Assembly (NCBI RefSeq): GCF_030651495.1
Contig: NZ_JAUSFI010000084.1
Location: 1-64,000, forward strand
DNA length: 64,000 nucleotides
From: Undibacterium sp.
Lineage (GTDB): Bacteria > Pseudomonadota > Gammaproteobacteria > Burkholderiales > Burkholderiaceae_D
Direction of reading: 5' to 3'
A model generated the notes under the pieces. That model was not told the origin of the DNA, ran no database searches, and was given only the letters and a program-made list of their open reading frames with translations. The position numbers were made by a program, and so were the translations under genes. This document shows positions 1-64,000 of the stretch, piece by piece (positions within the stretch are counted from its first letter, which is position 1; each line of letters opens with the position of its first letter).

Positions 1-114
1 AACGAACGCCCTCGTGTCACGTTAAAAGGGCGCTCGCCAAATGAAGTGTGGACACACATGCTCGATGGTTTAACATTTGAAGAGGCCACCAATCAGCCTC
101 TCCTAAAAATTTAG
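1..114 (+). CDS. C-terminal fragment of an IS transposase (integrase-type), cut by window edge
   Basis: Frame 1 is open from the first base to TAG at 112-114 and gives 37 residues beginning NERPRVTLKGRSPNEVW. This resembles the N-x-x-R-P-H-x-x-L-x-x-x-x-P-x-E end of the DDE/rve integrase catalytic domain used by IS3/IS481-type transposases. The start lies outside the window, so completeness cannot be judged. The sequence just after the stop (115-143, TGTTGCACTTGGAACTTTAG) may be the terminal inverted repeat of the element, but its partner is not visible. The family call rests on one short motif. Confidence 0.6.
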   Translation, partial: NERPRVTLKGRSPNEVWTHMLDGLTFEEATNQPLLKI

Positions 115-321
115 TGTTGCACTTGGAACTTTAGACCGCCCTATTTGAAAATGCCTGCGTCAAATTAAGGAATTGTTTGTTTGATACAAGCCAGAAGCTT
201 GATAAAATGCAACAGAGTCGCAGCGATGGCTTGTATGATTTTTTGGTGCTGTGCAACAGCGCAGTACCTCGCTGGAAAACCACGCTGCCAGGGCGTTTTG
301 AGCGTTTTTGCTTAAAACCTT

Positions 322-374
322 ATCTAACCTTCGTCCGTTTTATCTGTCACGGAGACGGACATTTCTAGTTAAAC
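322..374 (+). repeat. attC-like integron recombination site (upstream of the DUF4279 cassette)
   Basis: The site begins with ATCTAAC (322-328, fits RYYYAAC) and ends with GTTAAAC (368-374, fits GTTRRRY). Between them GTCCGT (333-338) pairs with ACGGAC (355-360). This 53-bp layout (R''-arm-loop-arm-R') is that of an attC (59-be) site. Its right part shares GTCACGG, GACGGACAT and TCTAGTTA with the sequence at the start of the second cassette near 47.5 kb, read on the minus strand. The DUF4279 gene starts 7 bp after it. Confidence 0.65.
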
Positions 375-381
375 ATCTGTA

Positions 382-813
382 ATGGCACATCTATATAAAT
401 CAGTTGCGGCATTGAGGATTTTTGGTGACACACTCAATCCAGATGAAATTACCCAAATATTAGGGTGCAATCCTTCGATGAGCTACGTTAACGGACAGGT
501 GATTCCATCAAAAACAAGAGACATCATAAGAAAAACTGGAATGTGGCGTTTAGATGCAACGTCCTGTACACCAGAAAACCTTGATGCGCAGGTAGCTGAA
601 TTATTGGGTAAGTTATCGCCCGATTTGACAGTTTGGGCTGCTCTTGCAAATGATTATGAGATTGACCTATTTTGCGGGTTTTTCATGAAAACTAAAGGTG
701 AAGGACTAGATATTTCAGCATTGACGCTAAAATCTTTGGGCGACCGTAATATTCCTACTGGATTGTGCTTATATTCATCAATGGAAGATGATTGCGATGA
801 ACACACGGCTTAA
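382..813 (+). CDS. DUF4279 domain protein in an integron-type gene cassette
   Basis: A 143-residue cytosolic protein with no signal peptide or membrane segment. The order of motifs (N-terminal LRIFGDTLNPDEITQILG, a central GMWRL, then a hydrophobic DLFCGFF strand) is that of DUF4279, a family of unknown biochemical function often found in mobile cassettes. The ATG is the first one after the attC core and no Shine-Dalgarno sequence is visible, as is common for cassette genes. The TAA stop (811-813) lies inside the R'' box GCTTAAC of the following attC site, which is typical of cassette packing. The family call is fairly safe; the function is unknown. Confidence 0.75.
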   Translation: MAHLYKSVAALRIFGDTLNPDEITQILGCNPSMSYVNGQVIPSKTRDIIRKTGMWRLDATSCTPENLDAQVAELLGKLSPDLTVWAALANDYEIDLFCGFFMKTKGEGLDISALTLKSLGDRNIPTGLCLYSSMEDDCDEHTA

Positions 814-863
814 CTTACCAGTCGACGCGGACGCTTTGCGTTCTGTCATTTTAATGTTCGGGC
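808..863 (+). repeat. attC-like site closing the DUF4279 cassette
   Basis: It starts with GCTTAAC (808-814, RYYYAAC) and ends around GTTCGGGC (856-863, one base off GTTRRRY). Imperfect arms GACGCGGACGC and GCGTTCTGTC surround a short TTT loop. The R'' box is complementary (6 of 7) to the cassette start GTTAAAC at 368-374, as expected if the excised circle rebuilds a complete site. The implied cassette is about 369-856. Confidence 0.55.
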
Positions 864-941
864 ATGCGTAAGGCGCAATGTATTGCGCCGCATAGTGTCT
901 TCACAAACTGAACCGCAGATTGCGAATCCACCATGACGCAT

Positions 942-1020
942 GGCCGGACACGCAATGGCCATGGGCCTGCTGGCATGATATTGGCCTGTAAGCCGCATGG
1001 TTATTGCGTGTCCGGTTTTT
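942..1020. repeat. REP-like palindrome, copy A (also a possible terminator)
   Basis: CCGGACACGCAAT (944-956) is perfectly complementary to ATTGCGTGTCCGG (1003-1015), followed by a T run. Inside the arms, CCATGG- and CGCATGG-type sequence recalls the other dispersed palindromes of the window. It lies between convergent genes (DUF4279 and the PfpI-like gene) and could terminate either transcript. Confidence 0.6.
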
Positions 1021-1023
1021 GCT

Positions 1024-1701
1024 TTAGCCCAGCAATGCCATCAAGGCATGTGCTGCCGGTTCGGATGAGGCGGGGTTTTGCCCGGTGATGAGCAAGCCGT
1101 CGGTCAGCACATACGGCTGCCAGTCGGCTGCTTTGGAGTAGGTACCGCCATTTTGTGTCAGCATGTCTTCAACCAAAAACGGCACTACCTTGGTCAGGCC
1201 AACCGCTGCCTCCTCGGTATTGGTAAAGCCGGTCACCCGCTTGCCGTCCACGACCGATTTGCCGTCTGCCGTTTTAGGGTGACGCAATACTGCAGGCGCA
1301 TGACAGACTGCCGCTACTGGCTTGCCGGCAGCGAGCATGGTTTCGATCAGGGCAATCGAGTTCGCATCTTCGGCCAGGTCCCACAGCGGGCCGTGGCCGC
1401 CCGGGTAAAACACGGCATCGAAGTCAGCGCCAGTGACCGTGCTTAATTTCACGGTATTTGCCAACACCTTGATGGCGGCAGGATCCGCTTTAAAGCGCAC
1501 GGTGGCAGCGGTCTGGGAGGACGGATCGTCACTCTTCGGGTCGAGCGGCGGCTGACCACCGAGCGGAGAGGCCAGGGTAATCGTGACGCCGGCATCTTTA
1601 AAAACGTAATACGGGGCGGCGAATTCTTCCAGCCAGAAACCGGTTTTTTCACCGGTGTTGCCGAGATGGTCGTGGGAGGTCAAAACCATTAATAGTTTCA
1701 T
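1024..1701 (-). CDS. DJ-1/PfpI family protein (type 1 glutamine amidotransferase-like, glyoxalase III/Hsp31-like)
   Basis: A 225-residue cytosolic protein of the DJ-1/PfpI superfamily. The nucleophile is Cys133 in AVCHAP, followed by His134. The acidic partner is in the GFWLEE segment near residues 21-26, and the oxyanion-region GGHGPLWDL is at 101-109. This pattern matches the Hsp31-like class, which in characterised members hydrates methylglyoxal to lactate without glutathione and can act as a deglycase or chaperone. It is the last gene of a leftward operon with a CurA-like reductase and a YqhD-like dehydrogenase, which supports a role in detoxifying reactive carbonyls. An AGGA sequence precedes the ATG. 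The precise substrate is inferred. Confidence 0.85.
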   Translation of the reverse strand: MKLLMVLTSHDHLGNTGEKTGFWLEEFAAPYYVFKDAGVTITLASPLGGQPPLDPKSDDPSSQTAATVRFKADPAAIKVLANTVKLSTVTGADFDAVFYPGGHGPLWDLAEDANSIALIETMLAAGKPVAAVCHAPAVLRHPKTADGKSVVDGKRVTGFTNTEEAAVGLTKVVPFLVEDMLTQNGGTYSKAADWQPYVLTDGLLITGQNPASSEPAAHALMALLG

Positions 1702-1769
1702 GTTAATTCCTGGTGAGTGTGCTGTGGAGTGCGTTGTGGAGTGCGTTCTTGGGTACGTCAGTGAATGGC

Positions 1770-2810
1770 TTAGTTCGTATGCGGATGGATACGGACGATC
1801 AACTTGCCGAAATTTTTTCCTTCCAGCAGACCGATAAAGGCTTGCGGGGCATGTTCCAGACCTTCGACGATGTCTTCGCGGAACTTGACCTTGCCATCTT
1901 TGAGCCAGCTGCTCATCTGGCCAAAAAATTCTGGGTAGCGCTGGCCGTAATCGTCAAAGATGATAAAGCCCTGCATCTTGATGCGCTTGGTCAGGATGGT
2001 GCGGGTCAGCAGGCCAAGGCGGTCTGGTCCGGCTGGCAAAGCGGTGTCGTTGTAGTGGGCAATCAACCCGCATACCGGAATGCGCGCGGCAGTGTTAAGC
2101 AAAGGCAAGACGGCGTCGAATACCGCCCCGCCGACGTTTTCAAAATACACGTCGATGCCTTTCGGGCAGGCGGCCGCCAGCTGCGCTTTAAAATCGGCGC
2201 TGCGGTGATCGATGCAGGCATCAAAACCGAGTTCTTCCACCACCGAGCGGCACTTTTCGGCACCGCCGGCAATCCCGACCACATGGCAGCCTTTCAGCTT
2301 GGCGATCTGGCCGACCATCGAGCCTACCGCACCGCTGGCAGCGGCCACCACCACGGTTTCGCCGGCTTTTGGCTGGCCGATGTCGAGTAAGCCCATGTAG
2401 GCGGTAAAGCCAGGCATGCCGAGTGCGCCGAGCGCCAGCGACGGATGTGCCATCGCCGGGTCCAGCTTGGTCAAGCCGGTACCATCCGAGATAGCAAAAT
2501 CTTGCCAGCCGCTGTAAGCAAGGACCAGATCGCCGACCTGGTAGTCGGGATGTTGCGAGTTCTCTACCCGCGACACCGTGCTGCCGACCATGACTTCGCC
2601 CAAGACCACCGAGGCGGCATACGAGGCGGCATCACTCATGCGTCCGCGCATGTAAGGATCGAGCGACAGGTACAGGCTGCGCAACAAGACCTGGCCGGCA
2701 GCCGGGGTCGGTACGGCACTTTCCTCTAGGCGGAAGTTGTCGGCCACGGGGGCCCCGACCGGGCGTGAATTGAGTACAATTTTGCGGTTGATTGCTGTAT
2801 TTTGGGTCAT
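1770..2810 (-). CDS. NADP-dependent oxidoreductase, zinc-free MDR family (CurA-like)
   Basis: 346 residues, the usual length of the curcumin reductase/leukotriene B4 dehydrogenase branch of the medium-chain dehydrogenase/reductase superfamily. Visible marks are the N-terminal SLDPYMRGRM motif of this branch, a Rossmann motif AASGAVGSMVGQIAKLKG, and the later YFENVGG. There are no structural zinc cysteines. Such enzymes reduce activated C=C bonds of enones and alkenals with NADPH. The gene lies 68 bp upstream of the DJ-1/PfpI gene and 93 bp downstream of the YqhD-like gene on the same strand, with an AAAGG Shine-Dalgarno. The substrate in this organism is unknown. Confidence 0.85.
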   Translation of the reverse strand: MTQNTAINRKIVLNSRPVGAPVADNFRLEESAVPTPAAGQVLLRSLYLSLDPYMRGRMSDAASYAASVVLGEVMVGSTVSRVENSQHPDYQVGDLVLAYSGWQDFAISDGTGLTKLDPAMAHPSLALGALGMPGFTAYMGLLDIGQPKAGETVVVAAASGAVGSMVGQIAKLKGCHVVGIAGGAEKCRSVVEELGFDACIDHRSADFKAQLAAACPKGIDVYFENVGGAVFDAVLPLLNTAARIPVCGLIAHYNDTALPAGPDRLGLLTRTILTKRIKMQGFIIFDDYGQRYPEFFGQMSSWLKDGKVKFREDIVEGLEHAPQAFIGLLEGKNFGKLIVRIHPHTN

Positions 2811-2903
2811 CGTATTTGCCTTTGGGTGATGCGATAAAATAGTATTAAAAATCGCCGTGATGCTGATATTTTTGCTGACTTTGGCGACCGTGTGAAAGTC
2901 CGC

Positions 2904-4070
2904 TTAGATTGCGTCGATCAAGATAGCCAGGCTCACTTCCAGCGTAATGTTTTGCGGCTCGCCCAATGCGGTCATGCCATGCGCACCGAGTTGCGTGACG
3001 ATGGCCTCTACGGCCTCCGCCGCGGTGACGCCAAGATCGTATTCGGACAGGCGCGTCTTGATTCCCAGCCCTTCAAAGAACTGGCGCGTGCGTAAAATTA
3101 CCTGATCGATACGCTGTTCTTCACTGCCTTCGGTGATCTGCCAGACCCGTTCGGCGTATTGCAGTAACTTGGCATGCTTGTGTTCACGCTGCAGATTGAG
3201 CAGCGACGGCAAGACGATCGCCAGGGTGCGGGCATGATCGATGCTATACAGCGCGGTGATCTCGTGACCGATCATGTGCGTCGCCCAGTCTTGCGGCACA
3301 CCGGCACCGATCAAGCCATTTAAGGCCAGCGTCGCGACCCACATCAGGTTGGCGCGGGTGTCGTAGTCGTGTTCCATACTCAAGGCTTTAGGCGCGATCT
3401 CGATCAGGCTCTGCAACAGGCCTTCGGCAAATCGATCCTGCGGCAAGGCTTGTGCCGGATAAGTCAGGTATTGCTCGACCACATGCACGAAGGCGTCGGC
3501 GATGCCATTGGCGATTTGCCCTTGCGGCAGGGTGTAAGTCTTGGTCGGATCGAGAATGGAAAACTGCGGGAATACGTGGGCACTGGAAAAGGAAAACTTG
3601 GCATGCGTCGACTTGCGCATGATGACACCACCGTTGTTCATTTCCGAACCGGTGGCAGGCAAGGTCAGCACGCTGCCGAAAGGCATGGCACTTTTGACAT
3701 TGCGGCCGCGCTTGAGCAAGATATCCCACGGTTCGCCATCAAAGCCGACTGCCGCTGCCACAAACTTGGTGCCGTCAATGACCGAACCGCCACCCACCGC
3801 CAGCAGAAAATCAATTTTTTCACGGCGCACCAGTTCGACGGCCTGCATCATGGTTTCGTAGCTGGGGTTAGGTTCAATCCCGCCAAACTCTTGCACTTCA
3901 CGCGTACCCAGTGCCGCCTTGACTTCGCCCAGCGTCCCGGTGGTTTTGGCGCTGGCACCGCCAAACAGGATCAGTACGCGGGCATTGGCGGGAACCAGAT
4001 TATCCAGTTTAGCGACGGTCTCGGCACCGAAAACGATTTTGGTCGGGTTGTAGAATTCAAAATTTCTCAT
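2904..4070 (-). CDS. yqhD: Iron-containing alcohol dehydrogenase, YqhD-like aldehyde reductase
   Basis: 388 residues starting MRNFEFYNPTKIVFG, which is the typical YqhD/BDH N-terminus. A longer reading to 4202 is possible, but GGAAA before the ATG at 4070 supports the shorter start. The NADPH-binding GGGSVIDGTKF is near residue 95, and the metal-site histidines sit in the segments DAFVHVVEQYL, MIGHEITALY and SIDHARTLAI. These enzymes reduce short-chain, lipid-peroxidation and glyoxal-type aldehydes with NADPH. It is the first gene of the three-gene leftward operon. A TetR/NemR-like dyad lies at 4100-4114, directly upstream of the start, suggesting derepression by electrophiles; this regulation is inferred. 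Confidence 0.87.
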   Translation of the reverse strand: MRNFEFYNPTKIVFGAETVAKLDNLVPANARVLILFGGASAKTTGTLGEVKAALGTREVQEFGGIEPNPSYETMMQAVELVRREKIDFLLAVGGGSVIDGTKFVAAAVGFDGEPWDILLKRGRNVKSAMPFGSVLTLPATGSEMNNGGVIMRKSTHAKFSFSSAHVFPQFSILDPTKTYTLPQGQIANGIADAFVHVVEQYLTYPAQALPQDRFAEGLLQSLIEIAPKALSMEHDYDTRANLMWVATLALNGLIGAGVPQDWATHMIGHEITALYSIDHARTLAIVLPSLLNLQREHKHAKLLQYAERVWQITEGSEEQRIDQVILRTRQFFEGLGIKTRLSEYDLGVTAAEAVEAIVTQLGAHGMTALGEPQNITLEVSLAILIDAI

Positions 4071-4099
4071 GGCGTTTCCAATGGGGTTTTTAATAAAAA

Positions 4100-4114
4100 T
4101 AGACCGGTCGTCTA
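4100..4114. promoter_or_regulatory. Candidate TetR/NemR-type operator 1
   Basis: TAGACCGGTCGTCTA forms a TAGAC-N5-GTCTA dyad 30 bp upstream of the YqhD-like start. It differs at only one position from the dyad at 4290-4304. TAGAC half-sites resemble those of NemR-type repressors that sense electrophiles; the regulator itself is not in the window. Confidence 0.55.
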
Positions 4115-4289
4115 ATTTTGCAACAAAAAAATGAACGAACATTGATATTTCGCTCACAAGCATCAAACATTCAGCCACAGGCAGATCGGATTTCTTCCAC
4201 AATCCATAGGCATAGTGATACGACTATGGGTCGGAAAAACAGCTCTGCGGCAGCACGCAACGCTGATCTTTTTGGATTATAAATTCAAT

Positions 4290-4304
4290 TAGACCAGTCG
4301 TCTA
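4290..4304. promoter_or_regulatory. Candidate TetR/NemR-type operator 2
   Basis: TAGACCAGTCGTCTA is a second TAGAC-N5-GTCTA dyad, 190 bp from the first. It is far from both flanking start codons, so it may serve an upstream promoter or mark where a regulator gene has been lost. Confidence 0.5.
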
Positions 4305-4733
4305 GTAAATTTATTGGCTGTTTTCTAACCTGTTGATGCCGGAAGTGTTGGCGCTGGCACCAACACCAATACCGTGAAAATGGAATGACAGCCATTCGGA
4401 GTGACTATTTTCTTAGATGGAAAAATGATCGTTTTTTACACTGTCTGCGTCTGGTCGCGCCAGTCGGGCCTGGCCGAGAGGCCGCATCAGCGGCCTTGTG
4501 TATTCTTCATGTCTATCGTTACCATCGGCTAGAAGCAGTTATTGGCAAATAATGAGAATACCTTGTCAATAGCGGTATCGTTTTCCTTCATCCGCCAATA
4601 AACGTCAGTTGATGAGCGCTTTGGGATGGAACATGCCACAGACTGCCGATAACAGACACTAAGTATCCCGGCAATAAATAGAGGCAGTTGTGTAGAATAC
4701 AATAACTAACCTTCACCATAAAGCCCCCCCCCG

Positions 4734-5939
4734 ATGACCAAGCCAGCCAATGAGAAGCACCAGCGACTCCACCCCGATGTGCTCAAGCTCGGTTTAGTGA
4801 GTTTTCTGACTGACCTTAGCTCGGAGATGATTTTTTCCGTGTTCGCCATTTTCTTTACCACCGTGGCCGGCGCTTCCAGCGCTCTGCTCGGGCTGATCGA
4901 GGGACTGGCGGATTTTTCGGCGTCGTCCCTTAACTACCTGGCCGGCTGGCTGTCGGACCGCAGTGGCCGGCGCAAGTGGTTTGCTACCGCCGGTTATGGC
5001 TTTTCCACGCTGGCCAAGCTGATCTTGCTGATGTCGTCGTCGGTTATCGGCTTAAGCATCTTTCGCGTCATTGAACGGCTGGGCAAAGGTTTTCGAGGGC
5101 CGCCGCGCGATGCCTGGCTGTCATCCATCGCCGTGAAGGAGTCGCGCGGCTATGCGTTCGGCGTGCACAAGGCGCTCGATAAATCGGGGGCCGTACTCGG
5201 GCCTCTGGTGGCTTATGCGCTACTGTCATGGCTTGGAGAATCAGCCAGCACTTACCGTACGCTGTTTTTGGTCGCCTTTGTTCCTGCGGTGATCAGCGTG
5301 GCGGTGCTCACGCGCATCCCGGACCAGCCCGGCACGGCGCACGAGCGTGAGAGCCTGCGGCAGAACTGGCAGCAACTCAGCCCGGGCTTCAAGCGTTTTT
5401 TGATCCCGGCTGGGGTGTTTGCGCTGGCGTATTTTAGCCTCGGTTTCATTTTGCTCAAGGCGCATGCCGTCGGCTTTAGCGTCACCAACATCGTACTGCT
5501 GTACGCCCTGTTCAATATCACCTGCGTAGTAGCGGCACCACTGGTGGGCAAGCTGGGCGACAGAGTGGGCCGCAGCCGCATCGTTGTGCTGGGTTATGCG
5601 GTCTACGCGCTGATCAATCTGTGGCTGGTGGTCGCCAGCAGCCGCTGGGAAGTCGTGGTCGTGTTCGCCATTTACGGGCTGTTTTATGCGATTGATGAAT
5701 CGCAGAGCAAGGCTTTCATTGCCGACCTGGAGCCCGAGCGACGCGCTACGGCAGTAGGGGTTTACAACTTTGTCACCGGTGCGTTGTACCTGCCGGCTTC
5801 TCTGGTGGCGGGTGCCTTGTGGACTATTGCGCCGGGTATCGTGTTTGCCGTGGCGGCAGCGTTGTCTGTGGTTGCCATCGTGATTTTTGCGGTGCTGCGG
5901 CGAAAGTTAACTGTCATAGGCCAAATAGGCAAAACCTGA
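4734..5939 (+). CDS. MFS transporter
   Basis: 401 residues with about 12 hydrophobic segments, the usual size of a major facilitator superfamily permease. The loop between the second and third segments carries GWLSDRSGRRKW, the MFS signature motif A (G-x-x-x-D-R-x-G-R-R). A second, related loop is present in the C-terminal half (GKLGDRVGRSR). The LGKGFRGPPRDAW segment is characteristic of a drug/metabolite efflux-like subgroup. The protein is expected in the inner membrane exporting or importing a small solute by proton coupling. Nothing in the neighbourhood identifies the substrate. It appears to be transcribed alone. Confidence 0.8.
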   Translation: MTKPANEKHQRLHPDVLKLGLVSFLTDLSSEMIFSVFAIFFTTVAGASSALLGLIEGLADFSASSLNYLAGWLSDRSGRRKWFATAGYGFSTLAKLILLMSSSVIGLSIFRVIERLGKGFRGPPRDAWLSSIAVKESRGYAFGVHKALDKSGAVLGPLVAYALLSWLGESASTYRTLFLVAFVPAVISVAVLTRIPDQPGTAHERESLRQNWQQLSPGFKRFLIPAGVFALAYFSLGFILLKAHAVGFSVTNIVLLYALFNITCVVAAPLVGKLGDRVGRSRIVVLGYAVYALINLWLVVASSRWEVVVVFAIYGLFYAIDESQSKAFIADLEPERRATAVGVYNFVTGALYLPASLVAGALWTIAPGIVFAVAAALSVVAIVIFAVLRRKLTVIGQIGKT

Positions 5940-6030
5940 TGACAATGGTGGCTGGGCGTCCAGAATATTTTTACCTGATCGACTGAATGACAGCGTTTGC
6001 CGTTACTCAATGGCAGAAGCAGTCTTCGGG

Positions 6031-7251
6031 CTAAAAATTTTCTTTTTCTGCTGCTGAATTATATTGCCTGAGAAATACGGAACGAATCCATTTGGTAACC
6101 GCGGCAGTACTTTGCATGGCGGGGCGTTCAATGAAGCGAAAGGTGACAAAACATAGGGAGACCAGTACCGGCGTCATCAGAATGACCAGTAGCCAGTGAG
6201 TTGGCGCCGATAGCAGTGTGGCCCTATCAAAACCGACTAAAAACTTAAAAAAAACAAATAGCATCACCCCATGTAAAAGGTAAATGCTGTACGCCATTTC
6301 TCCAAGAGTGCGGGAGACTTCGCTACTTAATGCGCCAAACATCGTATTTCCGCCTGCTATCAATGCAAAAGAGAACGAAAATAGTAAGAGCGGGACCGGT
6401 GCATGAGGCGACGGGAAAAGGATGACGGTTACCCCGATTGAAGCCAGCAAAACAAATGATGAAATCCGCTTTGACGCCAATTGACAGAACCATTCAAATC
6501 TGACCAGTAATGCAGCAGTAATTCCGCCGGCGAACGACAACAGATGCCACTGGTTTGAATAGCGCGTAGCAAAACCAACGACGCCAAAAATTCCTACTAC
6601 GATGAATGGCAACGGCGGAATTTTGCCAACGGTCAGTGCCAATAGAGGAAGCGATAGATAAAACAACCATTCATAAGGTAGTGACCAAGTAACCCCCGCC
6701 AGGATACGTGGCGTGTTCTCTACACCGTTTAGGTCTGGGGCGCCGAGTATCGTAAAGCTAAGCCATTTCACCGAATCTTTAATTAACTGGAAAGGCGTGT
6801 CATTGAAAGAAGCATTTGAAAGAATAGCAACAATACAAAACAGCAATATCATGGCAAAAAAATAGAGTGGGACAAGGCGCAATGCTCGTGAAACAAACAA
6901 CTTAATCCAATCGACACCCTTCTCCCTATCATTAATAATTTTGCTGAAGAACAAAAAACCCGTGATCATAAAAAAAAAGGCGACGCTGCTTTGTCCGAAA
7001 TGAGTGTAAAGATTCGATGGCGGCACTTTCCAAGCCCCCGTTTTTAGGTAGAAATACCAGATGCACGAGTGATGAAGGAAAACAAAAAAGGCAAGATAGC
7101 CCCTGAGGCCATCGATGGCGACAAATCGTCCTTCTGCCGAAGGCGCACCGAATTTTCGTGCCAATATATGCGCTGTGAGCATCGCAAAAAAAATGGATGC
7201 CAAGGCTGGAAAAGGGCTAACGGGCGTGAACATTTTTGATGGTGGCCTCAA
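6031..7251 (-). CDS. Acyltransferase 3 family membrane protein (OafA/YrhL-like)
   Basis: 406 residues with some ten membrane segments. The N-terminal part has the family motif IDGLRGYLAFFVFLHHS, in which the conserved H-H lies at the end of the first core helix; FFMITGFLFF follows and RALRLVPLYF supplies the conserved R-x-x-R-x-x-P. Such integral membrane enzymes O-acylate surface sugars (O-antigen, exopolysaccharide, peptidoglycan) using acyl-CoA from the cytosol. The gene stands alone with no glycan cluster around it, so the acceptor is unknown. It is more AT-rich than its neighbours, which hints at transfer. Three 12-bp tandem repeats lie about 40-75 bp upstream of the start. Confidence 0.85.
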   Translation of the reverse strand: MRPPSKMFTPVSPFPALASIFFAMLTAHILARKFGAPSAEGRFVAIDGLRGYLAFFVFLHHSCIWYFYLKTGAWKVPPSNLYTHFGQSSVAFFFMITGFLFFSKIINDREKGVDWIKLFVSRALRLVPLYFFAMILLFCIVAILSNASFNDTPFQLIKDSVKWLSFTILGAPDLNGVENTPRILAGVTWSLPYEWLFYLSLPLLALTVGKIPPLPFIVVGIFGVVGFATRYSNQWHLLSFAGGITAALLVRFEWFCQLASKRISSFVLLASIGVTVILFPSPHAPVPLLLFSFSFALIAGGNTMFGALSSEVSRTLGEMAYSIYLLHGVMLFVFFKFLVGFDRATLLSAPTHWLLVILMTPVLVSLCFVTFRFIERPAMQSTAAVTKWIRSVFLRQYNSAAEKENF

Positions 7252-7289
7252 GGTTCTCAGAACCAGGTAACGGCAGACACGAAAAAAAT

Positions 7290-7325
7290 CAGAGTGATAA
7301 TCAGATTGATAACCAGAGTGATAAC
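7290..7325. repeat. Three tandem 12-bp repeats upstream of the acyltransferase gene
   Basis: CAGAGTGATAAT, CAGATTGATAAC and CAGAGTGATAAC follow one another without gaps, 39-74 bp upstream of the acyltransferase start. The copy number could vary by slippage and alter promoter spacing; this is inference. Confidence 0.7.
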
Positions 7326-7501
7326 CCGAGCGTATTCATTTATCTGCAATTATTGTAATACAAATGTCTATTGCCAAAAAAATAAGCTGATGGATAGCCG
7401 ATTTTGGCCGTTGGCTGATGTCCGGCGAAGCGCATGCTGAATGTGCTGAAACAGTGACTGGCAGAGATCACTTGGATCATGGGCGATCCAAGGCGGCAAA
7501 T

Positions 7502-7545
7502 CATGACGGTCATTCCGTGCGTCACCGCACGGAATGACCGTCATG
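7502..7545. repeat. Perfect 20-bp inverted repeat with 4-nt loop
   Basis: CATGACGGTCATTCCGTGCG (7502-7521) and its exact complement (7526-7545) flank the loop TCAC. The hairpin lies between the divergent acyltransferase and OsmC genes and has no T-run. It may be a miniature mobile repeat or a transcription-blocking structure. Confidence 0.75.
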
Positions 7546-7688
7546 TTCGGTTTAGTCTGAGCCTTGCGCTGCACCATTCCTGCCAGGTTAAGCCACCAAG
7601 ATTGTTCACTTTATGGTGGTTTGGAAGCAGGCAGCAGCGCACCAGACTTCATCACTTTCTCAACCGTTACCAAAAAAGGATACAGATC

Positions 7689-8138
7689 ATGACTGAAAAA
7701 ACCGCAAGCGTACACTGGGAAGGCGCAGGAAAAATCGGCCTGGGCCAGATCAGTACCGAGACCGCTGCCCTGAAGAATTATCCCTATGGCTTTTCCAGTC
7801 GTTTCGAGGATGACCGGCGCGGTACCAATCCGGAAGAGCTACTCGGCGCGGCCCACGCTGCCTGTTTCACTATGGCGTTTTCATTTGCCTGCGAAAAAGC
7901 CGGCCTGAAAACCAGCGACATCGACACTGAGGCGCGGGTAAGTTTGTCGAAGCAGGGCGAGGGCTTCATCATCGATAAAATTAGCTTGACGATGCAGGCC
8001 ACGGTGCCCGGCATCGACGAGGCGCAGTTCCAGCAGATTGCCGCTGCCGCCAAGCGCGATTGCCCTTTATCGAAGGCACTTGCCGGCGTGCCGGAGATTA
8101 CGCTGACGGCCACGCTGAGATTGGCGGCATCACGCTAG
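7689..8138 (+). CDS. OsmC/Ohr-family peroxiredoxin
   Basis: 149 residues starting MTEKTASVHWEG. A longer in-frame reading begins upstream at 7479 but crosses the long hairpin, and an AAGGA box precedes the chosen ATG. The OsmC fold is marked by two redox cysteines, one in AAHAACFTMAF (near residue 60) and one in KRDCPLSKAL (near residue 125). The family reduces organic hydroperoxides, with the paired cysteines recycled by a lipoylated or thioredoxin-like donor. The length and the RGTNPEELLGAAHAACF segment fit the OsmC subgroup rather than classical Ohr. It is monocistronic, followed by a REP-like palindrome. Confidence 0.88.
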   Translation: MTEKTASVHWEGAGKIGLGQISTETAALKNYPYGFSSRFEDDRRGTNPEELLGAAHAACFTMAFSFACEKAGLKTSDIDTEARVSLSKQGEGFIIDKISLTMQATVPGIDEAQFQQIAAAAKRDCPLSKALAGVPEITLTATLRLAASR

Positions 8139-8190
8139 GTACCGCTTGGCATAGCTTTTACGGCAGCGTAATAAGTAAAAAATGGCACTG

Positions 8191-8264
8191 GCCCGCCGCG
8201 CATAGCCCATGCGGTTCTCCAAGGCATATGGCTGCAAACCCGCATGGGCTATGCGTGAGCGGGG
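8191..8264. repeat. REP-like palindrome, copy B
   Basis: The left arm GCGCATAGCCCATGCGG (around 8198-8214) pairs with the right arm CCGCATGGGCTATGCG (around 8240-8255), with outer GCCCGC and GAGCGGG extending the stem. The right arm is identical to that of copy C at 18.5 kb. It sits between the convergent OsmC and nucleotidyltransferase genes. Confidence 0.8.
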
Positions 8265-8311
8265 TGGTGCCTGGTGGAAACCATTATCCGCACCGCGCAT
8301 GGTTTACCGCG

Positions 8312-9526
8312 TCATTTTTGCGCCGACTGCATGCGCAGCATCAGGCCCTGAAGCCGGCGGAAAGTCCAGGTCAGTGGCCGTAGCGGGAAATACAGCCATT
8401 GCAGGCGGGCGGGTAGTTTCAGCAAGCGGTAGTCGTTGACGCTGGGATACAGCATCGCCATCAAATGCCATAGCAAGGCTTTCCATTGGCGTGCATTGCG
8501 CATGCGATGCATCCAGGTGAGTATCATGATGCGCGCGGGTGGTTTTTCCATCCACAGTTCCGGTCCCTGCTGGAACAGTTGGATCAGATGCCACTGGCTA
8601 GGACTGAGTTTGAAGCGAAAACCCTGGCGTATCTCTGCGCTCAGATGCAAGCCGCAGTATTGTTGCGCCAGCAATAGCCCTTGCTGTAGCGCCAGTCCGG
8701 CATCCAATTGGTGCGCCCGCTGCCAGACGCGTGGCCAGTCGAATGTATGGGTCTCGATCAGATTGGGTAAGTCAAACAGCCATTTCAGGCGCGCCCAGCC
8801 ATGGGTAACCCCGTGCAGGCAAAGATAGATCAGCAAGTCTTCATGATGCAGGCCCGCCAGGCTGGTCTGCGCCAGCGCTGCGGTGCGCAAGGTCGGCCAG
8901 TCGAGTGGAAATTCGTAGGGGTTGTAGCTGGCACGCCAGTGCAATTCGAGTGGGGGAAAATTCTGCCGTAACAAAAGGCCGTGATGATGGCCGTAAGATA
9001 AGAGTCGTCGATTTTCCAAGGCCAATATGTCGTGCTCCGCAATGGCCCAGCCCTGGGCTTTTAAGACCGCCAGCACGCGCTCAAAATGGAGCGGGGCCAC
9101 AACGATATCAATATCCCCGACGTGACGGACGGCCAGATCGCCGTAGGCCCTGATAGCCACATCCATGCCCTTGAGCCCTAGCAGCTGCAAACCCTGGGTG
9201 GCCCGTCCCAGTTCATGGCTGGCATGCAGTGCGCGCAGCGCCCTTTGCGTATTGCGCTGCTGCTGTAACTCTAGCGCTGGCAGCAACTCTTCGGCAAAGC
9301 TGCCCGGCGGGTGGGCTTTGACATTGCGGTATAACAGGGGGGAAATCTTGTGCCTTATTCCCAGCGCCAGTAGCTTACCGGTATCGAGCCCGGCCGCCGC
9401 CAATGCGCGCTGACGCACGACATGCGCCGCCGATGGTTGCGGCCGGCAGCAGGTGAGTAAAAATTCAAATTCAGGACCGTTGCCGGTGACGTCAAGCGGG
9501 CAGGTCAAGCTAGGTTGGGTGTTCAT
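8312..9526 (-). CDS. Nucleotidyltransferase family protein in the lasso-peptide cluster
   Basis: About 404 residues. The N-terminal half contains GLKG (near 119) followed by RHVGDIDIVV, the G-S/K and D-x-D signature of the uncharacterised NTase family NTP_transf_5 (PF14907). The C-terminal half is helical with several W/H-rich segments. The ATG at 9526 is 10 bp after the APS kinase stop; a TTG two codons earlier is an alternative. It is the last gene of the leftward lasso operon (cyclase, ATP-grasp, APS kinase, NTase). Homologous NTases are recalled next to kinase-containing lasso clusters of the paeninodin type, but their reaction is not established. It could attach a nucleotide to the peptide or to its phosphate; that is inference. 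Confidence 0.75.
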   Translation of the reverse strand: MNTQPSLTCPLDVTGNGPEFEFLLTCCRPQPSAAHVVRQRALAAAGLDTGKLLALGIRHKISPLLYRNVKAHPPGSFAEELLPALELQQQRNTQRALRALHASHELGRATQGLQLLGLKGMDVAIRAYGDLAVRHVGDIDIVVAPLHFERVLAVLKAQGWAIAEHDILALENRRLLSYGHHHGLLLRQNFPPLELHWRASYNPYEFPLDWPTLRTAALAQTSLAGLHHEDLLIYLCLHGVTHGWARLKWLFDLPNLIETHTFDWPRVWQRAHQLDAGLALQQGLLLAQQYCGLHLSAEIRQGFRFKLSPSQWHLIQLFQQGPELWMEKPPARIMILTWMHRMRNARQWKALLWHLMAMLYPSVNDYRLLKLPARLQWLYFPLRPLTWTFRRLQGLMLRMQSAQK

Positions 9527-9536
9527 CAGCAAGCGT

Positions 9537-10091
9537 TTAGGATAAGTGTGGGACGGCTGCGGCCGAGAGCGGCGATGCGGCCGCTGTGGCCGCCAGGATC
9601 AGTTGCACCGCCAGGCTTAATTCTAAGGTTTCGGTATCGATGCGGAGAAAGGCCTGGGCGGGGATTTCATATGGGGCAGAAATACCGGTGAAATCGGCCA
9701 GCTCGCCGCTGCGCGCGCGCCGGTACAGGCCTTTGGGGTCGCGTTGTTCGCATACCTGCAAGCGCGTCGCGACGTGGATTTCGCGCCAGGCGCTGCCGAT
9801 AATCGCATGCGCGACCGCACGGTCGGTCTGCAAGGGCGAGATGGCGGCGACTAAAACGGTCAGGCCGGCCTGATTCATGAGCGCCGCGACTTCGGCAATC
9901 CGGCGGATATTTTCGTGCCGGTCGGCTGCCGAATAGCCGAGGTCGGCGCATAAGCCCTGGCGTAACTGGTCGCCATCGAGTATCACGCAGGCAGAGCCGG
10001 ACTTTTGTAACTGCAGCGCGGTGGCTTGCGCCAGGGTCGATTTGCCGGCGCCGGATAGGCCGGTAAACCACAGTGTTTTGACGCTTTTCAT
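9537..10091 (-). CDS. cysC: Adenylylsulfate (APS) kinase
   Basis: 184 residues from the ATG at 10091, which has an AAGAGAG box; an upstream in-frame start exists but overlaps the previous gene. It phosphorylates APS at the 3' position to make PAPS. All CysC marks are present: the P-loop GLSGAGKST (11-19), LDGDQLRQGL, LGYSAADRHENIRR, DPKGLYRRARSGE and FTGISAPYEIP. Such a gene would normally sit with cysND. Here it lies in the lasso operon, opposite a PAPS-dependent sulfotransferase, so it most likely supplies the sulfate donor for peptide sulfation. APS itself must come from an ATP sulfurylase encoded elsewhere. Confidence 0.93.
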   Translation of the reverse strand: MKSVKTLWFTGLSGAGKSTLAQATALQLQKSGSACVILDGDQLRQGLCADLGYSAADRHENIRRIAEVAALMNQAGLTVLVAAISPLQTDRAVAHAIIGSAWREIHVATRLQVCEQRDPKGLYRRARSGELADFTGISAPYEIPAQAFLRIDTETLELSLAVQLILAATAAASPLSAAAVPHLS

Positions 10092-10107
10092 TGCTAGTCT
10101 CTCTTCT

Positions 10108-11355
10108 TCATTTTCTATTCTCGTTGAGTAAGCCGCCACGTTCCGCTTGCAGCGCATGCAGACGCCAGCTGGAATTGCCTTCCAACAGCAAGGCGCCAGC
10201 CTCGCTCAAGACAAAATCCCAGGCCACGCTATACAAGTCGCCAGCCAGCATCTGGTGTGCCAGCATGGCCGAGCGCAGCGCCTGCTGCCAATGGGGTAAG
10301 TTGGCCAGTGCAGCGTGTTGCCATACTGTCGCCAGCGCGCTGTCCGTTGGCCCAGAGACCCCGCTCGCCAGCAGCGCGCCGCTAGCCAAATCAATCGGCT
10401 GCATGCGGTGTTGCTGCGCCTGAAGCGGGATTTCCAGACAGGCAAAATCGACCACAACGTTGTCTTCGCTGCGCTTGGTCAATACCCGTAAAGTGATCGC
10501 TACGCTGGCCAGCGTAGCTAGCGCGCTGGCATTGGCGACACAGGGCTGTATCAGGTAATCTTGCTGCCGGCTGGCGCGCTGCCATTGCTGCCGGGGCGAC
10601 AGGCGCGCTGATGCAGGCTGGCCATACACCTGCCAGTCAGCTGCGCCGTTCTTGCCGGCATACACATAAAAACAATCTTGCCCGGCACTGCCATAGCGAG
10701 GTTTTAAAAATAAGGGCAGGGCGAATCTGTCCCAGTCTGGCGCTGGACTGTTGCGCGGCAGCATGCAATAGGTCGTGGCGACGGCAATGCCGGCACTGGC
10801 CAAGGTTTGACTGCATTGCCATTTATCGGCCAGCATTTCCCGACTTGCCTGCTTATTTGATTGCTTATTTAGCGGCTTATTTGCTGGTGCGCTTGCCGGC
10901 AGCTGGCAGGCATCACGCCAGCGATGAAATGCACCGGTTTCGTGCTCACTTACATAATCCCATGGCTGCCGCTGCGGCAAGTAAAGCTGGTATTGGTAAA
11001 TCATCCGTGGCGGCAGGCAACGCCCCAGTGCCAGGCGCAGGGCATAGCGCCATTGCGCAAACTGACTCAGGCCGGTCGCTGCCTGCACCGCCGGCCCATG
11101 CTGTTTGACCGTGCGCCAGCTGGCGCGCCAGCCCAGCCAGACTATCCAGCGCAAATACAGCCAACTCTGCTGGATCAGCCATAAGGGGCGCGGCAGGGCT
11201 GTCGGCGCATGCCACCAAAAATGCCGGTGTAAGCGGACCTGCCGACTCTGCCCCGGCCACAAGTAGCGCCAGCTGATCAAGCCATGCGGCAAATGGCGCT
11301 GCCAGAATTCACGGCGCAGAAACGTCAGGATTTTGCTGCCGGACAAGGCGTTCAT
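10108..11355 (-). CDS. ATP-grasp protein (sugar-transfer-associated type) in the lasso cluster
   Basis: 415 residues. The N-terminal 110 residues are rich in W and R with hydrophobic stretches. An ATP-grasp fold follows: FLKPRYGSAGQDCF is the ATP lysine and glycine-rich loop (near 230), YLIQPCV the adenine-contact strand, and AWDFVLSEAGALLLEGN the metal-binding strand ending in E-G-N. This resembles PF14397 (sugar-transfer-associated ATP-grasp). ATP-grasp enzymes form amide or ester bonds through acyl phosphates. Its ATG overlaps the cyclase stop by 4 bp, so the two are translationally coupled. A low-complexity NKPLNKQSNKQ insert sits in the middle. The substrate is unknown; addition of an amino acid or other group to the peptide is a guess. 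Confidence 0.7.
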   Translation of the reverse strand: MNALSGSKILTFLRREFWQRHLPHGLISWRYLWPGQSRQVRLHRHFWWHAPTALPRPLWLIQQSWLYLRWIVWLGWRASWRTVKQHGPAVQAATGLSQFAQWRYALRLALGRCLPPRMIYQYQLYLPQRQPWDYVSEHETGAFHRWRDACQLPASAPANKPLNKQSNKQASREMLADKWQCSQTLASAGIAVATTYCMLPRNSPAPDWDRFALPLFLKPRYGSAGQDCFYVYAGKNGAADWQVYGQPASARLSPRQQWQRASRQQDYLIQPCVANASALATLASVAITLRVLTKRSEDNVVVDFACLEIPLQAQQHRMQPIDLASGALLASGVSGPTDSALATVWQHAALANLPHWQQALRSAMLAHQMLAGDLYSVAWDFVLSEAGALLLEGNSSWRLHALQAERGGLLNENRK

Positions 11356-13205
11356 TGCGGTCGCACCAGCCAGCGGTTAAGCCAATGTAATTGTTTGCCT
11401 GTCCGTTGCAGCATCATCATGGCGGCATCGAGTTCTTCACCTTGCATTTTCGGCAACTGGTGCGCGGCTTGCCTGATCCTGGCAGTATCGAGCAAGGTGT
11501 CCAGCTCAGGCCCGACGCGTTCCAGTTCAGTGAGTAATTGGCTGGCGATCGCTTGCAGCTGTTCTGGCGCTCGTCGTTGCAAGGAATAGGTATCCATCCC
11601 CATGTCCTTGCTGACTTTCCATTGCACCATGGCAGGCGCCATCCCTTCCATGGCGCGGCGGTGCAAATATCGCCCCATGCCATTCGGGCCATATTTTTCT
11701 AATGAGGGGGTCGACAGGTATTGCTGGATCAGGCGTACATCGAGCAAGGGCCAGCGGTAATCGACGCCAGACATGGCGGCGACCAGCGAACAGTTTTCCA
11801 GTCGGGTCGGAATGAAGCTGGCGCTGAGGCGGTTTTTTAGCGCAAAATCATTGATGCGCCGATACGGTGCGTCGTAACTCGCGGTTGCCAAATATTCTGT
11901 TTGCAAGTCCAGCTGCGCCACCACCTCGTTGCGCAGCGGCTGATACGACCAGCGCTGTTGCCAGGCCTTCATGAAGCGCGGGTTGAATGTGGCTGGCCGT
12001 TGCTGCAATAGCCGCTTGCCCAGGCGCAGGCTGCGCATGGCCGGATTGCCGGGCAACACATGCCAGAGATTGCGCCAATCGCGCTGGTCAATTAATTCAT
12101 GAATCAAATGATAGCCGGGATTGGTCACGACTTCGTCGCCGCCAAAGCCGGACAATAGGCTAGTCACGCCGAAGCGTTGACACAGCTGGTAAAACGGCAA
12201 ATGTCCCGGGCCATTGCCGTGCTCGGCGGGGTACGCCAAGACGTCCAGGATACGGTCGATATCGGCATCCGCCAATGTGGCAAACCGGGTAAAAATATGA
12301 TTATGCTGAATCTGGTGCATTTGGCTGGTCGCCAGAATATGGCTGGCTTCCTGCGGCAGTATCGCAAAGCCAAAAGTATGCAATCTGGCGCTGCCGGCGA
12401 GCTGGGCGGCGCAGCCCGTGACGGTGGCAGAATCGATACCGCCGCTGTTTTCACAGCCGATGTCTTGAGCCTTCTCCAAACGGCAGGCAATCGCCTGCTG
12501 TAAGCGCTCGCGGTACGCCGCGACCCAGCGCGGATCACGCTGTCTGCTGGCCGGCGCATCGTCTTGCCAGCTAAAGTACGAGCGTATTTGCAGGCTGTCG
12601 GAAGACAGCACGGCAACATGCCCGGGGGGCAGTTTCTTGATTTCGCGATACCCTGTTGCGCTATGGCTCATCGACAAATGCATTAAAAACCTGGCGGCCC
12701 AGTCCATGTCGCGTGTCGCGCTGCGCCCGGGCAAGGCCAGCAAGGCGGCCGGTGCCATGGATACCGCCAGCAAGTCCGCATCAAGCCGGTAATAGAGCGG
12801 CCGTACCCCGACCGGATCACGCGCCAGCATCACCGTCTGGCTGCGCGGGTCGTATAGGGCAAAGGCAAAATCCCCGATCAGGTGGCGCACACAATCGGTG
12901 TGCCAGCGATCATAGGCGGCCAGCAGTATTTGCATATCATCAACTGCGCCGAGTCCTAATTGCGCGGCCAGATCGTCGCGGTTATCGAGTCTCAGCCAGG
13001 CCAGCACACAGCGCCCGGTCACCGGGCAGTGATACGGCCGGCCAGCCTTGAGTGCAGTCGTGGCAGCGCCCGGAATCTGTACACAAAATCCGCGCGGCGC
13101 GGCGGCGTGACCGGGGTGCGGCAGCACGGGCTTGGAGTGCGTCTGCCATTGCGCTAAAAAATCGCGACTGTCGGGTACAACACGCTGGTACAGGAAAGCA
13201 AACAA
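11352..13205 (-). CDS. Lasso peptide cyclase (asparagine synthetase homologue, C protein)
   Basis: 617 residues. It adenylates the Glu/Asp side chain of the core peptide and closes the macrolactam with the N-terminal amine. The N-terminal third has the class II glutamine-amidotransferase fold (RHLIGDFAFALYD, LARDPVGVRPLYY) but lacks the catalytic Cys2, as lasso cyclases do. The C-terminal synthetase domain carries the PP-loop SGGIDS at 254-259 and the later LLSGFGGDEVV. The start is TTG at 13205 preceded by TGAGG; an in-frame TGA lies just upstream, so no longer start is possible. First gene of the leftward operon, divergent from the kinase gene. The identification rests on this architecture plus B1, B2, the transporter and the precursor nearby. 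Confidence 0.9.
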   Translation of the reverse strand: MFAFLYQRVVPDSRDFLAQWQTHSKPVLPHPGHAAAPRGFCVQIPGAATTALKAGRPYHCPVTGRCVLAWLRLDNRDDLAAQLGLGAVDDMQILLAAYDRWHTDCVRHLIGDFAFALYDPRSQTVMLARDPVGVRPLYYRLDADLLAVSMAPAALLALPGRSATRDMDWAARFLMHLSMSHSATGYREIKKLPPGHVAVLSSDSLQIRSYFSWQDDAPASRQRDPRWVAAYRERLQQAIACRLEKAQDIGCENSGGIDSATVTGCAAQLAGSARLHTFGFAILPQEASHILATSQMHQIQHNHIFTRFATLADADIDRILDVLAYPAEHGNGPGHLPFYQLCQRFGVTSLLSGFGGDEVVTNPGYHLIHELIDQRDWRNLWHVLPGNPAMRSLRLGKRLLQQRPATFNPRFMKAWQQRWSYQPLRNEVVAQLDLQTEYLATASYDAPYRRINDFALKNRLSASFIPTRLENCSLVAAMSGVDYRWPLLDVRLIQQYLSTPSLEKYGPNGMGRYLHRRAMEGMAPAMVQWKVSKDMGMDTYSLQRRAPEQLQAIASQLLTELERVGPELDTLLDTARIRQAAHQLPKMQGEELDAAMMMLQRTGKQLHWLNRWLVRPQ

Positions 13206-13506
13206 GTTTAAGCCTCAAAGAAGATGACTGCACCGATGGATCAAATGAAGACGCGTTTGTTGAGGCGCATGGTGATCCAGCTTGTGATCAAGCGTCATAC
13301 GCAATTAAAAAGAGGATTCTAAACCATCATGCATCGCGGCCCTGTGATTAAATTACGTCTACACACTGCCAGTATTGTATCGCCCAAAAAAGAAAGAAAA
13401 ATACCACATCAAGGGCGAAGTCAAGCAAGGAATAATCGGCGGTTAGCCTGAAAATTATCGCTATAATGCCAAAAAAGCTGATTTCACTGACCAAACTCCT
13501 TATTTC
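13206..13506. promoter_or_regulatory. Divergent promoter region of the lasso cluster
   Basis: These 301 bp separate the two divergent lasso operons. TATAAT at 13462-13467, 39 bp before the kinase ATG, is a good -10 box for the rightward operon, but no strong -35 partner is seen. The rest is moderately AT-rich without a convincing gene or a clear palindromic operator. Confidence 0.5.
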
Positions 13507-14403
13507 ATGGCATATCACTATCAGCTCTACCAGTTTGGCATCTCCAGCGAACTTCCTTTGCCAGAATTGCAACCCGCTTCAGATATTGAGCCTGAGGTTC
13601 GCATCCGTTATGCAAGTATTTGCTTGCCGTTGCAGGACGAAGCGCGTCAACTAGGCCCTTATCTGTGGGCCAGCGCGACGGCATTCTATTTGCGGGTGCC
13701 GGACGTGGCCGATTTCCTGATTCAGAACGGTAATGAAATCATCATTGCGCCCCATCCGGGGATAGACGAAGACAGTATCCGGGTGTTTTTGCTGGGCTCG
13801 GCCTTTGGTGCCCTGATGTTCCAGCGCCGGCATCTGGTCTTGCATGGCAATGCGGTGCAAGTCGGCGATGCCTGTCTGGTCTGTGTCGGTCCGTCTGGTG
13901 CTGGTAAATCGACCCTGGCGGCGGCACTGATGCAACGCGGGCACAAGTTGCTGGCCGATGACGTAGTGCCGGTGAACGCACAATGCCAAGCCTTGCCGGG
14001 CTTTCCGCGGATTAAATTGTGGCAAGACAGCGCCGATCATTTGCAGATCGCTACCGCGGCCTTGGCGCCGATCCGTCCCGGGCTGGAAAAATTCAATTTG
14101 CCGACGATGAGTGACATGGCACCGCAGCCTCTTGCCATCCGCTGGGTGTATATCCTGAGCGCGCACAATGAGGATACTTTTTCGTTTGAGCCGATTCATG
14201 GCATGGCGCGCTTTCAGTCGCTGCGCAATAACACTTACCGCCTGCGTTTTCTGGAAGGCATGCAAATGCAGGCAGAGCACTTGCAGCTGTGCGCCCGCTT
14301 ATCGAACCAGATTCGGCTGGTGCGCATTACGCGTCCCAGGACTGGCTTTGCGCTGGATGAACTGGCGGAGCGGATACTGGCCGATGCGGCGGCGCATCCA
14401 TGA
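13507..14403 (+). CDS. HPr kinase-like protein, predicted lasso peptide kinase (K protein)
   Basis: 298 residues resembling the C-terminal kinase domain of HPr kinase/phosphorylase: LVLHGNAV (His-Gly-Asn at 113-115), the P-loop GPSGAGKST (128-136) and LLADDVVPV (Asp151/152). The N-terminal 100 residues are a non-catalytic extension. HprK-like proteins in lasso clusters of the paeninodin type phosphorylate the C-terminal Ser of the precursor before maturation. The precursor here ends in Ser57, so the same reaction is plausible. The stop overlaps the sulfotransferase start by 4 bp (ATGA). First gene of the rightward operon. Phosphorylation is inferred from family and context. Confidence 0.85.
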   Translation: MAYHYQLYQFGISSELPLPELQPASDIEPEVRIRYASICLPLQDEARQLGPYLWASATAFYLRVPDVADFLIQNGNEIIIAPHPGIDEDSIRVFLLGSAFGALMFQRRHLVLHGNAVQVGDACLVCVGPSGAGKSTLAAALMQRGHKLLADDVVPVNAQCQALPGFPRIKLWQDSADHLQIATAALAPIRPGLEKFNLPTMSDMAPQPLAIRWVYILSAHNEDTFSFEPIHGMARFQSLRNNTYRLRFLEGMQMQAEHLQLCARLSNQIRLVRITRPRTGFALDELAERILADAAAHP

Positions 14404-15281
14404 GCGGGATTTACTGGCTGGCATCTTACCCAAAATCCGGCAATACCTGGTTGCGGGTTTTTTTAGCGAATCTGCAGCAAGCGCAAGACTATGCCGCCGT
14501 ACCGGCCGATATCAATGCACTGGAAACCGGCGAAATCGCCAGCAGCCGTGGTTGGCTCGATGAATTGCTGGGCTTTGACAGCGCCGATTTACGGCCGGAT
14601 GAAATTGAAAAACTGCGCCCTACGGTGTATCGCTGGACCGCACAGCAAGAAAGAACACAGGTCGGTTATCACAAGATCCATGACGCCTTCACGTATTTGC
14701 CCGGTGGTGAGCCGATGATCAGCCTGTCCGCGACCCTGGGCGCACTGTATATCATCCGCAATCCGCTGGATGTGGCGATCTCGGCCTCGCATCATTGGGG
14801 CTGTACGCTAGAGCGCGCGATTGCCAATCTGGCGCAAGACAATTTCACGCTGGCCCAATCCCGGCGCGGCTTGTCCAGCCAGGTGGCGCAGCGTTTGCTA
14901 AACTGGTCGCAGCATGTGCTGAGCTGGGCCGATGCACCGGGGCTAGCTTGTTGCGTGATCCGCTATGAAGACATGCTGGACGAGGCGTTGCCAACGTTTA
15001 CCAGGGCGACAGAGTTTTTGGGCTTGCCGGCAGATCAGGCGGCCATCGGCCAGGCGATAGCGCACAGCGATTTCGAGGTATTGTCGGCGCAGGAGCAGGC
15101 GCAAGGTTTTAAAGAACGCTCGCATAAAGCCAGCCGGTTTTTTCGCAGCGGCCGGGCCGGGGGCTGGCAAGACATACTTAGCTCCAGCCAGGTCGAGCAG
15201 ATCGTCTCGGTGCACGGCGCAGTAATGGCAAGATTTGGCTATCTGGATCAGCAAGGCTCACCGTATTTGAATAAGGAGTAA
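14400..15281 (+). CDS. PAPS-dependent sulfotransferase, predicted lasso peptide tailoring enzyme
   Basis: 293 residues of the Sulfotransfer_1 fold. The 5'-phosphosulfate loop is YPKSGNTWLR (10-19), the 3'-phosphate site is IIRNPLDVAISASHH (near 118-132), and FFRSGRAGGWQDIL near the C-terminus is the R-K-G-x-x-G-D-W-type motif that caps PAPS. These are the marks of cytosolic-type enzymes that sulfate hydroxyl groups. Translation is coupled to the kinase upstream, and the PqqD-like B1 gene follows after 4 bp. The predicted core has no Tyr, so a Ser or Thr hydroxyl, or a group added by another enzyme of the cluster, would be the acceptor. The donor would come from the APS kinase of the divergent operon. 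Confidence 0.9.
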   Translation: MSGIYWLASYPKSGNTWLRVFLANLQQAQDYAAVPADINALETGEIASSRGWLDELLGFDSADLRPDEIEKLRPTVYRWTAQQERTQVGYHKIHDAFTYLPGGEPMISLSATLGALYIIRNPLDVAISASHHWGCTLERAIANLAQDNFTLAQSRRGLSSQVAQRLLNWSQHVLSWADAPGLACCVIRYEDMLDEALPTFTRATEFLGLPADQAAIGQAIAHSDFEVLSAQEQAQGFKERSHKASRFFRSGRAGGWQDILSSSQVEQIVSVHGAVMARFGYLDQQGSPYLNKE

Positions 15282-15285
15282 CACC

Positions 15286-15573
15286 ATGTCGGAAACTAGT
15301 TTAGATAGACAGTGCAAGCTGGCGCGTCACCCGGATTTGCTGGCGGTGCCGATGGACGGTGACCTGGTGATGATGAGCATCAGCCAGGGCAGTTATTATG
15401 GGATTAATCCGGTCGGCGTGCAAATTTGGCAGGCGCTGGAGTCGCCGCAATCGCTGGCCACCCTGTGCGAGCTGGTGACGGCTGAGTTTGACGTCAGCGC
15501 CGCTCAGTGCGAGCAAGATATGCAAGTATTTATCCGGCAAATGCTCAATGCCAAGGTACTCGAACTGGCATGA
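15286..15573 (+). CDS. PqqD-like lasso peptide leader-binding protein (B1, RRE)
   Basis: 95 residues of the PqqD/RRE fold (winged helix that binds RiPP leader peptides). Visible signatures are DGDLVMMSISQGSYYGIN, the V-x-x-x-x-x-x-Y-x-x-N hairpin, then GVQIWQALESPQSLATLCE, as in lasso B1 proteins. It would bind the YQAPQL motif in the precursor leader and bring it to the B2 protease. It is encoded immediately before B2, and its TGA (15571-15573) overlaps the B2 ATG (15570-15572). A GGAG box lies 7 bp before the ATG. Confidence 0.9.
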   Translation: MSETSLDRQCKLARHPDLLAVPMDGDLVMMSISQGSYYGINPVGVQIWQALESPQSLATLCELVTAEFDVSAAQCEQDMQVFIRQMLNAKVLELA

Positions 15574-16058
15574 GCGTGGCGCAGATCGCCGTCAGGAAGC
15601 TCGCTAGCTTTTGGCGCTTGCCGGGATTCATCAAGCTGGCGCTGCTGCCAACCTGGGTATTGCTCGGGCTGGCACGTCTGCTGGTGCTGTGTTTGCCATT
15701 CCAGGCGCTGGCGCCCCGGCTCGGGCAGCATGTCGGCACCTGCGTCTTTATTCCACTGATTCCTGTGCACCTGCTAGGCCGCGCGCGCCTGATTGCGCGC
15801 CTGATCCGGACCACTGCGCAGTATTGCCCGTGGCGGGCCAATTGCTTTGCGCAGGCGATTGCGGCCAGAGTCTGGCTGAAGGTTTTCGGTATTCCGTATG
15901 CCCTGTATTTTGGCTTATGCAAGAACGCGACGCAGCAGTTAAGCGCACACGCCTGGGTCTGTAGCGGACCGGTGTTTGTGAGCGGCGGCAACAGCTTTGC
16001 CCAATTTACCGTGGTGGGAACCTTCGTGTCCGACGCTGCCATGATGGGCTCGGCATGA
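15570..16058 (+). CDS. Lasso peptide leader peptidase (B2, transglutaminase-fold)
   Basis: 162 residues from the ATG that overlaps the B1 stop; longer upstream readings would overlap B1. The family is the transglutaminase-like cysteine protease PF13471. Cys92 in PWRANCFAQA is the nucleophile and His127 in SAHAWV the base. The third acidic residue usual in the triad is not obvious (VFVSGGNSF follows). The N-terminal 60 residues are hydrophobic (FIKLALLPTWVLLGLARLLVLCL), suggesting membrane association. It cuts the leader from the core and frees Gly1 for cyclisation. It belongs to the rightward lasso operon between B1 and the ABC exporter. Confidence 0.9.
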   Translation: MSVAQIAVRKLASFWRLPGFIKLALLPTWVLLGLARLLVLCLPFQALAPRLGQHVGTCVFIPLIPVHLLGRARLIARLIRTTAQYCPWRANCFAQAIAARVWLKVFGIPYALYFGLCKNATQQLSAHAWVCSGPVFVSGGNSFAQFTVVGTFVSDAAMMGSA

Positions 16059-16084
16059 TGGGATTGACATTATGGGATTGACAT
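16058..16084. repeat. Two direct 13-bp repeats at the B2/exporter junction
   Basis: ATGGGATTGACAT occurs at 16058-16070 and again at 16072-16084. The second copy ends in the ATG of the exporter gene, so the duplication changed the spacing between B2 and its partner. Probably a small slippage duplication. Confidence 0.75.
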
Positions 16085-17873
16085 GATTCAGCCTAACATC
16101 CGCGCATCGGCACAGGCTTTTTTCCGCCTGCTGAGAGAGCAGCCGCGCCGTCCCTTGCTGCTGGTTTTGGCGGGCATGTTACTGGGCAGCTTAAGCGAAG
16201 GTTTTGGCATCACGCTGCTGGTGCCGCTGCTGGAGTATTTGCAGGGCGCTGCCGTGCCCCAGCAGCATAGTGGCTGGGTGGCGCCAGCCGCTCTGGCACT
16301 GGGATGGGCGGGGCAGCCCGGCTTAGTGCTCTTGCTGTTGTTTGTCGTGCTGCAAGGACTCAGGATAGGCTTGCAATACCACCGTGAAATCATGGCCAGC
16401 CGCTTGCAGTTTGATCTGGTCGATCGCCTGCGCGAGCGTTGCTTTAGCGCGGTGTTGCAGAGTGAATGGCGCTGGCTGTCGCAGCGCGATAATGCCCAGT
16501 GTGCCAATCTCTTGCTCACCGATATGAACCGGATCGGCACCGGGCTGAATTTTTTCTTGCAGATATGCAGCGCCAGCGCGCTGCTGCTGGCCTACACCGT
16601 GGCCGCACTCTACCTGTCGTGGGCGATGAGCTTGCTGGTGCTGGCAATGGGCTTGCTGTTTGCCGTGAGCGAAAATGGCTTGCGCCGCGCCGCCCTGGCG
16701 CTTGGGCAGCGCATCGGCCAGACGTCGCAGGTCTTGCATCATGCCGTCAAAGAAAGCCTGGCCGGCATGAAGCTGGCCAAGATACTCGGCAATGAACAGC
16801 GCCACATCGATTTATTCCAGCAATCTATGCAAAGCTTTCGCCAGCAGCAGCTAGGATTTCAGCGCAGTTCTGGCCGCTCCCGGCTGCGTATGCAGTTGGG
16901 TAGCCTGCTCATCCTGGTGGCCTTGCTGTATGCCGGCCTGCGTTTTTGGCAGCTGCCGGTGGCCAGGCTGGCAACGCTGATTTTTATTTTTTCCAGACTG
17001 ATGCCGATGGCTTCGCAATTGCAGCAGCATATCCATCATTGGCTGCATGCGCTGCCGGCGCTGGATAACGCCAATCGCCTGCTGGCCGAATGCCGGCAGG
17101 CGCAAGAGCCGGTCTTGCCGGCTGGCCTGGCAGCGCTGCCTTTGCAGCATGAGATGGTGTTGCAGCAGGTGGATTTTGCTTATCCGGGACGCACCCAGCC
17201 AGCCCTCAAGGGTATCAACTTGCATCTGGCGGCGCGCACCACGACCGCGATTATCGGCGCCTCGGGTGCCGGCAAAAGCACGCTGGCCGACATGCTGATG
17301 GGTTTGCTCAGCCCGGACCGTGGCCAGCTCTGCATCGATGGCCAGATTTTAGATGCCGCTGCGCGCATGCACTGGCGCCGCTCAGTCGCGTATGTGCCGC
17401 AAGAGACTATTTTGTTTAACGACAGCATACGGAATAATTTACATTGGGCCGTGCCAGAGGCCAGCGAGGCGCAATTGTGGCAGGCGCTGGAGCGGGCTGC
17501 CGCAGGCTTTGTGCGCCAGCTGCCGCAGGGCTTGGATACCGTGGTCGGCGAGCAGGGCGTGCGCCTGTCCGGCGGCGAACGCCAGCGCATTGCCCTGGCG
17601 CGCGCCTTGCTGGGCCGGCCGTCCCTGCTGATACTCGATGAAGCCACCAGTGCGCTCGATAGCGACAACGAAGAGCGCATCCGCCAGGCCATCGTCAACC
17701 TGCACGGCGATTTAACCGTCGTCGCCATCGGCCACCGTATGGCGACTTTGCAACATGCCGATCAGGTCGTGCTGATGGAGGCGGGGCAGATCATCAGGCA
17801 AGGCGACTGGCATGCCGTGCAAACGACCCCGCATCCAAATCGGCCAGCTGTGGTATTGGCCAACACCGCATGA
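16083..17873 (+). CDS. Lasso peptide ABC exporter (D protein), fused membrane and ATPase domains
   Basis: 596 residues, an exporter half-transporter: six membrane segments in the first 310 residues and a nucleotide-binding domain after about 340. Walker A is GASGAGKST, the Q-loop VPQETILFND, the signature [15 protein letters not shown], Walker B LLILDEATSALD and the switch His IGHRMATL. It would work as a homodimer exporting the mature peptide and giving self-immunity. The gene follows B2 after 24 bp and is followed by the precursor gene. Unlike typical lasso clusters, the precursor is not the first gene, so its expression may rely partly on a promoter between 17874 and 18004. Confidence 0.9.
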   Translation: MIQPNIRASAQAFFRLLREQPRRPLLLVLAGMLLGSLSEGFGITLLVPLLEYLQGAAVPQQHSGWVAPAALALGWAGQPGLVLLLLFVVLQGLRIGLQYHREIMASRLQFDLVDRLRERCFSAVLQSEWRWLSQRDNAQCANLLLTDMNRIGTGLNFFLQICSASALLLAYTVAALYLSWAMSLLVLAMGLLFAVSENGLRRAALALGQRIGQTSQVLHHAVKESLAGMKLAKILGNEQRHIDLFQQSMQSFRQQQLGFQRSSGRSRLRMQLGSLLILVALLYAGLRFWQLPVARLATLIFIFSRLMPMASQLQQHIHHWLHALPALDNANRLLAECRQAQEPVLPAGLAALPLQHEMVLQQVDFAYPGRTQPALKGINLHLAARTTTAIIGASGAGKSTLADMLMGLLSPDRGQLCIDGQILDAAARMHWRRSVAYVPQETILFNDSIRNNLHWAVPEASEAQLWQALERAAAGFVRQLPQGLDTVVGEQGVRLSGGERQRIALARALLGRPSLLILDEATSALDSDNEERIRQAIVNLHGDLTVVAIGHRMATLQHADQVVLMEAGQIIRQGDWHAVQTTPHPNRPAVVLANTA

Positions 17874-18004
17874 CGACAGCACCAATTTCTGTGCAATAAT
17901 TCAGACGATGTTGAATGCTGGAAATTAATAGAAGTTAACAGCGGCAACCGATCCGGTAGCAATGCCGGCCCCAAAAAATAAAACCCTTTCAGCAGAGTGA
18001 GATA
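17874..18004. promoter_or_regulatory. Leader region upstream of the precursor gene
   Basis: These 131 bp between the exporter and the precursor gene are AT-richer than the genes and end in GAGTGAG before the precursor ATG. An own promoter for the precursor would fit here, as precursors need higher expression, but no clear -35/-10 pair is visible. Confidence 0.35.
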
Positions 18005-18178
18005 ATGGATACCCAGCAAGCTATCAATGCGATCAGCCCCCAAGTCACGCCGGCGTCCGGCGCTACCCCGTCGCGCCGCCCGTATCAGGCACCGCAGCTG
18101 ATCCCTTTATTGCAGAAGGATACTGAGGGTAAAATTCCCTTCACCTCTGAATTTAGCACTTTGGGGAATCATTCTTAA
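18005..18178 (+). CDS. Lasso peptide precursor (A)
   Basis: 57 residues, starting at ATG 18005 with GAGTGAG upstream and ending in TAA. The leader (1-41) has the B1-recognition motif YQAPQL (27-32, Y-x-x-P-x-L) and Thr40 at position -2, as in nearly all lasso leaders. Cleavage before Gly42 gives the predicted core GKIPFTSEFSTLGNHS (16 residues). Glu at core position 8 would close an 8-residue macrolactam with Gly1, leaving the tail FSTLGNHS. The last residue, Ser57, is the type of site phosphorylated in paeninodin-like peptides. Phe9 and Leu12 could help hold the thread. It is the last gene before a strong terminator. Cleavage and ring are predictions from family rules. Confidence 0.87.
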   Translation: MDTQQAINAISPQVTPASGATPSRRPYQAPQLIPLLQKDTEGKIPFTSEFSTLGNHS

Positions 18179-18268
18179 GCCCCTTGCGTCACTAGCTGTT
18201 ATCTGCACGGGATACCACGTGTAGCCGTTTTGTCCAGAATGCCAGGCAATCGGACAATTAAAGAAAAA

Positions 18269-18300
18269 AGCCCAATTCTTTTAAGAACTGGGCTTTTTTT
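18269..18300 (+). terminator. Rho-independent terminator of the rightward lasso operon
   Basis: AGCCCAATTCTT (18269-18280) pairs with AAGAACTGGGCT (18283-18294) with one mismatch, followed by a run of T. It lies 90 bp after the precursor stop. Confidence 0.88.
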
Positions 18301-18520
18301 GTTCTGGGCGCAAATTGCCAAACCCGACACACTGCAATATCCGGCAAAAATCCCCCGCGCTTATCTTAGGCAAATTAAAACCGCTCCTGTCGTTCGTCAA
18401 TCGGTGCTGACCCCGCTGAAACCCAACATGACGGAGCCAGATGGCTGATCCGCGCCAGCTGCGGGTTTATCAGAGATTTCTGTTAATCCAACGCTTCCGG
18501 CGGTCTACAATTACAAGGTC
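18301..18520. other. Intergenic stretch after the lasso terminator, nothing recognised
   Basis: About 220 bp between the lasso terminator and REP-like copy C. No gene with plausible codon use, RNA or palindrome is seen. It separates the lasso cluster from the convergent glmS gene. Confidence 0.5.
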
Positions 18521-18594
18521 CGCCAGGGCGCATAGTCCATGCGCCCTGCAGGCCTGCATGGCTGCAAACCCGCATGGGCTATGCGTGAGCGGGG
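18521..18594. repeat. REP-like palindrome, copy C
   Basis: The left arm GGGCGCATAGTCCATGCG and the right arm CGCATGGGCTATGCGTGAGC surround a 30-bp centre with GGCTGCAAACC. The right half (GCTGCAAACCCGCATGGG onwards) is identical to copy B at 8.2 kb over more than 40 bp, including the downstream GTGGTGC. Confidence 0.8.
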
Positions 18595-18635
18595 TGGTGC
18601 TTGGTGAAAATTTTTTAAAAAATTGACAAGCCTCT

Positions 18636-20453
18636 TTATTCCACTGTTACAGACTTCGCCAAATTCCGAGGCTTATCCACATCCGTGCCGCGTGCCAATG
18701 CCGTGTGATACGCCAGCAATTGCAGCGGTACCGTATGCAAAATCGGTGACAGCATGCCGTAATGTTCTGGCAGGCGGATTACGTGGACGCCTTCGCTGGA
18801 GGTGATGCGCGAGTCGGCGTCGGCGAAGACGTAGAGTTCGCCGCCGCGGGCGCGGACTTCTTGCATATTCGATTTGAGTTTTTCGATCAGCGCGTCTTTG
18901 GGTGCCACCGTGACGACCGGCATTTCTTTGGTGACCAATGCCAGCGGGCCATGCTTAAGTTCGCCTGCCGGGTAGGCTTCGGCGTGGATGTAGGATATTT
19001 CCTTGAGTTTTAATGCCCCCTCCAGCGCGATCGGGTAATGCATGCCGCGGCCTAAAAACAAGGCGTTTTCTTTGCGCGCAAAGTCTTCTGACCAGGCGAT
19101 GATTTGCGGCTCCAGTGCCAGCACGGCAGTGATGGCTACCGGCAAGTGACGCAGGGCTTTGATGTGCTCGGCTTCCTGCTCATCGCTGAGGCGGTCTTTG
19201 CTTTGTGCCAGTGTCAGCGCCAGCAGGAACAGTGCGGCTAATTGGGTGGTGAAAGCCTTGGTGGATGCCACGCCGACTTCCACCCCGGCACGCGTGATGT
19301 AGGCCAGTTCGCATTCGCGTACCATGGCGCTGGTGCTGACGTTGCAAATCGTCAGGCTGTGCGGCATGCCTAATGAGCGGGCGTGTTTCAGGGCGGCCAG
19401 GGTGTCGGCGGTTTCGCCGCTTTGCGAAATCGTCACGACTAAGCTGCTTGGATTCGGTACGCTGTCGCGGTAACGGTATTCGCTGGCGATTTCGACATTC
19501 ACGGGGATTTTGGCGATCGATTCTATCCAGTATTTGGCGGTCATGCCGGCGTAGTAGCTGGTGCCGCAGGCGAGTATCAATACGTTGTCGATCTGCTTGA
19601 AAACGCCATAAGCCTTGTCGCCAAACAGCTCTGGCATGATGGCGGTGACGCCTTCCAGCGTATCGCCTAGTGCGCGTGGTTGCTCGAAAATTTCTTTTTG
19701 CATATAGTGGCGATAGGGGCCTAGCTCGGCCGCGCCAGTATGGGCGTGCACCGTGCGCGCTTCGCGCTGGACTTGTTTGCCTTCGGCGTCGACGATCCAG
19801 ACCCGTTGCAATTGCAGATCCACCACGTCGCCTTCTTCCAGGTAAATGATCTGGTCGGTGGTGCCGGCCAAGGCCATGGCGTCGGAGGCCAAGAAGTTTT
19901 CGCCCTGGCCGAGGCCGACGATGAGCGGTGAGCCCTGGCGTGCGCCGACTACGCGGTGTGGCTCATCCTGGCAAAATACGGCAATCGCAAACGCGCCTGT
20001 CAAACGCTTAACCGCCAGTTGTACCGTGGCGAACAGATCGCCGCTGTATAAATGATCGACCAAGTGCGCGATGACTTCGGTGTCGGTCTGGCTCTCGAAT
20101 ACATAGCCGAGTGCGCTGAGTTCGGCGCGCAGTTCTTCGTGGTTTTCGATGATGCCGTTATGGACTAAGGCAATGCGCTCACGCGAGAAGTGCGGGTGGG
20201 CATTGGCGGAAGACGGCACGCCATGCGTAGCCCAGCGGGTATGGGCGATGCCGGTAAAGCCCGCCAGGCCGGTTTGTTCTATCTGTGCTTGCAATTCGGC
20301 CACGCGCGCAGTGCTGCGCGAGCGTTCGAGGTGTCCGTTGACGTGCAGCGCGACGCCGCAAGAATCATAGCCACGGTATTCCAGGCGTTTTAAGCCTTCC
20401 AGTAAGATGGGAGTGATATTGCGTTGTGCTACTGCGCCGACGATGCCACACAT
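18636..20453 (-). CDS. glmS: Glutamine-fructose-6-phosphate aminotransferase (isomerizing)
   Basis: 605 residues, full length. It makes glucosamine-6-phosphate from fructose-6-phosphate and glutamine, the first step to UDP-GlcNAc. [10 protein letters not shown] has the N-terminal nucleophile Cys2 of the glutaminase domain, with GYDSCG and HTRWATHG following. Two SIS isomerase domains follow ([17 protein letters not shown]), and the C-terminus ends [11 protein letters not shown], as in GlmS in general. Its partner glmU lies at the far end of the window (63.3 kb). No glmS ribozyme is visible upstream; the 180-bp AT-rich spacer to the Lrp-family gene carries the promoters. Confidence 0.97.
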
Positions 20454-20635
20454 AAGAGTCTCTTTAGGTTAATAATTAAAGTAATCTCATGCTAATCTAG
20501 TTAGATTGAAATTTTCTTTCAATATTTTAACTAAAATGACTTAAAATTTAATTCACTATTTATAGTGATTAAATAATTCAAATTATTTAAATATTTGACT
20601 GAAAATTACATCGTGGTTTTGTATTGAGGAAAAAG

Positions 20636-21097
20636 ATGACACTAGATGAGTTGGATAAAAGGATCTTGCAGCAACTCCAGCACGATGCCGCGCTGACCAA
20701 TCATGCGCTGGCGGCGCTGGTTCATGCCTCGCCGCCTACCTGTCTGCGCCGGGTCAATCGGCTGATCAGGGAGGGCGTGATTGCGCGCCAGGTTGCTATC
20801 CTCGCACCAGAAAAAGTGGGTGCCGGCCTGACCGCGATCGTCGAGATTACGCTGGATCATCAGGCTACCGAGAAGCAAATCGAGTTTGAAGCCTTGGTCG
20901 CGCAAGAGGGCGCGGTGCAGCAATGCTATCGGGTCTCGCCCGGGCCGGATTTCGTTCTGGTGATACAGGTAGCGGATATGGCGGCCTACCATGCGCTGGC
21001 GCACAGGTTATTTGCGACTCAGGCAAATGTGCGCAATGTGCGGAGTTTTTTCTCTATTTTACGCAGCAAGTTTGAGACGTTGGTGCAATTGCCATGA
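20636..21097 (+). CDS. Lrp/AsnC family transcriptional regulator
   Basis: 153 residues. The helix-turn-helix is at the N-terminus (LDELDKRILQQLQHDAALTNHALAALV, with SPPTCLRRVNRL as recognition region). The C-terminal RAM/AsnC effector domain follows, with GPDFVLVIQVADMAAYHAL. The ATG at 20636 is chosen because GAGGA lies just upstream; a TTG four codons earlier overlaps that box. The family senses amino acids and works as dimers or octamers. It is divergent from glmS across an AT-rich 180-bp region to which it may bind. Its ligand is unknown. Confidence 0.9.
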   Translation: MTLDELDKRILQQLQHDAALTNHALAALVHASPPTCLRRVNRLIREGVIARQVAILAPEKVGAGLTAIVEITLDHQATEKQIEFEALVAQEGAVQQCYRVSPGPDFVLVIQVADMAAYHALAHRLFATQANVRNVRSFFSILRSKFETLVQLP

Positions 21098-21143
21098 CGC
21101 TGCAATGGCGCTGCAATGATGCTGCTGTGAGTCGGTTGATGCG

Positions 21144-21989
21144 TCAATGTGCGGTATCGCGAGGGCCTATGCTTTGCTTTAATACTTCGGCAGAATAGTA
21201 ACGTTGAAAATTTTTCCAGACGACACCAGAATTGGCGGCGCGTTCTAATAATTCCCGCAGATTGTCCCTGTCATCATCAGTTAAGGAGCGCTTAGAGATA
21301 TACACGCCGCTTTCACCCCAGGGCAGTTCGTCAATCGCTTCATATCTGAGTTTGCCTAGCAAGTCTTCAACCCGAGCATCACCCTGAATGGCGCCGGCAA
21401 AAATTGAGGGCGCCATAATAGTTAACTGAAAAGTCCCGGCTTTTAGCACCCGTGCAACGGAGGTCGGATCGGCTTCCATAGCGATGCGCCCTTGCTTGGT
21501 GAGTTCTGTCACCAAGGCTTGATAAGCCGGACCATAATCAAAACCACGCACCAGTACGACGCGCAGATCGCGCCGATTGATCAAATCTTGTGCTGACTTG
21601 ATGGCTGGGCGTTTCGCCTCCTTTCGATCAATCGAGATGAGCGTGGCACGGTAGTGTATCAGCGGGATGAATAGGCCGAGTTCGTCACGCCTTGGGGTTT
21701 TACTGGCGGGGATTAACAGATCGGCGCTGCCAGATTCAAACATGGCCTCCAGCCTGGCACGGGGTACCACCGAAAATACGAAATTACACTCTTCTTTGTC
21801 CGCTATGCCACGCAACATCTCGGGGTAAATGCCGCTGACAGCTTCGCCCTTGATGATCACACTCTGGCCCGTCGCAGAAACTGGCACTTGAATCGGCCGC
21901 GAGCAAGCGGCAAACGCGATTGCCGGGAACAGCAAGCACAATGCCAGAAGGTTTTTTGAACGTAGCGTCAACGCAGAAAGTGACTTCAT
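21144..21989 (-). CDS. Periplasmic solute-binding protein (transporter family 3-like)
   Basis: 281 residues with a Sec signal peptide (LLALCLLFPAIAFAA, cut near residue 28). The rest has the two-lobe pattern of SBP_bac_3: EAVSGIYPEMLRGIADKEEC, SADLLIPASKTPRRDELGLFIP, then GESGVYISKRSL. Many betaproteobacterial relatives are free-standing, without ABC partners, and this one also has no permease or ATPase beside it. It may be a sensor-type or orphan amino-acid-like binding protein. It is convergent with the Lrp-type gene and followed upstream by the Crp/Fnr gene on the same strand. Ligand unknown. Confidence 0.75.
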   Translation of the reverse strand: MKSLSALTLRSKNLLALCLLFPAIAFAACSRPIQVPVSATGQSVIIKGEAVSGIYPEMLRGIADKEECNFVFSVVPRARLEAMFESGSADLLIPASKTPRRDELGLFIPLIHYRATLISIDRKEAKRPAIKSAQDLINRRDLRVVLVRGFDYGPAYQALVTELTKQGRIAMEADPTSVARVLKAGTFQLTIMAPSIFAGAIQGDARVEDLLGKLRYEAIDELPWGESGVYISKRSLTDDDRDNLRELLERAANSGVVWKNFQRYYSAEVLKQSIGPRDTAH

Positions 21990-22108
21990 TATTTTTTTAC
22001 TTTTGATGGCAGGTAGACGTCGCTTGTCATTTCAATGTCGATGCTACCCTAATTTTTTTCGCTGTGCTTGCTTCACCTGGCTTTATGGCCTTCTGCTGGC
22101 GTGCGGAT

Positions 22109-22798
22109 TTACTCGTCGCCATACCGCGTCAATTTAGTTTCAGACAAAATTTCTATACAGCGATAACCCAGGCTGATGATCCCTTTTTGTACCAGTAGCT
22201 TGAGTTCTTTGGACAAAGTTTGCCGGCTGATCCCGATCATCATTGCCAGCGCCTCTTGCGATACCGGGACTTTGGGGCGGCCACTGGGCGCCATGCTGGC
22301 GTCGCCATGCGCCAGCAACAGCAGGCGGCGGGCGATCCGTGCTCGGGTCGAGCGTAGCGTGGCGTCTTCCACTATCCCATACAGCAAACGTATGCGTGCC
22401 GCCAGCATGGCCGCAATCGCCAGCGCAAAGCCGTTGCGTTGCATCAGCTGATTAAATATAGGCTGTGGCAATGTCAAGACCACCGCAGCGGCGAGTGCGG
22501 TGGCATCATGGGTGCGTGGCTGATGATCGATCAGCGAAATTTCGCCAAACCAGGTGCCGGTTTCCAGTACCACCAAAATCGCTTCCTTGCCGTCTGCGCT
22601 CAGAGTGGACATCTTAAGCTTGCCTTGCACCAGGGCATAGAGTCCGCCAGGGGCATCGCCCTGACGAAATAACATTTCACCGGGACGCAAGCTACGCAGG
22701 TCGGCAGCACCTAGCATGCGTTTTCTGTCGCGCAGGGGCAGCGCGCCAAACCAGGGATTGAGTGACAGTTGAGAGAGTAGGTTCAGCGGCGATGTCAT
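22109..22798 (-). CDS. Crp/Fnr family transcriptional regulator
   Basis: 229 residues from ATG 22798; an upstream in-frame start would add 37 residues of unlikely sequence. The N-terminal cyclic-nucleotide-binding-like beta roll has LRPGEMLFRQGDAPGGLYALVQGKLK and GTWFGEISLID. A C-terminal winged helix carries SQEALAMMIGISRQTLSKELKLL as the recognition helix. There is no N-terminal cysteine cluster for an iron-sulfur centre, so it is not an Fnr oxygen sensor. It is divergent from the HD-domain gene and may control the HD, aldolase and SDR genes; that link is inferred from position. Confidence 0.88.
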   Translation of the reverse strand: MTSPLNLLSQLSLNPWFGALPLRDRKRMLGAADLRSLRPGEMLFRQGDAPGGLYALVQGKLKMSTLSADGKEAILVVLETGTWFGEISLIDHQPRTHDATALAAAVVLTLPQPIFNQLMQRNGFALAIAAMLAARIRLLYGIVEDATLRSTRARIARRLLLLAHGDASMAPSGRPKVPVSQEALAMMIGISRQTLSKELKLLVQKGIISLGYRCIEILSETKLTRYGDE

Positions 22799-22926
22799 TT
22801 GGTGTGATCGTGTTTTGTGATCGGAAAACCGCAATTGTAAAAGAATTGACAGTTTGTAGCAGGCAGTGCTTGTAAGGTGTAGGCTATTAAAAAAATACCT
22901 GTTATTCAATTAAAGGAGATCACATC

Positions 22927-23502
22927 ATGCACACGCGCGCCCATTTCATCCATATGCAAGATAGCACCCAGCAAGACTGGCAACTTATCGGTGCCGATTT
23001 CATGAAATTTTCTAAGAAATTGCCGGATCGCATCATTAAGCATCTGCAACTTCTGGAAGGGGATTACGGCGGATTTCCTATCGACCGGTACGCCCATTCT
23101 TTACAGACGGCGACGCGTGCCTTACGCGACGGGCGCGATGATGAATATGTCTGTTGCGCCTTATTGCATGATATTGGTGACACGCTGGGCACGTTCAATC
23201 ACCCTGACATTGCGGCGGCAATTTTAAAGCCATTTGTCAGCGATGAGAATTTATGGATGGTGCAGAACCACGGCATTTTTCAGGGCTACTATTTTTTCCA
23301 TCACATCGGCATGGATAGAAATATGCGTGAGCAATTTCGCGGTCATCCCAGCTTTGAACGTACCGCAGAATTTTGCGAACTCTACGATAGCCCTGCCTTC
23401 GATCCGCATGCAGAAACCTTCCCGGTGGTGGAGTTTGAACCGATGTTGCGGCGCTTGTTTGCGCAGCCAAAAAATTCCATTTATAAAGCGGCGCTTGAAT
23501 AA
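22927..23502 (+). CDS. HD-domain protein (phosphohydrolase or PhnZ-like oxygenase fold)
   Basis: 191 residues. CALLHDIGDTLG carries the His-Asp metal pair and RYAHSLQTATRA an upstream His. VQNHGIFQGYYFFHHIG supplies further histidines. The set matches HD proteins and also the mixed-valent diiron oxygenases related to PhnZ and MIOX, so hydrolase and oxygenase remain open. A strong AAAGGAG lies before the ATG. The gene is divergent from the Crp/Fnr gene and is followed by the aldolase and SDR genes on the same strand, so it may act on a product or substrate of the same short pathway. No direct evidence for a substrate. Confidence 0.7.
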   Translation: MHTRAHFIHMQDSTQQDWQLIGADFMKFSKKLPDRIIKHLQLLEGDYGGFPIDRYAHSLQTATRALRDGRDDEYVCCALLHDIGDTLGTFNHPDIAAAILKPFVSDENLWMVQNHGIFQGYYFFHHIGMDRNMREQFRGHPSFERTAEFCELYDSPAFDPHAETFPVVEFEPMLRRLFAQPKNSIYKAALE

Positions 23503-23630
23503 AAGCGCGCGTTTAACAGTCGTTCCCTTCCTCCCGTTACCGGAAGGAATCGCATGTGATTTGAACTCAATAACGCACAATAACGCACAATAATTCCCAA
23601 TAAATCATTCAACACAATAAGGAGACATGC

Positions 23631-24386
23631 ATGGAAATCCCTTCAGTCAAACACCTGGTCAGCGCCGAAGAATGGCAATTACGCGTCGATCTGGCCGCCT
23701 GTTATCGCTTGGTCGCCGCCTATGGCTGGAGCGACCTGGTATTCACCCATATCAGCGCGCGCATTCCTGGGCCTGAGCATCATTTTCTGATCAATCCGTA
23801 TGGCTTGATGTTTGACGAAATCACCGCCTCTTCGCTGGTCAAAGTCGATCAGCAATGCAATAAAATGATCGAGTCGCCTTTCCCGGTGAACCCAGCCGGT
23901 TTTGTGATTCATAGCGCGGTGCATGAAGCGCGCGACGATGTGCAATGCGTGCTGCATACGCACACCCGCGCCGGTGTCGCGGTCAGCGCGCAGAAATGCG
24001 GTGTGCTGCCGCTGTCGCAGCAATCGACTTTTGTGCTGGCGTCGCTGGCGTATCACGAGTACGAAGGAGTGGCTTTTCGCGATGAAGAAAAACCGCGCCT
24101 GCAAGCCGATATGGGGCGGGCGAATTTCCTGATGTTGCGTAATCACGGTTTGCTGGTGGCGGGCAAAAGCATCGCCGATGCCTTCCTCTCGATGTACACC
24201 TTTGAAGCTACTTGCCAGATCCAGTTGTCGGCCCAGGCAGGTGGTGAACTGGTGCAGGTGAATCCTGCGATTATCAAAGGCGTGGCAGAAGCGATGCGAG
24301 TGCAGACCGGCGGCATGGGCGGCGCCTTTGTCTGGCCCTCATTGATCCGCAAGCTCGATCGCATGGATGAAAGCTACAAGTTATGA
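23631..24386 (+). CDS. Class II aldolase/adducin family protein
   Basis: 251 residues. The zinc-binding histidines of the family are visible: CVLHTHTRAGVAV (H-T-H) and LRNHGLLVAG further on, with FTHISARIPGPEHHFLINP and GLMFDEITASSL as substrate-loop segments. Members cleave or form C-C bonds of sugar phosphates (fuculose-1-P, ribulose-5-P) or decarboxylate. AAGGAG precedes the ATG. It overlaps the SDR gene by 4 bp (ATGA), so the two proteins are probably made in equal amounts. The exact substrate is not evident. Confidence 0.87.
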   Translation: MEIPSVKHLVSAEEWQLRVDLAACYRLVAAYGWSDLVFTHISARIPGPEHHFLINPYGLMFDEITASSLVKVDQQCNKMIESPFPVNPAGFVIHSAVHEARDDVQCVLHTHTRAGVAVSAQKCGVLPLSQQSTFVLASLAYHEYEGVAFRDEEKPRLQADMGRANFLMLRNHGLLVAGKSIADAFLSMYTFEATCQIQLSAQAGGELVQVNPAIIKGVAEAMRVQTGGMGGAFVWPSLIRKLDRMDESYKL

Positions 24387-25201
24387 GCGTAGCGCGCAAG
24401 GTCATCATCATTACCGGCAGTTCCGACGGTATCGGCGCCGAGATGGCACGCCAGCTGGCCGCCACCTATGGCAGCAAGCTGGCCTTGGTACTGGCGGCGC
24501 GCAATCAAGAATTGTTGCAAGCCGTGGCAGCCGATTGCGCCAGACACGGCTGCGCCACGCTGGTCGTTAAAACCGATGTCGGCATCGAAGCAGAATGCCG
24601 TCAACTGATTGCCAGCTGCGTAGAAAAGTTCGGCCGGATCGATGTCCTGATCAATAACGCCGGCAAATCGGCACAGGCGCTGTTTGAAGACGTCGATAAT
24701 CTGGCCTGGTATGAAGAGCTGATGCGGATTAACTTCTGGGGCAGCGTCTGGTGTACCCATGCCGCCTTGCCACACCTGAAAGCGGCACATGGCCGCATCG
24801 TTGCAGTGTCGTCGCTGGCCGGCTTGATCGGGGTGCCGGGGCGTACTGCCTATAGTGCCAGCAAGTTTGCCATGGGTGGCTTTTTTGAATGCCTGCGGAT
24901 GGAACTCAAAGAAGCCAAGGTCTCGGTGACGCTGGCTTACCCGGGCGTGGTCGCTACCCAAATCCGCTACCGCGGCTATAACGCGGCGGGTGCGGCGGCC
25001 GGCAGCAGCGGCTTGAAGGAAGACGATGCCATGTCGGTCAAAGAGTGTGCCGGCCTGATCCTGCGCGGCATGGAAAGCGGCCAGCGCGAAGTAGTCATGT
25101 CGGCCAAAGGCAAGCTGGGACGCTGGCTAAAACTGATCGCACCAGGTCTGGTCGAGAAGATGGCGCTGGCGGCTCTGAAGACCGAGGTGCGGCCGCATTG
25201 A
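24383..25201 (+). CDS. Short-chain dehydrogenase/reductase (SDR)
   Basis: 272 residues of the classical SDR fold. The cofactor motif is TGSSDGIGAEMA (12-23), NNAGKSA follows, the catalytic Ser is in VSSLAGLIG and the YxxxK motif is YSASK. The C-terminal region has a hydrophobic helix (KLIAPGLVEKMALAALK), as in lipid-active members. The start overlaps the aldolase stop. Likely a carbonyl reduction or alcohol oxidation linked to the aldolase product; substrate unknown. Confidence 0.9.
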   Translation: MSVARKVIIITGSSDGIGAEMARQLAATYGSKLALVLAARNQELLQAVAADCARHGCATLVVKTDVGIEAECRQLIASCVEKFGRIDVLINNAGKSAQALFEDVDNLAWYEELMRINFWGSVWCTHAALPHLKAAHGRIVAVSSLAGLIGVPGRTAYSASKFAMGGFFECLRMELKEAKVSVTLAYPGVVATQIRYRGYNAAGAAAGSSGLKEDDAMSVKECAGLILRGMESGQREVVMSAKGKLGRWLKLIAPGLVEKMALAALKTEVRPH

Positions 25202-25323
25202 TGGGCCGGTAGCCGCAGGCAGAGGCGCGAATACAGCAGAAGTCAGGCGCGGGATGGCATAATGCTTGATTACGCAGATGTTCGGTGCCTTACCCACTTA
25301 CTTCTCTCAAAGGAAATGCCGCT

Positions 25324-26289
25324 ATGGCTGGTGCTAGCCTATTAACCCTACTCGATGACATTGCCAGTGTTTTAGATGACGTCGCATCCATGACGGGCAT
25401 GGCTGCCAAAAAAACGGCCGGTGTCCTGGGTGATGACCTGGCCCTGAATGCCGAACAAGTCAGCGGTGTCCGGGCCAATCGCGAATTGCCGGTGGTCTGG
25501 GCGGTGGCACTCGGTTCGTTTAAAAACAAGCTGATTCTGGTACCAATGGCGCTGGCACTGAGTGCTTTTGCACCTGGCGTGATTACGCCCGTACTCATGC
25601 TGGGCGGCGCGTATTTATGTTTTGAAGGCTTCGAAAAACTGGCACATAAATTTCTGCATAGCGCAGCCGAAGACCAGAGCGCGCATAACGAACTGGTGCA
25701 AGCCCTGGCGCAGGAAGAAGTCGATATCGTTGCGTTCGAAAAAGATAAAATCAAAGGCGCGGTACGCACCGATTTTGTCTTGAGCGGAGAAATCATCATC
25801 ATCACCCTGGGCACCGTGGCCGGCGCGCCTTTTTCTACCCAAGTGACCGTGCTGAGTCTAATCGGCATCATCATGACGGTAGGCGTGTACGGCCTGGTCG
25901 GACTGATCGTCAAGCTCGACGATATTGGCCTGTATCTGAAACAAAAACAAGGCAGCGCCGCCTTGCGTCTGCTACGCCACGGCACTGGTGACGCCTTGCT
26001 GTCGTTTGCCCCCAGACTGATGAAATCGCTGACCGTGATCGGCACGGTTGCGATGTTTTTAGTCGGTGGCGGCATCCTGACACATGGCATCCCAGCCGCA
26101 CATCACTGGATAGAAAGCGCTAGCCAGGCAGCGGGTACACTGGCCGGCGTGGGGGCAGTGTTGCAAGCAATCACGCCATCGCTGCTGAACATTATCGCCG
26201 GCGTGATCGCCGGTGCCATCGTGTTAGGCGCAGTGACGCTAGCACAGCGTATGTATGGGGTATTCAAGCCGCAGACAGGCCAGAAGTAA
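25324..26289 (+). CDS. DUF808 (YedI-like) inner membrane protein
   Basis: 321 residues from ATG 25324, preceded by AAGGAAA; a GTG 39 bp upstream is less likely. The start MAGASLLTLLDDIASVLDDVA, a central KNKLILVPMALAL helix and about six further membrane segments match the DUF808 family, which includes E. coli YedI. The family has no established function. It is followed by REP-like copy D and stands alone in the forward direction. Confidence 0.85.
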   Translation: MAGASLLTLLDDIASVLDDVASMTGMAAKKTAGVLGDDLALNAEQVSGVRANRELPVVWAVALGSFKNKLILVPMALALSAFAPGVITPVLMLGGAYLCFEGFEKLAHKFLHSAAEDQSAHNELVQALAQEEVDIVAFEKDKIKGAVRTDFVLSGEIIIITLGTVAGAPFSTQVTVLSLIGIIMTVGVYGLVGLIVKLDDIGLYLKQKQGSAALRLLRHGTGDALLSFAPRLMKSLTVIGTVAMFLVGGGILTHGIPAAHHWIESASQAAGTLAGVGAVLQAITPSLLNIIAGVIAGAIVLGAVTLAQRMYGVFKPQTGQK

Positions 26290-26304
26290 TTTTAACAACA
26301 GGTG

Positions 26305-26381
26305 CCGCCAGCGCGCATATTCCATGCGGGTTTCCAGCCTGCCCGGGCTGCAGGCCGCACTGGTGTTGCGTGCTGGCAGGG
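26305..26381. repeat. REP-like palindrome, copy D (diverged)
   Basis: GCCAGCGCGCATATTCCATGCGG on the left faces CCGCACTGGTGTTGCGTGCTGGC on the right, with a GC-rich centre. It is more degenerate than copies B, C and G but has the same layout, and lies between convergent genes. Confidence 0.6.
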
Positions 26382-26409
26382 TGTTATTGTTAAGTACCGG
26401 TCCTGGTTT

Positions 26410-28038
26410 CTAATACACATCGCGACGATAACGCCCATCTTCTGCCATGGCTTCCAATTGTTCTGCGCCGAGTATGTCCGCCAATGTGGCGGAAACGGCC
26501 GCCGCCATCCCCGCTAAGCTGCCGCAGACATAGATCGCGGCACCGTCCTTGACCCATACCTTGATGGCGGCCGCTTGCGCCGCAATATGGTCTTGCACAT
26601 ACAGGCGCTGCGGTTGGTCGCGTGAAAACGCGAGATCGAGTTTTTGCAGCACGCCTTTGGCCAGCCAATGCGCTATCTCGTCTTTATAAAAATAGTCATG
26701 TTGTATGTTGCGCTCGCCAAAGAATAGCCAGTTGCGATGTTGGCCCTTTTGTTCACGTTGCTTTAAATGCGCGCGCAAACCTGCTAAGCCGGTGCCGTTG
26801 CCGATCAAAATGAGCGCTCGGTCATCATCGGGCGCATGGAAGCTGCGGTTTTCGCGGATGCGCAAGGCGATCTCGCCGCCAGTGCTGGCGTAGTGGGTCA
26901 GCCAGCCAGAACCCAGGCCCAGCTTGCCATTGGTTTGCTGCACTTGGCGTACCATTAATTCGAGTGTGCCGTCGCCGGGGAGCGAGGCGATGGAATATTC
27001 ACGATGCGGCAAAGCTGCCAGCGCATCTGCCAGCGCTTGCGCCGGTAGCCCCTGAATTTTGGCATAAGCGGCATTGTCTTGCGGTAACAGGCGGGTGGCC
27101 AGATGCGCTTCTAAGCTTTGCGTTTGCCGGCCCGTTTGTACCGGCGTACTGCCGGATAATTGCAGGCGTCCGAGTACCGCCTCTACTTCATGCAGGGCAT
27201 TGGCCGAGCCGATTTCTGCAATGTCGCCCGCTTGCCAGGTGATGCCTGTAGCGCTCGCAGTCAGCGCCAGATGATAGGCTGGCGCGCCCGCGCTGCCAGG
27301 GTTCAGCAAGCGGCGTTCTGTGAGTATCCACGGGTGATAAGTGGGCCGGCTCCAGTCCGCCATCACGCTGCTGCCGCTGAGCCCGCCCAGATGATATTGC
27401 CAATGCCGCAGTGCGCCTTGATCTGCACGATCGACTTCGACCAGATCAAATAAATTGTTTGCCTGTTGCTGATGCAGCCAGTGTTGTAGCCGATGGCCGA
27501 AGGCGCAATAGTGTTGATAATGGCGGTCACCCAAAGCGAGTATGCCGAAGTGCAGTTCGGGCAAGGCCAGAGTCTGTCGCATCAGCTTGCGGACAAATCC
27601 GGCCGCATGGTCGGGCGCGTCGCCCTCACCGCTGGTGCTGACGATGAACAGGATTTTTTTTGCCTGTTGCAGTAGCCGGCTATCCAATTGTGCCAGCGGC
27701 AAGCACTGTACGGCCATGCCCGCTTGTTGCAGCGCAGTCGCCGTCTGTTGGGCCAGCTGCGCGGCGTAGCCAGTCTGGCTGGCATATACGACCAGTACGC
27801 TGCCAGACTGGATTTTGGCCGAGGTGATCGCACCAGATTTGTGCCGTTGCGCGGCATAGGTCGCGCCGCAAAATACCAGATACGCCAGCATAATGGCGCC
27901 GCCCGCCGCCAGCCGTGCCGCTGGCTGATCCGGCCATAGATGCAGACTAAGTAAGGCAGCGCTACTGGCTAGCAAGGCAAGAAAATACAGCCAGCGCGAT
28001 GGATGCAATGAAGCAAATAGGCGGAACAGGAAATGCAT
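26410..28038 (-). CDS. Membrane-anchored flavodoxin/FNR-type reductase (CysJ-like flavoprotein)
   Basis: 542 residues. Two N-terminal membrane helices (15-65) are followed by a flavodoxin domain (VYASQTGYAAQLAQQTA, STSGEGDAPDHA) that binds FMN. A ferredoxin-reductase-like module comes next, with REYSIAS for FAD, and IGNGTGLAGLRAHLK and VCGSLAGMAAAV for NADPH. The arrangement is that of the flavoprotein of sulfite reductase or cytochrome P450 reductase. It would move electrons from NADPH to membrane partners. Last gene of a Fur-boxed operon with PepSY-TM, DUF2271, DUF4198 and ApbE, so it probably feeds the flavinylated periplasmic branch, perhaps for ferric reduction. Confidence 0.82.
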   Translation of the reverse strand: MHFLFRLFASLHPSRWLYFLALLASSAALLSLHLWPDQPAARLAAGGAIMLAYLVFCGATYAAQRHKSGAITSAKIQSGSVLVVYASQTGYAAQLAQQTATALQQAGMAVQCLPLAQLDSRLLQQAKKILFIVSTSGEGDAPDHAAGFVRKLMRQTLALPELHFGILALGDRHYQHYCAFGHRLQHWLHQQQANNLFDLVEVDRADQGALRHWQYHLGGLSGSSVMADWSRPTYHPWILTERRLLNPGSAGAPAYHLALTASATGITWQAGDIAEIGSANALHEVEAVLGRLQLSGSTPVQTGRQTQSLEAHLATRLLPQDNAAYAKIQGLPAQALADALAALPHREYSIASLPGDGTLELMVRQVQQTNGKLGLGSGWLTHYASTGGEIALRIRENRSFHAPDDDRALILIGNGTGLAGLRAHLKQREQKGQHRNWLFFGERNIQHDYFYKDEIAHWLAKGVLQKLDLAFSRDQPQRLYVQDHIAAQAAAIKVWVKDGAAIYVCGSLAGMAAAVSATLADILGAEQLEAMAEDGRYRRDVY

Positions 28039-28042
28039 GTGA

Positions 28043-29065
28043 TTACTCTTTTTCCAGCATCGCCCGCATCGCGCTGCTCATGGTTTCGCTCAAACCCTGT
28101 GCGCTGCGGCTGATGAATAAGCACGGCAAGCGCCATTGCTCGGCATACGCCAGACCCGCCTCTGGCCCCAGCACCAGCATGGCGGTAGCGAGCGCATCGG
28201 CGGCCATGCATTCGGCATGCAATACCGTCACCGACGCCAGGGCGTGCTCGATGGGGTAACCGGTGCGCGGATCGATGGTGTGCGAATAGCGCTGGCCCTC
28301 TTGCTCAAAATAGCGCCGATAGTCACCCGAAGTCGCGATGGACAGGCCATGCAAGGCGACAATGGTGCGGATGGCGGTGACGCGATTGCTGGCGGGCTGT
28401 TCCAGCTGTACCCACCAGGGGCTATTGTCCGGCTTGCAGCCGAGACCTCGCAATTCTCCGCCGACCTCGACCAGATAAGCGTTAATGCCTTGCGCCTCCA
28501 GATAACGCGCTACCTGGTCGACGCCAAAACCTTTGGCAATGCCAGATAAATCGAGATGCACGCCGCCAGGCTGATAGGCCCGTTGTGGCAGGCGCTCGAC
28601 GGATAATTGCTGCCAGCCGCAGCTTTGCCGGGCTTGCTGCAAGACGGTGGCGTCCGGTACCGTCGATGCGCGGTGGTCCGGGCCAAAGCCCCAGATATTT
28701 ACTATTTTTCCAATGCTGGGGTCAAACGCGCCGCCACTTTGTTGGGCGATAAACAGGGCGTAATCGAGCACGGTAAATAATGCTGGCGGCAAGCAGTGCC
28801 AGCTACCGGCGGGCGCACTGTTGAAGCGGCTGAGATCAGAATTGACATCCCAGTGGCTCATCTGTGCCACCACTTGATCGAGCGTGTGCTGAACACCCGT
28901 TTGCAGTTCACTCAATGCCATGTGTGGCGGGCGCATCAGTTTGACGTGCCAGCTGGTGCCCATGGTGTGGCCGCCCATATCGGCGGCCTGCGCGCCGCTC
29001 GTTAGCGGCGCGGGTACTGGCATGTTGATGGGGATGAGTACCCGGCTGGAGATATTTTTATTCAC
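28043..29065 (-). CDS. apbE: FAD:protein FMN transferase
   Basis: 340 residues. ApbE attaches FMN covalently to a Thr in periplasmic or membrane targets. HTMGTSWHVK at the start of the domain, DLSGIAKGFGVDQVARYLE (near residue 170), LVEVGGELRG and the metal-site YSHTIDPRTGYPIEH match the family. There is no clear cleavable signal peptide, only a short N-terminal extension. It precedes the reductase gene by only a few bases. The DUF2271 protein of the same operon contains DGISGAT, the motif used by ApbE, and is a likely substrate. Confidence 0.92.
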   Translation of the reverse strand: MNKNISSRVLIPINMPVPAPLTSGAQAADMGGHTMGTSWHVKLMRPPHMALSELQTGVQHTLDQVVAQMSHWDVNSDLSRFNSAPAGSWHCLPPALFTVLDYALFIAQQSGGAFDPSIGKIVNIWGFGPDHRASTVPDATVLQQARQSCGWQQLSVERLPQRAYQPGGVHLDLSGIAKGFGVDQVARYLEAQGINAYLVEVGGELRGLGCKPDNSPWWVQLEQPASNRVTAIRTIVALHGLSIATSGDYRRYFEQEGQRYSHTIDPRTGYPIEHALASVTVLHAECMAADALATAMLVLGPEAGLAYAEQWRLPCLFISRSAQGLSETMSSAMRAMLEKE

Positions 29066-29147
29066 TGCTTACTTCATTTCTGCGTTGGCGACCCATGCCC
29101 TTCGCCCGCCTGCGGCAGAGGGGCAGGTACGGCATCGACATTGACCT

Positions 29148-29969
29148 TTACTGTGGCAAGACTTCTAGCGTGGCCACATAGCTGGCACGTCTTTCCTTGG
29201 CGGCAGAAAGGCTGGTTTTATCGTCATTGGTGCTCGCTTCTAGCCACACCATGCCAGCGCCTTGCCAGTTGACGCTGAACTTGCCATCGGCATCGGTAGT
29301 CAGAATTTGTTCGTCGAGTTTTTGCCGATAGCGTATGCCGCCGGCGATGACGGTAACTTTGACGCCGGCGGCGGCCTTGCCGTCTAATAACAGCCGGAAA
29401 TGCGCAGCTTCGCCCGCGATTAAATCATTCGGGTGGCTGATTGCGGCCATTTCCAGCCCCTTGCCGGTGACTTCCAGCGCTTTTTTGCTGGGCTTGCCAT
29501 TCGTGACAAAGGTTTCTATGCGGCCCTGTACTTGCGTTACGTGCAGTTCTTCTGCGCTGGCCGGGATCTCTTTGGCCAGCATGTCGGTCGTGCCGCGCCA
29601 GCGCTTGGCGATGCCATGGTCTTTGTAACTGGCCATCAGGCTGTCATTGATCAGGCTAATTTTGTAGGTGCCAGCCTGTACCGCGTGCAGATCAAAGCTG
29701 CTGCGAAACTTGCCGGTGCTGGGATTCTCAGCTTTGGCGGCAGTGCCGTCCGGTGCGGTAATTTGCAAGGCGTCGAGCTTGAGCGGCATGTGATCAAAAA
29801 AGAAGACATCGCTGGCGGCTGCGGCATCGACGCTGACCCAGGGGGCATTGCCGGCGAGGACGGTTGAGGTTGGCATTAAAAAAGTGCGGTGCGCCAGCGC
29901 TGTCAATGGCAGCAAAAGTGAAGTACATAATGCCACTATGATCAATTTATTTGAGCGGTGCATATTCAT
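29148..29969 (-). CDS. DUF4198 periplasmic protein
   Basis: 273 residues with a signal peptide (LIIVALCTSLLLPLTALAH; the mature part begins near His27). HRTFLMPTSTVLAG and the later LLLDGKAAAGVKVTVIAGG and TTDADGKFSVNWQGAGMVWLEA match DUF4198, whose members have an Ig-like C-terminal domain and are often placed with metal transport or redox genes. It lies in the Fur-boxed operon between DUF2271 and ApbE. A metal-handling role is inferred from context only. Confidence 0.85.
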   Translation of the reverse strand: MNMHRSNKLIIVALCTSLLLPLTALAHRTFLMPTSTVLAGNAPWVSVDAAAASDVFFFDHMPLKLDALQITAPDGTAAKAENPSTGKFRSSFDLHAVQAGTYKISLINDSLMASYKDHGIAKRWRGTTDMLAKEIPASAEELHVTQVQGRIETFVTNGKPSKKALEVTGKGLEMAAISHPNDLIAGEAAHFRLLLDGKAAAGVKVTVIAGGIRYRQKLDEQILTTDADGKFSVNWQGAGMVWLEASTNDDKTSLSAAKERRASYVATLEVLPQ

Positions 29970-30039
29970 TTCCGATTTGTGAGAGGGTGATCAATCAGGG
30001 TTTGACGCTTATTTGATGCTTGCTGAATACCTATCTGAT

Positions 30040-30082
30040 ATTGATTTGAGATTGATTTGAGATTGATTTGAGATTTATTTGA
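30040..30082. repeat. Four tandem 11-bp repeats at the 3' end of the DUF2271 gene
   Basis: ATTGATTTGAG occurs at 30040-30050, 30051-30061 and 30062-30072, then a diverged ATTTATTTGAC runs into the final codons of the DUF2271 gene. Likely slippage expansion of the gene end. Confidence 0.75.
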
Positions 30083-30584
30083 CGCTGATCGACACCAGCC
30101 CCAGCTCATTCATCCCTTGCGCTTTGGCATTTTGTTCCCCTTTGCTTGCCCACTGAAAAGGGACTTTAAGCACTTCGCGGCCGCCGCCCTCGCGCGCCGC
30201 TTCGACGATTAACTGATATTCGCCGGCCGGCAGTTTAGCCAGTACGCCTTTCTCGCCAGAAAAACTGAGTGTGTGCTCACCTACTGTGCGTGTCGCGCCG
30301 CTGATGCCATCCACCGGCATCTGTAAATCGCGACCGCTGCGACGCCACCACTGGCGTAAATCCTTCAGCCATTTTGCGCCTTCGTTATCGCGCTTTTTAA
30401 GGTCGTACCAGATGGCCAGATTGCCCGCCAACGTCTGATCCGGCCGTTCTATCCAGACCGCCACATAAGGACGGTGATATTCCGCCACATTCAGGCGTGG
30501 CACTTCAATTTTAATCGTCAGGTCAGTCGCCATGGCCGGTGCGGCAAGCAGGCTGGAAATGGCAAACGGGAGTAGCTTATGCAT
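30075..30584 (-). CDS. DUF2271 protein, predicted flavinylation target
   Basis: 169 residues with a signal peptide (FAISSLLAAPAMA). YVAVWIERPDQTLAGNLAIWYD and WWRRSGRDLQMPVDGISGATR are the DUF2271 core. DGISGAT (92-98) matches the D-x-x-S-G-A-T consensus to which ApbE links FMN on the Thr (Thr98). DUF2271 has been tied to ApbE-dependent flavinylation in genomic surveys. The gene precedes DUF4198 and ApbE and follows PepSY-TM on the same strand. It would act as a periplasmic FMN-carrying electron-transfer protein. Confidence 0.85.
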   Translation of the reverse strand: MHKLLPFAISSLLAAPAMATDLTIKIEVPRLNVAEYHRPYVAVWIERPDQTLAGNLAIWYDLKKRDNEGAKWLKDLRQWWRRSGRDLQMPVDGISGATRTVGEHTLSFSGEKGVLAKLPAGEYQLIVEAAREGGGREVLKVPFQWASKGEQNAKAQGMNELGLVSISVK

Positions 30585-30612
30585 AGAGATAAACCTAGAG
30601 TAGGATGAAAGG

Positions 30613-31260
30613 CTAATGAATAAAAACGATCGCTAATAGCAAGGGCAGCACAAGGCCCAAGCCAACCACTGGCCAGGTGGCAGCGCGATTGCCGGCATGG
30701 ATTTGCAGCAGAAATAAGCCGGTCAGGCAAAAGATCAGGCAAGCCGCAGCAAAAAAATCGATAAACCAGGCCCAGGCATTGCCGGTATTGCGCCCCTTGT
30801 GTAAATCATTGAAATAGGCGACCCAGCCGCGCTCGGTTTTTTCGTATTCCAGCTTGCCGCTATCGAGTTCAATTCTTAGCCAAGCATCGCCACCGGGGCG
30901 CGGCAGAGCGATATAAAGTTCTTCCGGCGACCATTCGACGCTGTGCTGGCCTACGCTGATCGCCGCATTTTTTTCTATCCATGCACGCAAGTCTGCAGGC
31001 AAGGGATCTTTATCGGTATGGTTTTTTTGAACCAGCGTAGCGAGTAAGGCTGGCGGTAGTTGTGCCGTCTTTGTCATGACCACCGGATGCGCTTCAATAT
31101 CCGCAGAGTGATTTAAGGTTATGCCGGTGGCGGCAAATAACAGCATGGCCATCAGACACAGCGCCGAGCTGATCCAGTGCCATTGGTGCAAATGCCGTAG
31201 CCAAAAGGCGCGGCGTTGCCGGTTGTTGACTGGTGCTGGAGAGCAGGCGGTGACGCTCAT
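30613..31260 (-). CDS. PepSY-associated membrane protein
   Basis: 215 residues with an N-terminal membrane helix after WLRHLHQWHWISSALCLMAMLLFAATGITLNH, a periplasmic PepSY-like segment, and two or three helices at the C-terminus (WFIDFFAAACLIFCLTGLFLL). The H-x-x-H-W and TGITLNH motifs are typical of PepSY-TM proteins that are heme- or flavin-linked membrane electron carriers in iron-acquisition operons. First gene of the operon, with a Fur box 31 bp upstream of the ATG. Confidence 0.85.
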   Translation of the reverse strand: MSVTACSPAPVNNRQRRAFWLRHLHQWHWISSALCLMAMLLFAATGITLNHSADIEAHPVVMTKTAQLPPALLATLVQKNHTDKDPLPADLRAWIEKNAAISVGQHSVEWSPEELYIALPRPGGDAWLRIELDSGKLEYEKTERGWVAYFNDLHKGRNTGNAWAWFIDFFAAACLIFCLTGLFLLQIHAGNRAATWPVVGLGLVLPLLLAIVFIH

Positions 31261-31290
31261 AAAGATTATCAGAAGCTGAAAAGCTTAATT

Positions 31291-31309
31291 ATAAATGATA
31301 ATCATTCTC
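31291..31309. promoter_or_regulatory. Fur box
   Basis: ATAAATGATAATCATTCTC matches the 19-bp Fur consensus GATAATGATAATCATTATC at 15 of 19 positions, including the whole centre. It lies 31-49 bp upstream of the PepSY-TM start, where a bound repressor would cover the promoter. Confidence 0.8.
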
Positions 31310-31409
31310 AATTGTGAATTGATGCGTGTAAATAGTATGGTGGTGCGTTTTCTGCCTCAACCGATATGCATTGAGGGACAGTAGCTAGAGCGCTTGGTGC
31401 GTCGGTGCC

Positions 31410-32339
31410 TTACTCGTCATGCTCAGACAGCGCCTTGCGGATATCTTCCTGTGTCAGATTCGGGGCAAATTGCTGGATAAAATCGTAGGTGTACGTCCGC
31501 AGATAAGCGCCGCGCCTGACTGCCAGTCGCGTTACATTCGAGGAAAATAAATGCGTTGCCGCAATGGTGCGCAGTGCTGGCGTACGCTGGTTTTCAATCG
31601 CCATTGACGCCACCAAGCCTACGCCTAGCCCCAGCGCGACATATTGCTGGATCACGTCAGAATCCATCGCGGTTAACACGATATCGGTGCGTAGCCCTGC
31701 CTTTTTGAAGGCATCATCAATATGGCCGCGGCCGGTAAAGCCGACGTCATAGGTGATCAGGGGATAATTCGATAAATCTTCCAGCGTCAATCTCTCTTTG
31801 CGCAGCAAGGGATGGCCGTCCGGCACTACCGCCACGTGGTTCCATTCGTAACAAGGGAAAGACACCAGATCCTTAAATTGCGACAAACCTTCGGTGGCGA
31901 TGCCGATATCCGCTTTGCCAGAGAGTACCCACTCGGCGATATGTTCCGGCGAGCTTTGTTGCAAGGCGATGCGTACATCGGGAAAAGCCAGACGAAACTG
32001 CTGCACCACCTTGGGCAGCACATAGCGCGCCTGGGTATGCGTGGTGGCTATCGCCAGCGTGCCCTTGGTCTGGTCAGAATAATCATTACCCGCCTGTTGC
32101 AGGTTTTCCGCTTCCAGCAGCAGGCGTTCTATGATGGGCAATATACCTTTACCGGGTTCAGTGAGCCCTGTCAGGCGCTTGCCATTGCGCTCAAAAATAT
32201 CCACGCCTAACTCTTCTTCCAGTTCGCGTATCTGGCGGCTGACACCGGGTTGCGAAGTGAACAGCACATTCGCCACTTCAGTCAGGTTATAACCGCAACG
32301 CGAGGCTTCGCGGATAGAGCGTAATTGTTGGAAATTCAT
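31410..32339 (-). CDS. cysB: CysB-type LysR regulator of sulfur assimilation
   Basis: 309 residues, usual for CysB/Cbl. [36 protein letters not shown] is the family N-terminus with a winged helix-turn-helix, and [18 protein letters not shown] plus [14 protein letters not shown] mark the N-acetylserine/sulfate-responsive effector domain. It activates sulfate uptake and reduction genes when sulfur is short. The ATG overlaps the cysA stop (ATGA), so it belongs to the cysTWA operon. Probably controls sbp, ssu and its own operon; the alternative is a Cbl/SsuR-type regulator, as these are close paralogues. Confidence 0.9.
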
Positions 32340-33415
32340 CGTGATCCTAATTCAGGGGTATCCACAAAGACATGCAGGCGTTGAGGTTTCACTACCAGCG
32401 CTTCGCCGACCTTGAGCCGCAGCTGCGCATAACGTTCGCTAGAGATCATCGCCTCAAGCAGTTCGCCATTGTCATCGCGCTCCAGTTCCAGTTGCGCCAG
32501 CGGGCCTATGCTGTGGACCCGGCGCAACTGCACCAGCAGGCCTTCGGCACCGGGTGAGTAGCGCTCAATGTCCAGCTCATGCGGACGCACATAGCCGGTA
32601 CCAAACGCATCGCGCGTGTCCGCGTGATCTGGCACAGCAAAGGCAACCCCACCGGCATCGAGCACACCTTCATGCACGCGTCCATGGAACAGGTTGACGT
32701 TCCCCAAAAAGCCATAGACAAACGGCGTCGCCGGATGCTGATACACCTGCGCCGGCGCACCGACTTGCTCTACCTTGCCGTGATTCATCACCACGATTTT
32801 ATCGGCCACTTCCAGCGCTTCTTCCTGGTCATGCGTGACAAAAATACTGGTCACGTGTAATTCATCATGCAGCCTGCGCAACCAGCGGCGCAATTCTTTG
32901 CGCACCTTGGCATCAAGCGCACCGAAAGGCTCATCGAGCAGCAAGACCCGCGGCTCGACCGCCAAGGCGCGGGCCAGGGCAATGCGCTGGCGCTGGCCGC
33001 CTGATAACTGTGGCGGGTAACGGTCAGCCAGCCAGTCCAGCTGCACCAGTTCCAGCAATTGCATCACCTTTTCTTTGATCTGCGCGTCACTCGGGCGCAG
33101 ATGGCGCGGCTTGACGCGCAAGCCGAAGGCGATGTTTTCAAAGATCGTCATGTGCTTGAACAGCGCATAGTGCTGGAATACAAACCCCACCTGACGTTCA
33201 CGCACGTGCTGTTTTGATGCGTCCTGGCCATTTAGCAGCACCTGGCCGCTGTCGGCATATTCCAGCCCCGCGATGATGCGCAACAGCGTCGTTTTGCCGC
33301 AGCCCGATGGCCCCAATAAGGCCGTCAGTTCACCATTCGGAAAATCGAGCGAGACATTTTCCAGCGCAGTGAAATTGCCGAAACGTTTGTGTAATTGATT
33401 GACAGCGATACTCAT
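32336..33415 (-). CDS. cysA: Sulfate/thiosulfate ABC transporter ATP-binding protein
   Basis: 359 residues from the second of two adjacent ATGs, which lies 6-7 nt after GGAG; the first ATG is equally in frame. Walker [11 protein letters not shown]-loop [12 protein letters not shown], signature [15 protein letters not shown], Walker [13 protein letters not shown] and switch His THDQEEAL are present, and the C-terminal TOBE-like region ends with [12 protein letters not shown]. It powers sulfate import with CysT and CysW and the Sbp proteins encoded nearby. Confidence 0.95.
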
Positions 33416-33427
33416 CATTTTCTCCGG

Positions 33428-34342
33428 CTATTCTTGGGGGGCTTGGCGACGACTTTCATCGGTGCGCCATTCAACGATCGATTTCAGTGCCAGCGTCAGC
33501 AATGCCAGCAAGGTCAGCAGCGAGGCCACCGCAAATGCCGCAGTGAAGTTGTACTCGTTGTATAAAATCTCGACTTGCAAAGGCATGGTATTGGTCTCGC
33601 CGCGGATATGTCCGGACACCACCGACACCGCGCCAAACTCGCCCATGGCACGCGCATTACACAAGATCACGCCATACAGCAGGCCCCACTTAATATTCGG
33701 TAAAGTCACGCGCCAGAAGGTCTGCCAGCCAGACGCACCGAGTACCAGCGCCGCTTCTTCCTCTTCGCTGCCCTGGGCCTGCATCAGCGGTATCAGTTCA
33801 CGCGCGATGAACGGAAAGGTCACAAAAATCGTCGCCAGCACGATGCCAGGCACGGCGAACAAGATTTTGATATCGTGCTCGCGCAGCCAGCCGCCAAACC
33901 AGCCTTGCGCGCCGAACAGCAGCACATAAATCAGGCCAGAAATCACCGGCGACACCGAGAACGGCAGATCGATCAGTGTCAGTAAAACGCTCTTGCCACG
34001 GAACTCGAACTTGGCAATAGTCCAGGCTGCCGCTACGCCAAATACCAGATTCAGCGGTACAGAAATGCCCGCAGCAATCAGCGTCAGGCGGATAGCGGAT
34101 AAGGCGTCCGGGTCAATAATCGCTTGCAGATAGACTTGCCAGCCTTTTTTCAAGGCTTCGGCAAACACCGCCACCAGAGGCACGAATAAAAATAAAGTCA
34201 AAAAGGCAAACGCCAGGGTGACGAGCAGCACCCGCACCCACAAGGGTTCTGCCGTGGCCGATAAAGCAATCGCAGGTTCGGTGCGGCGCTGGCTTAACGA
34301 TGCTGCGGCTGAGGCCGGAGTGGCAATTGTGGTAGCAGTCAT
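33428..34342 (-). CDS. cysW: Sulfate ABC transporter permease CysW
   Basis: 304 residues, six membrane helices. The EAA loop reads [32 protein letters not shown], and [36 protein letters not shown] is diagnostic of CysW. The first 30 residues are a variable cytosolic extension. Its start abuts the cysT stop, and cysA follows after 12 bp. Confidence 0.95.
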
Positions 34343-35196
34343 TATTCTCTCCCCGCATGTTGTTTAGCCCGCGTCCACGATTGCAGCGCATTGATCGTCA
34401 GCAATAAGGTAAAAGACAGCAGCAGCATCACCACCGCAATCGCGGTCGCTCCGGCGTAATCGTATTGTTCCAGTTTGGTAATCATAAACAGCGGCGTAAT
34501 TTCAGACACCATCGGCATATTGCCCGCAATAAAAATCACCGAGCCGTATTCGCCTGTGGCTCTTGCAAAGGCGAGCGCAAAACCCGTCATCAGGGCCGGC
34601 AAGATGGTCGGCAGCGTCACCCGGACAAAGGTTTGCCAATGGCTGGCACCGAGGCTGAGTGCGGCTTCTTCCAATTCTTTTTCCGCTTCTTCCAGCACCG
34701 GCTGCACGGTGCGTACCACAAACGGCAGTCCGATAAAGATCAGCGCAACCAGGATACCCAGCGGGGTGTAAGCGACCTTGATGCCAAGCGGCGCGAGCAA
34801 GTGCCCCAGCCAGCCATTCGGCGCATATAAAGTTGCCAGCGTGATCCCCGCCACCGCAGTCGGCAAGGCAAACGGCAAATCGACCAAGGCATCAATCAAG
34901 CGCTTGCCCGGAAATTTATAGCGCACCAATACCCACGCCACGATGCCGCCGAACAGCACGTTAATCAGCGCCGCCAATAACGATGCGCCGAAGGTCAGGC
35001 GATAGGAAGCCATCACCCGGTCTGAGGTAACGGTAGTCCAGAACGCCTCCCAAGTCATCGTGAAGGTTTTCAGAAATACCGCCGACAAGGGGATTAAAAC
35101 GATCAGCCCAAGGTAAAACAGGGTAAATCCCAGCGATAAATGAAACCCCGGAATAACGCGTCGCGCCGTTGATTTGCTAGGTAAAAAGAACGCCAT
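34342..35196 (-). CDS. cysT: Sulfate ABC transporter permease CysT
   Basis: 284 residues with six membrane helices. [21 protein letters not shown] is the first, the EAA loop is [36 protein letters not shown], and [25 protein letters not shown] is typical of CysT/CysU. First gene of the cysTWA-cysB operon. The upstream region is shared with gene remnants at 35.3-35.5 kb. Confidence 0.95.
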
Positions 35197-35309
35197 GCCA
35201 GCCTTTATTACGTTTGTAACTATAGAGGGCTAATCATTGCAGAGTTTTGTTATATGGAAAACGAATTTTTTCGCATGTTGATAGACAATTTTTGCATAAG
35301 GCCGGGGGT

Positions 35310-35377
35310 TGGTGTTGTCACCTCAGCCTCATCGGCATTCAAGCCAGTCTTGGGCCGATCAAACAAAAAGCCCTGGC
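35310..35377 (-). pseudogene. Remnant of a second EAL-domain gene 3' end
   Basis: Read on the minus strand this gives QGFLFDRPKTGLNADEAE, nearly identical to QGFLFDRPRAGLNANDGQ at the end of the EAL gene at 37.0 kb. At DNA level about 45 bp match (CATTCAAGCCAG, GGGCCGATCAAACAAAAA). It is a fragment only, cut on both sides. Confidence 0.75.
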
Positions 35378-35528
35378 CCTCCGATTGAGTAAGGTTCAAT
35401 CTTTTGTGTCAAAAGTGGAAACAGGGGGACGGTATCTGGATGTTCTTGAGTTTCTGAGATGGTGCGAAGCCACTAACGCGAATGCGGCTGAAATCATCGA
35501 AAGAGTTTTAAAAATTACAACTACCTGA
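35372..35528 (+). pseudogene. Truncated HTH (XRE-type) regulator remnant
   Basis: The plus strand encodes ALRLSKVQSFVSKVETGGRYLDVLEFLRWCEATN, the recognition half of an XRE helix-turn-helix (Q-S-x-V-S-K-x-E-x-G-x-R-x-L-D). The first helices are missing, because the sequence upstream switches abruptly to the EAL remnant on the opposite strand. The reading from 35247 is therefore a chimera, not an intact gene. Confidence 0.65.
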
Positions 35529-35740
35529 CGTCGTTGACGCAATGAATAAAACACAGGCAGGCTGGGTGGCTGTGTATGCGAGGTCAATCAATCAAACCAG
35601 CCGTTATAGCCGCTCAATTTAACTGATTTGATCCATCGCCGGCCATTGCTGCGCTGTGTGTTTCAATCGTAAAATCTCAAATTTTTCGTTTAAAATTAAA
35701 ATCACCCTGCTGGGTAATTTCCTGCTGTTATTCCACGTTT
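35529..35740. other. Intergenic stretch, nothing recognised
   Basis: About 210 bp, AT-rich near 35,680-35,710 (TTTAAAATTAAAATC). No gene, RNA or repeat was identified between the regulator remnant and the convergent J-domain gene. Confidence 0.4.
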
Positions 35741-36886
35741 TTAAAAATGAAAATCATCTAAAAAATTATCATCGTAGTCTGGCCGCTTGGTAATTTTGAC
35801 CTGCTTGAGCATGGCTTTGATCTGATTTAATTCTTGTAATTCGACTAAGTCAGCCTCGATAGCGTCGATATCGGCGCGTGCGTCGCGGATGAACTGCTCC
35901 AGCATGCGCATTAGCTCACCGGGTTTTAGCGACACGTGAGGCGGAATATTGGCCTGCATGCGGAAGATGAATTCGAGTTCATTGGTCTCGTATTTCAGTT
36001 CATTGACTTGCTCGGTTAATATTTTATTAAAGTATTTCAATCTATCTTCGCTGAGCGTGTTGAGCATGTTTTGGTCAATTTGCTCGATTTCTAATTGCAG
36101 CTCCAATAAGCCCAATAAATCCTGTTTTTCATACGCGACATTCACGCGCTGCATGAGTTCCGTTTTACGTTTGCGTTCTGCTGCATCCGGTTCTCTATCC
36201 GGATGCAAGCTACTGACGAGTTTTCTGTAGACTTCGCGTAACGACAGGGTGATGTTTTTCTGTTCTTCTTGCAGCTGGGCCTCTTTCATTAGCGTTTTTT
36301 TGGATTTTTTGCGCTGCGCTTGCTGCGTTTGCCGTTCTTGATCATCCCTGCTCTGTTGTGCTTTCGCCTGCATCAGTTTGGCAATATCTGCTGGCGAATC
36401 GAGATCGACATCGTCGCCCAACTCCATGCCTAATATTTCTCCCATGATGGCTTTGAAATCGGCATCCTCTTCTGCCATTTCAGTATCAAAATCCTTACCG
36501 CTGTGTTTGTTGTAGATGGCTTTTAATTCGTCGGTATCGTCGGTGTCGTCGCTCACTGCGATGAGTTCTTCTGCCAAATCACAAATGATATGCGTCAGTT
36601 TTTTTGTCTCAGGCTTGGTGAATTTGTATTGCTCAAAAGCCTGATCTAGCAGGCGCAGCATAGTGATGCGAGCTTGATCGAATTCGACTTGCAGCGGTTG
36701 CAGCTGTTCGGCATATTGAGTTTGATACTGGGGGATCGCCTCCTGCCACAGCTTAAATTTTGCGCGCTCCGTCTCTATCTCTTTGATGAGTTTATTGAAA
36801 GACTTTTGTGCCCGGGATAAACCCGTTTGCTTAGCTGGCTCAGCCAACGGTGTTACCTGCACGATAGACGATGTCGATTTTTTCAT
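35741..36886 (-). CDS. J-domain-like protein (DnaJ-type co-chaperone candidate)
   Basis: 381 residues, strongly charged and mostly helical. Coiled-coil regions lie at about 20-70 and 170-220. LREVYRKLVSSLHPDREPDAAERKRKTELMQRVNVAYE near residues 215-252 is a J-domain with the diagnostic H-P-D, followed by a C-terminal helical region. It lacks the G/F and zinc-finger parts of DnaJ. Such proteins recruit DnaK to a specific client; the client is unknown here. No signal peptide. It stands alone between cysTWA and the EAL gene. Confidence 0.75.
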   Translation of the reverse strand: MKKSTSSIVQVTPLAEPAKQTGLSRAQKSFNKLIKEIETERAKFKLWQEAIPQYQTQYAEQLQPLQVEFDQARITMLRLLDQAFEQYKFTKPETKKLTHIICDLAEELIAVSDDTDDTDELKAIYNKHSGKDFDTEMAEEDADFKAIMGEILGMELGDDVDLDSPADIAKLMQAKAQQSRDDQERQTQQAQRKKSKKTLMKEAQLQEEQKNITLSLREVYRKLVSSLHPDREPDAAERKRKTELMQRVNVAYEKQDLLGLLELQLEIEQIDQNMLNTLSEDRLKYFNKILTEQVNELKYETNELEFIFRMQANIPPHVSLKPGELMRMLEQFIRDARADIDAIEADLVELQELNQIKAMLKQVKITKRPDYDDNFLDDFHF

Positions 36887-37015
36887 GGGGGAAACTGCTT
36901 GGTCAGTGATGTTGTCAATGATTGAGGGTCAGTGACAATATTGTACCAAGCAAGCCTATCAGGATGATGAATCCGATATGGAAAAAGATACGCAAAGCCC
37001 CGAGGGGTGCTTGAA

Positions 37016-37894
37016 TCAAAAACGCTGCTTACGCTCTACCTGTGCGCCAGGGTTGACGGGTGCCTGCAGCGCTGGAGATTGACCGTCATTGGCATTCAAG
37101 CCAGCCCTGGGCCGATCAAACAAAAAACCCTGCACGCAGTAAGGGCTGATCGTGTCGTGGGCATTTTGCAGTGCCTGATAATTCTTTTCGCTTTCAATAC
37201 CCTTGAAGATGATGGCGCATTGCTGGCGCTCTGCCTGCTCCAGTAACTGGCTTTGCGCCTGTGCGTCATTGGCCTGGCTGATGTCGAGCTTGATGGCGGC
37301 GGGGCGCAGGCGTTCCAGCAAGTCACTGGCTTGTGCCAGATTGCCGGCGTTGGCACCAATGCGGAAACCATTGCGGCGATAATTCTCGGCAACATGAGTG
37401 AGCACCCAGCGCTGGCTAGGGGTAATCAGCGGCAGTTGCAATATGATCTGTTGATGCGGTAATTCCAGCGCATCCAGAATGCGCCGGAACGCCATGCCGT
37501 GATTGCCGGCCACGGCGGCCAGCAGCCGGCTGTGCACGCTGAGGTATACATCCAGATGCACTGATTCTACCTGGCGATAAAAATTGATCGCATGCAGCAG
37601 GCGGCACAGTCTATCGAGCTCTACCGATTCGTCATCGCTGGCGGCATAGTCGAGTAACTTCCAGATATTGAGTCCCTGGTCACTGGCTGAATAACTGCGC
37701 GCATAGCCTTCACAGGCGAGCACCTGGCCATCATCGCCAGAACGTATCGCTTGAAACGCGCTGGTCAGCGTGGCATTCACATAGCGGCCACGGGCGCGGC
37801 CTTGCTCATCCAGCCAGAGCGTGCTGCCCGCGCCGTGCTCGTGGTGATTGTCATGCAGCCGGCTCAGGTAGTTTTGCAAGGTGGGGTTGTGCAT
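37016..37894 (-). CDS. EAL-domain protein, probably catalytically inactive
   Basis: 292 residues covering an EAL-type TIM barrel. The signature Glu-Ala-Leu is replaced by E-G-Y (ACEGYARSY, residues near 61). The later catalytic motifs are degraded: DISQAND in place of D-F-G, and FKGIES in place of AEGVE. The QGFLFDRP end corresponds to the QGYLFGRP of active members. It would not hydrolyse c-di-GMP; it may bind it or another protein. It follows sbp1 by a few bases on the same strand and is probably in the same transcript, a pairing of EAL-like and sulfate-binding genes that suggests sulfur-linked signalling. This is inference. Confidence 0.8.
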   Translation of the reverse strand: MHNPTLQNYLSRLHDNHHEHGAGSTLWLDEQGRARGRYVNATLTSAFQAIRSGDDGQVLACEGYARSYSASDQGLNIWKLLDYAASDDESVELDRLCRLLHAINFYRQVESVHLDVYLSVHSRLLAAVAGNHGMAFRRILDALELPHQQIILQLPLITPSQRWVLTHVAENYRRNGFRIGANAGNLAQASDLLERLRPAAIKLDISQANDAQAQSQLLEQAERQQCAIIFKGIESEKNYQALQNAHDTISPYCVQGFLFDRPRAGLNANDGQSPALQAPVNPGAQVERKQRF

Positions 37895-37900
37895 GATGGT

Positions 37901-38911
37901 CTATTTTCCGGGCTGATAAATCTGATCAAACACACCGCCGTCGGCAAAGTGGTTTTTTTGTGCCTTGGTCCATCCACCAAAAGTGGTATCGATATTAAAT
38001 AGGGCGACTTTGGCGAACTGGCCGCTAAATTTTTTCAAGGCTTTTTCAGTCGTAGGACGGTAATAGTTTTTGCCGATAATCTCTTGCGCTTCATCGGTGT
38101 ACAGATAATTCAGGTAAGCCTCAGCGACTTTGCGCGTACCGTGTTTGTCGACGACTTTATCGACGACGGCTACCGGCGGTTCGGCCAGAATACTGACGGA
38201 AGGCGTGACGATCTCCACTTTGTCGGCGCCAAACTCCTTGATCGCCAGATAGGCTTCGTTTTCCCAGGTCAGCAAGACATCACCGATACCGCGCTCGGCA
38301 AATGTCACCGTTGATCCACGCGCGCCGGAATCGAGTACCGGGACGTTTTTATAGACTTTCTGCACATATTCTTTTGCCGTTGCCTCATTGCCGCCTTTGA
38401 GCTTTAAGGCATAGCCCCAGGCAGCCAGATAGGCCCAACGTGCGCCGCCCGACGTCTTGGGATTGGCCGTAATCACAGAAACACCCGGCTTGGAAATATC
38501 GCCCCAATCCTTGATTCCTTTTGGATTCCCTTTGCGTACCAGAAAGACGATGGTGGAGGTGTACGGTGAGGCGTTGTGCGGCAGATGTTTTTGCCATGCC
38601 TTGTCGAGCAAGCCTTTTTCGGCGATCGCGTCGGTGTCGTAGGCCAGTGCCAAAGTAACGACGTCGGCATCGAGACCGTCAATTACGCCACGCGCCTGCT
38701 TGCCGGAGCCACCATGTGATTGCTTGATGGTGACGTTGTCGCCGGTCTTGGCTTTCCATTGCTTGGCAAAGGCTTGATTGACATCCTGATACAACTCACG
38801 GGTGGGATCATACGAGACATTAAGCAGGCTGATATCTGCGGCATGGGCGGCTAGCGACACCGTGCCGATGACGGCGATAGAGGCGGTCAGGAGAAGTTTC
38901 TTGATGATCAT
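37901..38911 (-). CDS. sbp: Sulfate-binding protein 1
   Basis: 336 residues from ATG 38911. AAAGGA sits 7 nt before this ATG; another ATG 6 bp upstream is too close to it. The signal peptide ends at AAHAAD. The mature part has [47 protein letters not shown] and [21 protein letters not shown], the Sbp/CysP pattern. It delivers sulfate or thiosulfate to CysTWA. The upstream 38930-39003 is duplicated in front of ssuE, indicating shared control. Confidence 0.95.
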
Positions 38912-38929
38912 CTGCATTTCCTTTAGAGA

Positions 38930-39003
38930 TAAATTGAGTAGTGAGGAATCTAGAATAAATCTAAGGATAAAAAACAAGAACGAATCATTTCAGGATTCGA
39001 TAT
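38930..39003. promoter_or_regulatory. Shared sulfur-control promoter region upstream of sbp1
   Basis: This segment matches 44327-44400 upstream of ssuE over about 75 bp, including ACAAGAACGAATCATTTCA. A CGAATC-N7-GATTCG dyad (38981-38999) is conserved in both. It probably binds CysB or a Cbl/SsuR-type regulator. Confidence 0.65.
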
Positions 39004-39190
39004 TCGATTTTCACATATCAAATCTGCCGGCTTGCCGGTGTCAACGCCACCATCCCTAAGGCACCATCACAAAGGCAACATGCCTTGCCGGAGTAGGCGA
39101 CGCAGGTTCTGAAGATTGATCGGGACGGCAAGCGAGAAAATAGTGTGACAGGTGAAAAGTGGAAGCACGGGAAAAGCGTGTTGATACACA

Positions 39191-39222
39191 AAAGCGGCAT
39201 TCGATTTTTCGAATGCCGCTTT
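39191..39222 (-). terminator. Terminator of the ssu-mop operon
   Basis: AAAGCGGCATTCGA and TCGAATGCCGCTTT form a perfect 14-bp stem with a TTTT loop and flanking A/T runs. It lies just after the mop gene and upstream of sbp1. Confidence 0.85.
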
Positions 39223-39244
39223 TTTACACCGGTCCTTTGAATGC

Positions 39245-39460
39245 TTATAACTTGGCGATAGAGACTTCGGTTGCCTTGACCAGCGCCACCACTTCGGTGC
39301 CGATCACCAGCCCTAAATCACGGATAGAGCGGGTAGTGATGACCGAGGTGACGATGCCGGCCGGTGTGTCGACATCGACTTCCGACACCACCGGGCCTTC
39401 GATGATTTCTTTGATTTTGCCCCTGAATTGATTGCGTACGTTGATGGCTTGAATCGTCAT
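39245..39460 (-). CDS. Single Mop-domain molybdate/tungstate-binding protein
   Basis: 71 residues, a complete TOBE/Mop domain: AINVRNQFRGKIKEIIEGPVVSEV, VTTRSIRDLGLVIGTEVVALVKATEVSI. Free-standing Mop proteins assemble as hexamers that store molybdate oxyanions. The gene is the last of the ssu operon, which is unusual because sulfonate use has no known molybdenum step in this pathway. Possibly it buffers an oxyanion transported alongside sulfonates. Separated by 123 bp from ssuB. Confidence 0.9.
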   Translation of the reverse strand: MTIQAINVRNQFRGKIKEIIEGPVVSEVDVDTPAGIVTSVITTRSIRDLGLVIGTEVVALVKATEVSIAKL

Positions 39461-39583
39461 GATAGGTTCCTGTATGTAAAGGGTAAGGGGATATACTCCC
39501 CATAAAAAGATAAAAAATGTGCTCCTTGCGCATAGTTATAAAGCGTTACTAAAATATACTGGGAGGGGTATATTAAAATTATG

Positions 39584-40486
39584 CTAAATCGCCCACGCAA
39601 CCTGACTCACCGTGCGGATGAATGAGACATCCCCCAGCTCGCTGTCCGGCGCTGCCGCAGGATGGTTGAGTACCCGCGCCAGAATCTTGGCCTCCAGCTC
39701 GGCAAAGGCGGCATTGCCGCGTGCGCGCGGCCTGGGCAAGTCAATTTTCTGATCCAGCGTGATCTGGCCGTCTTCGATCAAAATCACCCGGTCGGCCAGC
39801 GCCACGGCTTCATGCACATCATGCGTTACCAGCAGCGCGGTAAAACCGCGTTGTTGCCACAGGCTCTCGATTAGGCTTTGCATTTCTATGCGCGTCAATG
39901 CATCGAGCGCGCCCAGCGGTTCGTCCAGCAGCAACAGCGCTGGCTCATGCACCAAGGCTCTGGCCAAGGCAACGCGCTGGCGCTGGCCGCCGGATAGCAC
40001 TGAAGGCCAGTCGCCGGCGCGGTCGGACAGCGCCACTTGGTTCAGCGCATCAATAGACGCTGGTTGGCCATTTTTTAAGCCCAATGCAACATTGTTCACG
40101 ACGCTTTTCCAGGGCAAGAGCCGCGAATCCTGAAACATCACGCGCGTCTCTGGCCGGGGTTGCCCCTGATCGAATTGCACATACCCGCTATCGGCCGGTT
40201 CCAGACCTGCCACCAGACGCAGCAGGGTGCTTTTGCCGCAGCCGCTGCGTCCGATGACGGCGATAAATTCGCCCGCTTTCACTTGCAGATTCAGCGACTT
40301 GAGTACCTGACGCCCTTGATACGATTTTTGTAATACGCGTATCTCAAGCGCAGTTCCATGCCCGCTGGCGGGCGCGGCTGCCTCCTGCCATTCATCCTGG
40401 TTTTGCCATTCGGCATCCAATTGATTTTTCAACGCGATGATCGTGGCCACGGTCGCGCTCGGATATTCGACAGATAAGTGATTCAT
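39584..40486 (-). CDS. ssuB: Sulfonate ABC transporter ATP-binding protein
   Basis: 300 residues from ATG 40486, which overlaps the ssuC stop by 4 bp; an upstream reading within ssuC is rejected. Walker [51 protein letters not shown] and THDVHEAV are present. The 50-residue N-terminal extension is longer than in E. coli SsuB. Powers aliphatic sulfonate import. Confidence 0.93.
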
Positions 40487-41373
40487 ACCATCCTCTTTTG
40501 ATAACCCGGATGCCAGCGCAGCCAGTAATGTTCCAGCGCCCGCGACAACACGTCGGCCAGTTTGCCTAGCAAGGCGTACAGCAAGATCCCCACCAGGACT
40601 ACGTCGGTTTGTAAAAATTCGCGTGCGTTCATCGTCATGTAACCGATACCGGCCTGGGCAGAAATGGTTTCCGCCACGATCAGCAGCACCCACACCAGCC
40701 CCAGCGAGAAACGCACGCCCACCAGTATCGATGGCAATGCGCCCGGTAAAATCACATCGCGATACAACGCCCAGCCCGACAGGCCATAGCTGCGCGCCAT
40801 TTCGATCAAGCCCTTATCGACCGAACGGATGCCGTGAAAGGTATTCAGATATACCGGAAAAAAAACGCCGACCGAGACCAGAAACAGTTTGGCGCTTTCA
40901 TCAATCCCGAACCACAAGATCACCAGCGGGATCAGGGCCAGGGCAGGGATATTTCTGATCATCTGCAGCGTGGTGTCGAGCAGGGTTTCTGCCAGCCTGA
41001 AGCTGCCGGTGAGCAAACCCAGCAGCAAGCCCAGACCGCCACCGACCGCAAAGCCTGAAATGGCGCGCCACAGACTGGTCTTGGCATGGAGCCAGATTTC
41101 GCCGGAGAGGGTCAACGCCCAAAACGCCTTGGCCACGGCCAGCGGCTCGGGCAAAATCCGGCTCGACAGCCAGCCGACCTGCGCCGCGATTTGCCAGAAC
41201 AGGATCAGTGCGACCGGTACCGCCCACGGCGCCAGCTGGCGCCAAAGAGCGAGTGTCCATTTCTTCAGCTCCCGCCCCCAGTGATGCGTGACAATGCTTG
41301 TCTTACTGCTTATCTTGCGCGCATCGCCGGGGGCCTGCGCCGATTGAGTGATAAATTGGCCCATGGTGGTCAC
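40483..41373 (-). CDS. ssuC: Sulfonate ABC transporter permease
   Basis: 296 residues with about six membrane segments. The EAA loop [33 protein letters not shown] and [21 protein letters not shown] are typical of the SsuC/TauC family. Overlaps both ssuD (4 bp, start) and ssuB (stop). Confidence 0.93.
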
Positions 41374-42533
41374 CCAAACTTTGCCGCCTTGGGCACCACG
41401 CTATTGGCGATGATTTCGCCAAACGGCCCGGTCAGGCTGCTCGTCACGGCCGGATTGCCTTTGCCAAGCAAGGGGAACACCAGCTCGGAAAACCGATACG
41501 ATTCTTCCAGATGCGGATAGCCGGAGAAGATGAAGGTTTCTATCCCCAGGGCGGCATATTCTTTGATGCGCGCCACCACGGTTTCGGGATCGCCGACCAG
41601 CGCGGTACCTGCACCGCCGCGCACCAGGCCAACACCGGCCCAGAGATTCGGTGACACTTCGAGCTTGTCGCGCTTGCCGCCATGTAAAGCGCTCATCCTT
41701 TGCTGGCCGACCGAATCCATTTTGGCAAAGGATTTCTGCGCCCGTGCGATGACATCATCATCGACATATTTGATCAAGTCTTCTGCCGCCTGCCACGCTT
41801 CTTCATTGGTTTCGCGCACGATCACATGCAGGCGGATACCGAAGCGCAGGGTGCGTCCATACTTGGCCGCCCGGGCGCGCATGTCGGCAATTTTTGCAGC
41901 GACGGCGGCGGGTGGCTCGCCCCAGGTTAAATACACATCAACCTGCTCTGCCGCCAACTCATGCGCCGGCTCTGATGAACCCCCGAAGTACAGCGGCGGG
42001 TGTGGCTTTTGCACCGGCGGGTACAGCGTCTTTGCCCCCTTCACTTGCAGATGCTTGCCTGCAAAATCAAAGCCATTTCCTTCACCTTCGCTGTCTTCTC
42101 CGGCCAGCGAAGCGCGCCAGATACGCAAAAACTCATCGGTGATTTCGTAACGTTTTTCATGATCGGCAAACACGCCGTCGGCTTCCAGTTCAGCCTGATC
42201 GCCACCGGTGACGATATTGACCAGCAAGCGTCCGTTAGACAAGCGATCAAAGGTCGATGCCATGCGCACCGCCAGGCCAGGGCTGCTCAGCCCCGGGCGT
42301 ATCGCCACTAGAAATTTCAGCTTGCGGGTCGCGCTGATCAGGCTGGAAGCGACTACCCAGGCATCTTCGCAAGAGCGGCCGGTCGGCAGCAATACGCCGT
42401 CAAAACCTTGCGTGTCAGCCGCCACCGCGACCTGGCGCAGGTAATCGTAATTGATCGCACGTGCGCCCTGGCTGGTGCCCAGATAACGGCTATCGCCGTG
42501 GGTAGGAATGAACCAAAAAATTTGCAAACTCAT
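41370..42533 (-). CDS. ssuD: FMNH2-dependent alkanesulfonate monooxygenase
   Basis: 387 residues from ATG 42533 with AAGGAAAT just upstream; an earlier start inside ssuA is unlikely. Bacterial luciferase-like fold with [55 protein letters not shown] and NIVTGGD, the hallmarks of SsuD. It desulfonates alkanesulfonates to sulfite and aldehyde using FMNH2 from SsuE. Confidence 0.95.
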
Positions 42534-42552
42534 TTTATTTCCTTCAATTATT

Positions 42553-43560
42553 TTAAAATTTGATACCGACGACTGCATCCCTGATATTGATTTTCTTCGG
42601 TATCAGTTTCAGGTCGGCGAAGACATCGGCGATATTTTGCTGTTCTTTAATGACTTGCTCGCTCAAGGGCTTGACGCCAAAGACGAAGCGGTTTGTGGCG
42701 ATGTCAACGATGGCCGGTTCCAGCCCGATCTGGGCCGACAGAATGGCGGTCACTTCCTTCAGATTTTTACTGCCCCATTCGTCGACCTTGACCAGTTCTT
42801 CGAGGAGAATGCGCAACACTTCAGGATTTTTTTGTGCGTACGGACGTGACGCCAGGTAAAACTGGTGATTGCTGACGAGGCCTTTACCGTCGACCAGCAC
42901 CCGGGCGCCCAATTGTTTTTCTGCCGCGGCCAGGAAAGGGTCCCAGATCACCCAGGCATCGACACTGCCGCGTTCAAACGCCGCACGGGCATCCGCTGGC
43001 GGTAAAAAAATCACGTTGACGTCCTTATAAGCGATGCCGGCTTTTTCCAGCACTTTCACCAGCAGGTAGTGCACGTTCGAGCCTTTATTGAGGACGATTT
43101 TTTTACCCCTCAGATCAGCGGCTGATTTCAATGTTGAATTTTTCGGCACGATTACCGCTTCACCGCCTGGCGCCGGCGGTTCATTGCCTACGTAGACCAA
43201 GTCGGCACCGGCCGCCTGGGCAAAAATCGGCGGCGCTTCACCCGTGGTGCCAAAATCGATACTGCCGACATTCAAACCTTCCAGTAACACCGGGCCAGCC
43301 GGAAATTCTGTCCATTTTACGTCCACGCCCACGGCCGCCAGACGCTTGTCGAGCGCACCGGTGCCTTTTAATAAAGTCAGCGTGCCGTATTTTTGATAGC
43401 CGATGCGTAAACTGGAATGCAAGCTGCCTTTTGGTGCCGGCGATACCGGCGCATTTTGTGCGTAAGCGCAAGGAATGCCGCCGGCCAGCGTCATCGCGGT
43501 CAGTGCTGACAGCCAGCCTAAGGTGCGGCGTTTGGTGTTGCGTTGTTGATCTTTACTCAT
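42553..43560 (-). CDS. ssuA: Sulfonate-binding periplasmic protein
   Basis: 335 residues with a long twin-arginine-like N-terminus ([26 protein letters not shown]). The mature part has [62 protein letters not shown] and [16 protein letters not shown], as in SsuA. Delivers aliphatic sulfonates to SsuBC. Encoded between ssuE and ssuD, as in ssuEADCB. Confidence 0.93.
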
Positions 43561-43662
43561 TGGATGACCTCAAAAATTAGGGATAAGCAGTCCCCCTGCC
43601 GTGAAGAAACGGCACGATAGACTACGGAAAACAGGGTGTGAATGGTTAGGCTTGACGCTTAG

Positions 43663-44250
43663 TTAAGCACTGCAACGGTTCTGCATTCGCATGACTGGCG
43701 CAGTGGACAATTCGGGTTCGTGCAAGGAGATCAGGCGTGCTGCCAGATAATGAACTCCCTCGTGCAAGCGCTTGATTATGCTCGGGTCGATCTGCAGGCC
43801 ATGCTGCTCCGACCAGTCGACTTGGACATCGGTGGCATACACGCTGGGCAGCACATGGTCGGCAGAGAGGGCCGCCAGCACGGGCCGCAGGGCGTAATCG
43901 AGTGCCAGCAGATGTGACTGGCTGCCACCGGTTGCCAGTGGCAATACCAGTTTGCCATGCAAGCCATCCTGCGGCAAGATATCCAGAAACGTTTTTAGCA
44001 AGCCGCTGTACGACGCCTTATAGATCGGCGTGGCAATCACGATCGCCTTGGCCTCGGCCAGCTTTTGTTTTGCCGCGATCAGTTCGGGATGAGTGAAATC
44101 TGCATGCAGCAAGGCTTGCGCTGGCAAGTCTTTCACATTCAGGCTGACCGTGTGGTAGCCCAATGCTTTCAATTTATCGCCGGCATAGTGCAATAGACGA
44201 CTGGAGCGTGATGGTGTTGATGGGCTTCCAGATAGCAGTAGGATGGTCAT
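43663..44250 (-). CDS. ssuE: NADPH-dependent FMN reductase
   Basis: 195 residues of the flavodoxin-like FMN_red fold: LLLSGSPSTPSRSSRLLHYA at the N-terminus and ATPIYKASYSGLLKTFLDILPQDGLHGKLVLPLATGGSQSH, the SsuE pattern. Supplies reduced FMN to SsuD. First gene of the ssuEADCB-mop operon; its promoter region matches that of sbp1. Confidence 0.92.
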   Translation of the reverse strand: MTILLLSGSPSTPSRSSRLLHYAGDKLKALGYHTVSLNVKDLPAQALLHADFTHPELIAAKQKLAEAKAIVIATPIYKASYSGLLKTFLDILPQDGLHGKLVLPLATGGSQSHLLALDYALRPVLAALSADHVLPSVYATDVQVDWSEQHGLQIDPSIIKRLHEGVHYLAARLISLHEPELSTAPVMRMQNRCSA

Positions 44251-44326
44251 GATCGTTCTTTCGGTAATAGTTTTGTCTTACTTGATTTGCCATGATTCTT
44301 GCTGTTCATCTGCATGTTCTTCAACG

Positions 44327-44400
44327 ACAAATTGAATAGCGAGGAATGTAGAATAGATCGAAGGCAAAGAAACAAGAACGAATCATTTCACGATTCGTTA
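44327..44400. promoter_or_regulatory. Shared sulfur-control promoter region upstream of ssuE
   Basis: Paralogous to 38930-39003, with the same CGAATC-N7-GATTCG dyad (44379-44397) and surrounding AACAAGAACGAATC. It starts about 77 bp upstream of the ssuE ATG. Confidence 0.65.
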
Positions 44401-44467
44401 TTTGTTTTTCTTCTATAGAAAAATCGCCAGGGTGGAGCGTGACGATCTGCGCAAAGGCAATCCCCAT

Positions 44468-44512
44468 AAAAAAAAGCGGCATCCGAAAAATGATTCGGAT
44501 GCCGCTTTTTTT
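44468..44512 (-). terminator. Terminator after sbp2
   Basis: GCGGCATCCGAA (44476-44487) and TTCGGATGCCGC (44494-44505) form a perfect stem flanked by A8 and T7, working in either direction. It lies between sbp2 and the ssuE promoter region. Confidence 0.88.
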
Positions 44513-44542
44513 GTCGATCTTTGATGCTTATTTTTTTATGCC

Positions 44543-45637
44543 TTATTTTTTTGCTGCATAAATTTTGTCGAATTCGCCGCCATCATCAAAATGCTTTTTC
44601 TGCGCTTGCTTCCAGCCGCCGAATACTTCATCGACGGTAAATAAGCTGATGGGCTTGAAGGACGCCGCATATTTTTTTGCCGCCAGCGCGGAGCGCGGCC
44701 TGAAGAAATGTTTGGCGATAATCTCCTGGCCTTGCTCGGAATACAGAAATTGCAGGTAAGCCGTAGCCTGCTTGCGATTGCCCAGTTTGTTAACGACTTT
44801 ATCAACGACCGCCACCGGCGATTCGGCAAGGATAGATATGTTCGGATAAACCACTTCAAAATGATCGCCAAACTCCTGACGCACCAACTGCACTTCGTTT
44901 TCAAACGTCACCAGCACATCGCCGATGTCACGTTGTGTGAACGTGGTGGTGGCACCGCGCCCGCCGCCATCCAGCACGGGCACATTCTTGAACAGGCGAT
45001 CCACCAGCTGGCGCGCCTGCGCTTCCGTGCCGCCACTCTTGATCACTGATCCCCAGGCCGCCAGATACGTGTAGCGCCCGTTGCCGGAAGTTTTTGGATT
45101 GGGCACGATGACTTTCAAGCCTGGCTTGCCGAGATCTTCCCAGCTTTTGATCTGCTTCGGATTGCCCTTGCGGGTTAAAAACACCATGGTCGAATAAAAC
45201 GGTGCCGCGCCATTCGGAAAAGCTTTGGTCCAGTCCGCAGGCAACAGGCCTTTGTCGGCAAGAATATCGATGTCATTGGCCTGGTTCATGCTGACGACCG
45301 ACGCTTCCATGCCATCAATTACCGAGCGCGCCTGCTTGCTGGAGCCGCCGTGCGATTGATTGATGGTAAGGGTTTCGCCGGTCTTCTTTTTCCAGTCGGC
45401 GACGAAGGCAGGATTGATTTCCTTAAACAGTTCGCGCGTCACATCGTACGACGCATTGAGGATATCGCCGGCAGCGAAGGCGGAAGGAATCGCCATGCAA
45501 AGACTGATCCCCGTCGCCAGCAACATTGCCAGCAGCCCGTTGCGGCGACGGCGCTGCTGATTGAGGTGAACGCGGCGCTGGATCGGACAGATTGGATCGA
45601 TATGATGGATCTGTTGGATTTGTTGGATACACGACAT
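44543..45637 (-). CDS. Sulfate-binding protein 2
   Basis: 364 residues from ATG 45637, chosen because GGAG precedes it; the longer reading to 45673 lacks a ribosome site. An unusual repetitive N-terminus (SCIQQIQQIHHIDPICPIQ) precedes the hydrophobic signal segment LLAMLLATGISLCMAIPSAFAAG. The mature part resembles Sbp1 throughout: [71 protein letters not shown] second sulfate or thiosulfate receptor for CysTWA, on its own transcript. Four 10-bp repeats lie 135-175 bp upstream. Confidence 0.9.
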   Translation of the reverse strand: MSCIQQIQQIHHIDPICPIQRRVHLNQQRRRRNGLLAMLLATGISLCMAIPSAFAAGDILNASYDVTRELFKEINPAFVADWKKKTGETLTINQSHGGSSKQARSVIDGMEASVVSMNQANDIDILADKGLLPADWTKAFPNGAAPFYSTMVFLTRKGNPKQIKSWEDLGKPGLKVIVPNPKTSGNGRYTYLAAWGSVIKSGGTEAQARQLVDRLFKNVPVLDGGGRGATTTFTQRDIGDVLVTFENEVQLVRQEFGDHFEVVYPNISILAESPVAVVDKVVNKLGNRKQATAYLQFLYSEQGQEIIAKHFFRPRSALAAKKYAASFKPISLFTVDEVFGGWKQAQKKHFDDGGEFDKIYAAKK

Positions 45638-45772
45638 GGGTTTGCTCCGAAAAAAGTGTGCCCCATCTTGCACAGTATCGAGGCAAAAGGGAACGATCTT
45701 GTTCTTCTAAGAGTAGAAGAAAAACACATGAAGGCAAGTTTTGTATAACAGCGCAGCGTAGGAGGCCGATAT

Positions 45773-45810
45773 GTTGACATGGGTTGACATGGGTTGACAT
45801 GGGTTGACAC
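45773..45810. repeat. Four 10-bp tandem repeats containing TTGACA
   Basis: GTTGACAT followed by GGGTTGACAT twice and GGGTTGACAC gives four TTGACA units at 10-bp spacing. It lies between divergent sbp2 and the DUF1453 gene. The repeat unit equals one helical turn. Confidence 0.8.
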
Positions 45811-45927
45811 GGCACTGGCGGGGGCAAGGTGAAAATGTCATTCAGTAAAAGCAACTTGTTGCGTTATTCACTTATACTGCAACTCGCCAATCGGCCCGCA
45901 CACCTTACCTGAGGCATCGCCAACACC

Positions 45928-46473
45928 ATGCAAGCTCCGAGCGCATCCACTCTCACCCTGTTCGCCCTTATTCCGCTGGTCGCGTGGCGGGTTTACTCCC
46001 GCTTTCGCCGCTTGGTCGGCCGGCAACGTTTGTCGAAAGTGCGTCCGTGGATCACGCTGGCCATCTTTCCAGCCCTGCTGGTCTTGCTCGGCTTCGCCGC
46101 GCATGCCCATCTGGAGCGGCTCTGGTGGCTGGCGGGAGGGCTGGGCCTTGGCGCATTGTTAGGCATCTTCGGCTTGCGCAAGACGCGCTTCGAGCCTACG
46201 CCTGAAGGATTGTTTTACACGCCCAATGCCCACCTCGGCATCGCCCTCTCTCTGCTGTTTGTCGTGCGCCTGATGTTCCGCCTGATTGAGGTCTATGCCA
46301 TCGCACCAGGTACCGCGCATGGGATGGACGACTTCGCCCGCAGCCCGCTGACGCTGGCCGTGTTTGGCCTGCTGGCGGGTTATTACATGACCTACGCGAT
46401 CGGCCTGCTGCGCTGGCGTTTTCGCGTCTTGCGCGCCAAGCGGGCGCGTGAGGCGCTGACACCCGAAGCCTGA
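45928..46473 (+). CDS. DUF1453 (CcdC-like) membrane protein
   Basis: 181 residues with four or five membrane segments and basic loops (RVYSRFRRLVGRQRLSKVRPW, RWRFRVLRAKRAREAL). The pattern fits DUF1453, which includes CcdC-like proteins of unknown function. It follows the TTGACA repeats on the forward strand. No operon partner. Confidence 0.7.
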   Translation: MQAPSASTLTLFALIPLVAWRVYSRFRRLVGRQRLSKVRPWITLAIFPALLVLLGFAAHAHLERLWWLAGGLGLGALLGIFGLRKTRFEPTPEGLFYTPNAHLGIALSLLFVVRLMFRLIEVYAIAPGTAHGMDDFARSPLTLAVFGLLAGYYMTYAIGLLRWRFRVLRAKRAREALTPEA

Positions 46474-46494
46474 GCCATCGCCCGCCTAAGACGT

Positions 46495-46587
46495 AATTTC
46501 AACCACGTGCAGGCCGGAGACGCATATCCCATGCGGCTTGCAGGCAAGATGCCTTGGGAAGGCGCATGGACTATGCGCGCTGGCAGG
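46495..46587. repeat. REP-like palindrome, copy E
   Basis: AATTTCAACCACGTGCAGGCCGGA leads into CGCATATCCCATGCGG, and AAGGCGCATGGACTATGCGCGC follows after a 20-bp centre. It is nearly identical to copy F at 47.8 kb over 90 bp. Confidence 0.8.
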
Positions 46588-47004
46588 GGTGATGGATTTA
46601 TCGCTTGTGGTGTTTCGGCGCTGAAGTATCCGCCGTTCTTGCTGTGCGATTGCCGGCCGGTGGTAGACCGGCAGCTACTCACTTTTCTTGCTTCGCCAAG
46701 AAAAAGTAAGCAAAAGAAGGCGACGCAAAGTCGCTGTCCCTTCGGGATACCCGCTTATGCAAGTCAAAAAATGGGAAGCGTCCACAACTCGCTGCGCTCA
46801 GACAAGGACGCTTCTTTTTCCATTTTCTGCCATGCACAAGCGGCAGCGCCACATGCTGAAGGCTCACATCAAAAGCAGAGTCAAAAACAAGCCCAGATCA
46901 CGGCAAATTTGGGGTCAGTTCTAACATTCATACATTTCTTTGGCTTAATGTTGGAATGTTAGAACTGACCCCGTTGTACTGGGAAACGTCCATGTGCCTA
47001 AGAT
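46588..47004. other. Intergenic region with a GGGGTCAG palindrome, no gene seen
   Basis: Between REP copy E and the second cassette. It contains K/S-rich readings in all frames without plausible codon use, a CGGCCGGTGGTAGACCGGC palindrome, and the GGGGTCAG hairpin at 46911-46972. Part of it (ACTTTTCTTGCTTCGCCAAG onwards) reads like a dispersed betaproteobacterial repeat. No function can be assigned. Confidence 0.45.
46911..46972. repeat. Perfect 19-bp inverted repeat of the GGGGTCAGTTCTAACATTC type
   Basis: GGGGTCAGTTCTAACATTC (46911-46929) and its exact complement (46954-46972) flank a 24-nt loop. Such GGGGTCAG palindromes are often associated with REP-type transposases; none is encoded here. 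Confidence 0.7.
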
Positions 47005-47082
47005 GCCCAACGTAGAGCTAACCGGCGGCGCTTTAGCGCCGTCCTGCGATCGAAGGGAGCGAGGTTGAGCGCCGAGTTAGAG
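47005..47082 (-). repeat. attC site of the second gene cassette
   Basis: Read on the minus strand, GCTCTAAC (R'') at 47083-47076 is followed by GCTCAACC and its partner GGTTAGC with one extra-helical base. The internal hairpin GGCGC-TAAA-GCGCC follows, and GTTGGGC (47011-47005) fits GTTRRRY. This is a complete attC of 78 bp with the classic unpaired G in the stem. Confidence 0.8.
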
Positions 47083-47091
47083 CGTACTGAA

Positions 47092-47496
47092 TTAGTACCA
47101 CTCACTTTCATCTCCTTGAACCTTTGCACCGAGCTTTGATGCGACTATCTTCATCTTTTTGATCGCACTATCCGTTGGGTTCTTAACGATTACCCTGCCA
47201 CGCGAATAGTAGAAGTAGTGATTTTCTTTAGTTTTTGGGTCAACCCAAGAAGCCATTAGTGGGTTGCTGATCTGGATGACCTCATGTGTTTCTGGATCTT
47301 CGGCGGTGGCGGTTGTATCCATTGCGAACTCACCGTCAGCGAGAACCACTGTCTTCCATTGCTCTTCAGTAATGGGGTGCCTTGCACTTTCTGACCACTC
47401 AGCGGCTTTGGTGATATGCAAGTCGTAGCCCATGGAGACCCCTGATAGAAGAGACAATATTAATGCGCCAATTATTTTCCAAGCGAGTTGCTTCAT
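47092..47496 (-). CDS. Exported hypothetical protein in a gene cassette
   Basis: 134 residues with a signal peptide (KIIGALILSLLSGVSMGY). The mature part is acidic, with WSESARHPITEEQWKTVV and NHYFYYSRGRVIVKNP. No family is recognised. The gene runs from just after the cassette boundary GTTAGAGC (47511-47504) to within 10 bp of its attC, as cassette genes do. Its function cannot be stated. Confidence 0.7.
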   Translation of the reverse strand: MKQLAWKIIGALILSLLSGVSMGYDLHITKAAEWSESARHPITEEQWKTVVLADGEFAMDTTATAEDPETHEVIQISNPLMASWVDPKTKENHYFYYSRGRVIVKNPTDSAIKKMKIVASKLGAKVQGDESEWY

Positions 47497-47503
47497 TGGA
47501 TGC

Positions 47504-47535
47504 GCTCTAACTAGATATGTCCGTCACCGTGACGG
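47504..47535 (-). repeat. Cassette start boundary with a partial upstream attC
   Basis: GTTAGAGC (47511-47504, minus strand) is the exact complement of the cassette's R'' box GCTCTAAC. Next to it, GACGGACAT and the palindrome CCGTCACCGTGACGG (47521-47535) match the right half of the attC at 333-371. The expected outer R'' box is only weakly present (ATCCAAT), so this upstream site may be degenerate. Confidence 0.6.
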
Positions 47536-47829
47536 GCGAATTGGATTTTTGTCGCATAACATTTCGAGAGAAAACGCTAGCAACCCTTTTGCAGCTTCGC
47601 TTTCCATTGACGCACGGGATATTCAATCAGTACTAAAAAATCGTGAAAAGCGTCACTGCTATTTAATTTCATTCTACCAACAACTTTGTCAAAGTTAAAA
47701 AAATATCAAACCTTATTATTGCCTGTCCATTCGTTACGTCTAATTTTTCTACCATAAAGATATGACATCAAGCCCGGTAAGTCGCAATCTTTGCGTAGGT
47801 CAATAGCCGCAGGCGTATTGCTCCGATGA
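47536..47829. other. Intergenic region, possible cassette remnant
   Basis: About 290 bp between the cassette boundary and REP copy F, AT-rich (TCAAAGTTAAAAAAATATC) compared with its surroundings. A short open frame at 47432-47698 has no recognisable family. The different base composition suggests foreign DNA left by the cassette event. Confidence 0.4.
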
Positions 47830-47920
47830 AATTTCAACCACGTGCAAGCCGGAGGCGCATACCCCATGCGGCTTGCAGGCCGGATGCCTTGGAAAGGCGC
47901 ATGGAATATGCGCGCTGGGG
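47830..47920. repeat. REP-like palindrome, copy F
   Basis: AATTTCAACCACGTGCAAGC leads into GCGCATACCCCATGCGG, then GGCGCATGGAATATGCGCGC. Nearly identical to copy E, 1.3 kb away; the two flank the second gene cassette. Confidence 0.8.
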
Positions 47921-47975
47921 CATGCCGTATTTGTGGTCCTGGCCGCTGGCGCGGTCAGGATGTTTTTTGTTGAAA

Positions 47976-49301
47976 TTACAGTGCCCGTGCCGGTAGCAGG
48001 GTGCCGCTGACTTCGCCAAAGCCGATGCGGGCGCTGCCGGCTTTTTGGGCCCAGCCGCGCATGATGATGCGGTCGCCGTCGGCGATGAAAACGCGCTGTT
48101 CGCCGTTGGCCAGGTTGATCGGTTTTTTGCCGCCTTCGGTCAGTTCCAATAGCGAGCCGGCTTCTTCTGGCAAGGGGCCAGATTGGGTGCCGGAGCCGAG
48201 CAAATCGCCGGCGCGCAGGTTGCAGCCGTTGACGGTGTGATGTGTGACTAATTGCGCGACGGTCCAGTACGAGTGGCTAAAATTCGACAGCGACAGGCGT
48301 TGCGGCGGCATGCCTTCGCTGCGCATTTTTTCGGTTTGCAGCAAGACTTCGAGCTCGATATCAAATGCGCCGCTGTCGCGCAAGTCGTTTGATTCCAGAT
48401 ACGGCAGCGGCTGCGGGTCAGCGGTATCGCGGCTCCAGGCCTTGCGGTACGGTGCCAGGGCGTCGAGCGTGACGACCCAGGGCGAGATCGTCGAGGCGAA
48501 ATTTTTTGCCAGGAAAGGGCCTAGCGGCTGGTATTCCCAAGCTTGCATGTCGCGCGCCGACCAGTCGTTCAGCAGGCACAGGCCAAACACATGTTGTTCG
48601 GCGTCGTTGATGGCGATAGCTTCGCCGAGGGCGTTGCCGTTGCCGATAAAGATGCCGATCTCCATCTCGTAATCCATGCGCTTGGCCGGGCCAAATACCG
48701 GTGCGCTAGCGCCAGGCGGCATGGTTTGGCCTAGCGGACGGCGAAACTCTTGGCCGGACACCGCAATCGATGAGGCGCGGCCGTGATAGCCGATCGGCAC
48801 CCATTTGTAATTCGGCAGCAGCGGGTTATCCGGGCGGAACAGCTTGCCGACGGCAGTGGCGTGATGGAGTGAGGTGTAAAAATCGGTATAGTCGCCGATC
48901 TGCGCCGGCAGCGTGTATTCGGCGTCAAGCTGCGCCAACAGGCAGCTCGCCAGCGCCGCCTGTTGCGTGGCACCGTCGCGCAAGGCGCGTGACAGCGTCA
49001 GGCGCAGGCTGGACCAGACGGCAGGTGGCAAGTTCATCAGGCCATTGAGGCTGTCGCTGAGAATGGCACGATCGAAGGCCTGGTTTTCCAGGGCGGAAAA
49101 AATCCCGGCCACGCGGGCCGCCACCAGATCGAGAATCTGTTCGCCGATGGCGACGCCGAGACGGAATGGCTGCTCGCTGCCGCGGCGGCGGAACACGCCA
49201 TACGGCAAGTTTTGCAGCGGAAAATCGGTGTTGCCGGTATTGGCCGAGCTGACCCAGCTGCGCAGTGCGGCGTCATGGGTTTCGTTGAGTTGTGGCTTCA
49301 T
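47976..49301 (-). CDS. fahA: Fumarylacetoacetase
   Basis: 441 residues. It splits 4-fumarylacetoacetate to fumarate and acetoacetate, the last step of tyrosine/homogentisate breakdown. DYTDFYTSLHHA, the catalytic-site PNYKWVPIGYHGRASS, DYEMEIGIFIGNGN and LLNDWSARDMQAWEYQPLGPFLAKNF match FAH. Follows hmgA directly on the same strand with no gap, so the two are one operon. Confidence 0.96.
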   Translation of the reverse strand: MKPQLNETHDAALRSWVSSANTGNTDFPLQNLPYGVFRRRGSEQPFRLGVAIGEQILDLVAARVAGIFSALENQAFDRAILSDSLNGLMNLPPAVWSSLRLTLSRALRDGATQQAALASCLLAQLDAEYTLPAQIGDYTDFYTSLHHATAVGKLFRPDNPLLPNYKWVPIGYHGRASSIAVSGQEFRRPLGQTMPPGASAPVFGPAKRMDYEMEIGIFIGNGNALGEAIAINDAEQHVFGLCLLNDWSARDMQAWEYQPLGPFLAKNFASTISPWVVTLDALAPYRKAWSRDTADPQPLPYLESNDLRDSGAFDIELEVLLQTEKMRSEGMPPQRLSLSNFSHSYWTVAQLVTHHTVNGCNLRAGDLLGSGTQSGPLPEEAGSLLELTEGGKKPINLANGEQRVFIADGDRIIMRGWAQKAGSARIGFGEVSGTLLPARAL

Positions 49302-50627
49302 TTATTGTTGCTCCGGATTGAAATTTTTCTTGATACCTTGCCAGCACTGGTAATACTCGGCCTGCAATTGCGCGGACTCCATCGCGGCGCGGGTAGGCTT
49401 GAGGATATTGCAGCTTTCTATCATAAAGGCCATGGTGTCATCGATTTTTTGCGGTGCGCTGGTGTCGATGTGACTGGCTTTTTCAAAGGTCGGCGCATCC
49501 GGGCCGTGGCCGCTCATGCAATTATGCAGGCTGGCACCGCCGGGGCGGAACCCGTTCGACTTGGCATCGTACTCACCGTGGATCAGGCCCATGAATTCGC
49601 TGGCGATATTGCGGTGGAACCAGGGCGGGCGGAAGGTGTTTTCGGCCGCCAGCCAGCGCGGTGGGAAGATCACGAAATCGATGCTGTCGACGCCGGGCGT
49701 ATTGCTGGGCGACTGCAACACCAGAAAAATCGATGGGTCAGGGTGGTCGTAACTGATCGAGCCTATGGTGTTGAAGTGGCGCAAGTCATATTTATACGGC
49801 GCAAAATTGCCATGCCAGGCCACCACATCCAGCGGTGAATGGGCTATCTTGGCGCGCCACATATTGCCGCTGAATTTGGCGATCAGCTCAAACTCGCCTT
49901 CACGGTCTTCGTAACTGGCGGTCGGGATTAAAAAATCGCGTGGATTGGCCAGGCCATTCGAGCCGATCACGCCCAGATCCGGCAGTTTTAGCATGGCACC
50001 AAAATTTTCGCAGACATAGCCACACGCCGCACCGTCCGGCAACGTCACCTGAAAACGGATGCCGCGCGGGATCACGGCGATCTCTTGCGGTTCTATATTG
50101 AGCAAGCCCAGCTCGGTCTTGATATGCAGGCGCCCTTGTTGCGGGATGATCAAGAGTTCGGCATCGGCGTTATAAAAGAAGCGCTCGCGCATGTCGCGGT
50201 TGGCCGCATACAGGTGGATGGCGCAGCCGTTGAGGGCGTCGGCCGAACCGTTGCCGGCCATGGTCAGCCAGCTGTCGATGAAATCGGTGCTCTCTTCCGG
50301 TAGCGGCAGCGGGTCCCAGCGCAATTGATTCGGCGTCGATGGCACTTGATCAAACTGGTTCGTCATGCCGCGGTTGCCGATCTGGACAAACGGCTGGTGC
50401 ATCGCGGCCGGACGTATGCGGTACAGCCAGGAACGGCGATTCGCGTGGCGCGGTGCGGTAAACGCGGTGCCGGACACTTGCTCGGCGTATAGGCCGTAGG
50501 CGCATTGCTGCGGTGAATTCTGGTTTTTTGGCAAGGCGCCGGGCAAGGCCTCGGTGGCGAATTCATTCGAGAACCCGGTTTGATAGCGCAGCGTGTCGGT
50601 GTTGAGGATATGGCCGATGTGACTCAT
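49302..50627 (-). CDS. hmgA: Homogentisate 1,2-dioxygenase
   Basis: 441 residues. Fe(II) enzyme that cleaves homogentisate to maleylacetoacetate. [19 protein letters not shown] at the N-terminus, IPRGIRFQV, the metal-ligand region [27 protein letters not shown], and [13 protein letters not shown] are diagnostic. Directly upstream of fahA and divergent from the LysR gene at 50.7 kb. Confidence 0.97.
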
Positions 50628-50664
50628 GGTGCGTCCCTGTCAGATGGTTGCGGTGGCAAACACT

Positions 50665-50718
50665 AATGTAGTGCAATCGGCGCGTTTTTACGTTATAAAT
50701 ACATCAATGTAGTTCATT
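50665..50718. promoter_or_regulatory. Candidate LysR operator between hmgA and its regulator
   Basis: AATGTAGTGCAAT (50665-50677) and AATGTAGTTCATT (50706-50718) are direct repeats 41 bp apart, about four helical turns. The first also contains the dyad CACTA-ATG-TAGTG. They sit in the 104-bp space between divergent genes. Confidence 0.5.
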
Positions 50719-50731
50719 CATGGGATGAATA

Positions 50732-51637
50732 ATGGTAGAGCCGAAAGATATAGACCTGAACCTGCTGGTGGTGTTTCACGAAGTGTTTCAGGCGCGGCAG
50801 ATTTCTTCTGTGGCCAAAAAACTGGGCCTGTCGCAACCGGCCGTCAGCAATGCGCTGGCCCGCCTGCGCAAGAGTTTTGCCGACGAATTATTCGTCCGCA
50901 CCGCGCAGGGCATGCAGCCGACGCCGCTGGCCGAGCAATTGGCCGACCCGATCGCCAATGCGCTGGGCAGCATTACCAGCGCGCTGAATCAGCATGAGCA
51001 ATTTGATGCGGCCACCAGCAAACGCCGCTTTACGCTCGCCATGACCGACGTCGGTGAAGTGTATTTCATGCCGGTGCTGGTCGATCTGTGCCGCCGCCTG
51101 GCGCCGCAGATCGGGCTCGCGACGGTACGCGCCAGCAGTATCGACCTGAAAGCCGAGATGGAAACCGGCAGGGTCGATCTGGCGATCGGCGCTTTCGATG
51201 ATATCTCCGGTGCGCTGTACCAGCGCCGCCTGTTCCAGCAAAACTATGTCTGCATGTTGCGCAGCGGCCACCCGCTGGCGGCCAAGGCCTTGAGCCTGAA
51301 AGATTTTTTGGCGGCGCAGCACCTGATTGTCGCCTCGATGGAAAGCCCGTACGACAAGATTAACCAGCAGCTGGAAAAAGCCGGCATCAAGGCCGGTGCG
51401 CATTTCACGGTGCCGCATTTTGTCGCCGTGCCATACATCGTCAGCAGCACCGACCTGCTGGTAACGGTGCCGCAAAAATTGGCAGAGCGCGCCGCCGCAC
51501 CGTTTAATCTACAGTGCGTCAAGCCGCCGCTACGTCTGCCATCTTTGCAAACAAACATCTTTTGGCACCGGCGTTTTGCCCAGGATGAAGGCAACCAGTG
51601 GTTGCGCAATTTTATTGCCGCGCATTTTGCCGAATAA
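50732..51637 (+). CDS. LysR family regulator, likely of the homogentisate operon
   Basis: 301 residues. The helix-turn-helix reads DLNLLVVFHEVFQARQISSVAKKLGLSQPAVSNALARLRK; the effector domain has AIGAFDDISGALYQRRLFQQNYVCMLRSGHPLA. This NodD/PcaQ-like type usually controls the neighbouring divergent genes, here hmgA-fahA. Its effector is probably homogentisate, which cannot be read from the sequence. Confidence 0.87.
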   Translation: MVEPKDIDLNLLVVFHEVFQARQISSVAKKLGLSQPAVSNALARLRKSFADELFVRTAQGMQPTPLAEQLADPIANALGSITSALNQHEQFDAATSKRRFTLAMTDVGEVYFMPVLVDLCRRLAPQIGLATVRASSIDLKAEMETGRVDLAIGAFDDISGALYQRRLFQQNYVCMLRSGHPLAAKALSLKDFLAAQHLIVASMESPYDKINQQLEKAGIKAGAHFTVPHFVAVPYIVSSTDLLVTVPQKLAERAAAPFNLQCVKPPLRLPSLQTNIFWHRRFAQDEGNQWLRNFIAAHFAE

Positions 51638-51749
51638 AAATGCATTACTATGAAAAAACTTCACGCTAAGTCTGAAACGTTTTCCGCCATCCGGTTTTAT
51701 TTTTGTTCTACACTTTGCCCATCAAATTTCCCTCTCTGGAGCAGCCACC

Positions 51750-52883
51750 ATGCCGGTCATCACTTGTGTAGAAGATTTACGCTTACTTGCCAAAAAACGC
51801 GTCCCTAAGGCGTTTTATGATTACGCCGACAGTGGCTCGTATACCGAGAGTACCTACCGCGCCAATACCAGTGACCTGGCAGCGCTGAAGTTGCGCCAGC
51901 GCGTGGCAATCAATGTCGATCAGCGCTCTACCCGCAGCACCATGGTCGGGCAAGAGGTGACGATGCCGGTGGCGATTGCGCCGACCGGCCTGACGGGCAT
52001 GCAATGGGCAAATGGCGAGATGCTGGGCGCGATCGCTGCCGAGAAATTTGGCGTGCCTTTTACGCTTTCCACCATGAGTATTTGCTCGATTGAAGACGTC
52101 GCCAGCGTCACCACCAAGCCGTTCTGGTTTCAGCTGTATGTGATGCGTGATCGCGGTTTTGTCCGCGAATTGATACAGCGCGCCAAGGCGGCAAAATGCT
52201 CGGCACTGATGCTGACACTGGATTTGCAAATTCTCGGCCAGCGTCATAAAGATTTAAAGAACGGCATGTCGGTGCCACCAAAACTTACGCTGGCGAATAT
52301 GATTGATCTGGCGACCAAACCGTCCTGGGCCTTGCGTGCGCTGATGGGGCGTAAAACTTTTGGCAATCTGGCCGGGCATGTCAAGGGCGGCAGTGGCATC
52401 GTGACGCTGAGCGAGTGGACCGCAAGCCAGTTTGATCCGACCCTGTCCTGGGATGACGTGGCCTGGATCAAGAAGGAATGGGGTGGCAAGCTGATACTCA
52501 AGGGCATACTTGATGTCGAGGATGCCAGGCTGGCAGTGGCGGCCGGTGCCGATGCGATCGTGGTCAGCAATCATGGCGGCCGTCAGCTTGATGGCGCGAT
52601 GTCGTCGATCCAGGCGTTACCGGCGATTGTGGACGCGGTCGGCCATCAGACCGAAGTCTGGTTTGACGGCGGCATTCGTACCGGCCAGGATATTCTCAAA
52701 GCCACCGCCTTGGGTGCCAAGGGCAGTCTGGTCGGGCGCGCTTTCTTGTATGGACTGGGAGCGATGGGGGAGGCGGGCGTCACCAAGATGCTCGATATCT
52801 TGCATAAAGAACTCGACGTCAGCATGGCGTTGACCGGCACTAAAGATATACGTGAAGTCGGGCCACAGAATCTCGTCAAATAA
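51750..52883 (+). CDS. lldD: FMN-dependent alpha-hydroxy-acid dehydrogenase (L-lactate dehydrogenase-like)
   Basis: 377 residues. MPVITCVEDLRLLAKKRVPKAFYDYADSGSYTE, PTGLTGMQWANGE, LILKGILDVEDARLAVAAGADAIVVSNHGGRQLDG and the catalytic His in SNHGGRQLDGAMSS match the glycolate oxidase/LldD family. Oxidises L-lactate or a related hydroxy acid with FMN and passes electrons to quinone. A hydrophobic loop that anchors such enzymes is short here. Ends in a strong bidirectional terminator shared with hsp20. Confidence 0.88.
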   Translation: MPVITCVEDLRLLAKKRVPKAFYDYADSGSYTESTYRANTSDLAALKLRQRVAINVDQRSTRSTMVGQEVTMPVAIAPTGLTGMQWANGEMLGAIAAEKFGVPFTLSTMSICSIEDVASVTTKPFWFQLYVMRDRGFVRELIQRAKAAKCSALMLTLDLQILGQRHKDLKNGMSVPPKLTLANMIDLATKPSWALRALMGRKTFGNLAGHVKGGSGIVTLSEWTASQFDPTLSWDDVAWIKKEWGGKLILKGILDVEDARLAVAAGADAIVVSNHGGRQLDGAMSSIQALPAIVDAVGHQTEVWFDGGIRTGQDILKATALGAKGSLVGRAFLYGLGAMGEAGVTKMLDILHKELDVSMALTGTKDIREVGPQNLVK

Positions 52884-52943
52884 AGTAAAAAACGCGGGCA
52901 ATTTAGTGGTACAGGCGTTGCACAGTTGCCCGCGTTTTTTACT
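52884..52943. terminator. Bidirectional terminator between lldD and hsp20
   Basis: AGTAAAAAACGCGGGCAA (52884-52901) is perfectly complementary to TTGCCCGCGTTTTTTACT (52926-52943) around a 24-nt loop; A and T runs serve both converging transcripts. Confidence 0.88.
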
Positions 52944-52952
52944 GCCTAAAAA

Positions 52953-53417
52953 TTACGCTGCCTGACGTTCCTCGGCGGGCTGTACCAATTGCAGATTATC
53001 CCCGTCAATCGCGATCTTGCGTGGTTTGTAGGCTTCCGGCACTTCGCGTATCAATTCGATATTCAGCAAGCCATTGTCGAGCTTGGCACCGACTACCTTG
53101 ACATGGTCCGCCAGACAGAAACTGTGCTCAAAATCGCGCGCCGCGATACCGCGATGCAGGAAGGTTGTCGGCGCTTCCAGCTTCTGTTTGCGGCCAACAA
53201 TTTTCAATACGTCGCGTTCGGTTTCTATCTCCAGTTCAGCGCGCTCAAAGCCGGCTAAGGCCATCGTGATGCGGTATTTGTCTTCGGCGATCAATTCAAT
53301 ATTGTAAGGCGGGTAGCTAGGCGCTGCTTCGGCACGTTGTGCCTCATTAAACAACTGTGCCATACGGTCAAAGCCGATGGCGGAACGATATAGTGGAGCA
53401 AAGTCAACATTGCGCAT
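52953..53417 (-). CDS. Hsp20 family small heat-shock protein
   Basis: 154 residues. The alpha-crystallin domain runs from about 35 to 130: YNIELIAEDKYRITMALAGFERAELEIETERDVLKIVGRK, then FEHSFCLADHVKVVGAKLDNGLLNIELIREVPE. The N-terminus MRNVDFAPLYRSAIGFDRM resembles IbpA/IbpB. It holds unfolding proteins for DnaK and ClpB. A sigma-32 promoter precedes it (53500-53527). An AAAGGA box lies 9 bp before the ATG. Confidence 0.93.
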   Translation of the reverse strand: MRNVDFAPLYRSAIGFDRMAQLFNEAQRAEAAPSYPPYNIELIAEDKYRITMALAGFERAELEIETERDVLKIVGRKQKLEAPTTFLHRGIAARDFEHSFCLADHVKVVGAKLDNGLLNIELIREVPEAYKPRKIAIDGDNLQLVQPAEERQAA

Positions 53418-53499
53418 GGTGATATCCTTTTAAATTGAAGCGATAAATGAGTCAGATAATGCCTAGTCGCAGACCTCGATTGAGCATCTGCTGTTACCA

Positions 53500-53527
53500 A
53501 TATGGGATGCGCAAAGCGCGTTTCAAG
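53500..53527 (-). promoter_or_regulatory. Heat-shock (sigma-32) promoter of hsp20
   Basis: On the minus strand CTTGAAA (53527-53521) is followed after 14 bp by CCCATAT (53506-53500), close to the sigma-32 consensus CTTGAAA-N13-17-CCCCATNT. It lies 83-110 bp upstream of the hsp20 start. Confidence 0.8.
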
Positions 53528-53529
53528 AT

Positions 53530-53558
53530 CTTGAAATTTGCTGACAACGTCCCTATAT
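53530..53558 (+). promoter_or_regulatory. Second heat-shock-type promoter facing tdk
   Basis: CTTGAAA (53530-53536), a 14-bp spacer and CCCTATAT (53551-53558) fit sigma-32. Its -35 is the other half of the palindrome TTTCAAGATCTTGAAA (53521-53536) used by the hsp20 promoter. It would transcribe toward tdk, 66 bp downstream. Confidence 0.65.
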
Positions 53559-53623
53559 CAGGTCGCTTGGGCTGCATATTTAACGATTGAAATACCGGGA
53601 AAACACCCGGCAAAGGACTTGTC

Positions 53624-54193
53624 GTGGCAAAACTTTATTTCAGATATTCCGCCATGAACGCTGGCAAATCAACCGCCTTGCTGCAGGTGGCGCACAACTA
53701 TGAAGAGCAGGGGCAGCAGGTGCGTTTGTACACGGCTGCCATCGACCACCGTTACGGCACGGGTCAGGTCACTTCGCGTCTCGGCCCGCAGCGTGAGGCG
53801 GAAGTCTTCGATCCTGATTTCAACTTTCTGCAACAGGCACTGCAGGTCAATTGCGTGCTGGTCGATGAGGCGCAGTTTTTGACGCCGGCCCAGGTCAAGC
53901 AATTGCACCAGCTGGCGCAGGTGCATGGCGTGCCGGTGATTTGTTATGGTTTACGGAGTGACTTCATGGGCGAGCCATTTGCCGGCTCTGCCTATTTACT
54001 GGCGCTGGCAGACGATATTGAAGAACTGAGAAATATTTGCGCCTGCGGCAAAAAAGCCACCATGAATATCCGCGTCGATCAGCATGGCAAGCGCGTCACT
54101 ACAGGCGAGCAGGTCGATATCGGCGGCAATGAGCGCTACCGGCATGTATGCGGCCGCTGTTTTTATCAGGCGCGCGAGATCAGCCATCAATAA
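53624..54193 (+). CDS. tdk: Thymidine kinase
   Basis: 189 residues from GTG 53624 with AAAGGAC upstream. LYFRYSAMNAGKSTALLQVAHNYEEQG is the P-loop, VNCVLVDEAQFLTPAQV the Walker B, and the C-terminal zinc site uses NICACGKKATMN and HVCGRCFYQA. Phosphorylates thymidine to dTMP for salvage. The only unusual point is the heat-shock-type promoter in front. Confidence 0.96.
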   Translation: MAKLYFRYSAMNAGKSTALLQVAHNYEEQGQQVRLYTAAIDHRYGTGQVTSRLGPQREAEVFDPDFNFLQQALQVNCVLVDEAQFLTPAQVKQLHQLAQVHGVPVICYGLRSDFMGEPFAGSAYLLALADDIEELRNICACGKKATMNIRVDQHGKRVTTGEQVDIGGNERYRHVCGRCFYQAREISHQ

Positions 54194-54298
54194 GGCGCCG
54201 TAACAATTTGCAACACTTTCATTGTCAACAGATTTCAGCCGGCTGGCGTTATAGGGATACGTAGAAATTGTCTACGGCAAAAATGAACAGGACACCAC

Positions 54299-54541
54299 AT
54301 GAACAAGCTGATCGCCACTCTCGTTGCTGCTACCTTCGCTATGGGTACAGCGTTCGCACAAACCGCTGCTAAACCGGCATCTGCACCTGCAGCCAGCGCA
54401 CCAGTCGCTGCATCTGCTTCCGCATCGGCCGAAGCTAAGGCAGTGACACCTGCAACGGTAAAAAAGGCGAAGAAACACGTCAAGGCAAAGAAAGTAGCGG
54501 CACCTGCTGTAGAAGCTAAAGCGGCGACGCCTGCAAAATAA
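54299..54541 (+). CDS. Small exported Ala/Lys-rich protein
   Basis: 80 residues with a signal peptide (MNKLIATLVAATFAMGTAFAQ). The mature part is low in complexity: Ala/Pro/Ser repeats (KPASAPAASAPVAASASASAEA) then the basic KKAKKHVKAKKVAAPAVEAKAATPAK. It resembles acid-shock-type or other small periplasmic proteins of betaproteobacteria. A function cannot be assigned. Ends in a tandem repeat and a terminator. Confidence 0.7.
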   Translation: MNKLIATLVAATFAMGTAFAQTAAKPASAPAASAPVAASASASAEAKAVTPATVKKAKKHVKAKKVAAPAVEAKAATPAK

Positions 54542-54579
54542 GTAGCAAACAAGTAGCAAACAAGTGGCAAATAAGTAGC
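54540..54579. repeat. 11-bp tandem repeats after the small Ala/Lys-rich gene
   Basis: AAGTAGCAAAC (54540-54550, 54551-54561), AAGTGGCAAAT (54562-54572) and AAGTAGC follow one another, starting within the stop codon of the gene. Confidence 0.75.
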
Positions 54580-54610
54580 TGCGGCATCTGCCAAGATGCC
54601 AGCACAAAAG

Positions 54611-54637
54611 TCCGGCTCTATTGAGACCGGATTTTTT
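54611..54637 (+). terminator. Terminator of the small Ala/Lys-rich gene
   Basis: TCCGGCTC and GAGACCGGA form a short stem around TATT, followed by T6. Confidence 0.75.
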
Positions 54638-54761
54638 GTTTTTGGCGCGATGGAGGACTATCTTGTGCTTGTTTTTTTCAGCATGTTTTTGACACTTAAT
54701 GCGATGCAAGGCAAATTCGATTACGATACGCAGCCTGAATATCCTCTATCCGAAAGCAGTC

Positions 54762-55304
54762 ATGTCCGTTACCGTACCAGATTCAACCGATTTGTCCCAT
54801 GATTTGCCTGATGATTCATCCAGCGACATGACGCCGAATGACGACGTCAAAATACAAGAACCGCGTCTCTGGAGCGAAAAAGGCTGGACCGCACGCGTGA
54901 TCAAGAATGAAGACGACGAAGGCTGGGCGGTGGCGATGATTAAAGACGGCGAGCCGGAACCCGCGCTGGTCGGCCCCTGGACTATGGGGCGCGACAAAAA
55001 AAATCCCAAGCCGCTCGATGGCACCGCCTTTCGCACCCTGGTCAAGACCGCATCCGAAGTATTGCGCCGGCATGAACAAGCCTTGCACGCCATTTTGCAT
55101 AAGATTATTTTCGTCAATCTGGCGACTGCCGACATCCGTGTCAGCTTCGATATCGTGCCGGATGAAGATAATCCTTATGCACTGCTCAGCGCGCACGATG
55201 CCGATAATCTTGAACTGGCGCAGTGCCGGGTGTCGGCTGGTTTCAAGTTCAGTAAGGCCAGTGCCACCGCCTGGATAGAAAATGATTATCGTCATCCAGA
55301 ATAA
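54762..55304 (+). CDS. Conserved hypothetical protein
   Basis: 180 residues from ATG 54762; the upstream extension is not supported. Acidic and soluble. WTARVIKNEDDEGWAVAMIKDGEPEPALVGPWTMGRDKKNPKPLDGTAFRTLVKTASEVLRRHEQ looks like a compact alpha/beta domain. No named family is recognised; such proteins are widespread in Oxalobacteraceae without known role. Followed by a DMT transporter after 23 bp, possibly in one operon. Confidence 0.7.
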   Translation: MSVTVPDSTDLSHDLPDDSSSDMTPNDDVKIQEPRLWSEKGWTARVIKNEDDEGWAVAMIKDGEPEPALVGPWTMGRDKKNPKPLDGTAFRTLVKTASEVLRRHEQALHAILHKIIFVNLATADIRVSFDIVPDEDNPYALLSAHDADNLELAQCRVSAGFKFSKASATAWIENDYRHPE

Positions 55305-55327
55305 GCTCACTGCCAGGTAACATTGTC

Positions 55328-56227
55328 ATGACCCAAAAAATCTCTCCGTCGACCGCACTGCTGCTGACGATACCGCCGCTGCTGTGGGCCGGCAATGCCA
55401 TCGTCGGGCGTCTGGTACATGAAATGGTGCCGCCGATTACGCTGAATTTTTTTCGCTGGGCGCTGGCTTTCCTGATCTTATTGCCGCTGGCGCCGGCGAT
55501 CTTCCGGCAGGGCAGCGGCTTGTGGGCCAATCGCCAGCGTTTTGCCTTGCTGGGGTTGCTGGGGATAGGTCTTTACAATGCCCTGCAATATCTGGCGCTG
55601 CAAAGTTCGACCCCGATCAATGTCACCCTGGTCGCGGCCGGCATGCCGGTCTGGATGCTGCTGGTGGGCTATCTGTTTTTTGGTCTTCAGGTGGTGCGCA
55701 AGCAAATCGCCGGTGCGGTGTTGTCGATTGCCGGCGTGTTGCTGGTGCTGAGCCGCGGTAATTTGCAAGAATTGCTGGCATTTCACTTGGTGGCGGGCGA
55801 TATCTTCATGATTTTTGCCACCATCGCCTGGTCGTTTTATAGCTGGCTATTGACGCAGCCGAAAGATCCGCCGGCAATCCGCAATAACTGGGCGGCGTTT
55901 TTGCTGGCACAGGTGGCGTTCGGCGTGGTCTGGTCGGGCTTGTTCGCCGCCGGTGAATGGACCCTCAGCGCGCCCAAAATCCTCTGGAGCTGGCCGTTGG
56001 CTGCCGCCTTGCTGTTCGTCGCGGTCGGCCCGGCGATTATCGCTTTTCGTTGCTGGGGTGCCGGGATACAGCGTGCCGGCCCCAGCGTGGCGGGTTTTTT
56101 CAGCAACCTGACACCGCTGTTCGCGGCACTCATGTCATCGGCTTTTTTGGGCGAATTGCCGCATTGGTATCATGTGCTGGCGTTCGTGCTGATCGTCGGC
56201 GGGATCGTAGTGTCGTCACGTAGATAG
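55328..56227 (+). CDS. DMT superfamily (EamA) transporter
   Basis: 299 residues with ten membrane segments in two EamA repeats. PPLLWAGNAIVGRLVHEMVPPITLNFFRWALAFLILLPLA opens the first and the second ends with GELPHWYHVLAFVLIVGGIVVSSR. These permeases export metabolites or drugs. No neighbour shows the substrate. REP-like copy G follows. Confidence 0.88.
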   Translation: MTQKISPSTALLLTIPPLLWAGNAIVGRLVHEMVPPITLNFFRWALAFLILLPLAPAIFRQGSGLWANRQRFALLGLLGIGLYNALQYLALQSSTPINVTLVAAGMPVWMLLVGYLFFGLQVVRKQIAGAVLSIAGVLLVLSRGNLQELLAFHLVAGDIFMIFATIAWSFYSWLLTQPKDPPAIRNNWAAFLLAQVAFGVVWSGLFAAGEWTLSAPKILWSWPLAAALLFVAVGPAIIAFRCWGAGIQRAGPSVAGFFSNLTPLFAALMSSAFLGELPHWYHVLAFVLIVGGIVVSSRR

Positions 56228-56282
56228 AAAGCCTGGCGACCCGGAAATTTTGGTCTGGACGGCAAAAATTAAACTGGTGCCT

Positions 56283-56356
56283 GCCCGCTCACGCACAGTC
56301 CATGCGGGTTTCCAAGGCATTGCCTCTGCAGCCCGCATGGACTATGCGTGAGCGGC
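56283..56356. repeat. REP-like palindrome, copy G
   Basis: GCCCGCTCACGCACAGTCCATGCGGG (left) and CCCGCATGGACTATGCGTGAGCGGC (right) form a long imperfect stem with a 23-bp centre. Between converging genes. Confidence 0.8.
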
Positions 56357-56409
56357 GAGGTCACTTTTTAAATGCCGGCAGCGCCCGGCTTAGCTTAATC
56401 CAGCTCAAC

Positions 56410-59400
56410 TCAATGACTGCACTGCCGCGTGGCGGGGTCTGCTACCGGGTCGATCAGAGGCATCAGGCTCGGTGCCAGTACGGTCAGCAGTTGCACCGGC
56501 AGGGCGCTGGTAAAGTCATAGTTCTTAGCCTGCGGTCCATGCACGTACGCCGTCATGCTGCCGAAAAACCGCTCGCCGATATTGAACACAAAAGTGGCTG
56601 AACGGTTGACGAAGCGCGATTCGATCAGCCGTCCGCCGGCACCATACACGTCAAAGCGCTGATCGCCGGTACCGGTTTTTCCACCGACCGGAATGTTGCT
56701 GCCATCCTGTGCGATGAAGGCGGCGCGTGCGCGTCTGGCCGTGCCTAGCGCCACCACTTCGCGTACTGCATCGGCCACCACCCGCGCCACTTCCGGTGCC
56801 AGCACCAGTTCGCCCTGCGCCTGGTTGCGCTGGATCAGCAGGGTTTCATAAGGCGTGTCGGCGGCGAAATGCAGCGAAGTGATGCGCTGGCTGGGTTTGC
56901 GTACGCCGCCGTTGATGATGATGCCCATCAGCTCGGCCAGTGCGGCCGGGCGGTCGGCCGAAGCGCCTAAGGCGGTTGCGTAAGACGGGGTCAATGAGGC
57001 AAACGGATAACCCATGCGGTTCCATTGGCGCTGAATTTCCAGGAAGGCTTCGACCTCCAGCAAGCCCGCAATGCGTTTGTCTTGCGCATGCTTGCGGCTG
57101 GTTTTGAAGAGCCATTCATAGACTAACTGGCGCTCCTTGGCGCTGGCGGCAACCACTTCGGTCAGCGTCGCGCCCTGATGCTGACGCAGGAAACCGACCA
57201 TCCACAACTCAAGCGGATGGATCGTGGCGAGATAGCCGCGATCCGCCAGCGACATATTCTCAGGCGAGTACTGCTGGTACATTTTGGCGGCGCGCTCACT
57301 GCTGATCTCATTTTGCGAGGCCAGATTGTCGTTCAGGAAAGTCTCGAACTCGGCCAGTGTGGCTTCCGGTGCGATGGTACGATGCACGTTCGCCAGGCGC
57401 AATGCGGTCGGACGTAGGCTGGAAAGCAAGAGTTGTTCATCTTCCTTGGCCGTCTTGCCTTTGTATTTGGCATAGAAGCGTTGCAGAAATTCGCGCCCTT
57501 CGCGGTCGGCGAAGCGACTGAGATAGTCGGCGCGGCGCGGGTCGTCGGCGTTCGCCAGCAGGTTGGCTGACGAACCGGGGGTCTGGAACATGTAAAAACG
57601 CACCACGTCGCGCATCAGGCGCACAAACGGCAGGTTCACCGAGTGGCGCAGCGATTCGCGCACAGTGAGGATGCGGCCCTCGTCTTCTTTTTTGAAATTG
57701 CCAAAATAATGCAGGCCGCCACCAGTGAAGAAGCCTTCGCTGGTGCTGGCCGAATAAGTGCGCTCCATGGCGGCGTTCAGCATGGCAGGTAAGTCACGCG
57801 CGCCCCCTTTTTGAAAATACTCGATGGCCCAGTGCGATATTTTATCTTTGGGATCGAGCACGACTTTGCCCAGTTCGGCGGCACTGGCCGTGCTGTGGCG
57901 CTGGTGCAGCTGGGCGATGATATCAAGATAGGTAACCAGCGTGCGTAGCTTGGCGGTGGAGCCGAGATCGAGCTTGGCGCCATCGTTGATGTCTAGCGGC
58001 TGATCGAAATTGTCGGTTTGCAGCCGCAGATAATTGGCGTGCTCGCCCTTTTCCAGCAGGGTAAAACTGTAGACGACATTGGCTGGGTCGCCGTTACCCA
58101 GCATGCCCTTGCCGGTCAGGCCTGCTTCCTTGGCGGTTTCCGGGTCGCGCAAATGACGCAGCACTTCGGTTATTTTCTGTTGTGCCTGCGCATCGAGTGT
58201 GCTTGTTACCGTTAAATCAAGCCGGTCCAGGCTGTACAGGCGGGTATCGCCTAATAATCCGGACAGCTGGTTGCGCACGGCATTGCTGGCCTTGCGGTTG
58301 ACGAAGGAATTGCTCGCCGCTGCCGGGTTGCCTGCTTTACCTAGCGGCTGCAGCTTGACTTGCAAAGCGGCATCGCGCAGTGATTGCGAAATGATGCCGG
58401 CTTGTGCCAGCAGGCGCAGGTGGCTATTGGTTAATTGTTCCAGGTCGGCGGCACCCTGGTCTAAATAGTAGGAAGGGCGACGCTGGGCGATAAACAGGCT
58501 CAGCGCCTGTTTGTAGGCCAAGGCACTGGCCGGCTTATCCAGATTGCCTTGCAGGGCGAGATTGATTTCGCCAAAGTCGCGGCCGTACCAGACCCACATG
58601 CCATCGCCGATGCCGTTAACTTCGCCGTAACCCGGCTTGGCCGACAAGGGCACCGAATTTAAATAGTCGACTACGATCTGGCGTCGCGCCACGGTGGTAT
58701 CTTCGCCACCCTGATAGGCGCGCAGTGACGCAGACACCATCTGGTTAAATTTGTCGGTCAGGGAATTGGTGCGCCCTTCGGCGGAATGACGGTATTTTTC
58801 TATCTGGGTCGCCAGCGTGCTGCCACCTGCCGAGCGATGGCCGACACCGAACATATTCATCGATTTGTCGAATACCGCTTTGCTCAACCTATCCCACTCT
58901 ACGGCGGGATTGCGTTTTGGATACTTTGGATCAAGCAATTCGCGGTTCTCGATGAACAGCAAGCTATTGATCAGTACCTGCGGCGTTGTCTCAAAATTCG
59001 CGTAAAAACGTTCCGGATAGCGCGCCGAAAACAAGACTTGGTTGCGGCAATCAAGTATGTTCAGGCCGACGCCGGTCTTTTCACGGTAGGTGGCAAAAAA
59101 GCCGCGGTCCGCCATGTCCACCATCTTTGGTGAAATGCGTGCCTGCGCGGCGATCTTGAAGTCTTTGGCTTGCAGTTTAGTTAAAAAATCGGGCAGCTTG
59201 GCATAGCCGGTACGCTCGTCATACGGGCTGTCATGCGGAAAACGGATGGCCGTACTTGGGCTAGGGCCAGGCGCCACCTTATAGCTGAGTTTTTTCGCCA
59301 GTTTGGTAAAAAACTCTGCCTGCATTTCATAGTTGCGCGTTTCTTGCCAGACCCACCAGGCCGCCGCTGATACCAGTGCCAGCAATAGCAGCAAGAAAAT

Positions 59401-59640
59401 CGGCCATAGGCGGCGTGGCTTAGGCTTGACGGGCGGCGTGCTCATCGGTATCACGGGGGCTGGTGCCACCGTTGGCAGCTCAGAAGCTTGCTCGGTAGAA
59501 GGTTCCGCAGGTTCCTCGGTAACAGGTTCCTTGCGAATAGCCGGCTGACGGGACAATGGAATGGAAGCCAGCTTCGCGCTCATTTTGCGCAGCGCGTTGG
59601 GGATATTGAAAGAATTGCGAAAACGAAGATTACTTAACAT
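56410..59640 (-). CDS. Bifunctional penicillin-binding protein (glycosyltransferase 51 plus transpeptidase)
   Basis: 1076 residues, longer than typical PBP1 (750-850). A proline-rich cytosolic N-terminus (about 30-75) precedes one membrane helix (RRLWPIFLLLLLALVSAAAWWVW). The GT51 domain carries FIENRELLD (catalytic Glu) and GGSTLATQIEKY. The transpeptidase domain has a serine region KLDLGSTAKLRTLVTY and ends with GGKTGTGDQRF (K-T-G). It polymerises and cross-links peptidoglycan in the periplasm. The standard S-x-x-K seems to be S-T-A-K here. The extra length lies in the region between the two enzymatic domains. Confidence 0.9.
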   Translation of the reverse strand: MLSNLRFRNSFNIPNALRKMSAKLASIPLSRQPAIRKEPVTEEPAEPSTEQASELPTVAPAPVIPMSTPPVKPKPRRLWPIFLLLLLALVSAAAWWVWQETRNYEMQAEFFTKLAKKLSYKVAPGPSPSTAIRFPHDSPYDERTGYAKLPDFLTKLQAKDFKIAAQARISPKMVDMADRGFFATYREKTGVGLNILDCRNQVLFSARYPERFYANFETTPQVLINSLLFIENRELLDPKYPKRNPAVEWDRLSKAVFDKSMNMFGVGHRSAGGSTLATQIEKYRHSAEGRTNSLTDKFNQMVSASLRAYQGGEDTTVARRQIVVDYLNSVPLSAKPGYGEVNGIGDGMWVWYGRDFGEINLALQGNLDKPASALAYKQALSLFIAQRRPSYYLDQGAADLEQLTNSHLRLLAQAGIISQSLRDAALQVKLQPLGKAGNPAAASNSFVNRKASNAVRNQLSGLLGDTRLYSLDRLDLTVTSTLDAQAQQKITEVLRHLRDPETAKEAGLTGKGMLGNGDPANVVYSFTLLEKGEHANYLRLQTDNFDQPLDINDGAKLDLGSTAKLRTLVTYLDIIAQLHQRHSTASAAELGKVVLDPKDKISHWAIEYFQKGGARDLPAMLNAAMERTYSASTSEGFFTGGGLHYFGNFKKEDEGRILTVRESLRHSVNLPFVRLMRDVVRFYMFQTPGSSANLLANADDPRRADYLSRFADREGREFLQRFYAKYKGKTAKEDEQLLLSSLRPTALRLANVHRTIAPEATLAEFETFLNDNLASQNEISSERAAKMYQQYSPENMSLADRGYLATIHPLELWMVGFLRQHQGATLTEVVAASAKERQLVYEWLFKTSRKHAQDKRIAGLLEVEAFLEIQRQWNRMGYPFASLTPSYATALGASADRPAALAELMGIIINGGVRKPSQRITSLHFAADTPYETLLIQRNQAQGELVLAPEVARVVADAVREVVALGTARRARAAFIAQDGSNIPVGGKTGTGDQRFDVYGAGGRLIESRFVNRSATFVFNIGERFFGSMTAYVHGPQAKNYDFTSALPVQLLTVLAPSLMPLIDPVADPATRQCSH

Positions 59641-60032
59641 GTTGTTTCAACCGCTCAGGCGGATCTTGATTGGTGCCACGACGCTGCATCGATAGCGACA
59701 GCGTCGAAAAAATAGGATTTGATGCTTAACATTCATTGATTAAGACCTGCACGGTATCAGCACAGGACTTACCTTCTGCCATTGCATCACATCAGCGCTT
59801 CACGATGGCGTGATCTCGTCAAAAATAGATGTTTGGCTAGGATTTTCGCAAAAAAACAACAGCATTTTTAGCCCACTCTCCGTGCTTGACAAAACTACCG
59901 TTTACCCTGGTTTACCTGCTGCGCAAGGCGTCAGGTGCGCCTTGCGGCAATCGCATCTTTGTGCCGGGCACGCAGCCAGTTACGCAGCCAGTTACAATAC
60001 GCGCTTATATTCACTCCGCTTCACTGCATTTC
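59641..60032. promoter_or_regulatory. Divergent promoter region of the PBP and pseudouridine synthase genes
   Basis: 392 bp without a convincing gene. Includes an AACATTCATTGATTAAGACC stretch near 59,728-59,747 and the 12-bp duplication at 59970-59993. No further structure seen. Confidence 0.5.
59970..59993. repeat. Two tandem 12-bp repeats
   Basis: ACGCAGCCAGTT occurs twice without gap, 40-63 bp upstream of the pseudouridine synthase start. Confidence 0.8.
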
Positions 60033-60746
60033 ATGACCAATTCCCTACGCCTTGCCAAACGACTCGCCGACCAAACCCCTTGCTCGCGCCAGGAAGCTGA
60101 AATGTATATCGCCGGTGGCTGGGTCCAGGTGGATGGGCAAATCGTGGAAGAGCCAGGCTTTCGGGTGCAGCCTGAGCAGCAGGTAACACTGTTGCCACAA
60201 GCCAGTCTGGCGCCGGTCGCCCCGGTGACGATCTTGCTGCACAAACCTGCCGGCATCGACCCTACTACCTTATTGCAAAGCATTCACGCCGGCACGATGG
60301 CCGCCGGCAACCGCTCCGGCTTGCAATTTTTGAAACGCCACACGACTAACCTGAATTTTACCGATGCGCTGGAAACCAAGGCCAGCGGCCTGATGGTGCT
60401 GTCCCAAGATTGGCTGATCGCCCGCAAGCTGGTCGATGATGCCGCCAAGATCGAGCAGGAATACATCGTCGAAGTGGCGGGAAACATTGCCCCGGAGGGT
60501 CTTGCACTGCTCAATCACGGCCTCACATTTAATGGTAAGGCATTGCCGCCGATTAAAGTCAGCTGGCAGAATGAAACGCGCTTGCGCTTTGCGCTGAAAG
60601 GGCCGCAGCCTTACCAGATTACCCACATGTGCGAGAAGGTCGGCTTAAGCGTGGTGGCACTCAAGCGCATCCGCATCGCGCGCGTGCCTATGGCCAGCTT
60701 GCCAGTCGGGCAGTGGCGCTATTTGCTTGGCTATGAGCGCTTCTAA
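60033..60746 (+). CDS. RNA pseudouridine synthase-like protein (RluB/E/F family), catalytic residue changed
   Basis: 237 residues from ATG 60033 (a longer reading to 59886 has no support). The S4-like N-terminus (RLAKRLADQTPCSRQEAEMYIAGGWVQVDGQIV) and a pseudouridine synthase body with HKPAG, QEYIVEV and the C-terminal GLSVVALKRIRI are typical of the RluB/E/F branch. The catalytic motif, usually G-R-L-D-x-x-T/S-x-G-L, reads D-A-L-E-T-K-A-S-G-L here, so the essential Asp appears replaced by Glu. It may be a non-canonical or inactive enzyme acting on 23S rRNA or tRNA. Confidence 0.82.
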   Translation: MTNSLRLAKRLADQTPCSRQEAEMYIAGGWVQVDGQIVEEPGFRVQPEQQVTLLPQASLAPVAPVTILLHKPAGIDPTTLLQSIHAGTMAAGNRSGLQFLKRHTTNLNFTDALETKASGLMVLSQDWLIARKLVDDAAKIEQEYIVEVAGNIAPEGLALLNHGLTFNGKALPPIKVSWQNETRLRFALKGPQPYQITHMCEKVGLSVVALKRIRIARVPMASLPVGQWRYLLGYERF

Positions 60747-60770
60747 ACAATATTGAGACGGGAGAATAGG

Positions 60771-61145
60771 ATGATCAAGAAACCAGACAGCAGCAGACTC
60801 GACAAGATTGTTGCCGAAGCGAACCGCAATGCGGCGCAGCGCGCCACCGGTTACCGCGAACGTTCGCTCAAAATGTATCCCTGGGTCTGTGGCCGCTGCA
60901 CCCGCGAATTCACCCACGCCAATGTGTCGCAATTGACGGTGCATCACCGTGATCATAATCATGACAATAATCCGCCCGATGGCAGCAATTGGGAATTACT
61001 CTGCCTGTACTGCCACGATAACGAACACTCGCGCTACCTCGAAGCCGATCAGCAGGGCACCTCGGGTTCCAGCACCAATGCCTTGAAGCATGCGACGCAT
61101 AATCCATTTGCCGCACTGCAAGGCTTATTGAAGAAAAAAGACTGA
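60771..61145 (+). CDS. HNH nuclease family protein (YajD-like)
   Basis: 124 residues from ATG 60771 with GGGAG 8 bp upstream. CGRCTREFTHANVSQLTVHHRDHNHDNNPPDGSNWELLCLYCHDNEHS shows the HNH core (H-H-R-D-H, N, then C-x-x-C-H) with two zinc cysteine pairs, as in YajD. Probably a nuclease, target unknown. 25 bp downstream of the pseudouridine synthase gene, likely one transcript. Confidence 0.9.
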   Translation: MIKKPDSSRLDKIVAEANRNAAQRATGYRERSLKMYPWVCGRCTREFTHANVSQLTVHHRDHNHDNNPPDGSNWELLCLYCHDNEHSRYLEADQQGTSGSSTNALKHATHNPFAALQGLLKKKD

Positions 61146-61174
61146 GACGATTTTAGCCGAATGCTGGCGCTGCC

Positions 61175-62176
61175 TTACCAGCGCAATTTAGCCCAGGCCG
61201 CTTGTTGTACCGGCGTTAAAAAAGTCCAGGCAACAAAGCGGCTTTGCTTTTGGCCTTGGCTCATGGCAATGGTTTTTTGTTCTTGCACCTTGGCTTGCTT
61301 GAGTGCCGCGTAAATACCCGGCAGGCTGGCCGATTTCGATACCAGCGTAGTGAACCAGAAACAGCGCGTAGCGATCTGCGCGCTTTCCTTGATCATGCGC
61401 TGGATGAAAGCCAGCTCGCCGCCGGGGCACCAGAGTTCGGCATCCTGTCCGCCAAAATTCAGACTCGATTGTGACTCGCTGCCGGGCTTGCCGAGATTTT
61501 GCCATTTACGTTGCGTGCCTTCCCTTGCCTCTGCCAGCGAGGTATGAAACGGCGGATTGCACATGCTCAGGTCAAACCACTCGTCGTCACCCACGATACC
61601 TTTAAAAATCGCATTGGCTGAGGGCTGCAAGCGCAAGTTGATCTTCTGTGCCAGCTTGGGATTCAGATCTAAAATCGCCTGTGCATTGGCCAGCGAGGCA
61701 GGGTTGATGTCGGCCGCGACAAACTCCCAGCCATATTCACTGCTGCCGATCAACGGGTAAATCAGGTTCGCGCCGGTGCCGATATCGAGCGCTTGCAAGC
61801 CCTTCTTTTTCGGGATGACGCCGCGATTGCTGCCCGCCAGCAAGTCGGCCAGATAATGCAGATAATCGGCACGCCCGGGCACCGGCGGGCAAAGATTCTG
61901 CGGCGGAATATCCCAGCCCTGTATGCCGTAGCTGTCTTTCAGCAGCGCCCGGTTGAGCGCCTTGACCGCGGCCGCATCGGCAAAATCGATGCCCTGATCG
62001 CCGTGTTCATTGATGCTGAGAAAGTTGTTTAAATCCGGCTCAGCCTTGAGCAGGCGGGCAAAATCGTAACGGCCCTGATGCCGGTTGCGCGGGTGGAGTT
62101 TGCTTGCAGGAGTCGCGCCAGTAGTCATGCCTGGCGCAGTGACGGTAGCCGCTGAATGGATGTTTTTTGTTCGCAT
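61175..62176 (-). CDS. rlmF: 23S rRNA (adenine(1618)-N(6))-methyltransferase
   Basis: 333 residues. LHPRNRHQGRYDFARLLKAEPDLNNFL, DIGTGANLIYPLIG (SAM motif I) and MCNPPFHTSLAEA (N-P-P-F catalytic motif) identify RlmF/YbiN. Methylates A1618 of 23S rRNA. Convergent with the HNH gene. Confidence 0.95.
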   Translation of the reverse strand: MRTKNIHSAATVTAPGMTTGATPASKLHPRNRHQGRYDFARLLKAEPDLNNFLSINEHGDQGIDFADAAAVKALNRALLKDSYGIQGWDIPPQNLCPPVPGRADYLHYLADLLAGSNRGVIPKKKGLQALDIGTGANLIYPLIGSSEYGWEFVAADINPASLANAQAILDLNPKLAQKINLRLQPSANAIFKGIVGDDEWFDLSMCNPPFHTSLAEAREGTQRKWQNLGKPGSESQSSLNFGGQDAELWCPGGELAFIQRMIKESAQIATRCFWFTTLVSKSASLPGIYAALKQAKVQEQKTIAMSQGQKQSRFVAWTFLTPVQQAAWAKLRW

Positions 62177-62283
62177 AGCCAGATTTTGACACGCTATCTA
62201 GCCAGACAGTACTATGTCAGCACTTTTTTCAGCAGCGCAGTGGTGCTTGGTGCTGCTATGATCCTGCCTCAAAAGGAAAAAAC

Positions 62284-62502
62284 ATGAGCGATCAACAATT
62301 ACCCCGCACTCTCGATGGCATCACCTTAGAGGCGATTCTCACGCAGCTGGAAGCGCATTACGGTTGGGAGAAAATGGGCGCACTGGTGGACATTAAATGC
62401 TTCACCAGTGACCCCAGCATTAAATCAAGCCTGAAATTTCTCCGAAAAACACCCTGGGCCAGAACCAAGGTTGAAGAGTTGTATCTAGCCATGGATAGGT
62501 AG
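62284..62502 (+). CDS. VF530-type DNA-binding protein (DUF2132)
   Basis: 72 residues. [59 protein letters not shown] is the whole VF530 domain, a small helical protein proposed to bind DNA. AAGGAAAAAAC precedes the ATG. Function uncertain. Confidence 0.9.
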
Positions 62503-62520
62503 GCTGGCGATCTGCCAAAG

Positions 62521-62557
62521 AAAAATGCACTATTCTGAATACGAATAGTGCATTTTT
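62521..62557. terminator. Bidirectional terminator between the VF530 gene and ppiB
   Basis: AAAAATGCACTATTC (62521-62535) and GAATAGTGCATTTTT (62543-62557) form a perfect 15-bp stem around TGAATAC. Confidence 0.88.
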
Positions 62558-62605
62558 TTGTTCATCGCCGCTTACGGTAACGATGACCGTTCAGCTTGGC
62601 AACAA

Positions 62606-63142
62606 TTAAGCTGCGCTAGGTGCCAAATGCGGGAAACGCTTGTCGATAACTTGATTCCACTTGGTCAGTTTTTCTGCCTCTTGTTTCATCAGGTCTGAAG
62701 TGTCGCCTTCAATCGTCAGTTTTTCAATAATATCGCCCTTGACGATGCTATCGACTACTTTTTGGTCTGCTGCGCTGACAACGGCACCGAACACGGTATG
62801 TTTTCCGTTCAGGTGAGGCGTAGGGCCATGCGTGATGAAGAATTGGCTGCCGTTAGTGCCTGGTCCAGCGTTTGCCATCGACAAAATACCTGCCTTGTCA
62901 TGGCGCAGGTCGCCGGTGCACTCATCTTCAAACTGGTAGCCCGGGCCGCCCATGCCTGTGCCGTCCGGGCAACCGCCCTGGATCATGAAATCGTTGATAA
63001 CACGGTGAAATGTCAGGCCGTTGTAGTAACCGCGCGCTGCCAGATTGGCGAAGCTGGCGCAGGTAACCGGTGTCTTGTCGGCAAACAGATTGATGTTAAT
63101 CGTGCCCTTGTTGGTTTGCATGATGGCTTTTAATTGTGTCAT
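62606..63142 (-). CDS. ppiB: Cyclophilin-type peptidyl-prolyl isomerase
   Basis: 178 residues without signal peptide, so cytosolic. [78 protein letters not shown] are the cyclophilin core with the catalytic Arg in FHRV and Q-F-F-I. Isomerises proline peptide bonds during folding. Confidence 0.96.
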
Positions 63143-63285
63143 TTTATTCTCACTTTAAGTGGTTAATGTTGCGAATGTGGTTAATGTGCTTTTGCTCGGT
63201 GCGTAGGTCCACATTCTAACAGTTCAGGCAGCATATTTTTAACGTGGATTTAGCGTTCGGTTCAGCTAGTTCAAAACAGCTTAAT

Positions 63286-64000
63286 TTATTTTTTTAACTT
63301 CACCGGGCGTGCCCAGTTCTCTATCGTAATTTGCCGGGCGCGCGATACCGTCAGTTTGCCGTCGGGGGCATCCTTGGTCAGCGTGGTGCCGGCACCCAGG
63401 GTGGCGCCTTTGCCTACGCGTACCGGCGCCACCAGTTGGCTGTCGCTGCCGATGAAGGCGTCGTCTTCGATGACTGTGCGGAATTTATTTGCGCCGTCGT
63501 AGTTGCAGGTGATGGTGCCGGCACCGATATTCACGCGGCTGCCGATGGTGGCGTCGCCGATATAGGCCAGGTGATTGGCCTTGCTATGGGCGGCGATCTG
63601 GCTGTTTTTGATCTCGACAAAATTGCCGATATGCACGTCCTGCGCCAGTTCGGTGCCGGGGCGCAATCTGGCGTAAGGGCCGATCTGTCCCTGTGCACCG
63701 ACGCTGGCTTCTTCAATGTGGCAGAAGGCCTTGATGCTGCTGCCAGCGCCTATGTGGGCATCCTTGATCACGCAGTTCGGCCCTACGCTGACGCCGTCTT
63801 CCAGCGTGACCTTGCCTTCAAACACGCAGCCGACATCGATACTGACATCGCGTCCGCAAGTGAGCGTGCCGCGCACGTCGATGCGTGCCGGATCGAGCAG
63901 GGTGACGCCCTGTTCCAGCAAACTTCGGGCGATATTGCCCTGGTGCACGCGCTCCAGTTCGGCCAGCTGCACCTTGCTGTTCACGCCCAGGGTTTCCCAG
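63286..64000 (-). CDS. glmU: Bifunctional GlmU, C-terminal acetyltransferase part (5' end outside window)
   Basis: Left-handed beta-helix repeats ([61 protein letters not shown]) and the end of the uridyltransferase domain ([15 protein letters not shown], preceded by WETLG at the edge) identify GlmU. The frame is open to base 64,000, so the gene continues beyond. It acetylates glucosamine-1-phosphate and uridylylates it. Ends with PVKLKK. Confidence 0.95.

Follow-up and report, generated by a model that had tools for sequence, protein, structure and literature searches.

What would be produced by a lasso-peptide cluster that encodes, beside its core genes, an HprK-like kinase, a sulfotransferase and an APS kinase? 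The question is raised by the window, a stretch of 64,000 nucleotides of DNA from Undibacterium sp., in which an earlier note had described a lasso cluster with cyclase, B1, B2, exporter, precursor and tailoring enzymes in two divergent operons. All of these genes were confirmed (Table 1). By its gene content, the region 8312-18178 is a lasso-peptide cluster with a complete biosynthetic gene set, comprising the precursor (A), B1, B2, the cyclase (C) and the exporter (D) together with a kinase (K), a sulfotransferase (ST), an APS kinase (CysC), a nucleotidyltransferase (N) and an ATP-grasp protein, and we consider it reasonably probable that the product of this complete lasso set is phosphorylated and then sulfated.

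Table 1. Features of the lasso-peptide cluster in the window
Feature	Positions	Strand	Basis
N, PF14907 nucleotidyltransferase	8312-9532	-	159 bits
CysC, APS kinase	9537-10091	-	ORF opens 10157, likely start 10091; PF01583 186.8 bits
ATP-grasp protein	10108-11355	-	PF14397 68.3 bits, over cut-off 31.4
C, Asn-synthase-like macrolactam cyclase	11352-13205	-	PF00733 105.5 bits, over cut-off
K, HprK-like kinase	13507-14403	+	PF07475 40.2 bits
ST, PAPS sulfotransferase	14400-15281	+	PF00685 76.6 bits; SYPKSGNTW, KIHD, RNPLDVAIS
B1, PqqD-like leader-binding protein (RRE)	15286-15573	+	PF05402 60.5 bits, over cut-off
B2, leader peptidase (Transglut_core3)	15570-16058	+	ORF opens 15507, likely start 15570
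D, ABC exporter	16083-17873	+	PF00664, PF00005
A, precursor, 57 aa	18005-18178	+	ORF; YQAPQL leader; Thr(-2)
Terminator-like hairpin 3' of precursor A	18264-18299		16 pairs, then T run, found on minus strand

The genes form two divergent runs, C, ATP-grasp, CysC and N on the minus strand and K, ST, B1, B2, D and A on the plus strand, with 4-bp overlaps between C and ATP-grasp, between K and ST and, given the likely B2 start, between B1 and B2. Pfam or NCBIfam models back every gene except precursor A, which has no covering model. Among NCBIfam models, C matches the lasso cyclase NF033535 best (248 bits, under the 525-bit exception cut-off), and B1 scored 69.2 bits against NF033536, under its 80-bit exception cut-off. 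B2, the sole PF13471 match in the window genome (71.2 bits), reached 75.9 bits against NF033537, for which the curated cut-off is 33. The earlier note had proposed searching genome neighbours for lasso clusters with a sulfotransferase and an APS kinase, and a second such cluster was found in G698, a genome of the same genus. This locus (L030) holds homologues of all nine enzymes and transporters (K, ST, B1, B2, D, C, ATP-grasp, CysC and N), each at E 7e-24 or better, together with its own Ser-ending precursor. Because B2 exceeds a curated lasso cut-off and a homologous cluster exists in the same genus, the cluster is not a chance arrangement. A search of plasmid records with the cluster DNA revealed no near match.

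Precursor A shows the lasso pattern, with a YxxPxL leader, Thr at position -2 and an Asp/Glu at core position 7-9 (E8). Its predicted core, GKIPFTSEFSTLGNHS, would form a G1-E8 ring, ends in Ser16 and contains no Tyr; residue 3 is Ile, and further hydroxyls are offered by T6, S7, S10 and T11. The calculated mass of the lasso core is 1702.8315, which would rise to 1782.7978 with HPO3, 1782.7883 with SO3 and 1862.7546 with both, a phosphate and a sulfate thus being 9.5 mDa (about 5.6 ppm) apart. A promoter-like match lies near the precursor at 17873-17900, the count of such sites in the region being near chance. The hairpin downstream reads into a T run on the plus strand likewise, and since terminator-like sites in the region are near their chance number (7 vs 6.5 in shuffles), it is notable for its length only.

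According to the available text of PMC8498205, the residue modified by lasso kinases is the C-terminal Ser; BsfK phosphorylates Ser3, so that not every lasso kinase targets the C-terminus (available text of PMC10368454). The motif residues of K (H/G/G/G/K/S/D/D, that is, the His, the Gly-rich loop, Lys-Ser and Asp-Asp) have the same spacing as those given there for BsfK. The window core has the C-terminal Ser that characterizes substrates of the paeninodin type, and K is predicted to use this Ser16. Membership of K in the HprK-related kinase A system (TIGR04352) was ruled out by its score (42.8 bits vs a cut-off of 200).

The sulfation arm that the earlier note had described is present in full, as an APS kinase and a sulfotransferase with PAPS-binding signatures. 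In ST, residues K12, H94, R120 and S128 are invariant in a 23-sequence alignment, and we take its three motifs to be the 5'-phosphosulfate and 3'-phosphate binding signatures (SYPKSGNTW and RNPLDVAIS) and the catalytic His (KIHD). The structure model of ST (pLDDT 92) came closest, among PDB folds, to the PAP-bound Teg12 (E 4e-13), crystallised with PAP and teicoplanin aglycone; Teg12 is a sulfating enzyme of glycopeptide antibiotics. Tyr sulfation of the RaxX/PSY type was rejected for this product, as the predicted core has no Tyr, but sulfation as such appears likely.

If ST acts on the lasso peptide, how widely is it coupled to K? Among 39 examined loci, K stood beside ST in 31 (hereafter K-ST loci), with K immediately followed by ST in 30 of them and ST first in L113. 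A lasso-type cyclase was found in 26 of the 31 vs none of the 8 loci with ST only; these 8, from 7 genomes, had none of C, B1, B2, N or ATP-grasp nearby. The K.H[DE] motif of ST divides in the same way (28/31 vs 0/8). In a phylum sample of 398 genomes, ST occurred in 21, K in at least 28 and both in at least 14, the K counts being lower bounds because at most 5 candidates were scored per genome, at a threshold of 1e-15 vs 1e-25 for ST. K without ST was also found in this sample (14 genomes), and ST without K only outside lasso surroundings. From one four-locus set 2 loci were used, L022 and L023 being left out as weak matches, and 4 of 20 plasmid records were taken in, the other 16 (24-26% identity) being left out. 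A K match is contained in 14 plasmid records. Tail-Collar proteins lie beside 14 of the 31 sampled K-ST loci, about half, and may be functional partners of the lasso peptide.

The earlier note had regarded absence of the precursor from related clusters as evidence against its reading. This objection did not materialise, since a probable precursor could be identified for 25 of the 31 K-ST loci, 24 of these 25 with a Ser-ending one. The fixed pattern gave a Ser-ending precursor in 19/31, and five further loci (L036, L104, L107, L111 and L112) were added by eye from outside the pattern, the last four without a clear Thr(-2) and L036 without an acidic residue in the core. In six loci neither pattern nor eye recognised a precursor, and L106 has both K and ST, yet its two precursors end in Val and Pro. 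Pattern matches ending in Ser made up 24/59 in the K-ST loci vs 6/77 in the reversed sequence of the same loci and 3/21 in ST-only loci, the real set being filtered for gene overlap and the reversed set unfiltered; of 5765 short ORFs in the reversed sequence, 6 had both the pattern and a C-terminal Ser. One of the Ser-ending matches within the 24/59 (L100, 11801-11980) looks like chance, leaving the locus count unaffected, and a possible Ser-ending precursor at L096 (611-766) was left out of the counts. The sequences show, in sum, that K and ST recur as a pair and that Ser recurs as the C-terminal residue.

The first alternative to be weighed is that ST, without need of K, sulfates a Ser or Thr in the ring or loop, so that the peptide would carry its phosphate at the C-terminus but its sulfate at another position; we consider this unlikely, though worth keeping in view. 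The window core has T6, S7, S10 and T11 available for this, and other K-ST cores also hold further Ser/Thr (by eye), but the C-terminal Ser is the only hydroxyl position common to the pattern-matched K-ST cores compared, again by eye, and the restriction of ST without K to non-lasso surroundings likewise argues against action independent of K. We favour phosphorylation followed by sulfation, with the sulfate placed on the C-terminal Ser itself or on a group added there by K or N.

Where would the sulfate come from? CysC scored 193.6 bits against TIGR00455, over the cut-off of 138.7, and matched PDB CysN/CysC chains at E 7e-43. It is the rare part of the set, present in 2 of the 31 K-ST loci, and since none was found in the other 29 (many of them truncated), ST as a rule takes its PAPS from another source. 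The dedicated PAPS supply suggested in the earlier note gains real support from G698, in which no APS kinase other than that of the cluster was detected; the case is weaker for the window genome, which has two more. CysH of both cluster genomes (G000 and G698) carries CC..RK..PL, which we take to be an APS-reductase signature. Given this type of CysH in both and the single APS kinase of G698, PAPS in these genomes is probably made for sulfation, and the APS kinase of G698 seems a clear instance of such an enzyme being retained solely for natural-product synthesis. A role of CysC in sulfate assimilation is disfavoured by the CysH signature and by the lack of an APS kinase match at E 1e-20 in 12 of 42 genus genomes (11 of 34 when genomes below 90% completeness or above 5% contamination are set aside). 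In the CysC tree, the window and G698 sequences are sisters (97/95), among 25 rows from 32 loci, 7 loci having failed the filter, which amount to 25 of the 42 genus matches.

N shows an invariant KG and DxD in an alignment of 10, and in a fold search ANT(2'')-Ia and LnuA ranked first, though with weak scores (E 4e-3 to 2e-2, none below 0.001). A homologue of the ATP-grasp protein adjoins CysC in L030 as well. A sequence search for solved relatives of N or the ATP-grasp protein gave none at E 0.01. N was found in 12 of the 31 K-ST loci, a count weakened by truncated contigs and split clusters, so that sulfate solely on an N-added sugar is not general.

From the gene set, the catalytic signatures and the form of the precursor, all seen in the sequence, we infer the following reactions and their order. 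B1 would bind the leader of precursor A, and K would phosphorylate the precursor, most likely at the C-terminal Ser16. CysC would convert housekeeping APS to PAPS, from which ST would move sulfate onto the peptide, at or after the K-modified C-terminal Ser. B2 would cleave off the leader after Thr-Glu, C would join Gly1 to Glu8 so that the ring encloses the tail, and D would export the finished lasso product. The phosphate may in turn receive a nucleotidyl or sugar group from N, and yet another group may be attached by the ATP-grasp enzyme. More speculatively, and with a low probability in our estimate, a branch of lasso peptides widespread among proteobacteria could bear a composite acidic tail, begun by K with a phosphate on the C-terminal Ser and extended at that same group by ST and, in clusters that have it, N. 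The tail might then be a sulfated phospho-Ser, a sulfated sugar- or nucleotide-phosphate or even a phosphosulfate linkage, and the genus of the window would add its own APS kinase as a feed.

We regard it as very improbable that sulfate serves as a leaving group, with ST activating a Ser/Thr hydroxyl, such as that of the C-terminal Ser, for elimination and the final product free of sulfate. The curacin sulfotransferase sets such a course, sulfation followed by decarboxylative elimination, and the fold matches of ST include retinol dehydratase and LGS1, PAPS-fold proteins linked to elimination or ring formation; its best match, however, is the sulfating Teg12, and no lyase or decarboxylase was detected by Pfam among the ten cluster ORFs. 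Least probable of all is that CysC and ST merely neighbour the lasso genes and serve a surface glycan or small molecule, a reading for which other loci of the genus would speak, where a CysC gene adjoins a different sulfotransferase-like gene (by eye, L064, L066, L067, L068 and L018), but against which stand the cyclase counts of the K-ST and ST-only loci and the fact that ATP-grasp and N flank CysC in both clusters that bear it.

If sulfation is true, it would be a new lasso-peptide modification within the literature searched, mostly outside subscription journals, in which no sulfated lasso peptide was found; a peptide of the kind indicated here seems not to have been isolated so far. The window cluster offers a compact test system, with one short Tyr-free core, an ST that seemingly depends on K and an in-cluster PAPS source, and would reveal whether the C-terminal Ser is the common site of phosphate and sulfate. 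In addition, the K-ST pairing provides a simple rule for finding further such clusters.

Several known systems resemble parts of this cluster. Paeninodin and the phosphorylated lasso peptides of ThcoK/SyanK have in common with the window the lasso core genes and a kinase of the HprK-like class that modifies the C-terminal Ser (PMC8498205, PMC9266682); the available text names no sulfotransferase or APS kinase there, and the window cluster has ST, CysC, N and ATP-grasp in addition. For pseudomycoidin, psmK and psmN encode a kinase and an annotated nucleotidyltransferase, and one or two hexoses are added in vivo to the phosphorylated peptide, with no ST or CysC mentioned in the available text (PMC8498205). 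The window N is set beside PsmN by annotation only, its fold pointing weakly to ANT(2'')/LnuA nucleotidyltransferases. The bsf cluster of Bradymonas sediminis has the identical kinase-motif spacing in BsfK and a nucleotidyltransferase gene, BsfN; BsfK acts on Ser3, however, where the window core has Ile3, and no ST is among the bsf genes named in the available text (PMC10368454). The earlier note had called the combination of enzymes unusual. A 2014 paper already mentions lasso clusters with HPr kinase and/or sulfotransferase genes, in a passage that does not state whether they share a cluster (PMC4289311), and the same two additional classes are ascribed to Zhu 2016c in PMC8498205; these passages concern putative extra genes and mention neither a sulfated product nor an APS kinase. 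Since both classes were thus on record and the K-ST pair recurs, it is mainly the rare APS kinase that makes the set unusual. In RaxX/RaxST with RaxP and RaxQ, the sulfated residue is a Tyr and the peptide no lasso, whereas the window core has no Tyr; the available text nevertheless describes a ribosomal peptide sulfated by a PAPS enzyme together with PAPS-making genes (PMC4216712, PMC6637879), and RaxQ/RaxST provides a precedent for PAPS genes beside a peptide sulfotransferase (PMC4216712).

The lasso cluster spans positions 8312-18178 of the window and consists of two divergent gene runs separated by about 300 bp. All of its genes received Pfam support except that of the precursor, which matched no Pfam or NCBIfam model. 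The leader peptidase B2 passed its lasso NCBIfam model (75.9 bits, cut-off 33), and the cyclase (248 vs. 525) and the leader-binding protein B1 (69.2 vs. 80) scored below the strict cut-offs of theirs. A terminator-like hairpin lies 3' of the precursor gene. By eye the flanks appeared ordinary: OsmC-like and acyltransferase genes border one side of the cluster, GlmS and an Lrp-like regulator the opposite side. The 57-aa precursor ORF carries YQAPQL and a Thr at -2; its predicted core, GKIPFTSEFSTLGNHS, has Glu8 as the ring partner and Ser16 as the last residue and contains no Tyr.

Genes of the lasso cluster in the window
Gene	Position	Strand	Support
N (PF14907 nucleotidyltransferase)	8312-9532	-	Pfam
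CysC (APS kinase)	ORF 9537-10157, likely start 10091	-	Pfam
ATP-grasp (PF14397)	10108-11355	-	Pfam
C (cyclase)	11352-13205	-	Pfam
K (HprK-like kinase)	13507-14403	+	Pfam
ST (PAPS sulfotransferase)	14400-15281	+	Pfam
B1 (leader-binding)	15286-15573	+	Pfam
B2 (leader peptidase)	likely 15570-16058	+	Pfam
D (ABC exporter)	16083-17873	+	Pfam
Precursor	18005-18178, 131 bp past D	+	ORF only

The analysis confirmed the lasso cluster of the earlier note and its sulfation arm; both the reactions and the site of modification are predictions. K possesses all eight motif residues of BsfK, the lasso kinase of Bradymonas sediminis, at the same spacing (PMC10368454). The ST model (mean pLDDT 92) found its best fold match in Teg12 with PAP and teicoplanin aglycone, and the closest PDB chains by sequence were the sulfotransferases Teg12 and Teg14. 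CysC matched known APS kinases (E 7e-43).

A related cluster, L030, is present in the same-genus genome G698. In best-segment comparisons, the identities between the two clusters were 72% for K, 65% for ST and CysC, 61% for B1 and D, 58% for B2, 47% for N and 43% for ATP-grasp, and merely 27% for the cyclase (window 11352-13205 vs. L030 10888-12672). The precursor gene follows D in the window and lies between K and the cyclase gene in L030, and the flanking genes also differ. The cyclase and precursor may thus have been exchanged jointly, with the tailoring set retained.

The ST query matched 3 of 43 genomes of the genus, 5 of 300 of the order, 4 of 369 of the class and 21 of 398 in a phylum sample, the window's own genome counted each time. 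Among 61 genomes around G129 the single match was G129 itself, plasmid records gave 20 matches and species genomes 4 loci; the K query matched 3 of 60 relatives, own counted. Lasso and tailoring genes around the loci were scored with profiles built for this analysis. Among 39 loci including the window, K stood beside ST in 31, and ST occurred alone in 8. The 31 K-ST loci contained C (26), B1 (25), B2 (14), a D-type ABC gene (11), N (12), ATP-grasp (8), CysC (2) and GNAT (9), all lower bounds because many loci end at contig ends. By the same scoring, and likewise as lower bounds, an ABC gene was found in three of the eight ST-only loci and none of the other genes in any. Two K-ST lasso loci, L095 (18581-19948) and L097 (604-2217), encode a second, longer sulfotransferase-like protein (SFPKCGRTW), whose gene adjoins the ATP-grasp gene in L095. 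Tail-Collar proteins (PF07484), often three in tandem, are encoded no more than about 10 kb from the lasso genes in 14 K-ST loci (L014, L015, L016, L031, L032, L033, L096, L099, L100, L104, L107, L111, L112 and L113) vs. none of the ST-only loci, several with a GNAT gene too. Pfam confirmed the three of L031, and no literature pairing them with lasso peptides was among the matches listed.

In the phylum sample, where thresholds differed between the queries and K counts are lower bounds, K was detected in 28 genomes and ST in 21 (both in 14, K only in 14, ST only in 7). Plasmid records contained K in 14 cases, four of them shared with the ST list. The motif K.H[DE] was present in the ST of 28 of the 31 K-ST loci (by this pattern not in L033, L036 and L037) and in none of the proteins of the eight ST-only loci, which lie outside lasso surroundings. 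K therefore seems to do without ST, while ST seems to need K. This pattern fits an ST that acts on the product of K or at the same residue, although other ST families may behave differently, since the survey was seeded with the window ST.

One fixed pattern was used to scan short ORFs within 8 kb of K or ST and clear of scored genes for precursors. A C-terminal Ser ended 24 of 59 matching ORFs, vs. 6 of 77 in the reversed-sequence control (Fisher p 6e-6) and 3 of 21 in the eight ST-only loci. Ser-ending matches occurred in 19 of the 31 K-ST loci, and probable Ser-ending precursors, some lacking a clear Thr(-2), were recognized by eye in five more (L036, L104, L107, L111 and L112). No precursor was counted in L021, L032, L034, L093, L094 and L096. 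L106 is the exception, with two neighbouring precursors (14054-14212 and 14378-14575) ending in Val and Pro; these lie near two kinase genes and ST. The cores otherwise vary widely, so that by eye nearly all of them have a single hydroxyl position in common, the C-terminal Ser. The Ser-ending precursor-like peptide of L036 (6806-7033) has a predicted core without Asp or Glu, and hence without the usual ring acceptor.

APS kinases were detected in 30 of 42 genomes of the genus. In G698, a single contig at 97% completeness, the only one detected was the cluster CysC; the window genome has three, one of them in the cluster. The CysH of both genomes carries CC..RK..PL, a mark of APS reductases, so PAPS should not be needed for assimilation. 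In a 25-sequence tree the two cluster CysC proteins grouped as sisters (support 97/95). A dedicated PAPS supply, as the earlier note proposed, thus has good support in G698 but is no more than plausible in the window genome. Other CysC genes of the genus (L064, L066, L067, L068 and L018 6403-8428) adjoin a different sulfotransferase-like gene with a GLPR[SA]GSTLL motif (by eye); these pairs are perhaps separate sulfation modules, and again point to PAPS for sulfation.

A passage of PMC4289311 names an HPr kinase and a sulfotransferase as additional enzymes of some lasso clusters, leaving unstated whether these are the same clusters, and PMC10040529 gives neighbouring family numbers with B2, a nucleotidyltransferase, two sulfotransferases, PqqD and Asn synthase. 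Within a coverage that excludes most subscription journals, no sulfated lasso peptide was found by phrase search, nor any text combining lasso peptide with 'sulfate kinase'. None appeared in passages of PMC13352647 or among the matches listed for lasso peptides and sulfation, including PMC9484694 and PMC12325987 in part. RaxST/RaxQ is a PAPS-dependent peptide sulfation system cited for comparison (PMC4216712, in part), and lasso kinases are treated in parts of PMC8498205 and PMC9266682. N retains both KG and DxD; the structure modelled for it (pLDDT 74.5) is weakly similar to ANT(2'')-Ia and LnuA. For pseudomycoidin, the product of a lasso system with a kinase and a nucleotidyltransferase, hexose transfer was observed according to reviews (PMC8498205, in part), whereas the modelled fold of the window N leans towards nucleotidyl transfer.
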